Assembly (NCBI GenBank): GCA_018818165.1
Contig: JAHISP010000084.1
Coordinates: 124,001-188,000 of the forward strand
Length of the DNA: 64,000 bases
Reading direction: 5' to 3'
Source of the DNA: Bacteroidota bacterium
GTDB lineage: Bacteria > Bacteroidota > Ignavibacteria > Ignavibacteriales > Melioribacteraceae
Made by a program: the position numbers and the translations under genes. The notes below the pieces were generated by a model, which was not told where the DNA came from, ran no database searches, and was given only the letters and a program-made list of their open reading frames with translations. Positions 1-64,000 of the stretch are shown here, in pieces (position 1 is the stretch's first letter; every line of letters starts with the position of its first letter).

Positions 1-170
1 CTCAATTTGTAGCTGAGATATTTCTTGGAAAGATAAGTTTTATTTTGAAACTATTATAAAAATATATTCACACCAATATCTATTTATTCGCTATTTATTA
101 TCGGATATATATAGTATAAGTTTATTGTTTAACTATATGTTTTTTGAATGTTGGATATTGTTTTAATAGA

Positions 171-203
171 AAAACCCCTACTCTAAAAAGCAGGGGTTTT
201 TAG
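171..203 (-). terminator. Rho-independent terminator after the chemoreceptor
   Basis: A hairpin with arms AAAACCCCT and AGGGGTTTT around a short A-rich loop lies 4 bases past the chemoreceptor stop. Read on the minus strand the stem runs directly into a T-run, so it is a good intrinsic terminator for the gene at 207. The arms are nearly symmetric, so it could also act in the other direction. Confidence 0.8.
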
Positions 204-206
204 TAA

Positions 207-1187
207 TTACTGTAAATATCGAGTTGATTCATCAAAGCGGAAAGCACTAACAAGATTTTGAAGATTTTCAGTCAATCTATTCAAATCCTCTGATGCAGAT
301 GCTATTTGCTGAACCACTGCTGCCGATTCATTAGCTACATTATTTATGGATTCTACATTTGATGATACTTGTTCAGCAGTGGCTGATTGTTCCTCACTTG
401 CTGCTGCTACTTGATTTATCTGCATTGATACATTTTCTGCTCCTCTCAAGATCATTGAAAGTACATCGCCTAATTCTTCATTTAGTTTTAATCCATCACC
501 AACAGCTACTCTTGCTATACTCATTGAAGAATTTGCTTCTTTGGCTTCAACTTGAATGGCTTTTATTGTCTCTGCAATCTCTTTGGTTGCTTTTGTTGTT
601 CGCTCTGCTAACTTTCTTACTTCATCTGCAACAACCGCAAATCCTCTACCTTGTTCTCCAGCTCTCGCAGCTTCTATCGCAGCATTTAAAGCCAATAAAT
701 TAGTTTGATCTGCTATATCATCAATTACTTGCGCTATTTCTCCTATTTGATCTGTTCTATTTGCTAAAGATGATATTATACTACCTGTTGATTCTGCTGA
801 TTCTACTATTTTTACCATTCCTTCTTTTGATTCATTTACTTTGGCAACACCCTTATTTGCTTGTTCGCTGGATTCTTTGGATGCTTCTGAGGCTGCTGTT
901 GCATTACTTGCAGTTTCAACTATTGTTCGTGACATCTCTTCCATAGCTGCTGCAACTTCTGAGGTCTGGGCGCTTTGTTCTTGTGCACCGGCTGCCATTT
1001 CTTCCGCACTTGATGAAATTTGAGTACTTGCACTCGCTGTCGCTTCTACTGCTTCCTTCACTTGTCCAATCATTGTTTTTATGTTTTCAACTGTTAAGTT
1101 AAAACCATCAAATAATTTTGATATATCATCTCCAACTTTTTCTGAAGTTACCTTTACTCTCAAATCACCTTGAGCAAATTTTCCCAT
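207..1187 (-). CDS. Methyl-accepting chemotaxis protein, C-terminal signalling half (frameshifted from its N-terminus)
   Basis: This 326-residue frame carries the cytoplasmic signalling domain of a chemoreceptor. It holds the tail of the HAMP region (FAQGDLRV), a long coiled coil and the conserved hairpin tip with [20 protein letters not shown] and [18 protein letters not shown] near residues 160-200. This tip binds CheW/CheA at the inner membrane. It begins at an internal ATG inside what should be HAMP sequence and has no sensor or membrane segment of its own. The missing half is the next frame upstream (1189-2106), one base away in another frame. Read together they make one normal-sized receptor of about 630 residues, so this is probably the back half of a frameshifted gene, or of an intact gene with a sequencing error. 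Confidence 0.9.
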
Positions 1188-1188
1188 T

Positions 1189-2106
1189 TCACCTAATAAT
1201 ACTTACATTTCTTGCAAGATATTCTTCCTGCTCTTGCGATTGCTTTTGTGCTTCTTGTGCTTCTTTAGCAGCTAGTTCCGCTATTTTTCCTTTTTGTTCA
1301 ACTTCGCTAAGTAATGCTTTTATATTATAAGTCATTTTATTGAAGGATTTTGCCAACGCTCCTAATTCATCACCTCTATCTTCTGATACTGAAACATCAA
1401 CATTACCTTCTGCTACTTTATTGCTTATTTCTTTAAGCTCCTTAATTGGATCTGATAAATTTTTTGCCAAAATATAGGTTATTGCAAATGTTACGATTAT
1501 TAATAGTAATAGTAACCATAATAATATTGAATATATTTGAGAAAGGACTATATCAATATCATCTACATAAACACCTGTACCAATAATCCAACCCCAAGAT
1601 TGAAATCCTTTTACGAACGATATTTTATTTACTGGAACTTCAGAACCCACTTTTGACCACTGATAATCAACATAACCTTCACCACTCTTTTTAACAACAT
1701 TTACCATTTCAATAAATAATTTCTTTCCGTTTGGATCTGCGTTGTTCGAAAGATCTGCACCATCTAATTCTGATTGAATTGAGTGCATTATCATTTTAGG
1801 TTGATAATCATTAATCCAAAAATACCCGCTTCCATTGGCATAACGAAGTTTCTTTATTGCATCAAGAGCTGCCGCTTTTGCTACAACTTCAGAAATTTCA
1901 CCCTGTTGCGATTTTTTATATTGAGCTTCAATAAATGTATAAGCTATTTCCACATTCTCTTTAATACCTAGTTCTCTTTCTGAATAAACAAGTTTGCTAA
2001 ACTCTGGCAAAACCTCAAAATATGCTATCCCTACAAAAAGGATAAGAATCAGCAAAGAAAATGCAACAATTTTACTGAAAATTTTTATATTATTTATAAA
2101 TTTCAT
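1189..2106 (-). CDS. Methyl-accepting chemotaxis protein, N-terminal sensor half (Cache, TM, HAMP)
   Basis: The 305-residue product has a first membrane helix (about residues 11-29), a periplasmic single-Cache-like domain (about 32-180; motifs [16 protein letters not shown] and [14 protein letters not shown]), a second membrane helix (about 190-212) and a HAMP domain with [20 protein letters not shown]. It ends abruptly after [12 protein letters not shown]. In intact receptors of this type the sequence continues as ILGEMxKFAxGDL, which is exactly what the next frame reads. A good ribosome site (AAGGAG) precedes the ATG. Cache domains of this kind usually bind small organic acids; the ligand here cannot be told from sequence. 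Confidence 0.9.
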
Positions 2107-2829
2107 TTTAAACTCCTTACTATTATTTAATGAGCCCTCAATAAGATTTAATATTAGTACTTCACTGACTTTTTTGCTAAGGTTTATAAATAGTTGTAAT
2201 TATCTGTTTACAACTGTTTCAATTGCCTCATTGGGATTAGCTGATATAAAATAATATTAACAGGAAACGAAGAATAACTAGACTTTTACTTACATAAAAC
2301 GGGTGATTTTAACTATATCTGTAATTTTTTTAGTTTGGAGTTATTCTCGAATATTTAGTTTAAAAGTTTAGATTAAAAATGAAACTGGTGATATATATTG
2401 TTATAAATTATTTACAAATATGTGAAATCAATTATAAAATACCCAATTTATTGGTCCCAGTAGTAGTTAAAACTATGCACTTAAGTGCAATCTCGCATTA
2501 GCTACTAAAAATGTCATGATAAATAGCAAACGACAAAAGATAAATTTCAAACAAATAGCAAAAGCGAATAACCAAAACCCAAACTCATTATTTTTGAATT
2601 AATCATGCATAAAAAAGTTTGGATATTAGAAATTGAAATTTGGATATTATTTGGTTTTTGTAGATTGCTGTTTGGTCTTTCAAAACGAATTTTACGGTTA
2701 CTGAGCTTGTCGAAGTATTTGTAACCAAAATGGGCTTGCAGTCCATAGTGGTTTATTTGCAAATGCTTGCAACAAATTTATTGCTTTCAAAATTTATCTT
2801 CCTTAAGTTTGCATAGTTCTTTCAAACTA
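2107..2829. other. Long intergenic stretch between chemoreceptor and riboswitch
   Basis: No convincing gene. The stretch is A+T-rich and holds a TGCACTTAAGTGCA palindrome at 2476-2489, runs of degenerate TTGGATATTA-like sequence around 2615-2660 and a REP-like hairpin at 2696-2726. A 71-residue open frame on the minus strand (2547-2762) lies entirely in this repeat-like debris and resembles nothing. Promoters for the chemoreceptor (minus) and the B12 operon (plus) must lie here, but I cannot place them with confidence. Confidence 0.6.
2696..2726. repeat. REP-like hairpin containing GAGCTTGTCGAAG
   Basis: GGTTAC and GTAACC form the arms of a hairpin whose loop contains TGAGCTTGTCGAAGT. This loop core is a well-known dispersed extragenic motif in many bacterial genomes. 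Only one copy is seen in the window. Confidence 0.5.
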
Positions 2830-2990
2830 TTCACGGTGCCAATTATTGGTTAAAAGGGAAATCGGTTAAACTCCGATACTGCCCCGCAACTGTAATGAAC
2901 AATATTTCATTAGCAAATACCACTGTTTCATCATTTTGAAATGGGAAGGTGCTAAACCGAAGTTCAGAGTCAGGAAACCTGCCATGAAAA
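2830..2990 (+). promoter_or_regulatory. Cobalamin (AdoCbl-type) riboswitch
   Basis: The conserved blocks appear in order: GGTGCC (2835), AAAAGGGAA (2852), CTCCGATACTGCCCCGCAAC followed by TGTAA (2871-2895), then GAGTCAGGAAACCTGCCATG (2967-2986), the complement-matching B12 box. These are the diagnostic core elements of the cobalamin riboswitch. Downstream hairpins follow: AACCTC/GAGGTT at 3003-3021 and AGCAGTTTAAAACTGCT at 3036-3052. One of these is probably the expression platform before the receptor gene. High cobalamin would be expected to lower expression of the receptor and lipoprotein genes. Confidence 0.95.
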
Positions 2991-3105
2991 ATCAATTTCG
3001 TCAACCTCCGTGGGAGAGGTTAGATTATTTCAATAAGCAGTTTAAAACTGCTCACAAATAACATTTGATAAGATTGACCTTTTGAAGGACTCATTTTTTA
3101 ATTAT

Positions 3106-5271
3106 ATGAGTTTAAAATTGGTACAAAAGTTAGTTTTTATAGTATTTCTATACTCAAGTCTACTATTTTCACAGACTTATAAATTTGTAATTGATTCTGA
3201 AACCAATGAATCAATTTCAAATGTTTTAATTTTTTCGGAATCTGTAAAAATTTTCAGTAACAACGAAGGTCGTTTTCAAATTGATTTATTTTCCGAAAAT
3301 GATACAATTGTATTTCAGCATTTGAAATATGAAACACTAAAATTATCACTTTCCAAATTAAAATTTTTGAATTCTGTTCAGTTAGTTAAAAAGTCACTTC
3401 AAACAGAACAAGTTCTTATAACTGCGCAAAAAGAAACTGAAAATGGCTCTATTTCAGAAACTATTAAGTTAAATGAATTTGAAAAAAACACATTTAGCTC
3501 TGCCACTGAAATTATAAAAAGCAAGACTTCCCTTTTGGTGCGTGATTACGGCGGTGAGGCGAGCACAAAAACAATTTCCAGTCGCGGAATGAGCAGCGAA
3601 AATACAATTGTGCTATTTAACGAGGCAAAAGTAAATGATTTACGAACTGGCACTTTTGATTTTTCTTCATTTGAGGCTTTTGCAATTGATAAAATAGAGT
3701 ATATCAAAAACAATTCGATGGAGAGTAATTTCTCATCTGGCGGCACTCTTAAATTGTATTCTGGAAATAATGACCATCAAAATTCAATTATTTTGGGTGG
3801 AATGTTTAATAGTTTAAGTACGCAAAAATATTTCACATCCATAAACTATGCAAAAAATGGCTTCTCTTTTGGAAGCAATTTTAGTCGCTCATACTCACAA
3901 AATGAATTTAATTTCAATTTTGAGGGCAATGAGCTTGTTCGTAAAAATGCTAATTATTCCAAAACATTTGCAAATGGAGATGTAAAATGGAGCGGAAATA
4001 ATCTTGTTCTAAAATTTTACACACATTATTCTCATTTGCTATATGGCTTGCCTGGATTTGTAGTTACAAATAACACAGCTTCGAGCAAGGCAAGTAATCT
4101 TACAAATTCAATTCTTAGCATTGGAAATGTTGATTATTCATTTTTCAAAAATTTGTTGTTTTCTTCCACAATTAGCTTTCATAATCAGTACTTGAAAATG
4201 ACTGATACTAAAAATCAACTATTGCTTGATAGAGATAGCCAAAGCTCAACTTTTAATGATTTATCATTTTCCAACAAAATTGTTTATAACCATAAAAATA
4301 TTGACTTTTCATTCGGATATAACTTCGCATTTTCAACTGTGGATAGTCTTTCTACTTATATTTCTGGAATTTTTAGCTCAAATAGTGGCGATAGAATTGA
4401 CCAAAATATTTATGCTTCCACAAATTATAAAACTGATGGAATGTATTTTTGCGAATTTAACTTTTTTGGCGGACTCAATTATCAGATAATTAGTGATAAC
4501 ATTTTCGAAAAATCGGAACATGATTATTTATCGTACAGACTCGGATTTTCGCTAATTCCAAAATTATTTACTAATTCGGAATTTGTGTTTTCATTTTCCA
4601 ACAATTACCGTCATCCAACTTTTAATGAAAAATATTATTCAGGTTTCTTTGGTAACAGTAAATTAAAAGGGGAAGAGTATAAATCCTTTAATGTCGGGAT
4701 GAATTTCAATTTTAATGTTTTTGGAAATGAAAAACTAAGTCTTACTTATTTTTTCATTGAAGGAAATAATAGAATTATTTGGGCACCGACAATTTTAGCG
4801 ATTCAAATTCCTCGTAATATAAGTAAAATTAAATCAGATGGAATAGAGTTTAAATTTGAGCAATCGTTACTTAATTCGCTAATTGAGTGGGAATTGCTTT
4901 ACACATACACAAATGCTCAAAACAAAAGTGCAATTTCTATGGATGATAAAACTTATAATAAACAAATAATTTACACACCAAAACACAGATTAAACTTCAA
5001 TAGTCAGATAAATATTTCAGATTTTAGGCTTTCAATAAATTCATCGTTTGTTGGAAAACGCTATTTTACTCCAGATAATACAGAACGAAATAGTCTTGAC
5101 CCATATTTTATACTTGATTTATCGCTTTCTTATAAATTTAATATTTCTGCTACTGAAAATATTATTTCACTAAATGCTTACAACATTTTGGATGAAGAAT
5201 ATTTCATCATTCAATCTTATCCAATGCCATTAAAAACAATATCAATAAATTATTCTATGAGGATTCAATGA
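3106..5271 (+). CDS. TonB-dependent cobalamin receptor, BtuB-type
   Basis: This is an outer-membrane TonB-dependent transporter of about 720 residues. After a signal peptide (VFIVFLYSSLLFSQT) come a carboxypeptidase-regulatory-like domain (about residues 20-90), a plug domain (about 115-215, with SKTSLLVRDYGGEAS, TISSRGMSSENTIVLFNEAK and FSSGGTLKLYSG) and a 22-strand-type barrel ending in an aromatic-rich terminal strand. The cobalamin riboswitch directly upstream and the partner lipoprotein downstream identify the substrate as B12 or a corrinoid. I prefer the ATG at 3106 because it gives a clean signal peptide; a TTG at 3082 would add eight residues. The stop overlaps the next start by four bases, so translation is probably coupled. 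Confidence 0.9.
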   Translation: MSLKLVQKLVFIVFLYSSLLFSQTYKFVIDSETNESISNVLIFSESVKIFSNNEGRFQIDLFSENDTIVFQHLKYETLKLSLSKLKFLNSVQLVKKSLQTEQVLITAQKETENGSISETIKLNEFEKNTFSSATEIIKSKTSLLVRDYGGEASTKTISSRGMSSENTIVLFNEAKVNDLRTGTFDFSSFEAFAIDKIEYIKNNSMESNFSSGGTLKLYSGNNDHQNSIILGGMFNSLSTQKYFTSINYAKNGFSFGSNFSRSYSQNEFNFNFEGNELVRKNANYSKTFANGDVKWSGNNLVLKFYTHYSHLLYGLPGFVVTNNTASSKASNLTNSILSIGNVDYSFFKNLLFSSTISFHNQYLKMTDTKNQLLLDRDSQSSTFNDLSFSNKIVYNHKNIDFSFGYNFAFSTVDSLSTYISGIFSSNSGDRIDQNIYASTNYKTDGMYFCEFNFFGGLNYQIISDNIFEKSEHDYLSYRLGFSLIPKLFTNSEFVFSFSNNYRHPTFNEKYYSGFFGNSKLKGEEYKSFNVGMNFNFNVFGNEKLSLTYFFIEGNNRIIWAPTILAIQIPRNISKIKSDGIEFKFEQSLLNSLIEWELLYTYTNAQNKSAISMDDKTYNKQIIYTPKHRLNFNSQINISDFRLSINSSFVGKRYFTPDNTERNSLDPYFILDLSLSYKFNISATENIISLNAYNILDEEYFIIQSYPMPLKTISINYSMRIQ

Positions 5272-6407
5272 AAAAACTATTATTATTATTTATAACAACA
5301 ACTTTTCTCTTTTGGGGATGTGAAAATGCAATTGAACCAATTCAAACAGATTCTGATTCCACGTATACTTGTGATTCATTACATATAGTTAAAACAGAAA
5401 ACATTCTTTCATCGGTTTTTGTTATTAATGAAGGTGGTTTTAACCAAAACAATTCTTCAGTATCAAAATATGTAACTAAGGAAATACTTTTTTATAATCG
5501 TAATTCAGAAATAGATTCTATTGCTGAATCTTTTACTTTATTACATGATATATTCTACAACGCAAATTCTTCGAGCCTTGGTGATACTGGTAATGATTTA
5601 GTAATCAAAGAGGACAAAGGATATATTGCATTAACAGGTTCAAATAAAATTGAAGTCGTAAATATTGATGATTTCAAAACTACTGGAATCATTGATTTTA
5701 CTGCTTTTGGTGGACCAAGAAAAATTGCATTTTCTGATGCATATGGATATGCTACCACTTCAAATAGTATGGTTGTTAAATTTGACCCACTAACTTTTGC
5801 TGTTCTTGATACTATTACTGTTGCATTTAAACCTGAAGGGATTGTCTCGGTTGCTGGAAAACTTTTTGTTGCTATTTCTGGTTGGGGTACTGGCAATACA
5901 GTTGCAGTAATTGATGAAGCTACTTTTAAGCAAATTAATGAAATAACTGTAAAAATAAATCCAACAAATATTATTAATAAAGGATATGACATTTTTGTTA
6001 TTTCAACAGGAACCTATATATTTTCTGGTGGTGATGGAATGGGAATGCTCACTAAAATTGATGCTCTAACAATGGCTATTACTGATACTCTACAAATTGA
6101 GAACAATCCAGGAAGATTTGCTATTGGAAATGACAAGGAATTGTTCGTAATAAATGGAAATGGAATTGTTCATATTTCTGGAAAAGATATGTCAATTGTA
6201 AACCCAATATTAATATCTGCAGCTACGGTTAATAATATTTACTCCTCCATTTACTCCGTTGGTTATGACAGTGATGCAGAATTATTGTATTTGGGAAATC
6301 CAAAGGACTTTTCTCAAAATGGAGATGTAGCCATATTTGATTTAAATGGAAATGAAAAAGGGCGATTCGATGTTGGTATAAACCCTGGAACAATTGTTTT
6401 TAAATAA
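5268..6407 (+). CDS. Surface beta-propeller lipoprotein, BtuG-like (YncE/DUF5074-type)
   Basis: The 379-residue product starts with a lipoprotein signal (lipobox FWGC, Cys at residue 18). The rest is a run of about seven repeated blades, each with a pattern like KIEVVNIDDFKTTGIIDF, GYATTSNSMVVKFDPLTF or NTVAVIDEATFKQINEI, as in YncE/DUF5074 propellers. Bacteroides BtuG proteins have this architecture, sit beside BtuB and bind B12 at the cell surface with extremely high affinity. The four-base overlap with the receptor gene and the shared riboswitch make the same job likely here. The role is inferred from architecture and context; no B12-contact residues can be assigned by eye. Confidence 0.82.
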   Translation: MKKLLLLFITTTFLFWGCENAIEPIQTDSDSTYTCDSLHIVKTENILSSVFVINEGGFNQNNSSVSKYVTKEILFYNRNSEIDSIAESFTLLHDIFYNANSSSLGDTGNDLVIKEDKGYIALTGSNKIEVVNIDDFKTTGIIDFTAFGGPRKIAFSDAYGYATTSNSMVVKFDPLTFAVLDTITVAFKPEGIVSVAGKLFVAISGWGTGNTVAVIDEATFKQINEITVKINPTNIINKGYDIFVISTGTYIFSGGDGMGMLTKIDALTMAITDTLQIENNPGRFAIGNDKELFVINGNGIVHISGKDMSIVNPILISAATVNNIYSSIYSVGYDSDAELLYLGNPKDFSQNGDVAIFDLNGNEKGRFDVGINPGTIVFK

Positions 6408-6411
6408 CAAA

Positions 6412-6606
6412 AGATACTGACATTCGTCAGCATGACTGTTCTCCAATTTGTCATTCCTGCATGTTTTAGCCGGAATCTTTTTAATTGCATGAGATGCCGA
6501 AACAAATTCGGCATGACAAATTGCTCAACTGTCATTCCGGCATGTTTTTAGCCGGAATCTTTAAATTTTGAAAGATGCTAATCCGCCACGGCTGATTAGC
6601 ATGACG
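6412..6606. repeat. Tandem hairpin repeat array (AGAT-stem-GCATGAC units)
   Basis: Three hairpins of the same design follow each other: AGAT + CTGAC/GTCAG + CATGAC (6412-6436), AGA + TGCCGAA/TTCGGCA + TGAC (6492-6517) and AGA + TGCTAATC/GATTAGCA + TGAC (6573-6605). The stems are different but self-complementary, while the flanks AGAT and CATGAC are constant. Between them sit two near-identical blocks reading TCATTCC(T/G)GCATGTTTT and AGCCGGAATCTTT (6451-6480, 6532-6562). The array lies between convergent genes. This looks like a degenerate dispersed extragenic repeat family. Confidence 0.75.
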
Positions 6607-6631
6607 GCTGTTTTTCAACATTCCAGCAATA

Positions 6632-7801
6632 TTAAAAACTCCATTTAATTTTTAGAAAATAGAAATCTCCCAAATCTCCCCATTCGGTGAAATTTTTACC
6701 AAAGAAAAACTGTCCAGCAAAAAGTAAATCGGTATTTTGAGAAATAGAGAAACTTGCAAACGGACCAATATAGAATGATTTGTCGTTAGTATTTATTATC
6801 GAACTTACATCAATACGAACCAACGGATTTAATTGGTAAGCAATTTGTCCAAACAAAGAATATTTTGCATTGGATAACATTTTTGCATTATATTCCCCCG
6901 AATTTATGTTTGTAATTCCGCCATAAGAATTAGTATTGCCAAAACTGTTATATAGAAATTCGCCATGAACATAAAAATCGGAAGCAAAAGTATACGTCCA
7001 ACCAAGTGAAGCTACAAGTTGTCCAGTTGTATCGTCAAAATTTCCCTTATTTCTAAAATATGTTACTTCACCGCTAAAATTTGACGACAGAATATCTCCA
7101 GCCCAACCTGCACCAAAAACATAATCATCTTCCATAATTCCAGCAAATGCTTGTATGTCGTAATTCCATTTATTTGTTCGGAACATCAGTGCCGAAGTCA
7201 CTTGTTCATTTTTATCAAGTTTATAAACAAATTCAATTGATGTTGAATAATCAAAATAGTATTGTCCTCTAATTGCATCGCTGCCTTGTTTTTCTTCGTA
7301 ATCAAAATTTAAAAATGAAGTTGAATTGAAAATATCGTTTGGAGTCCAAACCAAATTTACGCCCCAATTAACACGTTGCCGCCCAACTTGAAACTCAAAA
7401 GCATCATTTGCATAAAATAAATTCAGCCTATCCAATTGAGAATAAATAACATAATTACTTTTTGAACGCCAACTTTGCGTTAAGTTTAAATATCCATTAT
7501 CTGTTGTAGCCATATTTCCATAGCCAGGCGTAACCAAAACAATGTTACCATATTCCAAAATATTTCGAAGTCCAACGTTTACGGTTGTATTTTCTATTGG
7601 ATAAACAAAAAAGTCAAATCTATTTTGAACGGTTCCAGAAATTAGCATTATATCAATGTTCTTTTGCAACCACGCTGATTCAAGATTGCTGACGTATCCT
7701 TTATATTCAAAACTGGATTGGGCAATTGAATTACTACCACAGAAAATTAAAATAAGTGAGATTACAAAATACTTCACATTATTTATTCGCAAATTTTTCA
7801 T
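6632..7801 (-). CDS. Outer-membrane beta-barrel protein of the ABC export operon
   Basis: The 389-residue protein has a signal peptide (ISLILIFCGSNSIAQ) and then alternating hydrophobic/polar strands with an aromatic C-terminus (FLKIKWSF), typical of an outer-membrane barrel. A conserved-looking core, FQVGRQRVNWGVNLVWTPND followed by YEEKQGSDAIRGQYY, resembles barrel proteins that accompany LolCDE-like ABC transporters, distantly like DUF1302. Its ATG overlaps the stop of the ATPase gene by four bases, and it is the last gene of the operon. It probably forms the outer-membrane end of an export path or a receiver of the exported lipid; the substrate is unknown. Confidence 0.75.
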   Translation of the reverse strand: MKNLRINNVKYFVISLILIFCGSNSIAQSSFEYKGYVSNLESAWLQKNIDIMLISGTVQNRFDFFVYPIENTTVNVGLRNILEYGNIVLVTPGYGNMATTDNGYLNLTQSWRSKSNYVIYSQLDRLNLFYANDAFEFQVGRQRVNWGVNLVWTPNDIFNSTSFLNFDYEEKQGSDAIRGQYYFDYSTSIEFVYKLDKNEQVTSALMFRTNKWNYDIQAFAGIMEDDYVFGAGWAGDILSSNFSGEVTYFRNKGNFDDTTGQLVASLGWTYTFASDFYVHGEFLYNSFGNTNSYGGITNINSGEYNAKMLSNAKYSLFGQIAYQLNPLVRIDVSSIINTNDKSFYIGPFASFSISQNTDLLFAGQFFFGKNFTEWGDLGDFYFLKIKWSF

Positions 7802-8484
7802 CCTATTTTCTCGTCATTAACAACTTTGCCGTCATCTAACGAAACTAGTCTTCGAGCTCTTTCCATTACGCGCGAATCATGAGTTGAAAAGATAAATGTC
7901 ATGTTTTCCTTTTCATTTAACGACTGCATAATATCTAATAAATCGCTTGTTGATTTACTATCCAAATTTGCTGTTGGTTCGTCGGCTAAAATAAATTTTG
8001 GTTTGGAAGCTAACGCGCGCGCGACTGCAACTCTTTGCTGTTCACCGCCAGAAAGTTCGCTTGGACGTTTATTCATCTTATCTTTTAATCCAACCGAAAG
8101 CAAAAGTTCCTCAACTCGATTGTTTCGTTCGGATTTGCTGTAATTTTGCAAGTGCATTATAAATTCAACATTTTCTTTTGCTGATAAAACGGGAATTAAA
8201 TTATAAGCTTGAAATACGAAACCAATATTGTGTAATCTAAAATCAATTAACTCACTCGATTTTAACTTTGTAATTATGTTGTTATCAATAACAATTTCGC
8301 CACTTGTTGGAGTTTCGAGTCCACCAAGTAAATTTAGTAACGTAGTTTTTCCACAACCAGATGGACCAACAATAGCAGAAAATTCGCCTTTTTCAAAACT
8401 TAATGAAATATCATTTGTAGCATAAATTGGAAACGTTTTTTCGTCATAAATTTTTACTAGGCCATTTGTGCTTATTATACTCAT
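7798..8484 (-). CDS. ABC transporter ATP-binding protein, LolD/MacB type
   Basis: A 228-residue ATPase with Walker A (GPSGCGKTT), Q-loop (FVFQAYNLIPVL), ABC signature (LSGGEQQRVAVARAL), Walker B (FILADEPTANLD) and the switch histidine (FSTHD). The FQAYNL and LSGGEQQRVA style is that of the LolD/MacB/FtsE group, which power periplasm-facing permeases rather than substrate importers. I start it at the ATG at 8484, preceded by GGGAAAA; a TTG four codons upstream is less likely. It pairs with the two permeases upstream, though a gap of about 220 bases of repeat-like sequence separates it from them. Confidence 0.92.
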   Translation of the reverse strand: MSIISTNGLVKIYDEKTFPIYATNDISLSFEKGEFSAIVGPSGCGKTTLLNLLGGLETPTSGEIVIDNNIITKLKSSELIDFRLHNIGFVFQAYNLIPVLSAKENVEFIMHLQNYSKSERNNRVEELLLSVGLKDKMNKRPSELSGGEQQRVAVARALASKPKFILADEPTANLDSKSTSDLLDIMQSLNEKENMTFIFSTHDSRVMERARRLVSLDDGKVVNDEKIG

Positions 8485-8583
8485 AATTTTTCCCAATTTT
8501 TATATCTATTTATCTATTATACTATGTTTCAAAAAATTTGAAATGTGAAATGTCAAAAATTAAAGCTACTTCTGTTATTTAAT

Positions 8584-8698
8584 ATTTCCTTTCCATTTTC
8601 ATCATTCCAACATTCCTATTTCCAACATTCCATTATTCCAATTTTCCACCATTCCACCACTCCATCATTCCAATTTTCCTTCATTCCATTATTCCTTT
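8584..8698. repeat. Degenerate ATTCC(A) short-period repeat
   Basis: The gap between the first permease and the ATPase is filled with more than ten imperfect repeats of a 7-8 base unit such as CATTCCA, CCATTATTCC and CATTCCAAT. A 66-residue frame on the plus strand through it is only translated repeat. The tract lies inside an apparent operon, so it would be transcribed as a GGAAT-rich RNA. Confidence 0.7.
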
Positions 8699-8703
8699 GT
8701 TCA

Positions 8704-9942
8704 CTATGCATCGTGTCTTACAGCTTGTGCGGGATTAAATTTTAATGCCTTTCTAGCTGGCATTATTGACGCAAATATTGCTGTAACCACGACTAATAAT
8801 CCAATTAAGCCATAATAAATTAAATCTAATTCGGGATAAACATACGAGCTATAACCCATTGAATTTAATCCATCGGCGATTGAGGATAAATCAATTCCAG
8901 AAATGCCCATAATTTCAACCAAAATCCAACTAATGGAAAGCCCCAACACTCCTCCAGTAATTGAAAGAAATACTGTTTCCAAAGTTATCATAAAAAATAC
9001 TTTTACTTTGCTCATCCCAATTGCCATTAGCATTCCAATTTCTCTAACTCTTTCCATTATTGCCATTAGCATAGTATTTATAATTCCAAAACTTAGAGCA
9101 ACGAGAATTATAATAACAAAAATCATTGAATATTGGATTGTCATTTCGTTCAACATTTTTAGAACTGGTGAAATGTCTTCCCAAGTGCGAACAACAAGAA
9201 ATTTTTGCGATATTTCTTTGCTGAACAATTTTTTAATTTCCTTTGAAACACTTCTTGTAAGTAAATTGTGATTTAACAATACTGCTATTTCGGTTGCGGA
9301 GTTTGGGTTTATTCCAATTATATTTGTTAAATCTTGCTGTGTTACAAAAACATTCATCAAATCATAATTACTATTATGCGTTTTGTAAATTCCAGCAATT
9401 CTAAATGCCGAATATGCTATTTCGCCTTCAATGTTTTGGATTGTAATTACAATTTTTGACCCAATTTTCACCTTCAATTTTTCGGCTAATTTTTCACCAA
9501 CAACTATTGGATTTTTATATCTCACGTTAAAATATGTTCCGCTTACTAACAAAGTGCTTATGTTTGTTACTTTCTCTTCCTCTTTATAATCAATTCCATT
9601 CACAAAAATTCCAGTTCCAGTAATTGCCGAACTTGCCATTGCCGCCGATGTAATTCTACAAGCTGCTTCTTTAACACCATTTATAGTTTTAATCTTTTTA
9701 ACCTTTTCATCAGCGTTGTTAATTGTAAAGCTAATTTCATTGTTAATTAAGAACTCTGGATTATGGATTTGTATATTGGATATTTCTGAGTGAATTGCGG
9801 AATTTACTTGTTGTTGAGCCATTCCTTTAGCAAAAGCCAAATAAAATATTCCTCCAATTAGTCCAATTACCATTGATGCAATTACTATTGAACTTCGTAA
9901 TTTATTTCGCCAAACATTCTTCCAAGCTATTGAAAAAATCAT
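8704..9942 (-). CDS. ABC transporter permease, FtsX/LolE-MacB family
   Basis: The 412-residue protein has an N-terminal membrane helix (about 17-40), a periplasmic MacB-type core domain (about 45-260) and three C-terminal helices in the FtsX fold (about 272-296, 317-345, 372-395). The motifs MERVREIGMLMAIGMSK between helices and PARKALKFNPAQAVRHDA at the C-terminus are typical for this family. It uses ATP at the cytoplasmic face to move a periplasmic or membrane-bound substrate. It sits 9 bases after its paralogue, and AGGAG precedes its ATG. The two permeases together would make a LolC/LolE-like heterodimer. Confidence 0.9.
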   Translation of the reverse strand: MIFSIAWKNVWRNKLRSSIVIASMVIGLIGGIFYLAFAKGMAQQQVNSAIHSEISNIQIHNPEFLINNEISFTINNADEKVKKIKTINGVKEAACRITSAAMASSAITGTGIFVNGIDYKEEEKVTNISTLLVSGTYFNVRYKNPIVVGEKLAEKLKVKIGSKIVITIQNIEGEIAYSAFRIAGIYKTHNSNYDLMNVFVTQQDLTNIIGINPNSATEIAVLLNHNLLTRSVSKEIKKLFSKEISQKFLVVRTWEDISPVLKMLNEMTIQYSMIFVIIILVALSFGIINTMLMAIMERVREIGMLMAIGMSKVKVFFMITLETVFLSITGGVLGLSISWILVEIMGISGIDLSSIADGLNSMGYSSYVYPELDLIYYGLIGLLVVVTAIFASIMPARKALKFNPAQAVRHDA

Positions 9943-9951
9943 ATTATTCTT

Positions 9952-11172
9952 TTAACTCCTCATTGCTTGTAAAACATTAAATCGTAAAATTTTTGTTAAA
10001 GGATAAATAGAAGCCACAAGCGCCAATACAATTACAGCAATTGTTTGATTTATAAAAATACCAGCCTCCAATGAAAATGGCATAACAGGCTCGGCTCCAA
10101 ACATTTCCATAGCTTCCGCAAGCTCTCCAGTTAGTGGAATTGGGTTATAAAAATAGTATAACAAAATTGGATATGATATAATTAAAGAGACAATTACCGC
10201 CACAAATCCAATCATTACAGTTTCAAAAAAAACGACTAAAAACAATTTGCCTTTTTGCATTCCAACAGCAACCATAACCGCAAATTCTTTTCTTCGCTCC
10301 ATTGTCATCATCATTATTGTTCCAAACATTCCAAAACCAATAACCATATACAGAATTGTTAGCATAATTATTCCGCCAATATTATCAGATTTAATTGCTT
10401 GCACCATTTCAAAATTTAATTCCATCCAATCCATAATTGCATATTCATCTGAAAGATCTGCTTTAATTTGAGTAATTGTTTCGTCTAAGTCGTCTGGATT
10501 TTTAAGCATAATCGAATATGTTGTAACGCGATCATATGCCGAGAAAAATTCTTGTCCCGATTTTAGCGAAAGATAAATCAACTGATTGTTCAATTGTGGA
10601 ATTGGAAATTTGATAATTCCCTTTATTCTGTGCTTTGCCGCTGCCGTTACGCCGTGATAACCTTGCCCCAAAAGGACTAAAGTATCGCCAACATTAACTT
10701 GCAAGTATTCTGCTAATTTTTCAACCACCAAAATTTGATTGTCATTTTCAGTTAAATATTCGCCATCTATAACTTTTTGAGAAAGTTTATTTAATTCATC
10801 CTCAATTTTAGGTTGCGTTGCAATTATTATTGTCCCTTTTGTATGCTTCCCCGAAGATGCCAGCGCAAATGATTCCAATCTTGGAATGACTAATTCGATA
10901 TTTTGGTTGCTTTTAACTTTATTAAGTAACTCTGCTTCATCTACAAAAGTTTTGTCAATTGATTTATTTTCCCAATACCCGTTTCCTTGAATTTGAAAGT
11001 AGCCAGTTGATAATTTCACTGCATTGCTAATCATATTTTCGTAACTACCAATCTGCATAGAGCGAGTAAAAAGTGCCATACAAATTGCAAGTATGATGGA
11101 AGTCATAGTTAACAAAGTTCTACGTTTGTTTCTCCAAATATTCCGCCAAGCAATTTTTATAAGTTCGTTCAT
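9952..11172 (-). CDS. ABC transporter permease, FtsX/LolC-like family
   Basis: A 406-residue paralogue of the downstream permease. It has one N-terminal helix after the positively charged IAWRNIWRNKRRT, a MacB-core periplasmic domain (about 45-265) and three C-terminal helices around MERRKEFAVMVAVGMQKGK. It ends in LRFNVLQAMRS. The same IAWRN/WKNVWRN start occurs in both permeases, showing common descent. It lies 104 bases after the LolA-like gene. Together with the ATPase it would form an ABC complex in the inner membrane that extracts lipidated cargo; the cargo is not known. Confidence 0.9.
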   Translation of the reverse strand: MNELIKIAWRNIWRNKRRTLLTMTSIILAICMALFTRSMQIGSYENMISNAVKLSTGYFQIQGNGYWENKSIDKTFVDEAELLNKVKSNQNIELVIPRLESFALASSGKHTKGTIIIATQPKIEDELNKLSQKVIDGEYLTENDNQILVVEKLAEYLQVNVGDTLVLLGQGYHGVTAAAKHRIKGIIKFPIPQLNNQLIYLSLKSGQEFFSAYDRVTTYSIMLKNPDDLDETITQIKADLSDEYAIMDWMELNFEMVQAIKSDNIGGIIMLTILYMVIGFGMFGTIMMMTMERRKEFAVMVAVGMQKGKLFLVVFFETVMIGFVAVIVSLIISYPILLYYFYNPIPLTGELAEAMEMFGAEPVMPFSLEAGIFINQTIAVIVLALVASIYPLTKILRFNVLQAMRS

Positions 11173-11276
11173 GTTATTAAACCTAAAGCTATAAAACTTT
11201 TATTTACTGAAAAATAAGTTTATTGTTCAATTGTTGCATTGCTCAATTGTTAAACAACTAAGCAATTTGCTTCTTT

Positions 11277-12014
11277 CTACTTCACTTTTTTCATATTTTG
11301 TTGCGAAAAAAATGCGTCACTAATTGGTTTATCAAAAACAATTTTTGAATATTCAAACACTGTTTTGTTCCCTGGTTTATCGGCTGGAATAATTTCCAAT
11401 TTTGTTGGAAGTAATCTATCGCCAACATTTTTTATATTACTTGCAGTCATTGTGTTAATTAATTCAAAAGTTTCATCAAAATACTCAACCTTTACTTGCA
11501 AATAATGTTCTTTTGTAATCCACATAATAATTTTGCCCCAAACTACCGCAGCATCTGGTTTGGGAATAAACTCAATTTTCCAAGTTTGATAATTGTCAAC
11601 ATTTTCTTCACCAATTATACTGTGTTCATAATCTTCAACAAACGAAGTTTGCTTTAATAAATCGTCATTGGTAAAATCTGAACCCATCCAAGACTGCATC
11701 ATCATTGAAGATGGAAGTTTAATCATTCTTCCAATTGAAGGCATCCAATTCCAGAGTTCCATTTTACGTTTAAGAAAAACTTGCCCCAAATCGCGAGCTG
11801 GAGAAGTGATGTAAATTAAATAATAATCCATTCCTTTTGACCATGATTTCATTTCAACTTCGCGTGTCCAATCTGGACGAATTATTGTCATTTTACTTGC
11901 ACCTTGCGAAGTTTTTCCCATTTGATTGTCATTTGACTTTTTTACTATCTCTGTGGCAGTTTGTCCAAATATTATTGAGGTGAATATTAAAGCAAAAAGA
12001 ATTATTTTTTTCAA
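11277..12014 (-). CDS. LolA-like periplasmic outer-membrane lipoprotein-sorting protein
   Basis: The 245-residue protein has a signal peptide (ILFALIFTSIIFGQ) and the fold signature of the large LolA-like family that accompanies FtsX-type permeases and RND proteins: MTIIRPDWTREVEMKSWSKG, YLIYITSPARDLGQVFLKRK, LWNWMPSIGRMIKLPSSMM and a closing TKLEIIPADKPGNKT. It is expected to carry a hydrophobic cargo across the periplasm. The start is TTG, chosen because GGAG lies seven bases upstream and no in-frame ATG fits. It is the first gene of the operon behind an operator-like site. Confidence 0.85.
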   Translation of the reverse strand: MKKIILFALIFTSIIFGQTATEIVKKSNDNQMGKTSQGASKMTIIRPDWTREVEMKSWSKGMDYYLIYITSPARDLGQVFLKRKMELWNWMPSIGRMIKLPSSMMMQSWMGSDFTNDDLLKQTSFVEDYEHSIIGEENVDNYQTWKIEFIPKPDAAVVWGKIIMWITKEHYLQVKVEYFDETFELINTMTASNIKNVGDRLLPTKLEIIPADKPGNKTVFEYSKIVFDKPISDAFFSQQNMKKVK

Positions 12015-12035
12015 AACTTACTCCATTTTTATAAA

Positions 12036-12049
12036 TGACCATACGTTCA
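12036..12049 (-). promoter_or_regulatory. Candidate TetR operator before the LolA-like gene
   Basis: On the minus strand this reads TGAACGTATGGTCA, an imperfect inverted repeat with arms TGAAC and GTCA. It sits just upstream of the ribosome site of the LolA-like gene. The same TGAAC-N5-GTCA pattern occurs on the other side of the divergent region before the tetR gene. Confidence 0.55.
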
Positions 12050-12134
12050 TTCAAAACTTAATAGATTATTTTAAACAATGCAAGTAAAAAAAATATAATT
12101 TGCGATATTGAATCAAAAACAATATTTTTATTAT

Positions 12135-12148
12135 TGAACAATTAGTCA
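12135..12148 (+). promoter_or_regulatory. Candidate TetR operator before tetR
   Basis: TGAACAATTAGTCA lies 12 bases before the tetR start codon and matches the TGAAC-N5-GTCA pattern of the site at 12036-12049. Binding there would let the regulator repress itself as well as the export operon. Confidence 0.5.
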
Positions 12149-12160
12149 GTTAAAAATTAA

Positions 12161-12748
12161 ATGCCACGTACAAAAAAACAATTTGAAGAAATAAGAGAAC
12201 AAACTAAAACCAAAATTCTGAATGTTGCATTAGAATTGTTTGCTAAAAAAGGTTATTCCAATACTACTATTAGTGAAATTGCTAAATCTGCAAATATTTC
12301 AAAGGGATTGGCTTATAATTATTTTGAAAGCAAAGAACAATTAATGGAAGAAGTAATAAAGATTTTATTTGTTGAAATTGAAAATATGTTTATAGCCCTT
12401 GAAGGTGAAAAAGATCCGTTTGAGAAATTGAGTAGAATTATTGATTTAACTTTTGAGTGGGTTACAGAAAGAGAGGATTTCTGGAGACTTTATACAAACC
12501 TATTAATGCAGGTGGAAACAAAAGTAATAGTTGATAAAGTTGCTGGTAATTTTATGGATTCAATGTTTACAGAGATGGAAAAAATGTTTCGTAAAATGAA
12601 GATTAAAAATCCAGTGGAAGAGGCAAAAATATTTGGAGCAATTTTGGACGGAATGAGTTTTCACATACTTTTTTTGGGGAATGAGTATCCAATTACTCAA
12701 ATGCGAAACTTCCTAAAAAGTAAATACAGCAAAGAGAATTTAGTTTAA
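12161..12748 (+). CDS. TetR/AcrR family transcriptional regulator
   Basis: The 195-residue protein has a typical TetR DNA-binding domain (about residues 10-60) with FAKKGYSNTTISEIAKSANI and GLAYNYFESKEQLMEEV, followed by an all-helical ligand domain. It is divergent from the LolA/ABC/barrel operon, and matching operator-like sequences lie before both transcription units, so it most likely represses that operon until it binds a small hydrophobic ligand. Its stop overlaps the end of the convergent MFS gene by four bases. Confidence 0.92.
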   Translation: MPRTKKQFEEIREQTKTKILNVALELFAKKGYSNTTISEIAKSANISKGLAYNYFESKEQLMEEVIKILFVEIENMFIALEGEKDPFEKLSRIIDLTFEWVTEREDFWRLYTNLLMQVETKVIVDKVAGNFMDSMFTEMEKMFRKMKIKNPVEEAKIFGAILDGMSFHILFLGNEYPITQMRNFLKSKYSKENLV

Positions 12749-13980
12749 TTTTTAATTCTCATAAGTGGATAAAGTAACAGGATTACCATACTGCTTATAA
12801 TAATTCCCATACCAATGCTAAAAATATCCGCAAAAAATCCGATTAACAACATAATTGAGGCTGCAAATACAGAAGCTAATTGCGATTGCACAGAAAGAAT
12901 TCCAGCATGAATGTTATCGTCACAATTATCAGTAATATTCGCGACTCCAGAAGGTTTGCGACTATTTTCAATTGAAAGGACAATTACAAATAAAACCACA
13001 GCAAAAAAGGAATTAAAATATTCCATTAAAATCCCACTCATTAGCCCAACAAAAACTCCAAACAACAAACTAATATTAAGGAACGTAGCCTGTGAGTTGA
13101 AAAGACTTTCAATCTTGGACGAATATCGTGATAAAATTGAATTTGTTAAAAATATTATGAAATAGGTTAAACCTAAAAATATTCCAATCTTTTCTTCATT
13201 TGATAAATACAAAAATATAGGAATTGAGATAGCCAACGATTTTAAAAATGGTTGAATAAAATCCTTCAATGCTTTGTAATACCCCGAATAGATTGAAGAA
13301 TTTATTAGTGAATGAAGAAGCTCTTTTTTCTTGAATGCTTGAATAAAAGAATTAGTTATAAACTTAATATTATCCTTTGCTGATATATGTTTGCGCTCAT
13401 ATTCATCCAAATATTTTGGATATGAAAGCACATTTACAAAATCTATTAAATAAGGAATTATTGAAAAAAGGAATATTGCATTTAGGTTTTCGTTAAAGAA
13501 ATACAGAATTCCACCAGCAAGAGAAGAAAGTGCGCTTCCCAATTGAGACCAAGAACGTGTGTGTCCATAATACTCAACTTTTTGTCCAATTTGTTCTGTG
13601 CGCTTAAGATAATCGACAATCATTGCTTTGTTAATTCCCGAACGAATTGCATCGCCAAGAGCGTAAAAAAGCATTGCAAAAGCAAAAAGTAAAAAACTTG
13701 AATACAAGTAAAAAACTAGGAATGCAATTATATAAACAAGAAAAGAAGAAGCTAAAGTTTTTCTTCTGCCAAGTGCGTCAGCAATAATTCCAGAAGGAAT
13801 TTCGAAAGCATTTATTGCTATTTCGCGAATTGCGTAGAGAATTCCTATCTGCAAAAAAGAAATTCCTTTGCTATAAAAAAACAGCAAAAAGAAAGGTTCA
13901 TAAAATCTGAGATTTTTCAGAAATCCATACAAACAAAATTTATAGTATTGTTTATCTTTTATAATCTTTGATTTTTGCAT
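12745..13980 (-). CDS. MFS transporter
   Basis: An inner-membrane protein of about 411 residues with twelve predicted hydrophobic segments. The loop between helices 2 and 3 carries the MFS motif-A-like sequence GIIADALGRRKTLA, and the ADALG-RRK pattern and FEIPSG just before it are typical of drug/metabolite efflux-type MFS proteins. Substrate not predictable. I start at the ATG at 13980; a TTG at 13995 would add five residues. It is convergent with tetR and lies alone, not in an operon with the genes beyond it. Confidence 0.85.
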   Translation of the reverse strand: MQKSKIIKDKQYYKFCLYGFLKNLRFYEPFFLLFFYSKGISFLQIGILYAIREIAINAFEIPSGIIADALGRRKTLASSFLVYIIAFLVFYLYSSFLLFAFAMLFYALGDAIRSGINKAMIVDYLKRTEQIGQKVEYYGHTRSWSQLGSALSSLAGGILYFFNENLNAIFLFSIIPYLIDFVNVLSYPKYLDEYERKHISAKDNIKFITNSFIQAFKKKELLHSLINSSIYSGYYKALKDFIQPFLKSLAISIPIFLYLSNEEKIGIFLGLTYFIIFLTNSILSRYSSKIESLFNSQATFLNISLLFGVFVGLMSGILMEYFNSFFAVVLFVIVLSIENSRKPSGVANITDNCDDNIHAGILSVQSQLASVFAASIMLLIGFFADIFSIGMGIIISSMVILLLYPLMRIKN

Positions 13981-14054
13981 TAAGTCAATTTCCAAACTAA
14001 AATGGAATTATGTCATTTTTCATGAGCCAAAAACGAAATATTTCATTCCATTTT

Positions 14055-14765
14055 TTACAATTCTACAATTACTCCAGAAGCAAAATCAATTTCAACAACC
14101 GCACCCACAAATTTGCAATCAAGCAAATGTCCACCACCTTTAAAATTATTTAACAGCGCGTGCAAGTGATATTCTGTAAAATTTACGCCGTCAAAATACT
14201 GGGGGTACCAAAATCCAATAACTTTTCCATCAACGTTTGTAAAATCAAATACTGTTTGATTAGCAACAATTTGCTCAAGCGAAATAGATTCGTCAGTTAC
14301 TTTGTCAACACTTCGTGATTTTAGCGATTCAAATGTTCCATCAATTTTAATTGCAAAAGGATAATCCATATTTTCAACCAACGGTTTAAATAACGCTTTT
14401 AACGAATCCAAAGAAATATTTGATATTGTAAATGTTGTATCTGCTTCAAAATATTTTGTAACCACAAATGGTGATTTAACATCTGAAGGCATATTATTTA
14501 CTGAACCGTTTGGCAAAACTTGATAAACGTTTCCATCATAAATTACCATTTCGCCATCAACCATATTAAAAGTTCCAATTCCAAAATTGCCTTTTTTCTT
14601 AATTTCTCCAACTGTTAAATCGCCAGTATAATCGTTACTAATCAAAGCGTTTTTTGTTGAATATTGGTAAATATTATCAGAAAATAGTGAAGTTGAATTA
14701 TTCTCAATTTCATTAACACACGAAGTAACTGCAAAAAGCAAAATAACGGCAAAAATATTTTTCAT
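14055..14765 (-). CDS. budA: Acetolactate decarboxylase with lipoprotein signal
   Basis: The 236-residue protein matches alpha-acetolactate decarboxylase: FGIGTFNMVDGEMVIYDG near residues 65-82, IDGTFESLKSRSV, and the zinc site YHLHALLNNFKGGGHLLD with three histidines. The enzyme turns acetolactate into acetoin. Unlike the usual cytoplasmic enzyme it begins with a lipoprotein signal (lipobox AVTSC, Cys at residue 16), so it is probably tethered in the periplasm or outer membrane, where it could act on acetolactate that leaks from the cell. No acetolactate synthase gene is nearby. Confidence 0.88.
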   Translation of the reverse strand: MKNIFAVILLFAVTSCVNEIENNSTSLFSDNIYQYSTKNALISNDYTGDLTVGEIKKKGNFGIGTFNMVDGEMVIYDGNVYQVLPNGSVNNMPSDVKSPFVVTKYFEADTTFTISNISLDSLKALFKPLVENMDYPFAIKIDGTFESLKSRSVDKVTDESISLEQIVANQTVFDFTNVDGKVIGFWYPQYFDGVNFTEYHLHALLNNFKGGGHLLDCKFVGAVVEIDFASGVIVEL

Positions 14766-14923
14766 TGTAAACCTTTTTTATTTTTAGTCTTGCACTAAAA
14801 ATAAGAAAAACATTTCTATCATGGTAATTATTTGCAACTTATATAAGTAAAGTAATTTTCGGCATAACATTTGTACTAAACTGACAAACAGAATAATAAA
14901 GCAATAAATTTTCGAGGTTGAAT

Positions 14924-15532
14924 ATGGATAATTCAAATGATGTTTCATTAGATAGAACTGAATTAGAAGAAATGATAGTTTCACTAAATAATAAAATTAA
15001 GAATTATCTTCAGCTCTTAAAACAAAAGAGTTCTGAAGAAATTTTGAATGGCTCAATATTAGTTGCACAAAAAATAATAAATCAAATTCTGCCAATTGAA
15101 GGTGAATTTAAGAAAATGGATGCAAGCCACGATTCATTTTTATCAGTTTTGCGAAACAATAAATTTATTGATTCAAAAAAAAATGATTCAATTGATATCA
15201 AAAAGAACAATTTGGAAAATATTGATATGTCTGAAATGGATTTTACTCCAACAGAATTGTATAGAATTCCAATATTGAAATCACTGATTTATCTTGGCGG
15301 AACAGCAAAACTTTCTGATGTAGCTAGCTTTATTGAAAAAGAGATGAAAAATAAATTTAAACCTGCAGATCAGGAAAAAGGAACAAATGGATTTGGAAAA
15401 CTTTGGATTGAAATGGTGAATAGTGAAAAAGAAAATATGATAAATGAAGGATTAATTTCAGAAGATAATAAAACTGAACAATGGGAAATTATCCAAAAAG
15501 GCATTAACTATCTTGCTCAATATGCAAATTAA
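14924..15532 (+). CDS. Hypothetical protein with C-terminal winged-helix-like domain
   Basis: About 202 residues. The N-terminal half is helical and coiled-coil-like (LEEMIVSLNNKIKNYLQLLK) and highly charged. The C-terminal 90 residues (IPILKSLIYLGGTAKLSDV, then KLWIEMVNSEKENMINEGL and EQWEIIQKGINYL) follow the pattern of the Mrr N-terminal winged helix: helix-GG turn, basic helix, then beta wing. It may bind DNA. GAGG at 14914 favours the ATG at 14924 over a TTG at 14918. It stands alone between oppositely directed genes. Function unknown. Confidence 0.75.
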   Translation: MDNSNDVSLDRTELEEMIVSLNNKIKNYLQLLKQKSSEEILNGSILVAQKIINQILPIEGEFKKMDASHDSFLSVLRNNKFIDSKKNDSIDIKKNNLENIDMSEMDFTPTELYRIPILKSLIYLGGTAKLSDVASFIEKEMKNKFKPADQEKGTNGFGKLWIEMVNSEKENMINEGLISEDNKTEQWEIIQKGINYLAQYAN

Positions 15533-15600
15533 AATGTCGTAAAAATGTAAATAACCCAAAGCAGATTTCCGGTAAATATTACCTATAGATATATGGGTAT

Positions 15601-16035
15601 TTAATTATAATCAAAAATAGCTACTGCTTTTTCTATTTTAATAAAGAGAATTTTTCTTTTAATCTTTTGGCTTCCACTCAAAAATTGGACCTCCAAACTC
15701 TTCAGTTTTTCGCCATTAACAATTTGGTCAGAATATTGCCCAAAACTAAACGAATCACTAATTAGTAAAGTTGCGTTAACTTTTTTACAAATTCTTTTAA
15801 CTTCCTTTAATTCATCAGGATTCTTTGGATTAAAAAAATCCTTATACAACCTTGCTTTATCAGCTCCGTAATAAGCAAGTACTTTTGCGGAATTTTGAAA
15901 ATCATTTTTCTTACATAACGAAAAGAATAATTCTGTAGTATTTTTAGCTTCTTGCTCAGAAACCTGCCCATAAGAAAGGACAGCCAAAAACAGAACAAAA
16001 ATTAGAGTCGAAATTCCTAGTTCATTTTTTTTCAT
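15601..16035 (-). CDS. Small secreted hypothetical protein
   Basis: The 144-residue protein has a signal peptide (ISTLIFVLFLAVLSYGQ), then a mixed alpha/beta region: EAKNTTELFFSLCKKNDFQN, KEVKRICKKVNATLLIS, and strands ending KIKRKILFIKIEKAVAIFDY. The arrangement resembles the NTF2-like/DUF4878 type of small periplasmic protein, but the match is only by pattern. It lies 16 bases downstream of the AMP nucleosidase gene and may be co-transcribed with it. I do not recognise a specific function. Confidence 0.7.
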   Translation of the reverse strand: MKKNELGISTLIFVLFLAVLSYGQVSEQEAKNTTELFFSLCKKNDFQNSAKVLAYYGADKARLYKDFFNPKNPDELKEVKRICKKVNATLLISDSFSFGQYSDQIVNGEKLKSLEVQFLSGSQKIKRKILFIKIEKAVAIFDYN

Positions 16036-16050
16036 AATAACACCTATTAT

Positions 16051-16827
16051 TTATTCAAAAGTAAAGTGTTTAATTGGTTCACCTTTAGTACCCAAGTCAG
16101 TCATTGCTTCAATACCTATTTCGAGATGTAAATCAACAAATTTATTTGTAACAGATTTATCAGATTCTTCCGTTTTAACCCCTTCTGGAACCATTGGTAA
16201 ATCTGATACTAACAGTAAAGCACCACGTGCTATGTGGTTTGCATATCCAACAATAAAAATAGTTGCCGTTTCCATATCAATTCCAATAGCACCAATTCGT
16301 CTTAAATATGATTTAAAACTTTCGTCATATTCCCACAAACGTCTATTAGTTGTATAAATAACACCAGTTCTATATTCCATTTCCTTTTTCAATATTTTTG
16401 AAGAAACAAATTTGTGCAACTTAAAAGAAGGCAATGCTGGAACTTCCGGAGGCATATAATCTGTACTTGTTCCTTCACCTCTAATTGCAGCAGTTGGTAA
16501 AATAAAATGTCCTAATTCAGTTTCCTTTTTTAAGCCACCGCATTTACCTAAAAAAAGAACTCCTTTTGGTTCGCGTGCAATTAGTAAATCCATAATAGTA
16601 GCAGCATTAGCCGAACCAATTCCAAAATTAACTATTGAAAGACCGCTACTATTGGTGGCAGTTTGCATAGGTCTACCTTCACCCTGCACTTTGCAATTAA
16701 ATGTTTCTGCAAATTTTGTAACGTAATTGTTAAAATTTGTTATTAATAGATAATCTCCAAACTCATCAATTTTAGTTCCAGTATATCTTGGAAGCCAGTT
16801 TTTTGCAATGTCTAATTTAGTATTCAT
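16051..16827 (-). CDS. amn: AMP nucleosidase (short, Bacteroidota type)
   Basis: A 258-residue nucleoside-phosphorylase-fold enzyme. GIGSANAATIMDLL and VLFLGKCGGLKKETELGHF form the phosphate/ribose site, and GIDMETATIFIVGYAN contains the ribose-binding MET-type glutamate of the family. AIRGEGTSTDYMPPEVPALP is characteristic of AMP nucleosidase rather than uridine phosphorylase. It cleaves AMP to adenine and ribose-5-phosphate in the cytoplasm. It lacks the N-terminal regulatory domain of the E. coli enzyme, as usual in this phylum group. Start at ATG 16827, 8 bases after the PAP2 gene in a probable operon. Confidence 0.9.
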   Translation of the reverse strand: MNTKLDIAKNWLPRYTGTKIDEFGDYLLITNFNNYVTKFAETFNCKVQGEGRPMQTATNSSGLSIVNFGIGSANAATIMDLLIAREPKGVLFLGKCGGLKKETELGHFILPTAAIRGEGTSTDYMPPEVPALPSFKLHKFVSSKILKKEMEYRTGVIYTTNRRLWEYDESFKSYLRRIGAIGIDMETATIFIVGYANHIARGALLLVSDLPMVPEGVKTEESDKSVTNKFVDLHLEIGIEAMTDLGTKGEPIKHFTFE

Positions 16828-16835
16828 AATCAATT

Positions 16836-17399
16836 TTATTTATTTGTTAATTTGTTTTCAAAGTAACCATCAATTTTAATAACTGCCAACGATAAAAGAT
16901 AGCCAATAATTGAGCCTATAATTGCTCCAACAAAAATATCGAAAAAGTAGTGAACCCCTACAATTGGTCTCGATAAAGCCACGAGTGAAGCAATAGTTAA
17001 AAGAACAATTTTTAATTTAGGAAATAACTTACTAAAGAAAATAGCTACAGCAAAATTATTTACAGCATGAGATGATGGCATAGAATAAGACTTAGTACAA
17101 TTTACAAGTAAATGAACATTTTCAATAACATTACAAGGACGTATTCGCTCAAAAAGCGGTTTCAGAAAATGACTACTAATTTGATCTGATAAAACTATTA
17201 AAACAATAACGCCAACAGCTGAAATTTTGCCAATTCTACCTCCTTTAAAAATTGCAATTAACCAGAGAATAATAAATGCAATATACCAATTTTTGACATC
17301 CGTGATAAATGGGAAAAATTTATCAAAGAAAGGATTTGAAATTGTTCTATTTAAAAAATTGAATAGCGCTAAATCAATATTGTAAAGTAAATCGTACAT
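16836..17399 (-). CDS. PAP2 family membrane phosphatase
   Basis: A 187-residue integral membrane protein with about five or six helices and the three acid-phosphatase motifs: KPLFERIRP (KX6RP), PSSHA (residues 107-111) and SRPIVGVHYFFD (SRX5HX3D). Enzymes of this type dephosphorylate undecaprenyl pyrophosphate or lipid phosphates on the periplasmic side. Length fits undecaprenyl-diphosphatases of the BcrC/PgpB sort or lipid A phosphatases; sequence alone does not settle the substrate. It is the first gene of a run with amn. Confidence 0.88.
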   Translation of the reverse strand: MYDLLYNIDLALFNFLNRTISNPFFDKFFPFITDVKNWYIAFIILWLIAIFKGGRIGKISAVGVIVLIVLSDQISSHFLKPLFERIRPCNVIENVHLLVNCTKSYSMPSSHAVNNFAVAIFFSKLFPKLKIVLLTIASLVALSRPIVGVHYFFDIFVGAIIGSIIGYLLSLAVIKIDGYFENKLTNK

Positions 17400-17701
17400 T
17401 TATAATAATTAATTTTTTTAATAATTTTTCGATAATATCTAAATTAACACATTTTTTGATAGATATTAAAATTTGTTAAAGAATATAATAAAATATTGTA
17501 TTAGAGATTCATTATTTTAGCAAGTTGAAGATAATTTTAAATAATATGTAATATTATTTTATGCCATATTAAGGTACTGTGAACTAGTTATAAAAATGGA
17601 ATGGAAAAATTCTATAGCAGGTAGTTGTAGGTTAAAAAAGTGTGTTTTCTTAAACCATTTTAATTATAGTATATTTTGAATGTAAATAATGTAAATATTT
17701 A
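17400..17701. other. A+T-rich divergent intergenic region
   Basis: This separates the minus-strand PAP2 gene from the plus-strand histidine kinase gene and should contain both promoters. I see no gene, RNA, strong hairpin or repeat. Confidence 0.6.
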
Positions 17702-19501
17702 ATGATGAGTTTTTTTAAAAAGAATAAAAATATAAGCGAAAACAAGTTTGGAATTATTGATCCAAATTCCTTCATGGATTTTATTGACTATTCAATATCC
17801 CCTATTATTCGTGCCGAAATAGAAGGAAAATTCCTTTTTGCTAACCAGGCATTTGCAAAAATGTTGAATTATTTGAATAGAGCAGATCTTCTAGAAGTAA
17901 ATTTTAAAAATGATTTATTTGCCGCTAAAGAAAATTGGAACTCCTTTTTTTCAGACCTACAAAAGAAAGAGAAATTATCGAATTACAAAATAGATTTACT
18001 TCAAAAAACTGGGAATATAATTTCTGTTGAGTTTGATGGACGTTTAGTTAAAGATGAAGATGGAAAACCTAAGTATTTTGAAGGAATAATTACAAAAAGA
18101 GAAAATTTTTCGGATAATTACTCAGAACTACTTAAAGAAGTTGAACAACTTAGAGAGAAACAAAAATCCTCAGATTCGCAAGTTAGTAAAGCAAACTACA
18201 CAAAAAATGTAAAGAGCCAGTATTTAGCTAATATGACTCACGAAATTAAAACACCAATAAATTCAATTGTTGGATTTTTAACTCTTATTGAACAACACTT
18301 ATTTGAAAGTGAAGAAGAATTACAAGATTTTGCTCAAAGTGCTAGAATTTCTGCTGATTCACTTCTAGAAATAATTAATAATATTTTGGATATTTCTAAA
18401 ATTGAAGCCGGTAAAATGGAATTGGATGAAGCTGAATTTAATTTGGTTCAAGAGGTTGAAAAAGCTAAATCAATAGCATTACCAGCTGGTGGAAAAAATA
18501 ATTTAGAAATTACTACAAATATTTCTGATAAACTTAAAGGTGTAATAATTGGCGATGCTCTTAGATACAGACAAGTTCTAATGAATATTTTAACCAATTC
18601 CATAAAGTATACAGAATCGGGTTCTATTGAAATCTCCGTTCAAATTGAAAAAGAACATGAAGTTAGAACACTAATTAAAACTACAGTTAAAGACACTGGA
18701 ATTGGAATACCCAAAGATAAACTTTCGTCTCTTTTTCAACCATATACTCAAATAAAAACAAAAAAATGGAATAAGCGTGACGGCAGCGGTCTTGGATTAA
18801 TGATAAGCAAAGAACTAGTTCATTTAATGGATGGCGAAATTATTATTAAAAGCAAGGAAGGTGTTGGTACTATTGTTGAATTTACTACTTCTATGAAATT
18901 GGCAAAAACCGATTCCAATCAAAAAGAATTTAGCACAATTTCCAAAGAAGAGCATAAGGATAACTTAAGTGTAGTTGGCTTTGAAAAAATTTCAACTAAA
19001 GAAATGACCAACGATATTAATTTTGAAAAAAAGAAAGATTCACCTTCAGAAGTTGAAGCCTCAAAATTTATTGGTGAATTTGTAAACTCTTCAGATTTTA
19101 ATGAGAAATTACAACCAAACGTAAAACGTATTCTGCTGGTTGAAGATAATCCCATTAGCCAGAAAGTTGAATTAAAGCTATTAAAAGAAAATGGATATCA
19201 TGTAAATGCAGTTTCAAATGGATATGATGCAGTTGAGGCTGTGAAATCGCATAGTTTCAATTTGGTATTAATGGATGTTGAAATGGCCGGGATGGATGGA
19301 TTAGAAGCAACAAAGAGGATTAGAGCTTTGGAGCCTCCAACATCAAAAATTCCGATAATTGCTGTTACCGCGCATTCTAGTATGAAAGACAGAGAAAAAT
19401 GTCTTGCTTCAGGAATGGATGATTATATAGCCAAGCCAATTAATATAAATTTTATGAAAATAACAATTGATCATTGGTTACTTAAAGTACCAACTAATTA
19501 A
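17702..19501 (+). CDS. PAS-containing hybrid sensor histidine kinase/response regulator
   Basis: A 599-residue soluble hybrid kinase. It has a PAS domain (about residues 25-132), a short coiled coil, HisKA with the phospho-acceptor in YLANMTHEIKTPINS (His180), an HATPase domain (N-box LMNILTNSIKY, G1 DTGIGIPKDK, G2 DGSGLGL, up to about 400), a linker and a receiver domain (about 475-595) with RILLVEDNP, LVLMDVEM (Asp525) and the conserved Lys in YIAKP. There is no membrane segment, so it senses a cytoplasmic signal. The output partner is not obvious. The HDOD gene two genes downstream may be part of the same pathway. Confidence 0.93.
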   Translation: MMSFFKKNKNISENKFGIIDPNSFMDFIDYSISPIIRAEIEGKFLFANQAFAKMLNYLNRADLLEVNFKNDLFAAKENWNSFFSDLQKKEKLSNYKIDLLQKTGNIISVEFDGRLVKDEDGKPKYFEGIITKRENFSDNYSELLKEVEQLREKQKSSDSQVSKANYTKNVKSQYLANMTHEIKTPINSIVGFLTLIEQHLFESEEELQDFAQSARISADSLLEIINNILDISKIEAGKMELDEAEFNLVQEVEKAKSIALPAGGKNNLEITTNISDKLKGVIIGDALRYRQVLMNILTNSIKYTESGSIEISVQIEKEHEVRTLIKTTVKDTGIGIPKDKLSSLFQPYTQIKTKKWNKRDGSGLGLMISKELVHLMDGEIIIKSKEGVGTIVEFTTSMKLAKTDSNQKEFSTISKEEHKDNLSVVGFEKISTKEMTNDINFEKKKDSPSEVEASKFIGEFVNSSDFNEKLQPNVKRILLVEDNPISQKVELKLLKENGYHVNAVSNGYDAVEAVKSHSFNLVLMDVEMAGMDGLEATKRIRALEPPTSKIPIIAVTAHSSMKDREKCLASGMDDYIAKPININFMKITIDHWLLKVPTN

Positions 19502-19549
19502 TAACGCTACATAATTTCTTATTTTTAACTTAACTTAATAGGAGAAGAG

Positions 19550-19948
19550 ATGGAAGATTTTAATGATTTAAAACCTACCGAGTTTCAAAATGAATCAAAA
19601 TTATTTGGCGATTTGGGATTTAGATTTAACAGAATGACTTCAGATATGAAATTTATGGGAATGTTTCAAATTATTTATGGTGTATTAGTTTCCCTTTCCA
19701 TTATTGGCGCAATATTTGGGATTCCAATGCTTATTTCTGGTTTGCGTTTGCGAGAAGCAGCGGATGAATTTAGCACTTTTCGTGCTTCAAATAATGTAGA
19801 TTCTCTAAGACGTGGTTTTGAATTACAAGGCAAATTTTTTAACATTCAGAAAATTATAATTCTTGTTGGTATTGCTTTGTTTTTACTTTATATAGTTGGA
19901 ATTATTTTCTTTTTTAGATCTATTTTTTCTGAAATGAACCAATTTTAA
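19550..19948 (+). CDS. DUF5362 family membrane protein
   Basis: The 132-residue protein has two membrane segments (about residues 44-66 and 104-127) separated by a charged helical loop with GLRLREAADEFSTF and DSLRRGFELQGKF. This two-helix layout with a long amphipathic loop is the DUF5362 pattern. A strong AGGAG precedes the ATG. It lies 48 bases after the histidine kinase and 39 before the HDOD gene, all in the same direction. Function unknown. Confidence 0.78.
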   Translation: MEDFNDLKPTEFQNESKLFGDLGFRFNRMTSDMKFMGMFQIIYGVLVSLSIIGAIFGIPMLISGLRLREAADEFSTFRASNNVDSLRRGFELQGKFFNIQKIIILVGIALFLLYIVGIIFFFRSIFSEMNQF

Positions 19949-19987
19949 CCATTTAGTTCTATTAACTAACTTTTAAAAAAGTAAAAT

Positions 19988-20863
19988 ATGATAAATGAAA
20001 TAAGTGAAATAGGAAAAAAAACTATTGAAGAACTTAAGAACATAAAAAATTTGCCTACTATTCCAAAAGTTGTTCTAGAAGTAAACGAAATGCTTAGAAA
20101 TCACAATAGTAATATTGCACGTTTAACTGAAGTGATAGGAAGAGATCAAGGATTAACAACAAAAATTTTAGCCGTTGCAAATTCTCCTATGTACGGTTTG
20201 CCTAGAAATGTAGCTTCTTTGGAATTTGCTATTATGTTACTTGGGATGAAAGAAATTTCCAATATAGTTACTGCATTATCTTTGGCACAGGTAATTAAAA
20301 CTGTTGATATAGAAGGTTTTAATTATCAAGAATTTTGGCTTCATTCTATGATTGTAGGAACAGCATCAAAAGATATTGCCAAAAGATTAGGATATCCAGA
20401 ATTAGCGGGTGATGCATTTGTTGCAGGAATGCTTCATGACATTGGAATTCAATTAATTGCAAGTTTTTTCCCAAATCAATTTCAGAAAATAATAATGCTA
20501 ACAAAGGATAAAAACAAAAGATTTTATGATGCTGAAATTGAAATACTTGGTGTAACTCACGAAGACATTGGCCATTTTCTAGTTTCGAAATGGAATTTGC
20601 CATCAAATTTAGCAGAGGTTCTAGGCTACCATCATAATCCAAAAAAATTAGGGAAAAAGAACGTTACACTAAATATTGTGTACCTTGCCGATTCAATGAC
20701 TAGAATTTTTGATATTGGAAATTTCATTTGGGATGCAAGTGTAGAATATGGTGAAAACATTTTAGATTGCATTGATTTAATTGACCAAGCTCAACTAGAA
20801 AAATTTATTGAAGAATATTATGAAGTATTCAAAGATACAGCAGAAGAAATGGGAGCTTTATAA
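19988..20863 (+). CDS. HDOD domain protein
   Basis: A 291-residue HDOD protein. LPTIPKVVLEVNEML starts the domain, and GRDQGLTTKILAVANSPMYG and LEFAIMLLGMKEISNI are family signatures. The retained HD-like site is GMLHDIGIQL, with a later YHHNP. HDOD proteins are regulatory relatives of HD-GYP phosphodiesterases and take part in signalling, chemotaxis and stress control. The gene is the third in a run with a hybrid kinase and a DUF5362 protein, which suggests a shared signalling role, but no output domain is present. Confidence 0.9.
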   Translation: MINEISEIGKKTIEELKNIKNLPTIPKVVLEVNEMLRNHNSNIARLTEVIGRDQGLTTKILAVANSPMYGLPRNVASLEFAIMLLGMKEISNIVTALSLAQVIKTVDIEGFNYQEFWLHSMIVGTASKDIAKRLGYPELAGDAFVAGMLHDIGIQLIASFFPNQFQKIIMLTKDKNKRFYDAEIEILGVTHEDIGHFLVSKWNLPSNLAEVLGYHHNPKKLGKKNVTLNIVYLADSMTRIFDIGNFIWDASVEYGENILDCIDLIDQAQLEKFIEEYYEVFKDTAEEMGAL

Positions 20864-20965
20864 GCCAAATTGAATCATTCAATTTTTTGATTCTACAGTT
20901 TTATTGCTTGTTGTATAATAATATAAATTTGAAGAATATATCTTGCTAATCTTCATCAAATTAAA

Positions 20966-21394
20966 CTATCTCTTAAAAATCCAAACCCACTTTTCAGAAT
21001 CTGGTTCATAAACTCTTACACGGTCCAAGCCATCTGGTTCATATCTTGCCCAGACTCTATATAATTTCCCATTTTCACCTTTATTTTTCAAAGTAAAATT
21101 CATTATAAGTTTATTATCACTTTCAGTATAAGTTGCTTTTTTAATTATAACATCTGCACCTAAACGAGTAGCATGTTGAGCTTTAAAACCCACATATGAA
21201 CCATCACCACCACCTTGCTCAACTGGTTTCTTTCTATAAAGATTGGCAGTCATTCCAATTTCATGAACTCTAACTAATGTTATATCCTTAACTTGATCGG
21301 CAAATGAAACTGAAAAAAGTTTAAAGCCAAATATTACTGCAATTACAACAACAAAAACGCTTATTGCAATTAATAATAATTGTTTAGTTCCCAT
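20966..21394 (-). CDS. Membrane-anchored hypothetical protein next to the sigma/FecR-like gene
   Basis: The 142-residue protein has one N-terminal membrane helix (LLIAISVFVVVIAVIFGF, about 6-25) and a periplasmic or exposed beta-rich domain with RVHEIGMTANLYRKKPVEQG, GADVIIKKATYTESDN and YRVWARYEPDGLDRVRVYEP. The short positively charged start and hydrophobic helix resemble a bitopic or pilin-like anchor, but no prepilin cleavage motif is visible. It lies 42 bases downstream of the sigma/FecR-like gene in the same direction, so the two may form one operon. Not recognised. Confidence 0.72.
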   Translation of the reverse strand: MGTKQLLLIAISVFVVVIAVIFGFKLFSVSFADQVKDITLVRVHEIGMTANLYRKKPVEQGGGDGSYVGFKAQHATRLGADVIIKKATYTESDNKLIMNFTLKNKGENGKLYRVWARYEPDGLDRVRVYEPDSEKWVWIFKR

Positions 21395-21436
21395 TTTATT
21401 TATCCATTTCTAGTTATTAAATAATTTATTTTTCCT

Positions 21437-23140
21437 CTAATCATCACTTCTCATTAGTAAATCACTAATAATAAACTTTAGTAAATCATGTTTTGTTTTT
21501 TCTGATAATGATTCTGTTTTATCAAATTCTTTAACTAAATCAAATAAAAGAATTTGGTCAAGCTTTTTAAGAATTAATTTTATTTTTGCCGAATCTGAGA
21601 TAGAAAGTAAATGCCATAATGTAAGTGCATCTCTTCCTCGTGCATTATTAATGATATAACGCAATGAACTTTCATCAGTTGGAATCTTTGAAAGTTGATT
21701 AATGGCAATTATAAATTCCTCGGAAGCCGATATATTGTAAGGCAAAACTAAGGAGTACGAGTTATCATATTTTATATTGTAGTTATTTACACAGAAAATT
21801 GGATGATTGTATTTTTTCATTGTTAGTTTTAACCACCCTTTATTCATAACCAAATAAAATCCTGAAGCTGCATTTAGCGATAAAGAAAACATTGATTTTT
21901 TTGTGGATATTTCGGAATTATCAAACATTATCTTGTAATTATTGCCATCTTGTTCATATTCCTCTGTTGATTCAAATGCGGAATTAAATTTAATTGCTCC
22001 AGATTTTAACTCAAAAATATTTTCGGAACTTGTAACTTTACTAAGCAATAAATCAGAATTCTCTAGTATTTTCAATGACGCTTTTTTATCACAAAGTATT
22101 TCCGTTGTTCTTGAAGATGCAGTTGTTATTTTATCACCTTCTTTAAGTTCGTTTGTTTTTGCATTTTTACCATTTAGGATAACCAATGCAATTTCATCCG
22201 AAATCTTCCATGATTCTGGAAGATTTGAAATGAAAAAATACGCAGCTGATAAAACAAAAATTATTACAAAAAATCCAATAATTTTGATAAGCGTCTTTTT
22301 ACTAAATGTTTTTTGCTTATCATATTTATAATTGATTTTTTCTTTTTTAGGCTTTTTTATTGCTCCCAAATCTTGAGAATTTTTGTCAATCACATTTCTC
22401 TTGGAATCTTCAATAAAAATAAAATCGCGAAGATTCTCTATTATTTTTTGATCTGGAATAAGATGCCTAAGTAAATCTTGCATAATTTCAATAGAACAAG
22501 CTTCATAATTTGAAACCAGCTTTATAAGATTATCATCTATTTCCAACGTTTCTTCACTTAGTGTAGTTTTTAAATATAAATTTATTTTACTCCATTGTTC
22601 GTCATTAAATTTGGTATAAATTTCTGATGGAAATTTTCTAATTAGCTTTTGTCTAGTGTTATTTAACGTTTCTAATATTTCATTTAATTCTTTCTCTTTG
22701 TACAGCCTCGAAACAAAATCGATATTTAGCCCAACTTGATCAACCAGAACCACACAAATTCTTTCAAAAGTGTTTAATTTAAATATTTCTCTTTCAATTG
22801 GTAAAATTGGGATATTCAGTTCACTGCTTAAATTGTTTATCAAATCATCATTAAGTAATTCAATGTTGTTTTTTGATAAAAAATTAACACATTTTAGAAT
22901 AACTGTTCTTTCCAAGGAATTAATGAACCCATTTAAGTCCTCTATTTTTCCAAGTCCAAACCACATTTCGGATAAAACATCTGATGATATATTAACAGCC
23001 TGTTCTTTTATTGGAATTAATTCAAAAGTTAATGAAAATATTTTGTGAAGATAAATAGTAGCTAAGTTTATATATGAATTATTCCTGCCTCTTTTAGCTT
23101 CCTGTAGTAAAAGTGAATCGTATTTTGAATTTCTACTCAT
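21437..23140 (-). CDS. Membrane protein with ECF-sigma-like N-terminus and FecR-like domain
   Basis: The 567-residue protein starts like an ECF sigma factor. Residues 7-90 follow the region-2 pattern (SLLLQEAKRGRNNSYINLA, EQAVNISSDVLSEMWFGLGK) and residues 112-170 the region-4 spacing (FKLNTFERICVVLVDQVGL ... NNTRQKLIRKF). A basic linker and one membrane helix (about 284-304) follow. Next comes a FecR-like beta domain (about 311-440: ALVILNGKNAKTNELKEGDK, TEILCDKKASLKILENSDL, IFELKSGAIKF) and a helical tail. Sigma and FecR anti-sigma proteins are normally separate; here both halves look fused in one chain. The sigma part is degenerate, so it may no longer bind promoters. This is inferred from pattern, not from an alignment. 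Confidence 0.7.
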   Translation of the reverse strand: MSRNSKYDSLLLQEAKRGRNNSYINLATIYLHKIFSLTFELIPIKEQAVNISSDVLSEMWFGLGKIEDLNGFINSLERTVILKCVNFLSKNNIELLNDDLINNLSSELNIPILPIEREIFKLNTFERICVVLVDQVGLNIDFVSRLYKEKELNEILETLNNTRQKLIRKFPSEIYTKFNDEQWSKINLYLKTTLSEETLEIDDNLIKLVSNYEACSIEIMQDLLRHLIPDQKIIENLRDFIFIEDSKRNVIDKNSQDLGAIKKPKKEKINYKYDKQKTFSKKTLIKIIGFFVIIFVLSAAYFFISNLPESWKISDEIALVILNGKNAKTNELKEGDKITTASSRTTEILCDKKASLKILENSDLLLSKVTSSENIFELKSGAIKFNSAFESTEEYEQDGNNYKIMFDNSEISTKKSMFSLSLNAASGFYLVMNKGWLKLTMKKYNHPIFCVNNYNIKYDNSYSLVLPYNISASEEFIIAINQLSKIPTDESSLRYIINNARGRDALTLWHLLSISDSAKIKLILKKLDQILLFDLVKEFDKTESLSEKTKHDLLKFIISDLLMRSDD

Positions 23141-23393
23141 AAACTTACAATTATTGTTTTCTTAAATAAACATCAAATTAAATAATCGAAAATATTTTGA
23201 TAATGTTAAATAATTTAAAAAACATGTAGCTTAATAATTTTATATAGTTCAAGATTTCAACTATATTCAAAGAAATTACATATTTTGCTAATATGATTTT
23301 CTTGTTTTCTACTAAAATATATGAAATATTTTTTTGAATAGTGAAAATTAAACTTAATCACTAATAGTTATTACTGATAGACTGGAGTACTCA

Positions 23394-23813
23394 TTGACTA
23401 AGAAAGCAAATTCCATTTTTTCAACTGAAATTATTGTAAGACCTGATGACATAGATTTGAATAATCATGTTCATTTTACAAAATATTTAGATTATTTTTT
23501 GGCTGCTCGTTACGACCAAATGTCGCGCTGCTACAAAGTTTCAATGGAAGAATTTATTGGAATGGGATATAATTGGGTTGCATCGCAAATGACGATAAAT
23601 TATAAACGTTCTTTGCTACTTGGTGATGTTGCTATTGTAAAAACTCAATGGGATTCATTTAACGGTGCACAAGTAAATGTAAATTTTTGGATTTATAGTA
23701 AAAAAACAAACAAACTAATTTCTGATGGATTTGGAGTTTTTACTCTAATAAAATCTGATAGTTTGCGCCCAGTAAGAATTCCACAAGAAATTGTTGAAAA
23801 ATATTTAATCTAA
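23394..23813 (+). CDS. Acyl-CoA thioesterase, hot-dog (4HBT) family
   Basis: A 139-residue hot-dog protein with the YbgC-type signature: RPDDIDLNNHVHFTKYLDYF, in which the Asp and Asn-His lie at the active site, then a long helix and WVASQMTINYKRSLLLGDVA. Such enzymes hydrolyse short or aromatic acyl-CoA thioesters. The start is TTG, supported by GGAG seven bases upstream; no in-frame ATG lies before the active-site motif. It appears to be the first of two plus-strand genes with the barrel protein that follows. Confidence 0.88.
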   Translation: MTKKANSIFSTEIIVRPDDIDLNNHVHFTKYLDYFLAARYDQMSRCYKVSMEEFIGMGYNWVASQMTINYKRSLLLGDVAIVKTQWDSFNGAQVNVNFWIYSKKTNKLISDGFGVFTLIKSDSLRPVRIPQEIVEKYLI

Positions 23814-23864
23814 TTCTTAATATATTATTTCTTATTTACTAATCAATATAATTGAAAGTTCATT

Positions 23865-24965
23865 GTGAAAATAAAACTACAAATAATTGTCCAGGTTTTT
23901 TTATTAACCATATCGGTTGCTCAAAATAATAATGTTGATTTGGATTCTAACCATACCAATAAAATTGAATATGCCTTTTACCCAATGGCATTTTATACAC
24001 CCGAAACCCAATTTGCCTTTGGTGCAGGGGGAATTGTCTTTACAAAATTTGGGTTAGAAAAAAACATTAGCCCATCAAAAATTCAAATCTCAAGTTATTA
24101 CACAACAAATAGCCAATATTTATTTTCAGCTATGCCTACTCTGTATTTTAGCGGAAGTGCGGAAATAATTAGTAATTCAAAATTTGTTTATAGTAGAGAA
24201 TTATCTAAATTTTATGGAGTTGGAAATAATACAGGGAATATCAAAAATCCAGATTACGAAATTGGACTTTTTAGGTTTTATACTGAATTAAGTTATGGAA
24301 CTGGAATTATTGAGAATCTTCATTTAGGACTTATCTATGAGTTCACTTCTAATAAGATTTTGGATAAGCAAAAAAATTACGAATTAATAACAAACAAAGT
24401 AATAGGTAGTAACGGTGGAAACACCTCAGGTCTGGGAATAATTTTAAGTGTTGATTCTCGAAAGAATATTTTTTTCCCTACAGAAAGCATTTATTGCAAA
24501 CTTCGAATGATTTTTATGGGAAGAGATTGGGGAAGCGATTTTGAATACAATAGGCAAGTGTTCGATTTTAGAAAATATTTTAATTTGGGAAAAGAGAATG
24601 TTCTTGCTAGTCAAGTTTATATTGAATCTACTTCTGGCGATGTCCCATTTTTTATGTTGCCTACTCTTGGAGGCTCTGAAAAAATGCGGGGATATTTTCT
24701 GGGTCGTTTTAGAGATGAAATCTATTTAACTTGGCAAATTGAATATCGAAAAATATTTTGGAAACGGTTTGGCGGTGTTGCATTTTTAGGTATGGGTGAT
24801 GTTGCTAGTAAGTTTAATCAACTTGATTTAGCACAATTTAAATATGCTTATGGTTTTGGACTTAGGTATGTGTTTGATGAAAAGGAAAAATTAAATTTAA
24901 GAATGGATTTAGGATTTGGGAAAAGTACTAGCGGAATTTATTTTGCATTAGAAGAAGCATTTTAA
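23865..24965 (+). CDS. BamA/TamA-type outer-membrane surface-antigen protein
   Basis: The 366-residue protein has a signal peptide (QIIVQVFLLTISVAQ) and is beta-strand rich throughout. The C-terminal part matches the bacterial surface antigen (Omp85 barrel) domain: FMLPTLGGSEKMRGYFLGRF, containing an RGY motif like the RGF tip of loop 6, then EYRKIFWKRFGGVAFLGMGD and a terminal aromatic strand EEAF. It lacks POTRA repeats, so it is a barrel-only member. The start is GTG at 23865. Probably an outer-membrane pore or assembly factor; role unknown. Confidence 0.85.
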   Translation: MKIKLQIIVQVFLLTISVAQNNNVDLDSNHTNKIEYAFYPMAFYTPETQFAFGAGGIVFTKFGLEKNISPSKIQISSYYTTNSQYLFSAMPTLYFSGSAEIISNSKFVYSRELSKFYGVGNNTGNIKNPDYEIGLFRFYTELSYGTGIIENLHLGLIYEFTSNKILDKQKNYELITNKVIGSNGGNTSGLGIILSVDSRKNIFFPTESIYCKLRMIFMGRDWGSDFEYNRQVFDFRKYFNLGKENVLASQVYIESTSGDVPFFMLPTLGGSEKMRGYFLGRFRDEIYLTWQIEYRKIFWKRFGGVAFLGMGDVASKFNQLDLAQFKYAYGFGLRYVFDEKEKLNLRMDLGFGKSTSGIYFALEEAF

Positions 24966-24975
24966 CTAAAACGTC

Positions 24976-25611
24976 TCAAATATTATTGCAAATTCCATCT
25001 GGCGTATCTCTATTGTAAACGTATGTGCGCAAGTTTAACTTTTCTATTTTGTATATTTTTTCCGCACGTTCAATAAATTCCGATTCTGGACTGTAATTTA
25101 CAACCTTAAATCCATTGAGCTTATGAAAAACTTCTGCTTTCCCAAATAAAGTTCCTCCAAGAATGCATTCGTCTAAATGGATGTTTTTTGATAAATTATA
25201 TTTGTCTTTCACAAACTCATTTCCAATAATTTTTGCTGGGCTATGGAGCAAGTCAATATTTTTATTTTCAGATAAATATTCCAAACGAAGTTCCAAATGA
25301 TTTGGTAAATATTCATCATCACTTCCAAGAAATGTGATAAAATCACCTTTACAACTTTCCATTCCCACATTCATGGCATAAGCTGCTCCCCTATTTTTAT
25401 GAAAGAAATATCTAATATTTGTATGTTGATTTATATATTTTTTTACAAGCGATAAAGTATCATCCTCACTACCATCATCAACAATTAACAATTCCCAATT
25501 ATTTATAGTTTGATTTAAAACTGAATTTATAGCTACCTGCAAATATTTTTCACGATTAAATGTTGGAATTATTATTGAAATTAAATTATTGGCACTATTT
25601 TCCTTAGACAT
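24976..25611 (-). CDS. Glycosyltransferase family 2
   Basis: A 211-residue GT-A glycosyltransferase with the family-2 start ISIIIPTFNREKYLQVAINS, the nucleotide-binding LLIVDDGSEDDT and the metal-binding DXD-like FLGSDDEYLP near residue 95. It transfers a sugar from a nucleotide donor onto an acceptor, most likely in polysaccharide or glycolipid synthesis. It is shorter than many family members and lacks membrane helices. The family-4 glycosyltransferase at 25800 is divergent from it, so the two may form a small cell-surface glycan locus. Confidence 0.9.
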   Translation of the reverse strand: MSKENSANNLISIIIPTFNREKYLQVAINSVLNQTINNWELLIVDDGSEDDTLSLVKKYINQHTNIRYFFHKNRGAAYAMNVGMESCKGDFITFLGSDDEYLPNHLELRLEYLSENKNIDLLHSPAKIIGNEFVKDKYNLSKNIHLDECILGGTLFGKAEVFHKLNGFKVVNYSPESEFIERAEKIYKIEKLNLRTYVYNRDTPDGICNNI

Positions 25612-25799
25612 CTAAATACTCACTTTCTAAAAAACAGACTAACTGAGCTCTAATTTTTATATATTTTAGTTTGTAATTATTTGTTACTCAACAAATAATT
25701 TGAATATAAAAATAGTGATTAATAACATTTTATATTTATACTTTTTGATTTATTTAAGCTAAAAATTAAGATTCAACAGAAAGAGGAATTTTAAAATAT

Positions 25800-26909
25800 A
25801 TGAAAATACTTGCAACAAATTGGCGATGCATTAAAAATCCCGAAATGGGCGGAGCCGAAGTTCACTTTCACGAAATTTTCAGATTAATTGTAAAAATGGG
25901 ACACGAAGTAACCCTTGTTGTGCATTCATTTCCCAATGCAAAAAAAGAAGAAATTATTGATGGAATTAAGATTTATAGAATTGGTAGCAAATATACTTTC
26001 AAATGGGCGTTTGGAATTTTTTACAAAATGAAATTGGCAAAAAATAATTATGATTTAATTGTTGATGATATTTCCAAAATTCCTATGGATATTCCGCGAT
26101 ATATAAAAAAACCAATTGTTGGAATTTTGCACCACATTCACGGACATACGCTTTACAAAGAAATTCCCACATATATGGCTTATTATATTGAACGATGCGA
26201 AAAAGCAATTCCAAAATATTATTCAAAAACGCCAATATTTACAGTTTCACCAAGTACACAAGACGAGTTAGTACAATTAGGTCAGCCAAAAGAGAAAACT
26301 GATTTGCTCTATAATGCAATAAATCAAGAGCTTTTTGAAAAAACGGAAGTAGTAAAATCAGAAACTCCGCTACTTGTTTATATTGGAAGAATAAAAAAAT
26401 ACAAACAAATTGAATTGGTAATTGATGCAATTCCAGAATTGCAAAAAAAACATCCTCAAATTGAGTTACATATTGGTGGAACTGGTGATTATCTTGATGA
26501 ATTGAAACAATATGCAAAATCGAAAAATGTATTAGAGCGAGTAAAATTTTTGGGTTTTCTCTCGGAAGAAGAAAAAGCCAAATTACTCGGTCGCGCTTGG
26601 TTATTTGTTACTATGGCAATGAAGGAAGGCTGGGGAATTACAGTAATAGAAGCTAACGCAATGAACACACCGGTAATTGGTTCCGATGTTCCTGGACTTA
26701 GAGATTCAATCAAAAATGGTGAAACTGGATATTTAGTTAAAGCTGGAAATGAATTGGTTGATAAAATTTCCGAATTGATTGATGATAAAATCAAACTAAA
26801 TGAATTTTCTAAAAATGCTAAAGAGTGGTCATTAAATTTTTCGTGGCAAACTTCTGCAGAACACTTTGTTAAAAAAGTGTATGAGTGGTATCCTGATTTG
26901 GACAAATAA
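25800..26909 (+). CDS. Glycosyltransferase family 4 (GT-B)
   Basis: A 369-residue GT-B enzyme. The N-terminal domain has NWRCIKNPEMGGAEVHFHEI with the Gly-rich acceptor loop; the C-terminal domain has LVYIGRIKKYKQIELVIDAI and the donor-sugar motif AMKEGWGITVIEANAMNTPV with the two conserved glutamates. Enzymes of this family retain anomeric configuration and use nucleotide sugars. GAGG lies upstream of the ATG. It lies back-to-back with the family-2 glycosyltransferase, with a shared promoter region of about 190 bases. Confidence 0.92.
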   Translation: MKILATNWRCIKNPEMGGAEVHFHEIFRLIVKMGHEVTLVVHSFPNAKKEEIIDGIKIYRIGSKYTFKWAFGIFYKMKLAKNNYDLIVDDISKIPMDIPRYIKKPIVGILHHIHGHTLYKEIPTYMAYYIERCEKAIPKYYSKTPIFTVSPSTQDELVQLGQPKEKTDLLYNAINQELFEKTEVVKSETPLLVYIGRIKKYKQIELVIDAIPELQKKHPQIELHIGGTGDYLDELKQYAKSKNVLERVKFLGFLSEEEKAKLLGRAWLFVTMAMKEGWGITVIEANAMNTPVIGSDVPGLRDSIKNGETGYLVKAGNELVDKISELIDDKIKLNEFSKNAKEWSLNFSWQTSAEHFVKKVYEWYPDLDK

Positions 26910-26951
26910 TTTCGAATCGGAAATAAATAGTATTAAACCAGAGAATAGCAT

Positions 26952-27339
26952 ATGAAAAAAGTAAATTTATTAGTTCTGTTTTTAAGTCTGATTTCATTTT
27001 CTGGATGCCATTCATTTTTTAAGATTGACAAAAATGAACTGCAAGAATTAGCGCTAAAGATGAAGCTCAAATCAAGTTTATAAATGGGAATACGCTGAAT
27101 ATTACAAATATTCAATACCTCAACATCACAAACAATCAAGAATTAGAAATTATAAAATATAGTTCAACTGAATATAAAATTGATTCGGTGCGGACTATTT
27201 TTTCAATAAATGACATTAAAGAAATCAAAGTTGAAAAATTTGACGTACAAAAACCATATTTTCTACTTTCTGGATTACTATAGGGACAGCCCTATTATTA
27301 ATTATTAAATTATTCCCGAATGGTATGACGTTTGTATAA
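26952..27339 (+). pseudogene. Frameshifted small lipoprotein gene
   Basis: The ATG at 26952 opens a lipoprotein signal (LLVLFLSLISFSGCHSFFK) but the frame stops after 43 codons at 27082. The -1 frame continues sensibly from about 27056 as KDEAQIKFINGNTLNITNI and IDSVRTIFSINDIKEIKVEK, to a stop at 27281. A third frame then reads GTALLLIIKLFPNGMTFV to 27339, a plausible C-terminal hydrophobic tail. The coherent pieces suggest one lipoprotein of about 125 residues broken by two frameshifts. It could also be sequencing error in homopolymer-rich DNA. Family not recognised. Confidence 0.65.
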
Positions 27340-27460
27340 TAGTACAACTGCTTTTGTCCAGCAATTTGCAAACTACTTTAAATCATTCAATTGAATTTAA
27401 CCACCTTTTTCAATATTTTGATTTATAAAAAATATTTATAAATAGAATAATGAGGATATA

Positions 27461-28705
27461 ATGTTTGATGAAAATTATCAATTTTCGGTAGTTGACCGAT
27501 TTATTAAATACGCAAAAATTGACACAAGAAGTGACGAAGAATCTGAAGTAACTCCAAGTACTGCAAAGCAATTCGATTTATCAAAAGTTTTAGTTGAGGA
27601 ACTAAAAGAGCTTGGCTTAACTGATGCAGAAATGGATGATAAGTGTTACATAATGGCAACTCTTCCTTCAAACACTGATAAAGATGTTGCAGTAATTGGA
27701 TTTGTTTCACACGTTGATACTTCTCCAGCTGTAACTGGGACAAATGTAAATCCACAAATACACAAAAATTATCAAGGCGGCGATATTGAAATTGGTGATG
27801 GTAAAACTATTGATGCCGCTAATAATCCAGAACTTAAAGATATGATTGGAATGGATATAATTACAACTGATGGAACAACATTACTTGGCGCTGATGACAA
27901 AGCTGGTATTGCAGAAATTATGGATGCCCTTCAATATCTTAAGGCACATCCAGAAGTTAAGCACGGAACAATTAAAATTGGGTACACTCCAGATGAAGAA
28001 ATTGGACGAGGTGCCGACCATTTTGATGTTGCAAAATTTGGAGCAAAATTTGCATACACAATTGATGGCTCAACACGTGGCGAAGTTGAAACAGAAACAT
28101 TTAGTGCAGACGCACTTGAAATAATATTTAATGGAATTAATGTTCATCCAGGTTATGCAAAAGGCAAAATGGTAAACTCATTAAAAGTATCTGCCCATTT
28201 TCTTGAATCACTTCCAAAAGAAGGTATGTCACCTGAAACGACAAGCGAACGAGAAGGTTATGTTCATCCAGTTTCTGTTAATGGAAATGAAGAGAAAACA
28301 ATCGTGAAAATGATTATCCGCGATTTTATTGATGCAAAACTTGAAGAATACGAAAATATATTAGAAGAACTTTGTAAAGCAACTGTTTCTGTTTATCCTG
28401 GCTCAACATATGAATTTAAAGTTATTAAACAATACAGAAATATGAAGAACATTTTGGACAAACATCCAGAAGTTGAAAACAATGCTCTTGAATCGTTAAA
28501 ACGGCTTGGAATTACTCCAATTCAATCCGCAATTAGAGGTGGTACAGATGGTTCTCGCCTAAGTTTTATGGGCTTGCCTACTCCAAATTTATTTGCTGGC
28601 GGTCATAATTTCCACGCATACACTGAGTACGTTGCAATTCAAGACATGGAAGCATCAGTTAAAAATATTGTTACTCTTATCCAAGTTTGGGAAGAGAACG
28701 CTTAA
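27461..28705 (+). CDS. pepT: Peptidase T (tripeptide aminopeptidase, M20)
   Basis: The 414-residue protein matches PepT over its length. Zinc and catalytic motifs are present: GFVSHVDTSPA (His84, Asp86), TTLLGADDKAG (bridging Asp145/146), PDEEIGRGADHFDV (Glu179/180), YTIDGSTRGEVETETFSAD and, near the C-terminus, IRGGTDGSRLSFMGLPTPNL and GGHNFHAYTEYV. It removes the N-terminal residue from tripeptides in the cytoplasm. GAGGA precedes the ATG. A terminator follows at 28775. Confidence 0.96.
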   Translation: MFDENYQFSVVDRFIKYAKIDTRSDEESEVTPSTAKQFDLSKVLVEELKELGLTDAEMDDKCYIMATLPSNTDKDVAVIGFVSHVDTSPAVTGTNVNPQIHKNYQGGDIEIGDGKTIDAANNPELKDMIGMDIITTDGTTLLGADDKAGIAEIMDALQYLKAHPEVKHGTIKIGYTPDEEIGRGADHFDVAKFGAKFAYTIDGSTRGEVETETFSADALEIIFNGINVHPGYAKGKMVNSLKVSAHFLESLPKEGMSPETTSEREGYVHPVSVNGNEEKTIVKMIIRDFIDAKLEEYENILEELCKATVSVYPGSTYEFKVIKQYRNMKNILDKHPEVENNALESLKRLGITPIQSAIRGGTDGSRLSFMGLPTPNLFAGGHNFHAYTEYVAIQDMEASVKNIVTLIQVWEENA

Positions 28706-28774
28706 AAATACAAATGTGAAATTTTAAACGTGAAATTGTGCTGCTAGTTTTTTTGCTTTTCACTTTTATTATTA

Positions 28775-28806
28775 GGCTGTCATTTATTGGCAGCCTTTAT
28801 TTTTAT
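28775..28806 (+). terminator. Rho-independent terminator after pepT
   Basis: The arms GGCTGT and GCAGCC enclose a nine-base loop and are followed by TTTATTTTT. It lies about 70 bases after the pepT stop and just before the methyltransferase gene. Confidence 0.75.
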
Positions 28807-28815
28807 GGATTATAA

Positions 28816-29601
28816 ATGCAAGAAAGACACACAGACAGAAAAAGATATTTTAACGAACAAGTTATTACAACTGAAAAATATGTAATTCCTTTTCTTAATG
28901 AATTTATAAAAATAGATTCAAATCTTTCAGTTTTGGAAATTGGTTGTGGTGAAGGTGGAAATTTAAAGCCTTTTTTGGATTTGGGTTGCACTGTTACTGG
29001 AGTTGATTTATCGGAAGGCAAAATAGAAAATGGCAAAATATATTTTGCTGACCATCCAAACAATAAGAATATTAATTTTTTAGCTGAAGACATATATGAT
29101 TCTAAAAACCTTGGTCAATACGATTTAATAATAATGCGCGATGTAATTGAGCACATTCATGACCAAAATAGATTTATGAATTATGTAAAAAAGTTCCTCA
29201 AACCAAATGGAAAATTCTTTTTAGCATTTCCACCCTGGTATAATCCTTTTGGTGGACATCAGCAAATTTGCGAAAGCCGTGTATTATCAATGCTTCCGTA
29301 TTACCATATTCTTCCGTCACCTATTTACAAAGGCATTTTAAAATTATTTGGCGAAAGCATAGCTAAAATTGATGGTTTGATGGAAGTAAAATCAACAGGT
29401 ATATCGCTTGAACGTTTTGAAAAAATACTAAAAATTAATAAATATAATATTGATAGGAAGTCAAATTATTTTATAAATCCAAATTATGAGATTAAATTCG
29501 GTTTAAAACCACGAAAACAAATTCCAATAATTTCATTAATACCATTTGTAAAAAATTTTATAATTACTTCCAGTTACTATTTAATTTCAGTAAAAATTTA
29601 A
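28816..29601 (+). CDS. Class I SAM-dependent methyltransferase
   Basis: A 261-residue methyltransferase. The SAM site reads SVLEIGCGEGGNLKPFLDLG (motif I), VTGVDLSEGKIENG (acidic loop), LAEDIYDS and YDLIIMRDVIEHIHDQNRFM (the DVIEHI motif common in methyltransferase-11/-23 proteins). A C-terminal half rich in aromatic and basic residues probably binds the acceptor. The neighbours are a GNAT and an acyl-CoA synthetase, which give no clear clue to the substrate. The start lies 9 bases after the pepT terminator. Confidence 0.88.
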   Translation: MQERHTDRKRYFNEQVITTEKYVIPFLNEFIKIDSNLSVLEIGCGEGGNLKPFLDLGCTVTGVDLSEGKIENGKIYFADHPNNKNINFLAEDIYDSKNLGQYDLIIMRDVIEHIHDQNRFMNYVKKFLKPNGKFFLAFPPWYNPFGGHQQICESRVLSMLPYYHILPSPIYKGILKLFGESIAKIDGLMEVKSTGISLERFEKILKINKYNIDRKSNYFINPNYEIKFGLKPRKQIPIISLIPFVKNFIITSSYYLISVKI

Positions 29602-29619
29602 TTCTAGCCTGAGTGCTTT

Positions 29620-30051
29620 ATGATACTAAAAGAGATAACTGAATTTTCACAACAACTTCTTCTTGAGATTAACTCACTTTTATCTCAACTAACCGAGCAC
29701 AAAATAAATTTTAAGGAAAGCAATTTATTATCTATCATAAATTCTGAAAACTCAATTTTGTTGGGAGCCTTTTACGGCACTAAACTTATAGGAATTTTAA
29801 CGCTCATTATTTATCAAATTCCGACTGCATTTTGCGGAAGGATTGAGGACGTGGTTGTTGACACAAAATTTAGAGGGAACGGGATTGGGAAAATGCTCTC
29901 ACTTGAAGCTATTAAAAGAGGAAAAGAACTAAATCTTGATAAAATATTTTTAACATCCAACCCAAATAGAATTGTTGCAAATCAACTTTATCAAAAAATT
30001 GGCTTTCAACTTGGTCAAACAAATTCTTATTTTTATACATATAAGAAATAG
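29620..30051 (+). CDS. GNAT family N-acetyltransferase
   Basis: A 143-residue acetyltransferase. The acetyl-CoA loop is FRGNGIGKMLSLEAIKRG near residue 88, preceded by the strand RIEDVVVDTKF, and the C-terminal strand pair ends LYQKIGFQLGQTNSYFY. Substrate unknown. It sits between a methyltransferase and an acyl-CoA synthetase in the same direction with short gaps (18 and 11 bases), so co-transcription is likely. Confidence 0.88.
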   Translation: MILKEITEFSQQLLLEINSLLSQLTEHKINFKESNLLSIINSENSILLGAFYGTKLIGILTLIIYQIPTAFCGRIEDVVVDTKFRGNGIGKMLSLEAIKRGKELNLDKIFLTSNPNRIVANQLYQKIGFQLGQTNSYFYTYKK

Positions 30052-30062
30052 GAGAAAATAAA

Positions 30063-31748
30063 ATGTTAAAAAAATATACACTTGACGAAGTATTAAATCA
30101 AAGTGCAGTGAAGTATGCTAACAACCTGGCTTTGTCTTCTATTGATGGCTATAAGCTTAACTACAAAGAGTTAAAAGAAAAAGTTAAATCGGTTTCTGCA
30201 TTTTTAAAAGAGTCTGGAATTTTACCTGGCGATAAAGTTGCAATCCTAAGTGAGAATAGTGTTAACTGGGCAATATCTTATTTTGCAATTACTACAATGG
30301 GTGCTATTGGTGTGCCAATAATGACTGAATTTAAATCTACTGAAATTAAGCACATATTAAAACATTCAGAATCAAAGGCAATATTTGTTTCATCAAAGCA
30401 GTTTGAAAAAATTGAAGAGTGTGACCATGATGAACTTGGAATTAGAATTTTATTGGATGATTTTTCAATTATTCCTAGTGATACAAAAACTGATATAATA
30501 AAATCCGCATTAGCTGAAGGGTTAAAAGAATTTCAAAAAATTAAATTTGCTGCCTTAAAATTAGTTGGATTAACTGATGAAACAATTAGTGAGGATGATA
30601 TAGCCCTTATTTTATATACCTCTGGAACAACTGGTCATTCAAAAGGAGTTATGTTAACTCATAAAAATATAACTTATGATGCAGTAGAAACAATTAAATT
30701 AGTCAATTTCGTTTCAACTGATATTACTCTTTCAATTTTACCTTTGTACCATACATACGAAGCGACTCTTGGTTTAGTAACTCCAATGCTTGCTGGTGCA
30801 TCTGTTTACTATTTGAATAAACCTCCAACACCAGCAGTGCTTTTGCCAGCAATGAAAAAGGTAAAGCCAACTGTTATGCTTTCAGTTCCGTTAGTAATTG
30901 AAAAAATTTATCGTAATCGCGTTCTTCCAGAAATAAACAAAAAATCAATTACTAGAAATCTTTATAAATTAACTTTGCTCAGAAAAAAAATGAATGCTGT
31001 TGCTGGAAAGAAATTGAAAGAAACATTTGGTGGTAATTTAAGACTTTTCTGTATTGGTGGTTCAGCCCTTGCCGCAGATGTTGAACAATTTTTGCAGGAA
31101 GCAAAATTTCCATATTCGATGGGTTATGGTTTAACTGAAACTTCCCCATTAGTAACTGGCACAGATAATTTTAGAGTTCGTTTTAGGTCAGCTGGATATC
31201 TTTTGGGAGGAATGGATATTAAAATAGACAAACCTGATAGTGAAACTGGAGAAGGTGAAGTTTTAATAAAAGGACCAAACGTGATGAAGGGATATTTCAA
31301 AGACCCTGAAAAAACTGCTGAAGTATTTACTGAGGATGGTTGGTTTCGTTCTGGCGATTTGGGAGTTATGGATAAGGATGGATATCTGTTTTTGAAAGGT
31401 CGCTCTAAGAATGTAATAATCGGTTCAAATGGAAAGAACATTTATCCAGAAGAGGTTGAAGCAATAATTAACGAACAAAGATTTGTTGCAGAATCTTTGG
31501 TACTTGATAGAGATGGAAAACTTGAAGCTCGTATTTATTTAAACTATGAGCAAATTGATGAAGTATTTCAAATTGCTAAATTAAACGAAACGCAGGCTCG
31601 TAAAATTACGGATGAAATATTAAAAGATATTTTTACTAAATCGAATGAGCGTTTAAATAGCTTTTCCAAGCTAATTAAATATGTAGAACAAGTTGAGCCG
31701 TTTGAAAAAACCCCTACGCAAAAAGTAAAACGCTTTTTATATTCTTAA
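30063..31748 (+). CDS. AMP-dependent long-chain acyl-CoA synthetase
   Basis: A 561-residue ANL-superfamily enzyme. P-loop ALILYTSGTTGHSKGVMLTH (about residues 181-200), A4/A5 motifs ILPLYHTYE and YGLTETSPLVTG, the A7-A8 region WFRSGDLGVMDKDGYLFLKG and the catalytic Lys near KTPTQKVKRFL at the C-terminus. It activates a fatty acid as acyl-AMP and loads CoA. AGGAG precedes the ATG, 11 bases after the GNAT stop. Confidence 0.94.
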   Translation: MLKKYTLDEVLNQSAVKYANNLALSSIDGYKLNYKELKEKVKSVSAFLKESGILPGDKVAILSENSVNWAISYFAITTMGAIGVPIMTEFKSTEIKHILKHSESKAIFVSSKQFEKIEECDHDELGIRILLDDFSIIPSDTKTDIIKSALAEGLKEFQKIKFAALKLVGLTDETISEDDIALILYTSGTTGHSKGVMLTHKNITYDAVETIKLVNFVSTDITLSILPLYHTYEATLGLVTPMLAGASVYYLNKPPTPAVLLPAMKKVKPTVMLSVPLVIEKIYRNRVLPEINKKSITRNLYKLTLLRKKMNAVAGKKLKETFGGNLRLFCIGGSALAADVEQFLQEAKFPYSMGYGLTETSPLVTGTDNFRVRFRSAGYLLGGMDIKIDKPDSETGEGEVLIKGPNVMKGYFKDPEKTAEVFTEDGWFRSGDLGVMDKDGYLFLKGRSKNVIIGSNGKNIYPEEVEAIINEQRFVAESLVLDRDGKLEARIYLNYEQIDEVFQIAKLNETQARKITDEILKDIFTKSNERLNSFSKLIKYVEQVEPFEKTPTQKVKRFLYS

Positions 31749-31750
31749 TA

Positions 31751-31800
31751 AAAAGCTTTGGATTTTATTTGTTAGAATTAAATCCAAAGCTTTTATGTTT
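31751..31800. terminator. Bidirectional terminator between convergent genes
   Basis: AAAAGCTTTGGATTT and AAATCCAAAGCTTTT form a 15-base perfect stem with a loop of about 14 bases and a T-rich trailer on the plus strand. On the minus strand the arm is likewise followed by T residues. It separates the acyl-CoA synthetase gene (plus) from the TM2 gene (minus). Confidence 0.9.
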
Positions 31801-31838
31801 TTTTAAGTTTTTGTGATACTCTAAAATGAATAGAATAA

Positions 31839-32183
31839 TTATCTAATTACATTCATGATTTGTTGAGCTTGAACCATATTGTATTCAAAAGCAATTTTTT
31901 TATGGTTAATCATATCTACAATGGTTCCAATGGCACAAAGACCACCAGTTAGTAAGTAAAGAATTCCCATACCTATTTGATCAACAAGAAATCTTTGAAT
32001 GCCAGCTAAACCTAGAAATCCCACCAAAGCAACTAACAATATTGTCTGTGGATCTTTTCGTCTAGCTCTATAAGCATGAGCAAATTGTTGAGCCTTTTCA
32101 TTATCCATTTCACGAATAATTCCAGCAACATAGGCTTGTTCCTCACCCATTAACTCCGGTAAATATTCCAATACATTAGCCAT
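31839..32183 (-). CDS. TM2 domain membrane protein
   Basis: The 114-residue protein has an N-terminal charged helical part (MGEEQAYVAGIIREMDNEKA) and two hydrophobic segments with the TM2 pattern LVGFLGLAGIQRFLVDQIGM and GILYLLTGGLCAIGTIVDMI, where the short polar turn and Gly/Asp-rich ends are typical. It overlaps the DUF2752 gene by eight bases. The TM2 + DUF2752 pair is frequent in this phylum group. Molecular role unknown. Confidence 0.88.
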   Translation of the reverse strand: MANVLEYLPELMGEEQAYVAGIIREMDNEKAQQFAHAYRARRKDPQTILLVALVGFLGLAGIQRFLVDQIGMGILYLLTGGLCAIGTIVDMINHKKIAFEYNMVQAQQIMNVIR

Positions 32184-32499
32184 TTAGAACCTCCATTTGT
32201 TTTGTTAGATTAATTTTATTTTTTATTAATTTATAAATTCTCTTCAATATTATTAATAATGCCGGTATGCCAAGAGGATGAGCGTTAAATGAGGCAACAA
32301 AATCACCATGGAAAATCATTGAAATTGATTTGCCCAATCCACAGCCTGGACAGTTTTCAATTCCAACCAAACTGAACAAGCAAAAATCCAAATGTTTTGG
32401 TGTATATGGATTGATAAAAGTAAGGTATGCCATCGCAAGAAGCCAGAAGATAGCTTCATAATCATATTTCTTTAAATATTGTATTGCTTTTACAAACAC
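32176..32499 (-). CDS. DUF2752 membrane protein
   Basis: The 107-residue protein carries the DUF2752 signature: FCLFSLVGIENCPGCGLGKS, in which CPGCGLGKS is diagnostic, followed by FHGDFVASFNAHPLGI and a hydrophobic segment. Start codon is GTG at 32499; its ribosome site is weak. It overlaps the following TM2 gene by eight bases, so the two are translated together. Function unknown. Confidence 0.85.
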   Translation of the reverse strand: MFVKAIQYLKKYDYEAIFWLLAMAYLTFINPYTPKHLDFCLFSLVGIENCPGCGLGKSISMIFHGDFVASFNAHPLGIPALLIILKRIYKLIKNKINLTKQMEVLNG

Positions 32500-32612
32500 G
32501 CTTTGCTCATATTTTTTTAGAGTTGTTTTTTAGACGAACATCTTAATAATTAGTTCACAATTGCAAAATAACAATATACTTTAATTTGTTGTTAAATAAT
32601 TTGAGAAAAAAA

Positions 32613-34685
32613 TTAAAATTTAATTCTAATATCTACAGCATGCAATTTATTTTTGTCATCAACAATAATTGGATTAAAATCAAATTCTACTATTCCTTCA
32701 TTTTCAATAAGCATTTTTGCAACACTTTGAATTAAATTAATAGTTTCATCCAAGTTAATAGACTCTTCACCTCTAACTCCAGCAAGTATTTTTCCCATGG
32801 AAGTTGATAAAATCATCTCTTCAATTTCTTCTCTCGAAATAAATGCAGAGCGAATTGCTGTATCGTTAAATACCTCAACATATTTTCCACCACTTCCAAA
32901 CATTATAATTGGGCCAAATGATTTATCACGATAACCGCCAAGCAATAGTTCGTGTTTTGTGGCAATAAATTGCTGAATTTGGAATTCCTCAACCTCAAAA
33001 CCATTTTTTCGGAAATTGTTTTTTATTTCATTTGCAGCTTCTACTAACTCAGTTTTATTTTTGATATTTAGTTTAACTGCATTTATTTCTGACTTGTGAA
33101 TTACATCCTTTGACAATCCTTTTATAACAACTGGATAAAAATCAACATCAAGCGATTTAATGAATTTTGCTGATACCAAAATCTGACTAACTTTTGGCAG
33201 ATTATAATATTTACATATCTTTGAAATATCATTTTGTTTTATAAAACCAGATTTGAAAGAGAATATATTTTTATTAGTTGAATTAAACAATTCAGTTATT
33301 TTCTCAACAACTTCAAACCTTTTTTCATTTACTGTTTTATGAAACAACATGTTTGCAATAACTTCAGCCGGGTCCTCGGGATTTCTAAATATTGGTTTTC
33401 GAGGTTCTGGAATTTTTCTATAATCTTCCCAAAATTCTGGTTTTGGCATAATTACTTGGAGTATTGGTTTCTCAGATTTAATTTCATTAATTGCCAACGC
33501 AACTGGCATAGGCTTTACTACTCCAGGTTCAACAAATAGAGAAATAACCGCATCAACATTTTCATCTTCCAAAACAACTTTTATAACTGCTGGAAATGAA
33601 ATTTCATTTCCGTGCGGCAATAAATCAATTGGATTATTTACAGTCCCTTCTGGATGAACAATCTCTCGCAATTTCATTTTGGTTTCTGATGTTAGCGTTG
33701 CTAGAACTAATCCTTCTTTTTCCAATTTGTCTGTTGTCAATATTGAAGGTCCACCCGCATTTGTAACCACCACAACTCTATTTCCTTTTGGAATTGGAAA
33801 CGCTTCAAATCCCTTTGCTGTATTGAATAATTCATTAACATTTTCAGCGCGAATAACTCCAGCTTGCTTAAGAAGTGAATCAACCACTCTATCAACACTA
33901 CTTAGTGCACCAGTATGCGATGAAGCTGCTTGCATTCCACTTTTTGTATTTCCAGCTTTCAGAACAACTACAGGCTTTGGAGCTTTATTTAATAGGAATG
34001 GTTTTATAAATTCAAATCCATCATCAAAGCTTTCAAGATAATAAGTAAGGACATCTATATTATCATCTTCTTGCCAAAACTGGAGAAAATCATTTTCATT
34101 CATGTCAGCTTTATTTCCAACACTTATAAAATGAGCAAATTTTAAATCTGTTTCTCGCAGTGAGTTTAATATCATTGCACCAAGAGCACCACTTTGTGAT
34201 TGATAAGCAATTTTTCCATGAGCCGGCATTTCTGCAATGAAGGTAGCATTTAAACTTACATCCGAAATTGTATTAATTACTCCCATGCAATTTGGACCAA
34301 TCATACGCGCATTAGCGGTTTTAATTTTTGTAAGTATTTCATTTTCAAGATTTCCCCCAACCTTGCCAGTTTCTCTAAATCCAGCAGTTATCAAAATTAT
34401 TGATTTCACATTTTTTGCAAGCAATTCATCAATTGTCTCAATTGTAAATCTTTTAGGAACAAGTATAATTGCTAAATCGATTTGCTCCTCAATATCAACA
34501 ATTGATTTGTAACATTTGAAACCAAGAATTGAATCTGATTTTGGATTGACAGGAAATACTTTTCCACTATAATTAAAGAGTTTCATGCTTCTTAGAACTT
34601 CATATCCAATACTCAGTTCTTTTGAAGACGCTCCAGCAATACAAATTGAGTTGGGATAAAAAAAGTTATGAATTGATTTGTCCAT
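32613..34685 (-). CDS. ADP-forming acyl/acetyl-CoA synthetase, fused alpha-beta chain
   Basis: A 690-residue protein in the ADP-forming acetate-CoA ligase family. It has a CoA-binding domain (SICIAGASSKELSIGYEVLR, residues 13-32), succinyl-CoA ligase-like domains with IGPNCMGVIN and the phospho-histidine region AASSHTGALSSVDRV, and a C-terminal ATP-grasp domain (about 470-690) with PVVIKGLSKDVIHKSE and FGPIIMFGSGGKYVEVF. No GNAT domain is attached. It interconverts acyl-CoA + ADP + Pi with acid + CoA + ATP, giving substrate-level ATP in anaerobic metabolism. Confidence 0.92.
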   Translation of the reverse strand: MDKSIHNFFYPNSICIAGASSKELSIGYEVLRSMKLFNYSGKVFPVNPKSDSILGFKCYKSIVDIEEQIDLAIILVPKRFTIETIDELLAKNVKSIILITAGFRETGKVGGNLENEILTKIKTANARMIGPNCMGVINTISDVSLNATFIAEMPAHGKIAYQSQSGALGAMILNSLRETDLKFAHFISVGNKADMNENDFLQFWQEDDNIDVLTYYLESFDDGFEFIKPFLLNKAPKPVVVLKAGNTKSGMQAASSHTGALSSVDRVVDSLLKQAGVIRAENVNELFNTAKGFEAFPIPKGNRVVVVTNAGGPSILTTDKLEKEGLVLATLTSETKMKLREIVHPEGTVNNPIDLLPHGNEISFPAVIKVVLEDENVDAVISLFVEPGVVKPMPVALAINEIKSEKPILQVIMPKPEFWEDYRKIPEPRKPIFRNPEDPAEVIANMLFHKTVNEKRFEVVEKITELFNSTNKNIFSFKSGFIKQNDISKICKYYNLPKVSQILVSAKFIKSLDVDFYPVVIKGLSKDVIHKSEINAVKLNIKNKTELVEAANEIKNNFRKNGFEVEEFQIQQFIATKHELLLGGYRDKSFGPIIMFGSGGKYVEVFNDTAIRSAFISREEIEEMILSTSMGKILAGVRGEESINLDETINLIQSVAKMLIENEGIVEFDFNPIIVDDKNKLHAVDIRIKF

Positions 34686-34845
34686 TTAAGTTTCCTAATT
34701 TTTTAATGATTTAAACTAATAAAAAGCGTTCTCTATCCCAAAATATTATGTTAATTCAAAATCAGATTAAAATTAAATATTTAAGCAAACATCCTTTCAT
34801 TTATTACGTCTAAAAAATCGTCTATTTAACAAATTGGAGTAAAAA

Positions 34846-35502
34846 ATGAAAAAAACGTTACTTGCTATTCTACTTTTTTCCACACTATCACTTTTAGGCT
34901 GTAGTTGCACATATCATTCGCAAGTTGTTGGAAATGGTGATACTATTGAAAAAACATTTTCAGTTTCTGAATTTTCTGTAGTGGATGCCTCGCATGCTTT
35001 TGACATCAAAGTTTCCGTGGGTAAAGAAACTTCCGTCCGTATTGAAACTGATGAAAACATTATGGAATATGTTAAAATATCTGTTGATAACAACACATTG
35101 TATTTGAGTACTAAAAGCAATAAAAACATTCGTGGAAGTATAAAAGCATTTATAACAACTCCAAGTTTAAACGGGGCTAATTTATCCGGTGCTTGTAAAA
35201 TTGAAGTTGAAGGAATTGAAACCTCTAAATTTAGCATTGATATGAGTGGTGCTTGCAAAGGCACTTTTTCTGGAAATACTGAAAAACTGGATGTCAATTT
35301 ATCAGGTGCCACAAAAATAAATACTGTTGATTTAAAAGCAACCGATGTAATTGTTGATGTAAGTGGCGCTTCCAAGTGTGATATTTATAGCAGTTCATCA
35401 ATTAACGCAGATGCTTCTGGTGCAAGTAAAATTGTAATTTATGGCGATCCTCCAAATGTAAAAACTGATGTAAGTGGAGCAAGTAAAATTACTTCCAATT
35501 GA
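34846..35502 (+). CDS. Head-GIN/DUF2807 lipoprotein with SGASK repeats
   Basis: The 218-residue lipoprotein has lipobox LLGC (Cys at about residue 19). The C-terminal two-thirds is built from repeats at about 17-20 residue intervals, each with a core such as LSGACKIEVEG, MSGACKGTFSG, LSGATKINTVD, VSGASKCDIYS and VSGASKITSN. These are the coils of the DUF2807/head-GIN beta-helix fold. GGAG precedes the ATG. It is likely on the outer membrane or in the periplasm; function unknown. Confidence 0.88.
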   Translation: MKKTLLAILLFSTLSLLGCSCTYHSQVVGNGDTIEKTFSVSEFSVVDASHAFDIKVSVGKETSVRIETDENIMEYVKISVDNNTLYLSTKSNKNIRGSIKAFITTPSLNGANLSGACKIEVEGIETSKFSIDMSGACKGTFSGNTEKLDVNLSGATKINTVDLKATDVIVDVSGASKCDIYSSSSINADASGASKIVIYGDPPNVKTDVSGASKITSN

Positions 35503-35565
35503 TTTTGAAATTGTGATATTAACCAGTTAACTTTGTTTACAAAATCAAATTTAATAGGAAATAAA

Positions 35566-36057
35566 ATGATAGATAAGCCAAAAATTGGAATAATAATGGG
35601 TAGTGATTCTGACTTACCAATAATGGAAAAAGCTTTTGCTGTTTGCAAAGAGTTCAATGTTCCATTTGAAGTAAAAATAATCTCCGCTCATAGAACTCCA
35701 GATGTTCATGCGGAATATTCTAAATCAGCTGCAAGTCGTGGAATAAAAATAATAATAGCTGCCGCGGGAATGGCTGCTCATTTACCTGGTGTAACTGCAG
35801 GGCATACACATTTGCCAGTTATTGGAGTTCCAATAAGCAGTAAAAACTTAGATGGAATGGATGCACTAATGGCAATTGTGCAAATGCCTCCAGGAATTCC
35901 AGTTGCGACGGTTGCTATTGATGGAGCTAAAAATGCTGCCTTACTTGCCATCCAAATTTTGGCAGTTTCTGATTTGGAATTATCAGAAAAATTTATTCAA
36001 TTTAAAAAGGATATGGCGGAAGCTTCTGTTAAGAAAAATGATGGATTAAAATATTAG
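35566..36057 (+). CDS. purE: N5-carboxyaminoimidazole ribonucleotide mutase (PurE)
   Basis: A 163-residue PurE. It shows the N-terminal [14 protein letters not shown], the conserved [19 protein letters not shown] (active-site His) and the Gly-rich [20 protein letters not shown]. It catalyses an early carboxyl transfer in purine synthesis. The ATG at 35566 follows AGGA by a good spacing; an upstream TTG at 35533 would add 11 residues with no support. No purK lies next to it. A terminator follows. Confidence 0.96.
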
Positions 36058-36067
36058 ATAAATCTAA

Positions 36068-36100
36068 ATACCGGGCGAAATACTCTTTCGCTCGATATTT
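36068..36100. terminator. Terminator between purE and the CDF gene
   Basis: ATACCGGGCGAAA and TTTCGCTCGATAT form a 13-base imperfect stem with a five-base loop, followed by TTTT on the plus strand. It ends purE and lies against the stop of the convergent CDF transporter gene. Confidence 0.8.
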
Positions 36101-37111
36101 TTACGGCTCAATTAGTCCATTTAATTTTCGAAGACCAATTCCTGTAATTCTTTCAGAATCCCATTCCGAACTTTCTGTTAATTTTTCTTTCCTTTGTTCA
36201 CAAATGGAATATTGACAATACTTACAAAGTTCAAAATCGCAATAATCAAGATGGATTTTAACTTGCGACCCAGGTAAAATCTTCTCCATTTCTGCAACAA
36301 CTAATTCATCAGATTTATGTGCTTCAACTATTGTAAAGTAGAATGGCAAAATTAAATGAAAATCAATAAATACATGATTAGCTGATTTCCAAAAACGAAG
36401 CTCATGAATATCAATCCATTCTGGTTTTCTGACAGAAATTATTTTCTCCGAAATAATATTCATAGTTTCCAAATCAACTTCATTCATTAATCCACCAATT
36501 GATTCTCTAACCAATTTATAACCAGTAAATAATATATTTATTGCTACAATTATTGCTATAATTGGGTCAAAAACTGGAATACCAGTTGCTAAAACAACTC
36601 CCAAACCAACAGTAATTCCACCACTGGTATAAACATCCGTTAAAATATGTTTTGCATCGGCAATTAGTGTAAGTGAATTTGTCTTTTTTCCTACTTTAGC
36701 TAAATAAAGTGCTAAAATTAAATTTGCACCAGAGGAGGCAACTAGCAACAAAATACCAATACCAAGCTGCGAAGGTCCAGCACCAGTAATAATTTTTTCA
36801 ATACCAGAATAGATTATTACCAACCCTGCAAGAGCAATTAAAAATCCCTCAAAACCTGCTGAGAAATACTCAATTTTACCATGCCCATATGGATGATCTT
36901 GATCCGCTGGTTTTGAACTTATAATAATGCTGTATAAAGCAACTGCAGCCGCAACAATATTAATTATGGATTCAGCAGCATCCGAAAAAATGGCAGTTGA
37001 ATCGGTAACTAAATAAGCACTAAATTTTATAGCAAATATTATGATGCCTGCAATAAGAGAAGTTTTGGCGGCACGCATATTTAGGTTTTCGTTTGTCAAT
37101 ATTTTGCTCAT
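36101..37111 (-). CDS. Cation diffusion facilitator (CDF) transporter with Cys-rich tail
   Basis: A 336-residue CDF protein with six membrane helices. The metal site lies in helix 2 (DSTAIFSDAAESII) and helix 5 (IADAKHILTDVYTSGG), with HPYGHGKIEYFSA between helices 2 and 3. These transporters export Zn, Fe, Mn or Co from the cytoplasm by proton antiport. The C-terminal cytoplasmic domain ends with an added cysteine cluster, YCDFELCKYCQYSICEQ, spaced C-x5-C-x2-C-x4-C, which would suit a bound metal. The stop is directly followed upstream by the ispE stop region with no gap. Confidence 0.92.
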   Translation of the reverse strand: MSKILTNENLNMRAAKTSLIAGIIIFAIKFSAYLVTDSTAIFSDAAESIINIVAAAVALYSIIISSKPADQDHPYGHGKIEYFSAGFEGFLIALAGLVIIYSGIEKIITGAGPSQLGIGILLLVASSGANLILALYLAKVGKKTNSLTLIADAKHILTDVYTSGGITVGLGVVLATGIPVFDPIIAIIVAINILFTGYKLVRESIGGLMNEVDLETMNIISEKIISVRKPEWIDIHELRFWKSANHVFIDFHLILPFYFTIVEAHKSDELVVAEMEKILPGSQVKIHLDYCDFELCKYCQYSICEQRKEKLTESSEWDSERITGIGLRKLNGLIEP

Positions 37112-37939
37112 TTATTTATTTCCGATAAAAACAAAATATAATTTTGGAAATAATTCTGCAACCGTTTTAGCCTTTTCGTAGGATTCAAAAATTCCGTAAA
37201 CTGTTGAGCCTGTTCCGCTCATTAATGAAAACATTGCGCCATTTTCATTTAGTTTAGTTTTAATTTTTTCTATTTCTGGATAAAGCTTAAACACGCTTGC
37301 CTCAAAATCATTTACTAATTTTCTATTCCAGACGCTTATTTCGTGCTCATTAATTTCGGAATAGTTAAATAAATTTTGCTTTGGAATTATATTTGAAAAC
37401 GCTTCCTTTGTTGAAATATGAATTCCCGGATTTACTAACAAAATTGGATAATTTATTTTCAATTCCGTTTTCTCTAACAATTCCCCACGTGATTTACCAA
37501 TGGTTGGATAATTACACAGAAACAATGGCACATCAGAACCAAGTTCCAGAGCAAATGATTTCAATTCTTCAGTAGAAAAATTAAGTTTGTACAATTCATT
37601 TATTGCCTTTAGAGTTGAGGCTGCGTCCGAACTTCCTCCACCAAGTCCAGCCCCTATTGGAATATTTTTCTTAAGAGTTATTTTAGGAGTTAATTTTTCT
37701 CCGGTTTTTTGCTCCAGAAGCTTAATTGCTTTTATAATAATATTTTCTGTTTCTAAATTTTCATTTTTGTCAATTAAAATTAGTTCTAGTTTATTGGATT
37801 TTTCAAATATTAGTTCATCAAATAAATCGTGAATTTGATAAAATATTGTCTCAAGATTATGAAATCCATCAGCTCTTTTTGAAACTATATTTAATCCAAC
37901 ATTTATTTTTGCTGGAGCTTTTATTTCAATTCTTTCCAA
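37112..37939 (-). CDS. ispE: 4-diphosphocytidyl-2-C-methyl-D-erythritol kinase (IspE)
   Basis: A 275-residue GHMP kinase with IKAPAKINVGLNIVSKRADG at the N-terminus, the ATP loop PIGAGLGGGSSDAASTLKAI and a C-terminal motif MFSLMSGTGSTVYGIFESYE. This is the non-mevalonate isoprenoid pathway. The start is TTG at 37939, supported by AAGGA seven bases upstream. It overlaps the upstream homocysteine methyltransferase-like gene by 14 bases, and the CDF gene begins immediately after it. Confidence 0.94.
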   Translation of the reverse strand: MERIEIKAPAKINVGLNIVSKRADGFHNLETIFYQIHDLFDELIFEKSNKLELILIDKNENLETENIIIKAIKLLEQKTGEKLTPKITLKKNIPIGAGLGGGSSDAASTLKAINELYKLNFSTEELKSFALELGSDVPLFLCNYPTIGKSRGELLEKTELKINYPILLVNPGIHISTKEAFSNIIPKQNLFNYSEINEHEISVWNRKLVNDFEASVFKLYPEIEKIKTKLNENGAMFSLMSGTGSTVYGIFESYEKAKTVAELFPKLYFVFIGNK

Positions 37940-38816
37940 TCAAATATTCCTTAATTGCTAATGTATGTGCTGGTGTTGAACCACAACATGTTCCAATAAA
38001 AAACGGATTATTAACATAGTTGTTTTTAATAATTGTTAAATAATCTGCTGGAGTTACACCTTCAAATATTTTTGTATCTGTATAATTTCCACTTCCACAA
38101 TTTAAATAAAAGCCCCATCTTTTTGGAGACCTAATTTCTGAGATAATTTTTGTAAATGTCTGCGGCGTAACGCAATTTATTCCAACAGCAATTGGATTAA
38201 AATTCCCAACAAATTCAATTATTTCACCAAGCTTTTCGCCGCTTAAAATTTTACCTTCATTTGTTACAAACAGACTTACAATAAACGGAATATTGTTTTT
38301 ACTGCAATGCTCACAAATAATTTTTATTTCATCAAAGTGGCTTTGAGTTTCGTTTAAAATAAAATCAACACCGCTATTCCAAAGCATATTAATATGCTTT
38401 CTATGATTTGCTTCAATCTGATTTTGTGTGGCTTTTCTAAATTCTTGATATGAATCCTCAGCGGGTGGATTTGAACCAGCTAGAAAAATATTTTCGTTTC
38501 CATCAATTGCGTCAATTGCCAGATCAACGCTTGCTTTAACAAATTCTGTATTAGAAATCCCAAGTTCTGCTTGATTGTAAGCAATTGGATTAGTTCTAAA
38601 AGTATTTGTTGTTATTATATCCGCTCCAGCATTGATGTACTCTTTATGAATTTCAATTACTTTTTCTGGATTGACAATATTTGCAAATGAACTCCAGAGA
38701 TTTTCACTCATTTTTGCATTTCGCTGTTGAAGCAAACTTCCAATTGCGCCATCCAAAATTAGTGGACGTTGAATCTTACTTTGAAACTCAATAATATTTA
38801 TTTGTTTTCTAGTCAT
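37926..38816 (-). CDS. Homocysteine S-methyltransferase family protein
   Basis: The 296-residue barrel has the family start LILDGAIGSLLQQRNAKMS, the substrate motif INAGADIITTNTFRTNP, and the zinc ligands GINCVTP (Cys near residue 215) and FIGTCCGSTPAH at the C-terminus. It is the size of the stand-alone MmuM or MetH N-terminal domain, so it methylates homocysteine from S-methylmethionine or a similar donor. The B12 domains of MetH are absent. It is the first gene of a run with ispE and the CDF gene. Confidence 0.88.
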   Translation of the reverse strand: MTRKQINIIEFQSKIQRPLILDGAIGSLLQQRNAKMSENLWSSFANIVNPEKVIEIHKEYINAGADIITTNTFRTNPIAYNQAELGISNTEFVKASVDLAIDAIDGNENIFLAGSNPPAEDSYQEFRKATQNQIEANHRKHINMLWNSGVDFILNETQSHFDEIKIICEHCSKNNIPFIVSLFVTNEGKILSGEKLGEIIEFVGNFNPIAVGINCVTPQTFTKIISEIRSPKRWGFYLNCGSGNYTDTKIFEGVTPADYLTIIKNNYVNNPFFIGTCCGSTPAHTLAIKEYLIGKN

Positions 38817-38918
38817 GGTTTAATTGTTGCATTGTTAACAATTTATCAATTTAGCAATTGAACAATCCAGTTCTGCAAACGTCACTTTGAATAAAACAGA
38901 TTAAAATTGTCATTTTAT

Positions 38919-40577
38919 TTATTCCTCAGAAATCATTTCAACATTTGAAGGGATTTCTGGTTTTACCAACAACACCTTTTCTTTTTCTATCAAAACTTTT
39001 CCTGGCTCCATTCCTTTTTTCTTTCTTACAAATTTTGCAAATGTATACGAAACTGGCGCTGTTCCAGCGGTTTTTGCTTTGGAATAATACGCGGCAATTT
39101 GCGCAGCAATTTTAATAATATTTTTAGGCATAGCTTCTTTTGTGCTTTCCACTCGTAAAACCACATGCGAACCTGGCAAACCACGCGCGTGAAACCAGTA
39201 ATCATTCTGTTTTGCAATTTTGATTGATAACATGTCATTACTTTTACTGTCTCTTCCTACCAATACTTTGTATTTGCCATCAATTAAAAATTCCCTAAGT
39301 TTTGCGCCATCTGTCACTTTTTTCTTCTCATTCTTTTTATCAGATATTTTAAGTTTCGTTTTTATTTCAATGTAATCATCTACAGAATTGGCATTCTCAA
39401 ACTCTGTTTCAATAGCTTTCAATTTGTTGAACTTTGCTAATGTATTTTCATATAATTCTAACGATATTTTGAAATTAACTTTTTCATCTTTTGCTTTCTC
39501 AAAATAGTAATCAATTGATTCTTGCGGTGAATGTTTAGGATTTAGCTTTATTGTTAATTCTTTTTCCGTTACATAATCAACTACATTTATAACCTCTAAA
39601 CCCTTTACTAACAAATATCTGTTAATTGAAAGCAAATTCCCACAGTTATAATATTCTTCGCTTCTTTCACCCTTATCAATCCTAGCTTTTAAATTATTTA
39701 GCTTACTTGTTGTTCGTTCAATTTCCTTTGTTAACTGTTTATTAATTTCCTTTTTTAGACCATTAATATTTTCAAATCGGAAATGCTTTTGTATAAATTT
39801 AGAAATAGCGGAATTACAATCATCACAAAGCATTTCCACTTCAGCGGGAAATATTTTAAAACTTTCTGGAACAAAGCGTATTTTCTCTTCAACTTCATTT
39901 TCAAATACCTTAATTTTTCCAGAATATATTTCTCTTAATATTTGATGAAATAACTGTTCTATTGATTGGCCCTCTTTATAACGAAACTTCATTTCTGAAA
40001 TTACTTCTTTGGGAATAAATGAATACTTTTTTTTGATATTTTGTAAATCAAATCCTTCAAATAAACTTTCATCAATTTTGTGAAATACATTTTCCCGTGT
40101 AAACTCATTGCTTTCAATCCGTTCTAAAATTCCAGAACTTTCCTTACTTTTCCTTAATTCCTCAATTATTTTTCTGTTTTTTAGGAAATAAATATTTGTA
40201 TTTCCACCCATTATTGAAAAAAACAACTCCATATTTGCTAGTTTAATTCTAATTAATCTATCGTTTATCGAAATCTCAATTTTTTCAATAAATTGTTGTT
40301 TGTTTAAAACATTATATGCAATTATGTTTTTCTTCGCTTTTCTATGATCATCTTTAACCAACATGAAAGGAAGCAAAGGATTTGTTGAAATATATAAATG
40401 CCGATAAGGATTTTCGTCCGTTGGAATTGAAAGCAACAACGAATTTTTCTCTTGCGAAAATATTTCGGTAGCTACTGCACCAGCTAAAACTCTATTTAGC
40501 TCAACAACTGTTCTATTTAAGTAGTAATAATTTCTTAGCATAATGTCTTCATTTTGATTCTCAAATATACTAAACAT
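38919..40577 (-). CDS. rqcH: NFACT family protein, Rqc2/RqcH homologue
   Basis: A 552-residue NFACT protein. The N-terminal domain begins YYLNRTVVELNRVLAGA and has an INDRLIRI segment (Asp106-Arg107) in the position of the DR motif needed by B. subtilis RqcH. The middle part is coiled coil (about 265-420). The C-terminal NFACT-R domain has IAKQNDYWFHARGLPGSHVV and SYTFAKFVRKKKGMEPG. RqcH binds stalled 50S-peptidyl-tRNA and adds alanine tails to mark nascent chains. The ATG at 40577 is used; one at 40541 also fits the family start. Confidence 0.9.
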   Translation of the reverse strand: MFSIFENQNEDIMLRNYYYLNRTVVELNRVLAGAVATEIFSQEKNSLLLSIPTDENPYRHLYISTNPLLPFMLVKDDHRKAKKNIIAYNVLNKQQFIEKIEISINDRLIRIKLANMELFFSIMGGNTNIYFLKNRKIIEELRKSKESSGILERIESNEFTRENVFHKIDESLFEGFDLQNIKKKYSFIPKEVISEMKFRYKEGQSIEQLFHQILREIYSGKIKVFENEVEEKIRFVPESFKIFPAEVEMLCDDCNSAISKFIQKHFRFENINGLKKEINKQLTKEIERTTSKLNNLKARIDKGERSEEYYNCGNLLSINRYLLVKGLEVINVVDYVTEKELTIKLNPKHSPQESIDYYFEKAKDEKVNFKISLELYENTLAKFNKLKAIETEFENANSVDDYIEIKTKLKISDKKNEKKKVTDGAKLREFLIDGKYKVLVGRDSKSNDMLSIKIAKQNDYWFHARGLPGSHVVLRVESTKEAMPKNIIKIAAQIAAYYSKAKTAGTAPVSYTFAKFVRKKKGMEPGKVLIEKEKVLLVKPEIPSNVEMISEE

Positions 40578-40666
40578 AGGATGTGATTGATTATAAATTT
40601 AATAATTTGCAAGCTTTTAAAGCCCAAAGACATTCTATTATTTTAACATGAAAGCAAAAATATTAG

Positions 40667-40698
40667 CGATAATTTTTGCTTATAGGCAAAAATTATCG
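40667..40698. repeat. Perfect 13-base inverted repeat in divergent promoter region
   Basis: CGATAATTTTTGC and GCAAAAATTATCG are exact complements separated by six bases (TTATAG). The hairpin lies between the divergent rqcH and cmoA genes, not after a gene end, and no T-run follows on the plus strand. It might be an operator or an RNA hairpin; nothing decides between these. Confidence 0.75.
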
Positions 40699-40824
40699 TG
40701 TAATTAAAAAAAAGAAATTTTTAGTATTTTGTTTACTTGTGCAATTAATTTAATTTATTCACATTAACTTCTAACTCATTATTCAAATAAAATTTATATT
40801 TGCTTTTAAAAACTTGATGATTTA

Positions 40825-41553
40825 ATGAAAACAAAAGACAAAATATTTACAGACCCACTTTACAATATTGTGGATTTCGAATTTGACAATAAAGTTGCAA
40901 ATGTGTTTGAAGATATGCTCAAACGCTCAATTCCAGGTTACAGCTCAATTATAGCCACAGTTGGAATGCTTACAAAACTTTATTCGCAGCCAAATAGTAA
41001 TTATTACGATTTAGGATCTTCGCTCGGAGCTTCTGCGCTTGCAATGCGTCGTAATGTTGTTCATCCAAATTGCAGAGTAATTGCAATTGATAATTCTGAA
41101 GCAATGGTTAATCGTTCAAAAGATATTATTGGAATGGATAATTCCGAAACTCCTATTGATATTTATTGCGATGATATTCGAAATTTCAAAATTGAAAATG
41201 CCGCAGTTGTCGTTTTAAATTATACACTTCAATTTATTTCACCTAAAAACCGCGATAAAATTACCCAAAACATTTATGGTGGAATGAAGAATGGTGGAAT
41301 TTTAATCCTTTCCGAAAAAATTATTTTTGAAGATGCTAAGCTTAATGAACGCCAAATTTCGAGATATCATAATTTTAAAAGATTAAATGGTTATTCCGAT
41401 ATTGAAATTAGCAAAAAGAAAGAAGCGCTCGAAAATGTTTTAATTCCAGATACGGTGGAAATTCACAAAAAAAGGTTACTAAATGCTGGATTTAAAACAG
41501 CCGATGTTTGGCATCAAACATTTAATTTTGTTTCCATTGTGGCTGAAAAATGA
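40825..41553 (+). CDS. cmoA: Carboxy-S-adenosyl-L-methionine synthase
   Basis: The 242-residue protein matches CmoA. It has FDNKVANVFEDMLKRSIPGY, the SAM site YYDLGSSLGASALAMRRNV and CRVIAIDNSEAMVNRSKDII, and the later DDIRNFKIENAAVVVLNYTL. CmoA converts SAM and prephenate to carboxy-SAM, which its partner CmoB uses for tRNA wobble modification. The ATGA overlap with cmoB couples the two genes. Confidence 0.94.
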   Translation: MKTKDKIFTDPLYNIVDFEFDNKVANVFEDMLKRSIPGYSSIIATVGMLTKLYSQPNSNYYDLGSSLGASALAMRRNVVHPNCRVIAIDNSEAMVNRSKDIIGMDNSETPIDIYCDDIRNFKIENAAVVVLNYTLQFISPKNRDKITQNIYGGMKNGGILILSEKIIFEDAKLNERQISRYHNFKRLNGYSDIEISKKKEALENVLIPDTVEIHKKRLLNAGFKTADVWHQTFNFVSIVAEK

Positions 41554-42518
41554 TTGATTATTCTACATTTTTTAATTTTATCCAAACAAATCAATTGCAG
41601 AAATATTCTGACCATTTCCAACAGAAAATTGCAGAAGTCTCCGAAATGACAAGTGACAATTTAAATTGGCAAAATGCGATTGATAGTTTCCCAAGTATTA
41701 CTCCGTCAATAATTGACTTTTCACAAAGCACAATTAAAATTGGAAATCCCGATGATTGTTCTAATAATGAGAGAAATCAACTTAGAGAATCATTAATGAA
41801 ACTACGTCCTTGGCGAAAAGGTCCTTACAATTTATTTGGTAATTTTATTGATACCGAATGGCGAAGTGATTGGAAATGGGACAGACTTAAAAGCCACATC
41901 ACTCCGTTAAAAAACAAAAAAGTATTGGATGTCGGTTGTGGAAACGGTTATCATTGTTGGCGAATGCTCGGCGAAGGTGCTAGAAATGTTATTGGAATTG
42001 AGCCATTTATGTTAAGTCTTTTCCAATTTGATGCCATTAACCATTTTATAAAAAATAATTCTTTGTGGTTATTGCCAATAAAAATGGAGGATTTTCCTCA
42101 GCAGACTAATTTTTTTGACACAGTTTTTTCAATGGGCGTACTTTATCATCGCCGCTCACCTTTTGACCATCTTTACGAATTAAGAGATTCATTACAACCC
42201 AAAGGCGAATTAGTTTTAGAAACTTTAGTTATTGATGGAAAACTTAGCGAAGTTCTTGTTCCCGAAGGAAGATATGCACAAATGCGAAATGTTTGGTTTA
42301 TTCCAACAATTTTAACTTTAGAATCGTGGCTAAAAAAAAGTGGATTTGTAAATATTAGAGTCGTTGATATAACTCCTACTACAATTGAGGAGCAGAGATC
42401 AACAGACTGGATGACTTTTGAATCGTTAATAAATTTTCTTTCAACCACAGATTTAACAAAAACTGTTGAGGGATATCCAGCACCAAAACGAGCAATTGTA
42501 ATTGCAAATGTTTCTTGA
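41550..42518 (+). CDS. cmoB: tRNA U34 carboxymethyltransferase
   Basis: The 322-residue protein matches CmoB: LRPWRKGPYNLFGNFIDTEW, SDWKWDRLKSHITPLKNKKV, LDVGCGNGYHCWRMLGEGAR, DTVFSMGVLYHRRSPFDHL and LETLVIDG. It transfers the carboxymethyl group from carboxy-SAM to 5-hydroxyuridine-34 in tRNAs, giving cmo5U, which widens wobble decoding. It directly follows cmoA with overlapping start and stop. The gene making the hydroxyuridine precursor is not in the window. Confidence 0.94.
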   Translation: MIDYSTFFNFIQTNQLQKYSDHFQQKIAEVSEMTSDNLNWQNAIDSFPSITPSIIDFSQSTIKIGNPDDCSNNERNQLRESLMKLRPWRKGPYNLFGNFIDTEWRSDWKWDRLKSHITPLKNKKVLDVGCGNGYHCWRMLGEGARNVIGIEPFMLSLFQFDAINHFIKNNSLWLLPIKMEDFPQQTNFFDTVFSMGVLYHRRSPFDHLYELRDSLQPKGELVLETLVIDGKLSEVLVPEGRYAQMRNVWFIPTILTLESWLKKSGFVNIRVVDITPTTIEEQRSTDWMTFESLINFLSTTDLTKTVEGYPAPKRAIVIANVS

Positions 42519-42591
42519 TTTTCTTTAATATTAAAAATATTCTAATTACATTAGATAAATAAAAATATTTTTTAATCATTTGGGAGGTTAT

Positions 42592-43599
42592 ATGAAAAGA
42601 ACAATTTTTGTTTTAATCCTTTTTTCTCTTTTTACAACAATTATAATTTCTTGCGGTGAATCAAAGCCAGAAATTGATAAAATGGCTTTAATGACAAAAG
42701 CAAACGCAGTTTTTCAACAATTGCCTGCAAAAATGCCTGGTTCAGAAAATGATACTCCAGAATTAATTGCGTTGGGCGAAAAATTGTACTTTGATGTTCG
42801 TCTTTCAAAGATGGATAATCAATCTTGTAATACTTGTCACATTGTTGATAACAATGGCGCTGGCGATGATAATTTGCCAACTTCTCCAGGTTCAATTGCA
42901 AATACAATTGGAGTTCGTAATTCTCCAACTGTTTTGAATGCTGGTTTTCATTTTGTCCAATTTTGGGATGGACGTTCGCCAGACCTAAAAGACCAAGCAA
43001 AAGGTCCAATATTAAATCCAATAGAAATGGGAATGCCTGACGAAAAAAGTGTTGAGCAAAAAATTGGAGCTATTGAAGAATATCAAACCATGTTCAAAAC
43101 TGCTGGAATTGAAATTACTTTTGATAATTTAGCTGGTGCAATTGCCGCTTTTGAAAGAACGTTAATTACTAAAGATAGATTTGATATGTTTTTGAAAGGA
43201 AATCCACAAGCAATTACCGATGTTGAAGCTGAAGGTTTAGCTCTTTTTATCGATAAAGGTTGCACAACTTGTCACACTGGTCCATTACTTGGTGGAAATA
43301 TGTTCCAAAAAATGGGATTGTTGAAGGCTTATGCCGATACAACCGACAAAGGTAAATTTGATTTAACTAAAGTTGAAGCCGATAAATATATGTTCAAAGT
43401 TCCTTCATTAAGAAATATTGCTTTAACAGCACCATATTTTCACGATGGAAAAGTAGCTGATTTGAAATCCGCAGTTAATTTAATGGCTGATATTCAATTA
43501 GCTAAAACATTAACTGAAGATGAAACAAATAAAATGGTTGCGTTCTTAGAATCGCTATCAGATATTAAACTAGCAAAAGCACAGAAAAAAGTGCAATAA
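42592..43599 (+). CDS. Di-haem cytochrome c peroxidase (MauG/CcpA family)
   Basis: The 335-residue protein has a lipoprotein-like signal (IIISCGE, Cys near residue 21) and two haem c sites, CNTCH at about 79-83 and CTTCH at about 224-228. LYFDVRLSKMDNQSCNTCH, TVLNAGFHFVQFWDGRSPDL and FKVPSLRNIALTAPYFHDGK are family signatures. It reduces hydrogen peroxide in the periplasm using electrons from a c-type cytochrome. The ATG at 42592 follows a strong GGGAGG; a TTG at 42580 is the rejected alternative. A strong terminator follows. Confidence 0.93.
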   Translation: MKRTIFVLILFSLFTTIIISCGESKPEIDKMALMTKANAVFQQLPAKMPGSENDTPELIALGEKLYFDVRLSKMDNQSCNTCHIVDNNGAGDDNLPTSPGSIANTIGVRNSPTVLNAGFHFVQFWDGRSPDLKDQAKGPILNPIEMGMPDEKSVEQKIGAIEEYQTMFKTAGIEITFDNLAGAIAAFERTLITKDRFDMFLKGNPQAITDVEAEGLALFIDKGCTTCHTGPLLGGNMFQKMGLLKAYADTTDKGKFDLTKVEADKYMFKVPSLRNIALTAPYFHDGKVADLKSAVNLMADIQLAKTLTEDETNKMVAFLESLSDIKLAKAQKKVQ

Positions 43600-43685
43600 T
43601 TGTTATTTTTTCTTATTTTGGAATTGCACTTATTGTGCATAATTTTTTATAACTTAAAATTTAGTAGTACTCACTACTTGCACTC

Positions 43686-43720
43686 AAAGTCCGACAGAAT
43701 TCTGTCGGACTTTTTGTTTT
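43686..43720 (+). terminator. Strong terminator after the di-haem peroxidase gene
   Basis: AAAGTCCGACAGAA and TTCTGTCGGACTTT make a perfect 28-base palindrome, followed by TTTTTGTTTT. It lies about 90 bases after the stop. Confidence 0.92.
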
Positions 43721-43931
43721 AAAAATTATGAATATTATTTGCAGTGTAACGGCGTTACCGCTTAACAGCCGCCAATTAAAATTTTAAAGACGCATATACC
43801 ATGCTTTTTGTAAAAAACAATTTATTAATTCAAACTACATTTTCATAATCTTAACAACTATAATCTATCCACGCAAAACAAAATCACCCTAGAATAAGGC
43901 AGTCTGCATAGAGCGGTTGGTTATACTTACG
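43721..43931. other. Intergenic stretch with two G+C-richer patches
   Basis: No gene. G+C-richer patches at 43744-43775 (GTGTAAC, then ACCGCTTAACAGCCGCC) and 43898-43926 (GGCAGTCTGCATAGAGCGGT, then GTTATAC) stand out from the A+T-rich surroundings. Their ends are partly complementary, loosely like an integron attC site, but the spacers are unequal and the match is weak. Confidence 0.35.
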
Positions 43932-43961
43932 TTTTAAAGGGGCAAGTATTTAACCTACCCC
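43932..43961 (-). terminator. Terminator after the FG-GAP protein gene
   Basis: On the minus strand GGGGTAGGT and ACTTGCCCC pair around a short A+T loop and are followed by TTTAAAA. It lies just past the stop of the gene at 43975. The stem is modest. Confidence 0.55.
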
Positions 43962-43974
43962 ATTACTTGAAAAA

Positions 43975-45549
43975 TTATCTTAACAGTAACATTTTATTGA
44001 CTTTGGTAAAACTTCCACTCTCTATTTTATAGAAGTAAACACCACTTGATAAACCAGTTGCATTAAATAGAACAGAATATTTTCCACTTGTCTGATGCTC
44101 ATTAACCAATTCAGCTACCTCTTGTGCAAGTGTGTTATAAACAACTAAATTAACAAATCCATTTTTTGGTATCTGATAATTTATTGTTGTCGACGGATTA
44201 AATGGATTTGGATAGTTATGACATAGCTTAAAGCTTTGTGGTAATTTACTTTTGCCATCTTCAACACTAACGAGAAACTTTTTCATGGAATAAATATATA
44301 CTTTACCTAATGGATTCTCATAATCAGGATAATTTGGTGCTAACACGTAAAACTCATCATAACCATCACCATTTAAATCACCACATTTACCAACTATTCT
44401 TCCAAACTCTGCCCATTTTGTTTCACCTTCTAAAGAAAAATCAGGAATGGTATCAATAACAGAACCCCCCAAATAGATATTTAGTTTACTAACCATGATA
44501 TTTTGATCATTTATAAAATTTTTTATGTTGATAGCAAAATCGTCAAATCCATCATTATTGATGTCCCCAATGCCACTAAAACCAACCCCAAAATTATCAA
44601 TATCACTATAAGCTGAGAATTCGAGGTATTTACTTGTACTAAAGTCTTCTGAACCAAAATACAACTTTGGATTTGAAGTTCCTTCGCTAGTTATAAAATC
44701 ATCAAATCCATCATTATTACCATCTCCAATTATTCGAATATTCTCAGAAAATCCAATGCTGAATGAGAAATCAAATGTTGATTGTATTGTAGTATTACCA
44801 AAATAAAGATAACACTTAGGATTACTAGTACTATCTATTGCACCGGCTAAATATGGCGCAGTAACCAATAAATCATTAAAACCATCACCGTTTATATCTC
44901 CTTCTAAATCTGCGATATATCCAAAAAAATCTCCCAATTTTTCACTCGCAAAGTTTACAGAAGGTGTATCTACAATCGTTTCTCCTCCTAAAAAAAGATA
45001 CACTTTACCAATCCCATTAGACCAATTATATGGATTGACAACTACAAAATCGTTATATCCGTCACCATTTATATCGCCTCCATTTCCTGCAGATAAGAGA
45101 TCTTGTATGTAGATATCTTCAAATGAAAAGTCTGGTATGCTATCAAGTGGATCGCCGCCAAAATATAAAAATACTTTCCCAGAAATAAATGATGTATCAC
45201 GAAACCCGGAAGTTATAAAATCATCATATCCATCACCATTTACATCACCAACTCTATTTACACCAGCATCACCTTTTAATTGTTTATGTGTAAAAAAACG
45301 AATATTGTTATTATTATTAAAAATTTCGTTCCCAAAGAAAATATCAAAATAATTTGTATTTTTTTTCTTTATTCCAATTTCATCAAAGCCATCTCCATTT
45401 AGATCGCCCATATTAAGTAAACCAAGTAATTTATTATCAATATTTTTACCTGTAAAACTTGTAACAAGATATAAACTATCTTGGGCAAAAAGGTAATTAA
45501 TCGAAATAAAAAAGAAAATAAGAATCTTCTTTAGACTTATTTTTTTCAT
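43975..45549 (-). CDS. Secreted FG-GAP repeat protein with C-terminal sorting domain
   Basis: The 524-residue protein has a signal peptide (ILIFFFISINYLFAQ) and about seven FG-GAP/integrin-alpha-like repeats across residues 40-425. Each has a calcium-loop motif such as GDLNGDGFDEIGI, GDVNGDGYDDFITS, GDINGDGYNDFVVV or GDINNDGFDDFAIN. The tail has NYPNPFNPSTTINYQIP, YNTLAQEVAELV and SSGVYFYKI, the type A sorting domain read by the type IX secretion machine. AAGGA precedes the ATG. It is probably exported and anchored at or released from the cell surface; binding partner unknown. Confidence 0.88.
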   Translation of the reverse strand: MKKISLKKILIFFFISINYLFAQDSLYLVTSFTGKNIDNKLLGLLNMGDLNGDGFDEIGIKKKNTNYFDIFFGNEIFNNNNNIRFFTHKQLKGDAGVNRVGDVNGDGYDDFITSGFRDTSFISGKVFLYFGGDPLDSIPDFSFEDIYIQDLLSAGNGGDINGDGYNDFVVVNPYNWSNGIGKVYLFLGGETIVDTPSVNFASEKLGDFFGYIADLEGDINGDGFNDLLVTAPYLAGAIDSTSNPKCYLYFGNTTIQSTFDFSFSIGFSENIRIIGDGNNDGFDDFITSEGTSNPKLYFGSEDFSTSKYLEFSAYSDIDNFGVGFSGIGDINNDGFDDFAINIKNFINDQNIMVSKLNIYLGGSVIDTIPDFSLEGETKWAEFGRIVGKCGDLNGDGYDEFYVLAPNYPDYENPLGKVYIYSMKKFLVSVEDGKSKLPQSFKLCHNYPNPFNPSTTINYQIPKNGFVNLVVYNTLAQEVAELVNEHQTSGKYSVLFNATGLSSGVYFYKIESGSFTKVNKMLLLR

Positions 45550-45570
45550 TACAATTCCTTAATATTTAAA

Positions 45571-45605
45571 TAAAAACACTTGGGCAAAGTAAAATACTCT
45601 GCCCA
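45571..45605 (-). terminator. Terminator after the C25 peptidase gene
   Basis: On the minus strand TGGGCA-GAGTA and TACTT-TGCCCA pair around a short loop and lead into AGTGTTTTTA. Its design and spacing resemble the terminator after the FG-GAP gene. Confidence 0.7.
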
Positions 45606-45620
45606 TTTGAAGAAAAAAAT

Positions 45621-47903
45621 TCACTTGAGTAAGATGAATTTAGATGAACCTGAGAATTTGTCTAAGTTCATTTCTAAGGATTTAGCTTTCAAAGTATAAA
45701 TATATATTCCACTTGCTACTGCTACACCTTCATTACTTTCACCATTCCACATAATTTCGTGATATCCAGTTGCTTGGTTAGCTACTTCTAGAGTTCTTAT
45801 TTCACTTCCCATTATATCATAAATTTTTATTTCAACATCAGAATTGCAAGGAAGCACATATTTTATATTTGTTGATGGATTGAAAGGATTAGGATAATTC
45901 CCGATAATTTTAAATTCCTTTGGTAATTCTATTTCACTTAGATTAATCGATTTTTTTTCCATTGGAATACTTGTGTGTATTCTTGTTTCAGGGCAACCAA
46001 TAAGATTATGAGAATAACTTAAATAATGCCTAGAATGAGTATTATTATTTTTTGAAATAAGTTCTGCAACACCTAGATGCCTATTTCCACCTTCAATTAG
46101 ATCAGCAAAATCTTCAAAAAGATGATACGAAGAATAAACCCATCCAAATCTGGTGTTACCTAAAAAAGCTGTTCCTCCAGCTAAGTTGTTAACAGTAAAA
46201 CTTTCTCCTAAATTATAATCTCCAGCATTCGTATGATAATCGTCAAAGGGTGTTTGATCACAGCCAATGGAATAAATAATTGCTGGAGAATCAAAATTTG
46301 TCAAATTATCCAGTGCATCTTGGTTTTCTAATTGTTCAGCTGTTGCAACCTCAATAGCATCTTCTGCGTTGAGGCACCACCTTGGCATTTCGTTATGAAA
46401 TGCAGACATAGTTGTAACACCGTTGGGAGCACCATGGCCAAACCATCCATAAAAACCGTATATACTATTCATTTCATCTAATACTTGATGTGCTGTTGGT
46501 GAAGTTGGATTTAGTATATTAGCTCCTGGCTGTTCACGCCAAATTGTTGTGTTGAATGATGGGAGATGATTTCTTACAGCTTCTGCTTGATTACCATCTT
46601 GCATTTGATCAGATTCAAACATAAAACAGTCCACGACATAATCTGGATCACCATTACCAGGATTTTGTTCATACAATATTACTTTATCACTCCAATCACT
46701 TATTTCCTGACCAGTAGTACATAATAATCTTCCTACAAAAAATTCTGGGTAGTAGTCTGGAGAATCATTTGTTACTTCACCAGTATATTGATCTCCATCA
46801 ACATTCCAATTACCATTTCTATCTGCAAAATATAAATCCGCAGGAATTCTAAAACCATCAATAATAGTATGCCATGCACCACTAGCCCAATAAACATAAT
46901 CCCATGTATTGTTATCTCCACATCCATACCTAATTGGAACGACACTAAAATCGCCAGCTAACAATACCCAAGTTCCACCAAGTTCCCAAAGATCATTCAG
47001 GTATGCTCTAATCCTTCCAGCATTATCAAATAGATTTGATACCTGATCACCATTATATTCGTTGTAAATTGAACCTGTTGTAACTACCCCAATATTAAGC
47101 CCTTTACCGTTCTTATAATTTACAAAGTCAGTAAAATAAGGTTCTAAATCACTAGAAGTAATTATTGTATACTCATAAAATTGACAAGGATCAGGTTTCC
47201 TTAATTGATTTTCTCCTGCAATAAATTTTTCAGTCAATAATGGTTTCTGTTGATATTTTAAAATATCATCTTTATTGTCAACAATAGACTTTAATGCATT
47301 ATCCCATATTTCTTGTGTTTCAAACGTTCTAACTTTTGGAAATTCTATTGTTTTGCTATTAGATTTAAGTGATAATTCAATTTGAATATTATCTAATTCC
47401 TCTAGTTGATCTAATTTTGGATAGTATTGGAAAGGAATTACCTGAAGTGTAATTATATGATTATTATTATCAAGATAACCACTATGTACAAATTCAACTA
47501 TTTTCTCTGGCCAAATTTTTTCGGATTCGTAAATGTTTGGATCTGGTTTCACAAAATCTGGTTTAATTACTTCTATAGAAGTCGGAATATCTGGTTGTGT
47601 TGGGAAGATTTTGTTTGATAAAGTTTGTTTTTTGCTCAAGTCAAATGTATACTTAATCTTATCTACTTCTTGTTGAGCGGGTATAATAAGTTTTATAAAT
47701 TTAACTGGTAGATTCGGAGCTCCAACTTTTTCAACTTGGTCAAGATTTTCCCAAGTTAATTTTTGATAAGATTCACCATCTTTAGCTAATTTAAGTTCAT
47801 ACTGTAATTTTGATTTTTCAAATTCGACTTTATAAGATATTTGAGCATTAACAATAAGTGAAAAACCAACAACTATTAAAATACAATAGATTAATGTTTT
47901 CAT
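45621..47903 (-). CDS. C25 (gingipain-like) cysteine peptidase with C-terminal sorting domain
   Basis: The 760-residue protein has a signal peptide (ILIVVGFSLIVNAQ), a prodomain (about 25-230), and a C25 peptidase domain (about 240-640). The catalytic pair lies in FYGWFGHGAPNGVTT (His490) and PAIIYSIGCDQTPFDD (Cys548), with ILLAGDFSVVPIRYG-type sequence before them. The C-terminus has NYPNPFNPSTNIKYVLP and SGIYIYTLKA, the type IX sorting signature. The ATG at 47903 is preceded by TTGGAG; a TTG at 47915 is possible. The same sorting tail as the FG-GAP gene next door suggests both use one secretion route. Confidence 0.92.
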   Translation of the reverse strand: MKTLIYCILIVVGFSLIVNAQISYKVEFEKSKLQYELKLAKDGESYQKLTWENLDQVEKVGAPNLPVKFIKLIIPAQQEVDKIKYTFDLSKKQTLSNKIFPTQPDIPTSIEVIKPDFVKPDPNIYESEKIWPEKIVEFVHSGYLDNNNHIITLQVIPFQYYPKLDQLEELDNIQIELSLKSNSKTIEFPKVRTFETQEIWDNALKSIVDNKDDILKYQQKPLLTEKFIAGENQLRKPDPCQFYEYTIITSSDLEPYFTDFVNYKNGKGLNIGVVTTGSIYNEYNGDQVSNLFDNAGRIRAYLNDLWELGGTWVLLAGDFSVVPIRYGCGDNNTWDYVYWASGAWHTIIDGFRIPADLYFADRNGNWNVDGDQYTGEVTNDSPDYYPEFFVGRLLCTTGQEISDWSDKVILYEQNPGNGDPDYVVDCFMFESDQMQDGNQAEAVRNHLPSFNTTIWREQPGANILNPTSPTAHQVLDEMNSIYGFYGWFGHGAPNGVTTMSAFHNEMPRWCLNAEDAIEVATAEQLENQDALDNLTNFDSPAIIYSIGCDQTPFDDYHTNAGDYNLGESFTVNNLAGGTAFLGNTRFGWVYSSYHLFEDFADLIEGGNRHLGVAELISKNNNTHSRHYLSYSHNLIGCPETRIHTSIPMEKKSINLSEIELPKEFKIIGNYPNPFNPSTNIKYVLPCNSDVEIKIYDIMGSEIRTLEVANQATGYHEIMWNGESNEGVAVASGIYIYTLKAKSLEMNLDKFSGSSKFILLK

Positions 47904-48036
47904 TTCAAACTCCAAGTTAAAAATTATGTAATTATTTACTTATGTTTACAAATTGATCTAAACAAATCCAGAAGGGAAGAAATTCTTTGACGATATTGTA
48001 TGATTCACTGCCATTCTTAAACCTGTTAGTAAATAT

Positions 48037-48292
48037 AACTTTAAAGAATTTTATCCACCAAAATAACTGTGGACAGGTCTGCAAATGAGAAAAAAAACAT
48101 AAGGCCACATTCATTCATTTCATTTACAGATAGAAAATCATTTAACTATTTGTTTTCAAGAAATGCAGCTAAATTAAAAACCCAGAACAAACATCCCACA
48201 AAAAACATATTTTCTGCATTTTTTAAAAAGTAACTTAACCAAAAAGAGAGTTTTATCCAAAAATTTTCAAAAACCATTTTTAATTATTTGGT
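48037..48292. repeat. Direct repeat, copy 1, downstream side of AbiE
   Basis: About 256 bases that match 50163-50415 in the same direction. The last 61 bases (48232-48292) are identical to 50355-50415; the rest is diverged but alignable, for example TTAAAAACCCAGAACAAACA shared in both. It ends 20 bases before the abiEii stop. The remainder of the gap (47904-48036) shows nothing. Confidence 0.85.
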
Positions 48293-48312
48293 ACACACCA
48301 CTTATCATATTT

Positions 48313-49170
48313 TTATAAGTTTTTATTCAGAACTTCTATTAATCCATTTATAACATCATCCACATTGGGCAAATATTCTTTAGGAATTTGATGTGTCAAA
48401 CTACTTTCCCAAGCAGTTTTAATAATCTTTATTGAACCGATATTTATTAGCTGTTCAACATTTTTATATTCTAATCCTTTAAATTCCATCTTTGATAAAA
48501 AAGCTGCCTTTATTTCTTTCCAATCCTCATCCTTAATTGAACTTTTCAAGTTGTAAATATCATAATAATCACGTGGAGCAGAATATGAACGCTGGACTAA
48601 CGCTCTAATTTTTTCGGCTATAACTTCTTTTAAACTGTAACATGGTATTTTTCCGCTCCCATTCAAAAGAGAATCCGAATAAGGATGAGTTATTTCTTTT
48701 AACTCTGGCTCAAATACTATTCTTTCATATAAAGTAATTTCCACTTTAATATTTGTCGCCCATCTTTCGGGGCTTGGCGGTTCTTGATTTTTTGAATGAT
48801 TAGCGCCCCAATATTTTAACTTTGTCTGATAACCAGTTAACCTATCTTTATGCCTAAGTTCGGAAATTTCTTGAATATGAAAGAGAATTCCTGAACTATT
48901 TTTAACTATTTTAATTACATCATTCAATATTTTACGAGTTAATTTGTAATCAGTCGTGCGTGAAGTAAAATCTAGGTCCTCAGAAAAACGATAATTTGGA
49001 AAGTAACATTTGCGAAGTGCTGTGCCTCCTTTAAAAACCAATTTGTCTTTGTGTTCATCTACAGAATAAAATGCCGAAAGGAAATGTCCCAAAACCCAAT
49101 CTTTATCAACCGTATCGGGTGGAACTTTCCACTCAATCGATTTATCGGTTATTTCCTTTTTTAGAATCAT
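48313..49170 (-). CDS. abiEii: AbiEii/AbiGii-family nucleotidyltransferase toxin
   Basis: The 285-residue protein has the toxin nucleotidyltransferase motifs LVFKGGTALRKCYFPNYRFS and EDLDFTS, in which the GG-TAL loop and DLD bind the nucleotide and metal. YSLKEVIAEKIRALVQRSYS and PRDYYDIYNLK are also typical of the family. This is the toxin of a type IV toxin-antitoxin system; related toxins modify tRNA 3' ends or otherwise stop growth during phage attack. It lies one base after the antitoxin gene. Both genes are bracketed by direct repeats. Confidence 0.93.
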   Translation of the reverse strand: MILKKEITDKSIEWKVPPDTVDKDWVLGHFLSAFYSVDEHKDKLVFKGGTALRKCYFPNYRFSEDLDFTSRTTDYKLTRKILNDVIKIVKNSSGILFHIQEISELRHKDRLTGYQTKLKYWGANHSKNQEPPSPERWATNIKVEITLYERIVFEPELKEITHPYSDSLLNGSGKIPCYSLKEVIAEKIRALVQRSYSAPRDYYDIYNLKSSIKDEDWKEIKAAFLSKMEFKGLEYKNVEQLINIGSIKIIKTAWESSLTHQIPKEYLPNVDDVINGLIEVLNKNL

Positions 49171-49171
49171 T

Positions 49172-49972
49172 TTAATAAAGCTCTTTACTCAAATTCACAA
49201 TTTCATTCATACTAACATTTAGCCTTAACCGCCAATTCAAAATAAATTCGCCACTATCTTTGCCTGCTGAATCAATTAGAGTATATTTTTTATTTACTTT
49301 AAGTTTTGCATACTTTATAAATGTTTGTAATCCCTTTTTGTTCAATAACTCTGACAAAAAACCGAGTCTTTTTGTTACTGAAAGATTGTTTACCGCTTCG
49401 GCATATTCAATCATTTTATTGCTATTAAGTTTTGCTAGTGAAAATGCCGACAATAACAAATCGAAACCGCCGGAATATATTGACAAATCGAAGCAATCAA
49501 TAATTGTTTTTTCAATATCGGTTATTGCGTAACTGTTGTTTCCGTAACCAAGCGATGTTATACCAACTCTTTTTCTTTCTGGAATTGTTACAAATTGATA
49601 ATGCACTCCAAGTATTGTTTTATCTTTTTTCCTTTTTGTTGTTTGAATAAATACTTTGTTAGGAAAGCGTGATGTTAAACCGTGTATGTTTAAAGCCGAC
49701 CAATATGCAACAGCACTGTTTTGTGAAATAAATGTACCAATTACATTTTGATTGTTAAAACTTTTAACTGCATAATATCCTTTTTGGAGTCTATAAATAA
49801 AGTTTTTGTGAACTAAGTTTTCTAACACTTCATTTATATTCGAGAATGAGTGGCTTAATTGTTCTTCAATGCCATATATTGTAAAATACTCTACTTCTTT
49901 TTCGTTCAATAATTGAAGAAAAAGAAGCTGGTCTTTTGTTAAACTTGATGATATATAAACGCTATCTGCCAT
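49172..49972 (-). CDS. abiEi: AbiEi-family antitoxin/transcriptional regulator
   Basis: A 266-residue protein with an N-terminal winged-helix domain (about residues 10-72: IYGIEEQLSHSFSNINEVL, LVHKNFIYRLQKGYYAVKS) and a C-terminal AbiEi domain (SQNSAVAYWSALNIHGLTSR, YAITDIEKTIIDCFDLSIYS). AbiEi represses its own promoter by binding inverted repeats and neutralises AbiEii without direct contact. Two inverted repeats lie 18 to 60 bases upstream of the ATG, as expected for autorepression. Confidence 0.9.
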   Translation of the reverse strand: MADSVYISSSLTKDQLLFLQLLNEKEVEYFTIYGIEEQLSHSFSNINEVLENLVHKNFIYRLQKGYYAVKSFNNQNVIGTFISQNSAVAYWSALNIHGLTSRFPNKVFIQTTKRKKDKTILGVHYQFVTIPERKRVGITSLGYGNNSYAITDIEKTIIDCFDLSIYSGGFDLLLSAFSLAKLNSNKMIEYAEAVNNLSVTKRLGFLSELLNKKGLQTFIKYAKLKVNKKYTLIDSAGKDSGEFILNWRLRLNVSMNEIVNLSKELY

Positions 49973-49990
49973 TACTTTTTATGTTTTGTA

Positions 49991-50032
49991 AAGACCCATT
50001 ATTTAGGTCTTATTGTTACTTAATTGGTAACA
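49991..50032 (-). promoter_or_regulatory. Paired inverted repeats upstream of abiEi (candidate autoregulatory operator)
   Basis: AAGACC and GGTCTT (49991-50011) are exact complements with a nine-base loop. TGTTAC and GTAACA (50014-50032) are exact complements with a seven-base loop. Two inverted repeats in a row just before the antitoxin gene match how known AbiEi proteins bind their promoters. The rest of the gap (50033-50162) shows nothing. Confidence 0.65.
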
Positions 50033-50162
50033 CAAATATAAGCATAATTAACAACGAATAAACAAAATATAAATTATCATATTTTTACTTTTATCAAACC
50101 AACCTCCAGTGAACAATCTTTACCTCGCTTTTTTGCATATTTACCTCAATAATATTCTACCT

Positions 50163-50415
50163 AACTTTAATAATTTTATCACCCAAAATAAGATTGGACA
50201 AATCTGGAAATGAGTAAAAACATGAAACCACTTTTATTCATTTCAATTACAGATAAAAAAACATTTAACTATTTATTTCCAAGAAATGCAGTTAAATTAA
50301 AAACCCAGAACAAACATCCCATAATAATCTTATTTTCCGCATTTCTTAAAAAGCAACTTAACCAAAAAGAGAGTTTTATCCAAAAATTTTCAAAAACCAT
50401 TTTTAATTATTTGGT
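50163..50415. repeat. Direct repeat, copy 2, upstream side of AbiE
   Basis: About 253 bases in the same direction as 48037-48292, with 61 identical bases at the right end. A 90-residue open frame starting at 50210 covers most of this copy, but copy 1 has a stop five codons into the matching frame, so the repeat is not conserved as coding. Confidence 0.85.
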
Positions 50416-50484
50416 TCAAAATATTATCGCGTTATCATATTCTATACTTCGGCAATTATGGTTGTTTGTTGCCGATAATTAGTT

Positions 50485-50889
50485 TTAAGCCTTTCTGATT
50501 CTTCCAATAATTATTGGCGCAAATAATGTCGCCATTAGTACCAAAATCCAGAATCTTCCTTTTAGAATGTTATAATCCGCTAATAGTTTTTCCCAAGGAT
50601 GACCCATCACAAAATGACCAAAGATAAATTCAAATAAAACAGTAAGAATTAGCCAAAAAACACCAATAAGCATTAATTCTTTTCTATCTAATTCTGTGTG
50701 CAAAATTTTAAGAAAAATAAAAGTGCCGCCAAATAAAATGGATATAATTAAAAATGTGCTAATTATATGTGCAATTGAGCTTCCAAGATTTGGAGAAAGA
50801 ATGAACTGCCGAAAAGTCCCGTTTAAAATTGCCATTATTACAAAAACCAACCACATACCTAAACTTTTTAATACTAATGAAATTTTCAT
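50485..50889 (-). CDS. Four-helix membrane protein of unknown function
   Basis: About 134 residues with four hydrophobic segments. The region NGTFRQFILSPNLGSSIAHI after helix 1 and FEFIFGHFVMGHPWEKLLAD after helix 3 carry the conserved residues. This resembles a small family of uncharacterised bacterial membrane proteins with FEF.FGH.VMG. The ATG at 50889 with GGAAAAGGT upstream is preferred to one at 50916. It lies next to the AbiE direct repeat and has no obvious functional link to it. Confidence 0.75.
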   Translation of the reverse strand: MKISLVLKSLGMWLVFVIMAILNGTFRQFILSPNLGSSIAHIISTFLIISILFGGTFIFLKILHTELDRKELMLIGVFWLILTVLFEFIFGHFVMGHPWEKLLADYNILKGRFWILVLMATLFAPIIIGRIRKA

Positions 50890-51228
50890 ACCTTTTCCGC
50901 TTTTATTCACGAACATACAAAATTCTTTACTGTAGTTGTTACAAATTTACATTACTAGTCCGCTATATTATTATTTCTAATCTCATATTTTTGCTCAAAA
51001 TTATTACATAAAGCTAAACTATAGTTGTAACTTGCCAAGCGAAATCTTTTTTATCAAATTTCAGCTATATTTTACACAACATAAATAAATACCTCACATC
51101 TTTTTATTGGATAAATATCTATATTTGTTATGCAGTTTGTAACACTAAATAATTTTAGAATTGAAACTTAAATTTGAATTGCAAATTGTAATAAACTTAA
51201 TGAAAATTAACAGATATTGCGTGATTAA
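50890..51228. other. A+T-rich intergenic stretch
   Basis: I see no gene, RNA or repeat here. It separates the divergent membrane protein (minus) and the zinc-ribbon-like microprotein (plus) and should hold their promoters. Confidence 0.5.
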
Positions 51229-51387
51229 ATGAAACCCAAAACACTTTGCGAATGGAATAAAACGGATATAAAAGAGAACAAAGAGATTATAATCACTTTG
51301 GCAAAAACACCAAATTTATATTGCAAAAAATGCGCCCGCATTTCAAATGATGAAAACTATCTTTGTAAACCAGAAAAAATTAAGTAG
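51229..51387 (+). CDS. 52-residue microprotein with zinc-ribbon-like cysteines
   Basis: An ATG opens a 52-codon frame. It begins KTLCEWNKTDIKENKEIII and ends LYCKKCARISNDENYLCKP. The C-x2-C and the later Cys before KP give three close cysteines plus one near the N-terminus, a zinc-ribbon-like arrangement. I recall similar very short proteins with CEW...CxxCxRxxxDExxLCKP in this phylum group, but I cannot name a characterised one. Short length limits confidence. Confidence 0.65.
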   Translation: MKPKTLCEWNKTDIKENKEIIITLAKTPNLYCKKCARISNDENYLCKPEKIK

Positions 51388-51422
51388 TTGAATTTTGTAA
51401 ACTCAACTACTCTTAAATTTTA

Positions 51423-51506
51423 CTATTTATCCAACAATTTTCTAAACCAAAAATCCACATCTAATTTAACCGAATGTGCATATTGGGGATTTCTAATTCC
51501 GTGGCG
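51423..51506 (-). pseudogene. C-terminal fragment of a second S9 peptidase
   Basis: In the minus frame this reads RHGIRNPQYAHSVKLDVDF then WFRKLLDK and a stop. It matches the last 27 residues of the intact S9 peptidase at 52452 at 24 positions, including the catalytic His. The rest of the gene is missing. The codons are diverged, so this is probably an old paralogue whose body was lost, not a recent copy. Confidence 0.8.
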
Positions 51507-51598
51507 TTTATAATATTTCCAATAGTTTCCCAAATCACATTCATAATGGAATTATTTTTGCATTGAAAGCAAAATTATAATTATGAATTACAACAATA

Positions 51599-51616
51599 TG
51601 TACATATATTTGTACA
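51599..51616 (+). promoter_or_regulatory. YefM-type operator boxes
   Basis: Two TGTACA boxes (51599-51604 and 51611-51616) lie 12 bases apart, just before the antitoxin gene. YefM of E. coli binds palindromes with this same TGTACA core to repress its own operon. The position and paired layout fit autorepression by the antitoxin-toxin complex. Confidence 0.75.
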
Positions 51617-51638
51617 CATAAATAATTTAGAGGTTAAA

Positions 51639-51893
51639 ATGCTAACTACTACAATGTCTGAGTTTAGAAATAATATGAAAATGTATCTTAATAAAGTTGA
51701 TGAAAGTCTTGAAACGCTTTTAATTAATCGTGGAAAAGATAAAGGTGTAGTTATTATGTCCTTGGATGAATTCAACGCTTTGCAAACCACTCAGCACGAA
51801 TTATCTTCTTTTGCTAATGAAAGTCGGTTAGATTCAGCAATCAAAAAGTTAAGCGATGGAAAATCATTCGAAAAAGAGTTAATTGAAGAATGA
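51639..51893 (+). CDS. yefM: YefM/Phd-family antitoxin
   Basis: An 84-residue antitoxin. The N-terminal Phd/YefM DNA-binding domain begins LTTTMSEFRNNMKMYLNKVD, with NRGKDKGVVIMSLDEFNAL as the second signature. The C-terminal half is charged and would wrap the toxin. GAGG precedes the ATG. The stop overlaps the toxin start by four bases, so the antitoxin is translated first, as usual for type II systems. Confidence 0.94.
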   Translation: MLTTTMSEFRNNMKMYLNKVDESLETLLINRGKDKGVVIMSLDEFNALQTTQHELSSFANESRLDSAIKKLSDGKSFEKELIEE

Positions 51894-52153
51894 AATACAA
51901 GTACCTCTTTATTGAGGAATCATGGGAAGACTATCTTTATTGGCAAACAACCGATAAAAAAATTCTCAAACGGATAAATGAAATATTAAAGGATATCTCT
52001 AGAACACCTTTTGATGGAATTGGAAAACCCGAACCATTAAAACATAAATACAAAGGCTTTTGGTCGCGCAGAATAACTGACGAACACAGACTTATATATC
52101 AAATTAAAAACGATGAAATTAGAGTTGTGAAATGTCGATTTCATTATGATTAG
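51890..52153 (+). CDS. yoeB: YoeB/Txe-family mRNA interferase toxin
   Basis: An 87-residue RelE-fold toxin. EESWEDYLYWQTTDKKILKR, GIGKPEPLKHKYKGFWSRRI and TDEHRLIYQI with the terminal CRFHYD are the YoeB signature; the Glu, Arg and C-terminal His-Tyr form the active site. It cleaves mRNA at the ribosome. It forms a complete module with the preceding antitoxin. Confidence 0.95.
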   Translation: MKYKYLFIEESWEDYLYWQTTDKKILKRINEILKDISRTPFDGIGKPEPLKHKYKGFWSRRITDEHRLIYQIKNDEIRVVKCRFHYD

Positions 52154-52161
52154 GCGTAAAT

Positions 52162-52323
52162 ATGAAAAAGATAATTATTTCTACCGTTGGAACAAGTTTG
52201 CTTACTAACATTGCTAGTAAAGAAGAAAGAACAAAAATTTATACTAATTCAAATTGTTCCCAAAATGAATGCAATAAAGAAATTGTTGAATTTGTTGAAA
52301 AATTAGAAAAAATATCATTCTAA
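52162..52323 (+). pseudogene. Truncated CARF-domain protein remnant
   Basis: A 53-residue frame starts 9 bases after the YoeB stop. It reads KKIIISTVGTSLLTNIASKE and then EIVEFVEKLEKISF, then stops. The TVGTSLLTN strand-loop is the nucleotide-binding start of CARF domains of the type found in Csx1/Csm6/Card1-like and APE2256-family proteins, which are normally several hundred residues long. Nothing downstream continues it in any frame I could follow. This is therefore most likely the N-terminal stub of a lost gene. The following gap (52324-52451) holds only low-complexity TCAACC/TCAATC repeats. Confidence 0.6.
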
Positions 52324-52451
52324 AAATTAAAAACAAGTGATTCATTAGACATCTTAATCTCAACCTTTACCTCAACCGTGCCCTCAATCTTTATTTCACA
52401 TTTAATAGAATTGGAACTGAAGAACATTGATTTAATGCTAAATTCTTTCTT

Positions 52452-54611
52452 CTAAAAACCCAACAATTTTCTAAACCAAAAATCCACATCCAATTTAACT
52501 GAGTGAGCGTATTTAGGATTTCTAATTCCGTGGCGTTGATTTGGGTAAATCATAAGTTCAAATGGTTTATCTAAATTTTGCAATTCATCAATTAGTTGAA
52601 TTGTGTTTTGCATGTGAACATTATCATCCATTGAACCGTGAGTTATTAACATTCCACCATTGTAATTTTCTGCATGTGTAATAACAGATGCATATTTGTA
52701 ACCTTCGGGATTTTCATCTGGAGTATCCATAAATCGCTCAGTGTAAAAATTATCGTACAATTTCCAATCTGTTACAGCATATTTTGCAATCCCATATTTA
52801 AAATATTCACCCGCACGCGCTAACGCCATGCTTGTTGTATATCCGCCATAACTTCCACCAGTAATTGCAATTTTATCGGTATTTACAAACGGCTTTTTGC
52901 GTAACCATTTTACTGCCGTAACTAAATCGTCAATTTCCCAAGTGCCAAGTTTTCTGTACATTTCATCTTTACCTCTTTTTCCAAAATGCCCCGAGCCACG
53001 ATTATCAACTTCAATTATGATAATTCCATTTTGTGCCAAAAAATAATTTCCCAATCCCCGTGTTGGAAACGAATTGTTTACAGTCGCATTTCCGGGTCCG
53101 CCATAAACTGAAAAAATGACTGGATATTTTTTGCTTTCGTCAAAGTTGGGTGGTAAGAACCATTTTGCTGGTAAATTGTAACCATCTTCTGTTGGAATTG
53201 TGAACAGCTCAACTTTTGCCAAAGTGTAATTATCCATTTCGGGAAGTTTTGATTCCGCAATATTTTTTTTACTGTTATCATTTATATTGTATAAAACCAA
53301 TTCTGCAGGTTTGGTTATTGAACTAAATTCATCAATAAAATAATTTCCATTTGGGATTACTGTGCATGAATGAGTTCCAGCACTATCCGTAAGTTTCACA
53401 ATTTCTGAACCATTAAAAGTAGTTTTGTAGAGCTGAGTTTCAGTCGAATTTTCTTTACTTGCATGGAAAAATATTGTTTTTGTTTCTTCATTAACGAGTG
53501 CAATATCTTTAACTTCCCACATACCGCTAGTAACTTGAGTTATTAATTTCCCAGCAAAATTGTAATGATAAATATGATTCCATCCATTGACTTCGGAGCG
53601 GAATAAAAAGCCATTTTCATTTTTTAACATGTAAATATTTTCAATAAACTCAACCCAAGTTTTTTGAGTTTCTTTGTAAATTTCTTTTGGATTTGGATTA
53701 TCAAGTTGCGAAAATATAACTTCCAAAGTGTCCTGTCCACGATTCATTTTTTGATAAATTAAATTCTTACTGTCATTGGTAAATAATGGCCACGCAATGT
53801 AATTCCCTTTGTTTATGGTGCTATCAATCCAAGTAGTTTTATTGGTTTCTAAATTTACAATGCCAAGTTTTACATTGGGAATTGGATCGCCAGGTTTTGG
53901 ATAGCGTTCTATTTCAACTCTGCCGTGCACACCATCTGCGCTTGTTAATGTAAATGTTGGTACTTTTGAATCATCAAACTGCAAAAACGCAAGCTGTTTA
54001 CTATCTGGCGACCAATAAAAAGCACGATAATGAGAATCTCTTCCAAGAATTTCTTCGTAATAAATCCATGAGGCATAACCATTATAAAGAATATCCGAAC
54101 CAGTAAAAGTTAATTGAACTTCAGAATTTTTAGCTAAATCGAAAACATACAAATTGTTATTTTTTGTGTATGCAATAAATTTTCCATTGGGTGAAAATGT
54201 TGGATTTATTTCTTGACCGCTATCATCTGTTAATTTGGAAAGTTTTTTTGTCTCTCTTTGAAATAGATAAAGATCATTGTCTTTGCTAAGTATAAATTTT
54301 GAATAACTGTCAGTATTATTTTCAGCTTTGGAAAGATCAAATCCGTAAGGAAGACTTTTATTAAGCTCAGAATAATCCAGCAATAAACGCTCTTCATTTA
54401 ACATAAGATTGATGATTTTTATTTTTCTATCGTCCTTAATCAAAAATGAATTACTATCCTCTGACCAAATGCTTATTGTTGGCAAAGAATTAATTAATTT
54501 AGGTTCTCCTTTAAGGTATGCCTGTTCTAAGGTTAATAATTTTTCTTGTGCTGATAAAGTTAAAGTAAATAGACAACTAAAAAAGAATAGTTTTTTAAGA
54601 TAATTTGTCAT
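52452..54611 (-). CDS. S9 family prolyl oligopeptidase / dipeptidyl peptidase IV-like
   Basis: The 719-residue protein has a signal peptide (LFFFSCLFTLTLSAQ), a beta-propeller DPPIV N-domain (about 60-450, with SPDSKQLAFLQFDDSKVPT) and a C-terminal hydrolase domain (about 490-719). The triad is in ITGGSYGGYTTSM (Ser587), HGSMDDNVH (Asp663) and YPNQRHGIRNPKYAHS (His694). It removes dipeptides after proline, probably in the periplasm. A C-terminal fragment of a paralogue lies about 1 kb away at 51423, beyond the YefM/YoeB module. Confidence 0.93.
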   Translation of the reverse strand: MTNYLKKLFFFSCLFTLTLSAQEKLLTLEQAYLKGEPKLINSLPTISIWSEDSNSFLIKDDRKIKIINLMLNEERLLLDYSELNKSLPYGFDLSKAENNTDSYSKFILSKDNDLYLFQRETKKLSKLTDDSGQEINPTFSPNGKFIAYTKNNNLYVFDLAKNSEVQLTFTGSDILYNGYASWIYYEEILGRDSHYRAFYWSPDSKQLAFLQFDDSKVPTFTLTSADGVHGRVEIERYPKPGDPIPNVKLGIVNLETNKTTWIDSTINKGNYIAWPLFTNDSKNLIYQKMNRGQDTLEVIFSQLDNPNPKEIYKETQKTWVEFIENIYMLKNENGFLFRSEVNGWNHIYHYNFAGKLITQVTSGMWEVKDIALVNEETKTIFFHASKENSTETQLYKTTFNGSEIVKLTDSAGTHSCTVIPNGNYFIDEFSSITKPAELVLYNINDNSKKNIAESKLPEMDNYTLAKVELFTIPTEDGYNLPAKWFLPPNFDESKKYPVIFSVYGGPGNATVNNSFPTRGLGNYFLAQNGIIIIEVDNRGSGHFGKRGKDEMYRKLGTWEIDDLVTAVKWLRKKPFVNTDKIAITGGSYGGYTTSMALARAGEYFKYGIAKYAVTDWKLYDNFYTERFMDTPDENPEGYKYASVITHAENYNGGMLITHGSMDDNVHMQNTIQLIDELQNLDKPFELMIYPNQRHGIRNPKYAHSVKLDVDFWFRKLLGF

Positions 54612-54716
54612 AATAAATATTTTCCTATTTAAATAATTTAGCTTCTAAAATATAAAATATTGTAAATCATTTCCTATCTTTAAACCTAAAATCAAAGATA
54701 TTATAAAGGAATAATC

Positions 54717-56480
54717 ATGAAACAGTTTTTAAAATTTTTCTTTGCATCGTTTCTGGGAACAATTGCCTCGTTAATTACACTATTCTTTTTGTTTTTTATT
54801 ATTATGCTTGGAATTGTATCAATGGTTAGCACTGACGAAACAGTTTCAATTTCGCCAAATACAATTTTAAAATTAGAGTTTGACAAGCAGGTTCCAGAAC
54901 GAACACAATTTGACAACTTAAATTTATCAAGCTTTTTAGCTATAAAGATTAGTAAAAATATTGGCTTAAACGATATTGTTGAAAATATTAATAAAGCAAA
55001 AAATGATAGCAATATTATTGCCATTTATATGAAAATGGATGATTTTAATGCTGGAAGTTATGCTACAATTGAACCAATAAGAAATGCTTTAATCGATTTT
55101 AAAGAGTCAAAAAAACCAATAATTGCTCACGGAAATTATTTTTCGCAAACTGCTTATTATTTGGCTTCAGTCGCTGATTCTGTTTACTTAACACCAACCG
55201 GCGGTCTCGATTTTAGAGGATTAAACACACAATTAGCTTTCTTCAAAAAAACATTAGATAAATTGGAAATAGAGGCACAAGTAATTAAGGTTGGAAAATT
55301 CAAAAGTGCGGTTGAACCATTTCTTTTGGAAGGAATGAGTGAAGCAAATAGGGAGCAATTAAACGCTTTTGTTAATTCAATAAACAATTATTTATTAAAC
55401 AAAATTTCAATTGCCCGCAAAATTGAAGCAAGTGAAATTCAAAATATTTCCAACAATATGCTTGTGCAATCACCAAAAGATGCTGTGGATTATAATTTGG
55501 TCGATAAACTAAACTACGAAGTTGATGTTCTCGAAATTCTAAAAAATATTTCTATGAAAAAGCATATTAAAACAATTTCGCTAAAAAAATATGTTAAAGT
55601 TGAAAAACCAAACGATGCTTATACATCAAATAGAATTGCTGTAATTTATGCCATTGGTGAAATAAATGGCGGCGAAGGAAGCGAAACGGTAATTGGGAAA
55701 GACAATATTGTTGATGCAATTAGAAAGGCGCGTAAACAAGATAACGTAAAAGCAATAGTGATGCGGGTTAACTCGCCTGGCGGAAGTGCATTAATATCCG
55801 ATTTAATTTGGAAGGAAGTTGAACTTGCAAAAGCCGAAAAGCCTTTTGTTGTTTCTTATGGAAGATACGCGGCTTCTGGTGGATATTATATTTCGTGCGG
55901 GGCTGATAAAATAATTGCTGAACCAACAACTTTAACCGGCTCAATTGGAGTTTTTTCAATAATTCCAAATATGCAAAAGTTTTTTGATAGCAAATTGGGA
56001 ATAACTTTTGATGGCGTTAAAAGTGGTAAGTTTTCCGATTTTGCCAGTGGATTGCGTCCTTTAAATATGGATGAAAAAAATATTTTGCAAAAACAAGTCG
56101 ATTTTGTTTATAGCACATTTGTAAATAACGTTGCTATTGGACGACAAATGTCATTTGATGAAGTTAATAATATTGGACAAGGTCGCATTTGGTCGGGATT
56201 ACAAGCAATTGATCTTGGCTTGGTTGATGAAATTGGCGGACTTAAATATGCAATTGAATCAGCAAAAGAATTGGCAAAAATAGATGATTATAAAATTATT
56301 GAATATCCAGCAATAAAAGAGCCATTTCAAGAATTGATTGAAACTTTGCAAGAAGATATGTCAGCAATGTTGTTTTCAGATGAATTGGATAATTTATTCA
56401 GCCATTATTCCAAAGCTTTAAATATGGTTAAATCAAAAGAAGTACAAGCACGCTTGCCTTTTGAAATTGAGATTAATTAG
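54717..56480 (+). CDS. sppA: Signal peptide peptidase SppA, 67 kDa type
   Basis: The 587-residue inner-membrane protein has one N-terminal membrane helix (about 15-35) and two tandem SppA domains. The catalytic Lys is in KVGKFKSAVEPFLLEGMS (Lys196) of the first domain, and the Ser in YGRYAASGGYYISCGADK (Ser387) of the second, as in E. coli SppA. RVNSPGGSALISDLIWKEVE is also conserved. It degrades cleaved signal peptides in the membrane. AAGGA precedes the ATG; it is divergent from the S9 peptidase gene. Confidence 0.95.
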   Translation: MKQFLKFFFASFLGTIASLITLFFLFFIIMLGIVSMVSTDETVSISPNTILKLEFDKQVPERTQFDNLNLSSFLAIKISKNIGLNDIVENINKAKNDSNIIAIYMKMDDFNAGSYATIEPIRNALIDFKESKKPIIAHGNYFSQTAYYLASVADSVYLTPTGGLDFRGLNTQLAFFKKTLDKLEIEAQVIKVGKFKSAVEPFLLEGMSEANREQLNAFVNSINNYLLNKISIARKIEASEIQNISNNMLVQSPKDAVDYNLVDKLNYEVDVLEILKNISMKKHIKTISLKKYVKVEKPNDAYTSNRIAVIYAIGEINGGEGSETVIGKDNIVDAIRKARKQDNVKAIVMRVNSPGGSALISDLIWKEVELAKAEKPFVVSYGRYAASGGYYISCGADKIIAEPTTLTGSIGVFSIIPNMQKFFDSKLGITFDGVKSGKFSDFASGLRPLNMDEKNILQKQVDFVYSTFVNNVAIGRQMSFDEVNNIGQGRIWSGLQAIDLGLVDEIGGLKYAIESAKELAKIDDYKIIEYPAIKEPFQELIETLQEDMSAMLFSDELDNLFSHYSKALNMVKSKEVQARLPFEIEIN

Positions 56481-56523
56481 TTATTAAAAGACACTAATAA
56501 ATAATGTAATACTAAATGGAAGC

Positions 56524-58131
56524 TTATTTCTTAAGCTCCAATTTGTCATACATTTCAAGCATATTTTTATAATCAATGTGAAGAGTTGTATCTATTAATG
56601 ACTCTTCACCTTTTACAATACGCAATGCGGTTTCCACTCTTTCTTTTCCAAATATATTAAACATAGCTTCTTGGTAGTCTTTCCAAACTAGCTTATTTTG
56701 TTCCATTCGGATTAATTCTGCAACTATATGTCCTAACTTATTAGTACCCAATTCTAGGGATGCCAGAGTTTCCTCGGTGTTACCAAGAATCAAATGCATT
56801 TGTGCTTTAAATTCCAGCATATTAAAACTGTGTTCAAAAATAACACCAATATATTTGCCAACATCTAGTAATTCATCCAAATCATCAATGGAATCAAGTA
56901 TGTCCTCAGGATCATAGTCCTCAAAATGCAAAACCATATTTCGTATCAATTTTCCGCTGTTTCTATTATTGTAAATTAAATCCTCAATTGGATAAACTTC
57001 CGAAACTCCAGGAACTATCATTTGGCAAGAATAAAATCCAAGATAACTATATTCTCTCAGAAACATTTCTTTCCCCATTTTGTCAAGAATCCCTGTTAAA
57101 TATTCATACTCAGCATTGGTTCCGTTGCCCATATAGTTCCAAGAGGAGTATTTGAAACTATTAATAGAACTTAAAAATCCAAATCCTATTTTTCCATTAG
57201 AATCAATAAAATGGGATTCAAGATTAGAACTATCCGCGACAATGTTCATATTAAAGGTTGGAACTTCAAAAGCATCCAAATTTTCTAATCCACGACCTTG
57301 CATCAATTCTGTCATTGTTCTCTCGAGCGAGACTTCCAAAATTGGGTGGGCACCAAAAGAAACAAAAAGCGACGAGTTTTTAGGATTAATCAAAGAGATG
57401 GCAGTAACAGGATATTTCCCACCTAATGAGGCATCAAGAACCTCAACAATATATCCTAAACCTCTAAGTGCCAAAATATCACTATACAAACCTTTGAAGG
57501 ATTCTACAATTTCATCAGGAAATTTTGGAAGGGAATATGCATTTTTGATAATCTCAATTTTAGCATAACGTTCAAAAATTTCGCTAAGCGCTTGCACTTT
57601 TGCTTCTTGTGGAGTATTTCCAGTTGCTAGCCCGTTGCTTACGTAAAGATTACTTATAATGTTAAGTGGAAAATATACGGTATCTCCATTAGATTGTTTA
57701 ATAAATGGGAGGGCAACAATCTTATCCTCATAATCACTATTGAAATCAATTAAGTCTTCATAGCATAGCTCTCCATTTGGATTATAAATTAATTGTAGTT
57801 CGTCATTTAAATATGCGCCACCAAACTCAAAAGCTACTTCGTCGGGGTAATATTTTCTATTTGTAAGATGGAAATCAATAAAAAAATTATTGGTCTGCAG
57901 ACGTTCAATATATTCACCCAAAGCACTTGCCATAGATGCCTCCGATAAAATTCCTTTTCCATTGGAATATATATGTCTTGGAGCTTCAACCGAAGTGAGA
58001 TTTACAGAATAACAATTTTCTAATGGATGTTTTTCGTGCGAAAAAGTAGTTTCACATCCAACATCTGTTAAAACTGCTTTCATTTTTCTAATTGATTCTT
58101 CTAGTGGTGCATCTTTTGATAAAAGGTTCAT
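56524..58131 (-). CDS. ycaO: YcaO-domain protein
   Basis: A 535-residue protein of the E. coli YcaO type. The N-terminal part has SHEKHPLENCYSVNLTSVEA and a YcaO ATP-binding core with SMASALGEYIERLQTNNFFI and ATGNTPQEAKVQALSEIFER, containing the conserved Glu residues for ATP/Mg. A C-terminal TPR-like helical tail follows. YcaO enzymes activate amide backbones with ATP; the E. coli protein is linked to ribosomal protein S12 methylthiolation by RimO. No RiPP precursor or RimO gene lies beside it, so the housekeeping role is more likely here than peptide maturation. Confidence 0.88.
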   Translation of the reverse strand: MNLLSKDAPLEESIRKMKAVLTDVGCETTFSHEKHPLENCYSVNLTSVEAPRHIYSNGKGILSEASMASALGEYIERLQTNNFFIDFHLTNRKYYPDEVAFEFGGAYLNDELQLIYNPNGELCYEDLIDFNSDYEDKIVALPFIKQSNGDTVYFPLNIISNLYVSNGLATGNTPQEAKVQALSEIFERYAKIEIIKNAYSLPKFPDEIVESFKGLYSDILALRGLGYIVEVLDASLGGKYPVTAISLINPKNSSLFVSFGAHPILEVSLERTMTELMQGRGLENLDAFEVPTFNMNIVADSSNLESHFIDSNGKIGFGFLSSINSFKYSSWNYMGNGTNAEYEYLTGILDKMGKEMFLREYSYLGFYSCQMIVPGVSEVYPIEDLIYNNRNSGKLIRNMVLHFEDYDPEDILDSIDDLDELLDVGKYIGVIFEHSFNMLEFKAQMHLILGNTEETLASLELGTNKLGHIVAELIRMEQNKLVWKDYQEAMFNIFGKERVETALRIVKGEESLIDTTLHIDYKNMLEMYDKLELKK

Positions 58132-58456
58132 ATTTTGTCTTTCTATATTTGACTTAAAAAATTATTTGAAACTGAGATATGGAATCTAAGTGTTAGTTCA
58201 CACTTTAATCTATGCATTCTATTTTGTTAAATTATCTGGTTGAAAAGAAGAAATATTGAAGTTTAATATAAATGTTATTTTTAACACAAGAAATCAGTTA
58301 GTTTCTAATTATACAACCATAATTACTCAAAAAATACCTTAAGTTAATTTAACCAATATTTAATTCTTTCATAATTTAATATTTATTATTCATTTCTTAA
58401 ATTTAATTCATCAATCAATAGTGTTTAAATCTTACCACAGATCATAATTAACAAAA
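58132..58456. other. A+T-rich intergenic stretch
   Basis: I see no gene, RNA or clear repeat. It should contain the promoter of ycaO on the minus strand and the 3' end of the DUF2237 gene transcript. Confidence 0.5.
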
Positions 58457-58846
58457 TCAAAAATCATTTGCAGCAAACTCTACAAGTATTTCAAGTGGAA
58501 CTAATTCCAACATTGATTCATGTGTGGACTCCAATACAATTTTGGGTGCCTTATTAGCTTGATATGCTTCAACCCAGCGCATTGCACAAAGACACCATCG
58601 CTCACCATCTTTTACTCCAGGAAACTCGTACTCAGGAATTGGTGTGCTTAAATCATTTCCATTTAATTTTGAAAATTCTAAAAAGTCATCCGTTGCTTCT
58701 ATGCAAACCGTATGCTTCCCAACATCTTCAGGGCAAGTATCACAATACCCATTTCTAAAAAAACCAGTTTTTGGTATTTTACTACATGGTATAAGTAGTT
58801 CACCTAAAACATTTTTAGGAACCATATAAAGCCTTTCTTTCAACAT
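58457..58846 (-). CDS. DUF2237 family protein
   Basis: The 129-residue protein matches DUF2237: NVLGELLIPCSKIPKTGFFR, CDTCPEDVGKHTVCIEATDD, FLEFSKLNGNDLSTPIPEY and GERWCLCAMRWVEAYQANKA. Four to six conserved cysteines suggest metal binding. It is a conserved small cytoplasmic protein with no assigned function. The ATG at 58846 is used; the ATG at 58825 has AAAGAAAGG upstream and may be the true start. Confidence 0.9.
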   Translation of the reverse strand: MLKERLYMVPKNVLGELLIPCSKIPKTGFFRNGYCDTCPEDVGKHTVCIEATDDFLEFSKLNGNDLSTPIPEYEFPGVKDGERWCLCAMRWVEAYQANKAPKIVLESTHESMLELVPLEILVEFAANDF

Positions 58847-58964
58847 TTTTTAATGAAATTAAATTATTATTATAGCAAATAATTATTTTTTATAAGTTAA
58901 CTATAGTCAAAATTTTATATATGGACAAGAAGTCTTTTATTTCGTTATATTGTTGTCTGTGGGA

Positions 58965-59060
58965 GGAGAATCTCCGTCCCGATGAGTCGGGATTGTCGGT
59001 GTGAGAAATCTTAACACCGCATGGATCGACATTTCTCAGTTGTACAAAATGCTCCTTCGA
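58965..59060. repeat. Cluster of three extragenic hairpins
   Basis: Three small inverted repeats follow each other: GGAG-AAT-CTCC (58965-58975), TCCCGA/TCGGGA (58977-58992) and GAGAAAT/ATTTCTC (59003-59037). The block is more G+C-rich than its surroundings. It resembles a dispersed extragenic repeat family and sits between two minus-strand genes. Confidence 0.55.
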
Positions 59061-59117
59061 AATGAAAATCTTAGTATTTACGCCATTATATTGTTGACAT
59101 GACACTAGCAAGTCAAA

Positions 59118-60218
59118 CTACTTTATGAATTTTTTATCAACAAATTTGGAGTTTAGAAGTCTAGCAACGGAAATATAATTAGGATTAAGACAAATTTTAT
59201 CACCTATAAAATATTTCTGTTTGCCATCAATATTAATATTTTCACCTATATCAACCACTGTCATATCCGAAGTTGTTCCAACAAGTTTAATGTCTTTATC
59301 ATTTGCTTCTAAACCATCTTGATCGACATCTAGCAATCCAAAATCAAGGATAGCTTTATTGGTTGTTCTTCCAAAATCCTTTTGTTCATAATCAGCAACA
59401 TGACCAATACTGGCATCGCTTATTATTCCATCGGGCACAATTCCTTTTTCCTCAAGTTCTATTATTTGAGTATAGAAATTAAACGTATCAGTACTTAAAT
59501 CTAAAAACTGATTATTGTTTAACGGACTAGTTCCAAAAAAAACGGCTTCTCCAATTCTAAAATGATTTATATCTTTTGGAATAGTTTGGTTTTCAATTAA
59601 TGGCAAAGTAATTGAACTGCCGCCTGAAATTAAACTCAATTTAGATTTATATTTTGCTTCAATAAGTTCTTTATATAAGCAAAGTTGAAGCAACTTATCA
59701 TAAGTCGGCTCAATTCCATACATACAACCAAGATTACTTCCAAGACCTACTACATCAATATTTTCAAGTTGGAATATACTTTCATAGAAATCAGACAAAT
59801 CCTCTCTATTAATTCCTTCTCGCAGTTCTCCAAGTTCAATCATAACAATTATTTTGTGAATTTTATTTTGCTTTTTTGCAGCTTTATTGAGAGCAATAAT
59901 TGTTTTAAATGATGAGTTTAATGAAATATCGGCATATTTAACAACATCATCAATGTACTGAAGAGGAGGAGGTTTAATGTAGATTGTAATTAATTCATCA
60001 TTTATTTCTTTTAGATTTATTAAACTCGACAAGCGGGAGTCACCAACCGAATGAATATCTTTAATAATATCTGGTGTTAGAATTTGTCTCATAAATTCTT
60101 TATCACCAGAAAAAACTTTTGTAATTAAGCTCCATTTTATATCGTGTTTCTTAAAATAAGTGCTTAATTTCTTAACATTATTTCTTATTTCTGTAATATT
60201 TATTTCTAATTCAGCCAT
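59118..60218 (-). CDS. Alanine/ornithine racemase-type PLP-dependent enzyme
   Basis: The 366-residue protein has the PLP-barrel of alanine racemase-like enzymes. The PLP lysine is in IKWSLITKVFSGDKEF (Lys33), and GLGSNLGCMYGIEPTYDK, LSLISGGSSITLPLIEN, INHFRIGEAVFFG and a C-terminal metal/PLP loop follow. The layout and HFRIGEA motif resemble ornithine/alanine racemase-type (YhfX-like) enzymes rather than classical Alr with its C-terminal beta domain. Substrate is not certain. It lies 59 bases after a GNAT gene in the same direction. Confidence 0.85.
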   Translation of the reverse strand: MAELEINITEIRNNVKKLSTYFKKHDIKWSLITKVFSGDKEFMRQILTPDIIKDIHSVGDSRLSSLINLKEINDELITIYIKPPPLQYIDDVVKYADISLNSSFKTIIALNKAAKKQNKIHKIIVMIELGELREGINREDLSDFYESIFQLENIDVVGLGSNLGCMYGIEPTYDKLLQLCLYKELIEAKYKSKLSLISGGSSITLPLIENQTIPKDINHFRIGEAVFFGTSPLNNNQFLDLSTDTFNFYTQIIELEEKGIVPDGIISDASIGHVADYEQKDFGRTTNKAILDFGLLDVDQDGLEANDKDIKLVGTTSDMTVVDIGENINIDGKQKYFIGDKICLNPNYISVARLLNSKFVDKKFIK

Positions 60219-60277
60219 TTATTTTTTTCTAGTTATGAAAAATACTTTTATTTCTAATTTATAATTTCAGTTATCGG

Positions 60278-60721
60278 TTATTTGTTTTCGTACCGCATTT
60301 CGGCATATTTTGATGTAAATCCAAGTCTCTCATATAATCTCTTTGCGGGATTATCATATTCAACGTGTAGTTTTATTCTTCCGTCACATTGCTTAAACGC
60401 ATTCTCAATTATTTGTTTGCCAAAACCTTTGCCTCTATATGACGAATCAACTGCAACATATACTAAAATCCAATCGGGTATATAATCACCCATTCCTGTT
60501 TTGTTCATAATAAGTGCGCCAACCAATTTGTTGTTATAAAATGCACCAAGAGCAAAACCACCTTCCGATTTTTCATTAGAAAATGCATAATCTAAACACT
60601 TTTGAATATCCTTTTTCGGATCTCCAAACCGATCTAGATGCTTGAATAAAAACTCAACAAACTCATCTCTTGTTATTTCTATAAATTCTTTTTCATTTTT
60701 GAATGTTTTAATCTGTAGCAT
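60278..60721 (-). CDS. GNAT family N-acetyltransferase
   Basis: A 147-residue acetyltransferase with the acetyl-CoA loop SSYRGKGFGKQIIENAFKQC near residue 94, preceded by strand WILVYVAVD, and a terminal RLYERLGFTSKYAEMRYE. Substrate unknown. GGGAG precedes the ATG. It is the first of two minus-strand genes with the racemase-like gene, 59 bases apart, so a shared substrate (perhaps an amino acid) is possible. Confidence 0.88.
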   Translation of the reverse strand: MLQIKTFKNEKEFIEITRDEFVEFLFKHLDRFGDPKKDIQKCLDYAFSNEKSEGGFALGAFYNNKLVGALIMNKTGMGDYIPDWILVYVAVDSSYRGKGFGKQIIENAFKQCDGRIKLHVEYDNPAKRLYERLGFTSKYAEMRYENK

Positions 60722-61146
60722 TATTCTCCCAATTTAAATTATAAAGTGTATTTTCAAGCCTAATTGTATTATTCTTTTTCTCATTTGCTTTATCTTTTAT
60801 AAATAGCTTTTATTTTAACTTCTGCTTAGTAAGAATTATCAACTTTTTAAAGTAAATAAATTAAATGCTCTAAATACATCTGAGTTAAATAATAATTGAA
60901 TATTCGGAATAAAATGACCACAGTTGTGTAAAATATCATTTAAAAACAGAAGCAAGCATATTTGGTTATTTTTAATAAACTACAACCAAAATAGGAATAA
61001 AGAGTGTGCAACCACATAAAGGCATAGGAATAAAGCATTAATTCAAGAACATTTGCTATTTAAAATGCCAATAATAAATATAAAATACCAGTTGTAATTT
61101 TAATAATCATTTATATGTATATATTTAATACTTAAGGAAGCTTATT
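60722..61146. other. A+T-rich intergenic stretch
   Basis: No gene or strong structure. AGGAATAAAG occurs twice (60994 and 61026 regions), but this is too short to mean much. It is the divergent promoter region between the GNAT gene and the decayed gene at 61147. Confidence 0.5.
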
Positions 61147-61456
61147 ATGAAAAAATGGTCAATCCAAGTTTTAGTACTAATTCTTATGTCGGTAATTACT
61201 TATGGACAAACGAATTCATTTAGTAAAATTGACTTTGTAATTGGAAATTGGAAATTGGAGTGGAAGCGGGAGTGGCTTTGGAAATTCTACATCAAAAATT
61301 GAGTCGAGTTTTCAGTATATAATGAATGGAAATTTTATCCAATTTATTAACGAATCACATTTTGCCCCGCCTGATAAAAATCCCAAAGCGAACACCATAT
61401 TGATGTTGGATTTATAAGTTACATGCTTTGAAACAAATAAATTGATTAAAAAGTAA
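61147..61456 (+). pseudogene. Decayed small secreted-protein gene (DUF1579-like)
   Basis: The frame from ATG 61147 gives a signal peptide (VLVLILMSVITYGQT) and KIDFVIGNWK, then drifts into unrelated sequence and stops. Another frame carries on as GSGSGFGNSTSKIESSFQYI and MNGNFIQFINESHFAPPDK, a third as HIDVGFISY and a fourth as ETNKLIKK before a stop at 61456. The pieces fit the pattern of small DUF1579-like/lipocalin-type proteins (DFxxGxWxGxGxGxGxSTSxIES). At least three frameshifts mark it as a pseudogene. Confidence 0.75.
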
Positions 61457-61495
61457 TATTAGACTTTTAGTTCAGCAAAAACAATTGCCTTTTTA

Positions 61496-62077
61496 TTGTT
61501 ATTTTGCAATAGCTTATTTAATTTTTTAGGTAAAACAATTAGAAAACAAATTAAAATAATATCCGCAGTTTTGCTTTTAGTGATTATTGCTCCAGCTTTA
61601 ACAACATATTTTTGGCTGCAATACAATAAAAAGTTAGTGAAACGAGAAGTAAAATGGAAAATTATTAATGGAATTGACAAAAGCGAACTCGTTTTATTAA
61701 AATTTACAAAAGCAGAATCCAAAACATTGCTAAGATGGAAGCACTCCAAAGAGTTTGAATATAATCAGCAAATGTATGATATTGTTGAATCCAAAGTTGT
61801 TGGTGATACTACATTTTATTGGTGTTGGTGGGATTTTGAGGAAACCGCGTTAAACAAACAACTTGCCGATTTATTGCAAAATACTTTGAACAACAATCCA
61901 CAAAAGCGAGAAAAAGAAGAGCGATTTTTTACTTTTTTGAAGTCGCTTTATAATTCTGAAAAACTCAATTTGTTTCAATATCCGCCTTTTACAGAAGAAA
62001 AACAGAATTCGAGATATTTGGCAACATTCCAATCTTTTCACGATAAACCGAAAACTCCACCTCCTCAGTTTAGTTAA
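61496..62077 (+). CDS. Hypothetical membrane-anchored protein upstream of the receptor
   Basis: The 193-residue frame has an N-terminal hydrophobic segment (IISAVLLLVIIAPALTTYFW) and then a soluble domain with WKIINGIDKSELVLLKFTKA, LLRWKHSKEFEYNQQMYDIV and TFYWCWWDFEETALNKQLAD, ending PPPQFS. I know similar short proteins next to TonB-dependent receptors in Bacteroidota. The start is TTG at 61496; no better ATG exists and the ribosome site is weak. Function unknown. It is followed after about 140 bases by a TonB-dependent receptor gene. Confidence 0.7.
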   Translation: MLFCNSLFNFLGKTIRKQIKIISAVLLLVIIAPALTTYFWLQYNKKLVKREVKWKIINGIDKSELVLLKFTKAESKTLLRWKHSKEFEYNQQMYDIVESKVVGDTTFYWCWWDFEETALNKQLADLLQNTLNNNPQKREKEERFFTFLKSLYNSEKLNLFQYPPFTEEKQNSRYLATFQSFHDKPKTPPPQFS

Positions 62078-62219
62078 ATAGTAGAAAATATTACTGAATT
62101 AACTTAAAATGGAACTGTTCTTTTTTCGTCTAAAACAAGACTGAAAGCAGTTGCTATTAATGTTGATTCTTAATTATTAAGCTTAAATATTCAACTAAAT
62201 TATGTTTATGGAAAATATT

Positions 62220-64000
62220 ATGATTAAAAATATAATTTTATTGTTTTTGTTTTGTGGAGCTTTGTCTGGTTTATTTGCACAAACAATTACAATAAAGGAC
62301 TTTGAAACAAAAAAACCTTTGGAATTAGTTTCAATTAGTAGCGAAAACCCAAAGGGATATACTACAACAAATTCTAAAGGACAAGCAAATATTTCAGCTT
62401 TCAAAAATTCCGAGAAAATTCAAATACAAATACTTGGTTATAAAAAAGTGGTAAAAAGCTATGCAAATATTCAATCAATTGGATTTGAAATTTTGCTCGA
62501 AACCACAAGTCTAAATATGGATGAAGTTGTAATTTCGGCAACTCGCTGGCGACAAAACATTTGCAATCTTCCAATAAAAATTTCCTCAATTTCGCCAAAA
62601 GAAGTTGAATTGCAAAATCCTCAAACAGCAGCGGATTTATTAAACGTATCTGGCAAAGTTTTTGTGCAAAAAAGTCAACAAGGTGGCGGAAGTCCAATGA
62701 TTAGAGGATTTGCTACAAATCGTCTGCTTTATACAGTTGATGGAATTAGAATGAACACAGCAATTTTTCGTAGTGGAAATATTCAAAATGTGATAAATAT
62801 TGACCCATTTGCGATTGAAAACACCGAAATAATGTTTGGTCCAGGCTCACTTATTTATGGAAGCGATGCAATTGGTGGAGTAATGAGTTTTCAAACTTTA
62901 ACGCCGCAATTCTCTTTTTCCGACAAAGCGTTAATTAAAGGCAAAGCCGTTGTTAGATATTCATCCGCCAACAATGAAAAAACTGGGCATTTTGATGTGA
63001 ATGTTGGTTTTGAAAATTGGGCATTTATAACAAGTTTTAGCTCGTGGAATTATGATAATTTGCGACAAGGCAGCAACGGTCCCGATGATTATCTTAAACC
63101 ATATTATGTTCAAACTGAGGATAATGTTGATAGAGTTATTACACAAAATGACCCTTTGTTGCAAATTCCTTCGGCTTATTCACAAATAAATGTAATGCAA
63201 AAAGTACGCTTTATGCCAAATGATAATTGGAATTTCCAATATGGATTCCATTATTCCGAAACTTCACCTTATGGAAGATATGATAGGCATAATAGAGTTA
63301 AAAATGATTTGCCTCGCTATGCCGAGTGGAATTATGGCCCGCAAATTTGGATGATGAATAATCTTAATATTACAAATGAAAGCCCAAATTTTGCTTATGA
63401 CCAAATGACTTTGCGTTTAGCTTTGCAAGCATTTGAAGAAAGCAGAATTGACCGCACATTAAATAAAACTGACCAAAATTCCACAAAAGAAATTGTTGAC
63501 GCATACTCATTAAATGTTGATTTTGTTAAAGCCATAAATGCAGCAAATACTTTGTATTATGGAGTTGAATACATTTATAACAATGTAAAATCAACTGGAA
63601 CTGTAACTGATATTTCAACGAACACAACCACAATTGCAGCTTCGCGCTATCCGCAATCAAAATGGAGTTCAATTGCAGCTTTTGTTAATGACGAATTTAG
63701 AATGCTGGAAAATCTGACAATCCAAGCAGGTTTGCGTTACAATCAGTTTATTTTGGATTCTGATTTTGGAAATAATCTCGATTTTTATCCACTTCCATTT
63801 GAAACAGCAAAAATAAATAACGGCTCGTTAACTGGAAGCATTGGAGCGGTGTTCCGTCCAACAGAAACTTGGGTTGTTAGCGCAAATTTTGGAACCGCTT
63901 TCCGCTCACCAAATGTTGATGATATTGGGAAAATATTTGATTCTGAGCCAAATTCTGTTACTGTCCCAAATCCAGATTTGCAAGCAGAAACTGCGTATAA
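62220..64000 (+). CDS. TonB-dependent receptor, haem/iron-type plug (cut by window end)
   Basis: An open frame runs to the window edge without a stop. It has a signal peptide (IILLFLFCGALSGLFAQ), a carboxypeptidase-regulatory-like domain (about 25-105: TITIKDFETKKPLELVSISS), a plug (about 110-225: GGGSPMIRGFATNRLLYTVD, NTAIFRSGNIQNVINIDP, FGPGSLIYGSDAIGGVMSF) and the start of the barrel. The MIRGF...NRLL..VDG..MN.AIFR pattern resembles haem/haemoglobin-type receptors. Three in-frame ATGs (62202, 62208, 62220) are possible; 62220 has GGAAA at a normal spacing. Ligand is an inference. Confidence 0.9.
   Translation, partial: MIKNIILLFLFCGALSGLFAQTITIKDFETKKPLELVSISSENPKGYTTTNSKGQANISAFKNSEKIQIQILGYKKVVKSYANIQSIGFEILLETTSLNMDEVVISATRWRQNICNLPIKISSISPKEVELQNPQTAADLLNVSGKVFVQKSQQGGGSPMIRGFATNRLLYTVDGIRMNTAIFRSGNIQNVINIDPFAIENTEIMFGPGSLIYGSDAIGGVMSFQTLTPQFSFSDKALIKGKAVVRYSSANNEKTGHFDVNVGFENWAFITSFSSWNYDNLRQGSNGPDDYLKPYYVQTEDNVDRVITQNDPLLQIPSAYSQINVMQKVRFMPNDNWNFQYGFHYSETSPYGRYDRHNRVKNDLPRYAEWNYGPQIWMMNNLNITNESPNFAYDQMTLRLALQAFEESRIDRTLNKTDQNSTKEIVDAYSLNVDFVKAINAANTLYYGVEYIYNNVKSTGTVTDISTNTTTIAASRYPQSKWSSIAAFVNDEFRMLENLTIQAGLRYNQFILDSDFGNNLDFYPLPFETAKINNGSLTGSIGAVFRPTETWVVSANFGTAFRSPNVDDIGKIFDSEPNSVTVPNPDLQAETAY

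Follow-up and report, generated by a model that had tools for sequence, protein, structure and literature searches.

A single-chain ECF-sigma/anti-sigma fusion of Ignavibacteriales with replaced sigma contact residues and a linked pilin-like gene

Within the window, i.e. the whole 64,000-nucleotide stretch of DNA analysed here, we identified a gene in which an ECF-sigma/anti-sigma pair is joined in one chain, and we propose, with a probability of roughly 55%, that its sigma half acts as a tethered protein-binding module and that its outer domain is tied to a pilin-like protein encoded beside it. According to this proposal, the sigma half would no longer be a promoter-recognising sigma factor; its fold would stay tethered under the membrane, where it may serve protein binding, while the FecR-like outer domain would sense or handle the linked pilin-like protein. 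The cassette might thus monitor or assist a type IV pilus-like filament, with no direct switching of genes. Sequence and model together support the homology of both halves to split operons, the single membrane helix, the replacement of contact residues, continuing purifying selection and the linkage to a pilin-like gene. The features concerned are the following:

21437..23140, (-) strand: fused sigma/anti-sigma-like gene, open frame with an ATG start, 567 aa
22625..23125, (-) strand: ECF-sigma fold, aa 6-172, regions 2 and 4 (SigW 5wuq, Z 15.9)
22385..22534, (-) strand: aa 203-252, probable remnant of a cytoplasmic anti-sigma domain that lacks the HxxxCxxC zinc motif
22226..22282, (-) strand: single membrane helix, aa 287-305, after a Lys-rich linker (hydropathy; predicted helix 281-305)
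21728..22141, (-) strand: FecR-type periplasmic domain, aa 334-471 (4m0h, Z 15.6; PupR 6ovk, Z 15.5)
21449..21721, (-) strand: C-terminal helical region, aa 474-564 (predicted helices)
20966..21394, (-) strand: pilin-like gene, 142 aa, M-G start, no leader, membrane helix aa 6-24

The pilin-like gene begins 42 bases past the end of the fused gene. The nearest genes shown at this locus encode a thioesterase, an Omp85-type protein and an HDOD protein, and no TonB-type receptor gene was seen among them.

The identity of both domains, ECF-sigma and FecR-type, is near certain. No usable sigma match emerged when the window protein itself was scanned against Pfam and NCBIfam (none of the Pfam sigma models was listed for it up to E 10), and the Pfam FecR model (PF04773) scored 12.7 bits, below its cut-off of 24. 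Two profiles built solely from separate sigma and anti-sigma relatives matched the protein with 87 bits (aa 1-173) and 131 bits (aa 179-533), respectively, and a PDB profile search, in which a profile of nine fused proteins was the query, supported the ECF-sigma fold with an E value of 1.2e-18. Among nine fused proteins Sigma70_r2 was found in four and FecR in six (E up to 1). Both Sigma70_r2 and Sigma70_r4_2 were matched by 15 of 16 split sigma genes, and their partners carried zf-HC2 (13/14) and FecR (8/14). An AlphaFold2 model of the window protein, calculated with no templates, had pLDDT values of about 90-97 over the greater part of each domain, and the cytoplasmic stretch that joins the two lay mostly below 60; split homologs were included in the underlying alignment, so that the model depends partly on the homology claim. 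With VIA-align, aa 6-172 were superimposed over 148 residues on SigW bound to RsiW (5wuq; Z 15.9), and aa 334-471 over 128 residues on the anti-sigma factor BDI_1681 (4m0h; Z 15.6) and on PupR (6ovk; Z 15.5). The protein has sigma2 and sigma4 domains without sigma3, as is typical of ECF sigma factors (sigma-70 group IV), and its FecR-type periplasmic domain follows one membrane helix, so that the chain as a whole has the layout of an IutY-type hybrid. The HxxxCxxC motif of zf-HC2 is absent; the probable remnant of this domain (aa 203-252) was assigned from the split anti-sigma profile, which matches from aa 179, and from the motif count, in a stretch of low model confidence.

The sequence-only reading had proposed a fusion of a sigma-like and a FecR-like domain in one 567-aa chain, and the split-only profiles, AlphaFold2 and VIA-align all agree with it. 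The basic linker and single membrane helix that it described were likewise recovered (a Lys-rich stretch, then aa 287-305). The separate-gene relatives, the apparently repeated fusion, the precedent of IutY and the membership of the small protein in a leaderless pilin-like family came in addition to that reading. An N-terminal fold unrelated to sigma factors, which it had named as grounds for abandoning the idea, was not what we found, and its description of this part as degenerate holds: characteristic residues of regions 2.2, 2.4 and 4.2 are replaced. For the FecR assignment the fold stood, but the PF04773 score did not reach the cut-off. Taken alone, the lack of a Pfam sigma match could be read as a sign of helices that merely resemble those of a sigma factor, or of a fused frame produced by an assembly error. 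We regard this as scarcely credible, and it is already contradicted by the agreement of profiles, fold and split homologs and by 27 open fused frames. The fused frame is genuine: it is open in 27 distinct fused proteins, including that of the window, and a sequencing error is therefore excluded.

What sets the sigma half apart is the replacement of residues at three columns (the region 2.2 Gln, the region 2.4 Asn and the first Arg of region 4.2), which we take, from general knowledge of ECF sigma factors, to contact RNA polymerase or promoter DNA. The comparison comprised 18 ECFs from the outgroup, 12 further ECFs encoded in the window's genome, 26 split sigmas and 10 fused proteins of the group that contains the window protein (F1); many outgroup rows are close to each other, and the 12 same-genome ECFs constitute the more independent control. 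Of the three residues, the region 2.2 Gln remains in 18/18 outgroup, 10/12 same-genome, 3/26 split and 0/10 F1 proteins, and the region 2.4 Asn in 18/18, 11/12, 5/26 and 0/10, while the region 4.2 Arg is retained by 18/18 outgroup proteins and 9/12 same-genome ECFs and by none of the 26 split or 10 F1 proteins. In the window protein the three positions are occupied by Ser, Leu and Asn, respectively. Mean net charge, with the groups listed in the same order, is +3.9, +5.0, +1.5 and +0.6 for the region 2.4 stretch and +3.5, +3.2, +0.2 and -0.7 for that of region 4.2. At these two DNA-binding stretches the window protein itself still has net charges of +1 and +2; its case therefore rests more on the residue changes than on charge, and the charge argument is stronger for the family. 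Both kinds of change are already present in split forms.

A loss of sigma function is, on these grounds, likely. The sequence-only reading had left two possibilities, a sigma domain released by proteolysis and a sigma-derived sensor that no longer works as a sigma factor, and the residue evidence favours the latter; in this family the sigma fold is probably reused and not active.

The sigma part is under purifying selection and is not decaying. Its dN/dS was 0.02-0.16 in closely related fused pairs, most of which have a high dS, and 0.05 in the safest of them (G033/G105). In most close fused pairs no other part is as well conserved, and by identity this holds for every pair compared; the window protein and its nearest relative are 82% identical over the sigma part and 52% identical over the periplasmic part. 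A working sigma factor would give similar conservation, and dN/dS therefore indicates constraint, not a new role.

An alternative that we consider less likely is that the fused protein is a working sigma factor of the IutY kind: a signal would lead to periplasmic and intramembrane cleavage, and the freed sigma of roughly 20 kDa, diverged towards an unusual promoter, would control the operon or the pilus genes. The layout is that of IutY, in which Prc and RseP set the sigma free (PMC5411451); the modelled sigma fold is intact, and close relatives conserve it. Several observations count against the view that the sigma is reused: a site-2 protease gene is present in the genome, as IutY-like release would need, the purifying selection is equally expected for a working sigma, and the window protein retains the +1 and +2 charges given above. 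However, at the positions of polymerase and promoter contact, residues retained by nearly all other ECFs are replaced family-wide, and positive charge is reduced at the DNA-binding stretches.

Another use of the sigma fold would be that of a PhyR-like decoy, which binds another anti-sigma factor and so frees a true sigma factor. One fused member matches the PhyR sigma-like Pfam model (E 0.0014), the modelled domain fits anti-sigma-bound sigma (Z 15.9) better than polymerase-bound sigma, and the window's genome has 16 Sigma70_r2 proteins over the cut-off (the window protein not among them). Against this, the fused protein carries its own anti-sigma-derived half, and nothing was found that ties it specifically to another sigma/anti-sigma pair; we consider a decoy improbable.

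In a search of 39 genomes the homologue was fused in some and present as two neighbouring genes in others. The split form in Ignavibacteriales consists of overlapping genes, the sigma gene followed by that of a zf-HC2/TM/FecR anti-sigma factor. Among 44 unique split pairs, 27 have frames that overlap by four bases; the named loci were retrieved with a split-sigma alignment and are mostly split relatives. In the tree, the 27 distinct fused proteins comprise a long group, F1 (10 rows, including the window protein), usually with a pilin-like neighbour, a short group, F4 (15 rows), and two singles. In most F1 loci the architecture recurs together with the neighbour, a combination for which the sequence-only reading had suggested a search in other Ignavibacteria. 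Among 395 sampled genomes of the phylum, the full-length matches to the fused form that were listed belonged to Ignavibacteriales only. The tree places fused forms at several positions and requires three changes of state, and about three separate fusions are favoured. A single origin of all fused forms is weakly rejected (AU test of one fused clade, p=0.025), a result softened by the long branches L108, L087, L007 and L078; because several tree rows are long, repeated fusion is favoured short of proof. The HxxxCxxC zinc motif occurs in 17/18 outgroup, 19/26 split, 0/10 F1 and 0/15 F4 proteins, and survives in one of the 27 fused proteins, L108.

Several loci deserve separate mention. The fused protein of L108 (6468-8156, + strand), which keeps HxxxCxxC inside the chain, has a pilin-like gene downstream, and that of L102 (6134-8071, + strand) has about 84 extra N-terminal residues ahead of the sigma part. 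At L075 (G077:C1:3606500-3608054) the fused gene is apparently broken into two open frames of 354 and 186 aa. The window's genome contains a second pair of the family, in split form (L125:1834-3487, - strand, contig C75), with no pilin-like neighbour in the stretch fetched. Several short fused (F4) genes, among L098, L099, L100, L101, L105 and L109, have neighbours in common; at L098 these gave matches to pyruvate dehydrogenase (E1 and E2 domains) and to a pyridine nucleotide-disulphide oxidoreductase.

The small membrane protein which the sequence-only reading had placed 42 bases further on, as a possible partner, is indeed linked to the fused gene and is pilin-like, the genomic context being strong evidence and the fold moderate. 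It is homologous to 'MG' proteins arranged in short arrays, with genes for a type IV pilus ATPase and for PilC/GspF as neighbours; at L092 the arrays adjoin genes matching T2SSF (E 4e-28) and T2SSE (E 1e-99), and at L093 adjoin homologs of these two genes. Example loci of the family are L092:7181-8751, L093:3173-4702, L091:7717-9185 and window 20966-21394. The structure model of the neighbour (mean pLDDT 70.9) consists of a helix (3-54) followed by five strands. A Foldseek search with it gave nothing significant; in VIA-align the top-ranked structure was an Xcp pseudopilus chain (Z 5.8 over 103 residues) and the third a P1 pilin (Z 5.1), both matches being suggestive only, and the best match in a PDB profile search was geopilin (E 1.1), where the aligned part lies close to the N-terminus of each protein. 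Two further small ORFs considered for the family were dropped, that of L016 being a cytochrome c and that of L005 not sharing the family pattern.

A pilin-like gene is adjacent in 9 of the 10 F1 loci, with changing gene order, and in 16/26 split loci, a rate biased by the fact that these loci were largely chosen for a nearby pilin. It adjoins 0/18 outgroup operons and 1/15 F4 loci, and the F4 proteins, mostly without such a neighbour, count against the reused-sigma reading. Adjacency of pilin and T2SSF was found in 70/71 genomes of a hand-picked list, mostly as shared-contig hits, and is thus frequent, not an unbiased rate. From this gene order we infer a link between the fused protein and the pilin-like protein.

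The family is peculiar in its N-terminus. In 65 distinct members the start codon stands directly before Gly (M-G), there is no in-frame ATG and one TTG upstream, and an in-frame stop usually lies within seven codons of the start; a class III leader is therefore absent from these members, with no room for it upstream. The family was detected in 140/164 genomes of the order (E 0.001) and T2SSF in 142/164. A prepilin peptidase was found over the Pfam cut-off in 8/164 genomes and at E 0.01 in 11/164, by a scan which was positive in 12/14 control genomes and could miss a diverged peptidase. The window's genome is one of the eight, its peptidase being clustered with a frame that resembles a classical prepilin with its leader. 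Two assembly clusters were seen in this genome (L233 and L234, on contigs C61 and C73): that of C61 contains GspF/GspE-like genes with no prepilin peptidase listed there, and that of C73 the peptidase and the frame reading as a classical prepilin.

A review counts prepilin peptidase among the universally conserved parts of type IV pilus machines (PMC4471445), and the genome paper on Melioribacter roseus reported pilT, pilQ, pilB and pilC, and no pilA or pilD (PMC3534657). The pilin-like family is a candidate for the missing pilA, and through it one could test whether a type IV pilus functions in the absence of prepilin peptidase. No description of leaderless pilins was found in a literature search whose coverage left most subscription papers outside. 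We advance only tentatively, at clearly less than even odds, the broader idea that in Ignavibacteriales an ECF-sigma/anti-sigma pair may have become a membrane module without a sigma role, which would monitor, or help to assemble, a dedicated pilin of a type IV pilus whose pilins would be leaderless and for which prepilin peptidase would be unneeded. A large family lacking the usual contact residues and yet under selection would show a transcription switch turning into something else, and suggests that an old switch of this kind may have been reused for another task at the cell envelope.

Comparison with known systems starts from the neighbour, which resembles type IV pilins and pseudopilins in the long N-terminal helix and the beta strands predicted by its model and in having homologs beside T2SSE and T2SSF genes; unlike type IV pilins, its family lacks a class III leader, and in most genomes of the order no prepilin peptidase is recognisable. 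PhyR of the general stress response is a soluble response regulator whose sigma fold serves protein binding and not as a sigma factor. In the window protein, by contrast, the sigma fold is fused to a membrane anti-sigma-like part, and the likeness considered here is that of the sigma fold. Split operons of an ECF sigma and a zf-HC2/TM/FecR protein are direct homologs of both halves, but encode two proteins; those outside the order retain the contact residues of the sigma and lack a pilin-like neighbour. A sigma fused to a membrane-bound anti-sigma part is known from ECF48, ECF52, ECF53 and ECF36 (PMC8999054), whose periplasmic parts differ from that of the window fusion; ECF48/52/53, reported from Actinobacteria, have a zinc finger, whereas the zinc motif is present in 1/27 Ignavibacteriales fusions. 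The closest layout is that of IutY of Pseudomonas putida (ECF243), a sigma/anti-sigma hybrid with an N-terminal ECF sigma, one membrane helix and a periplasmic FecR-type part in a single chain (PMC5411451). In IutY the sigma is functional and the partner is a TonB-type receptor, whereas the window fusion has substitutions at the sigma contact residues and a linked pilin-like gene. The architecture alone is therefore already known (IutY; ECF48/52/53; ECF36); what is new is that the contact residues are replaced, that fusion apparently occurred repeatedly and that the partner is pilin-like.
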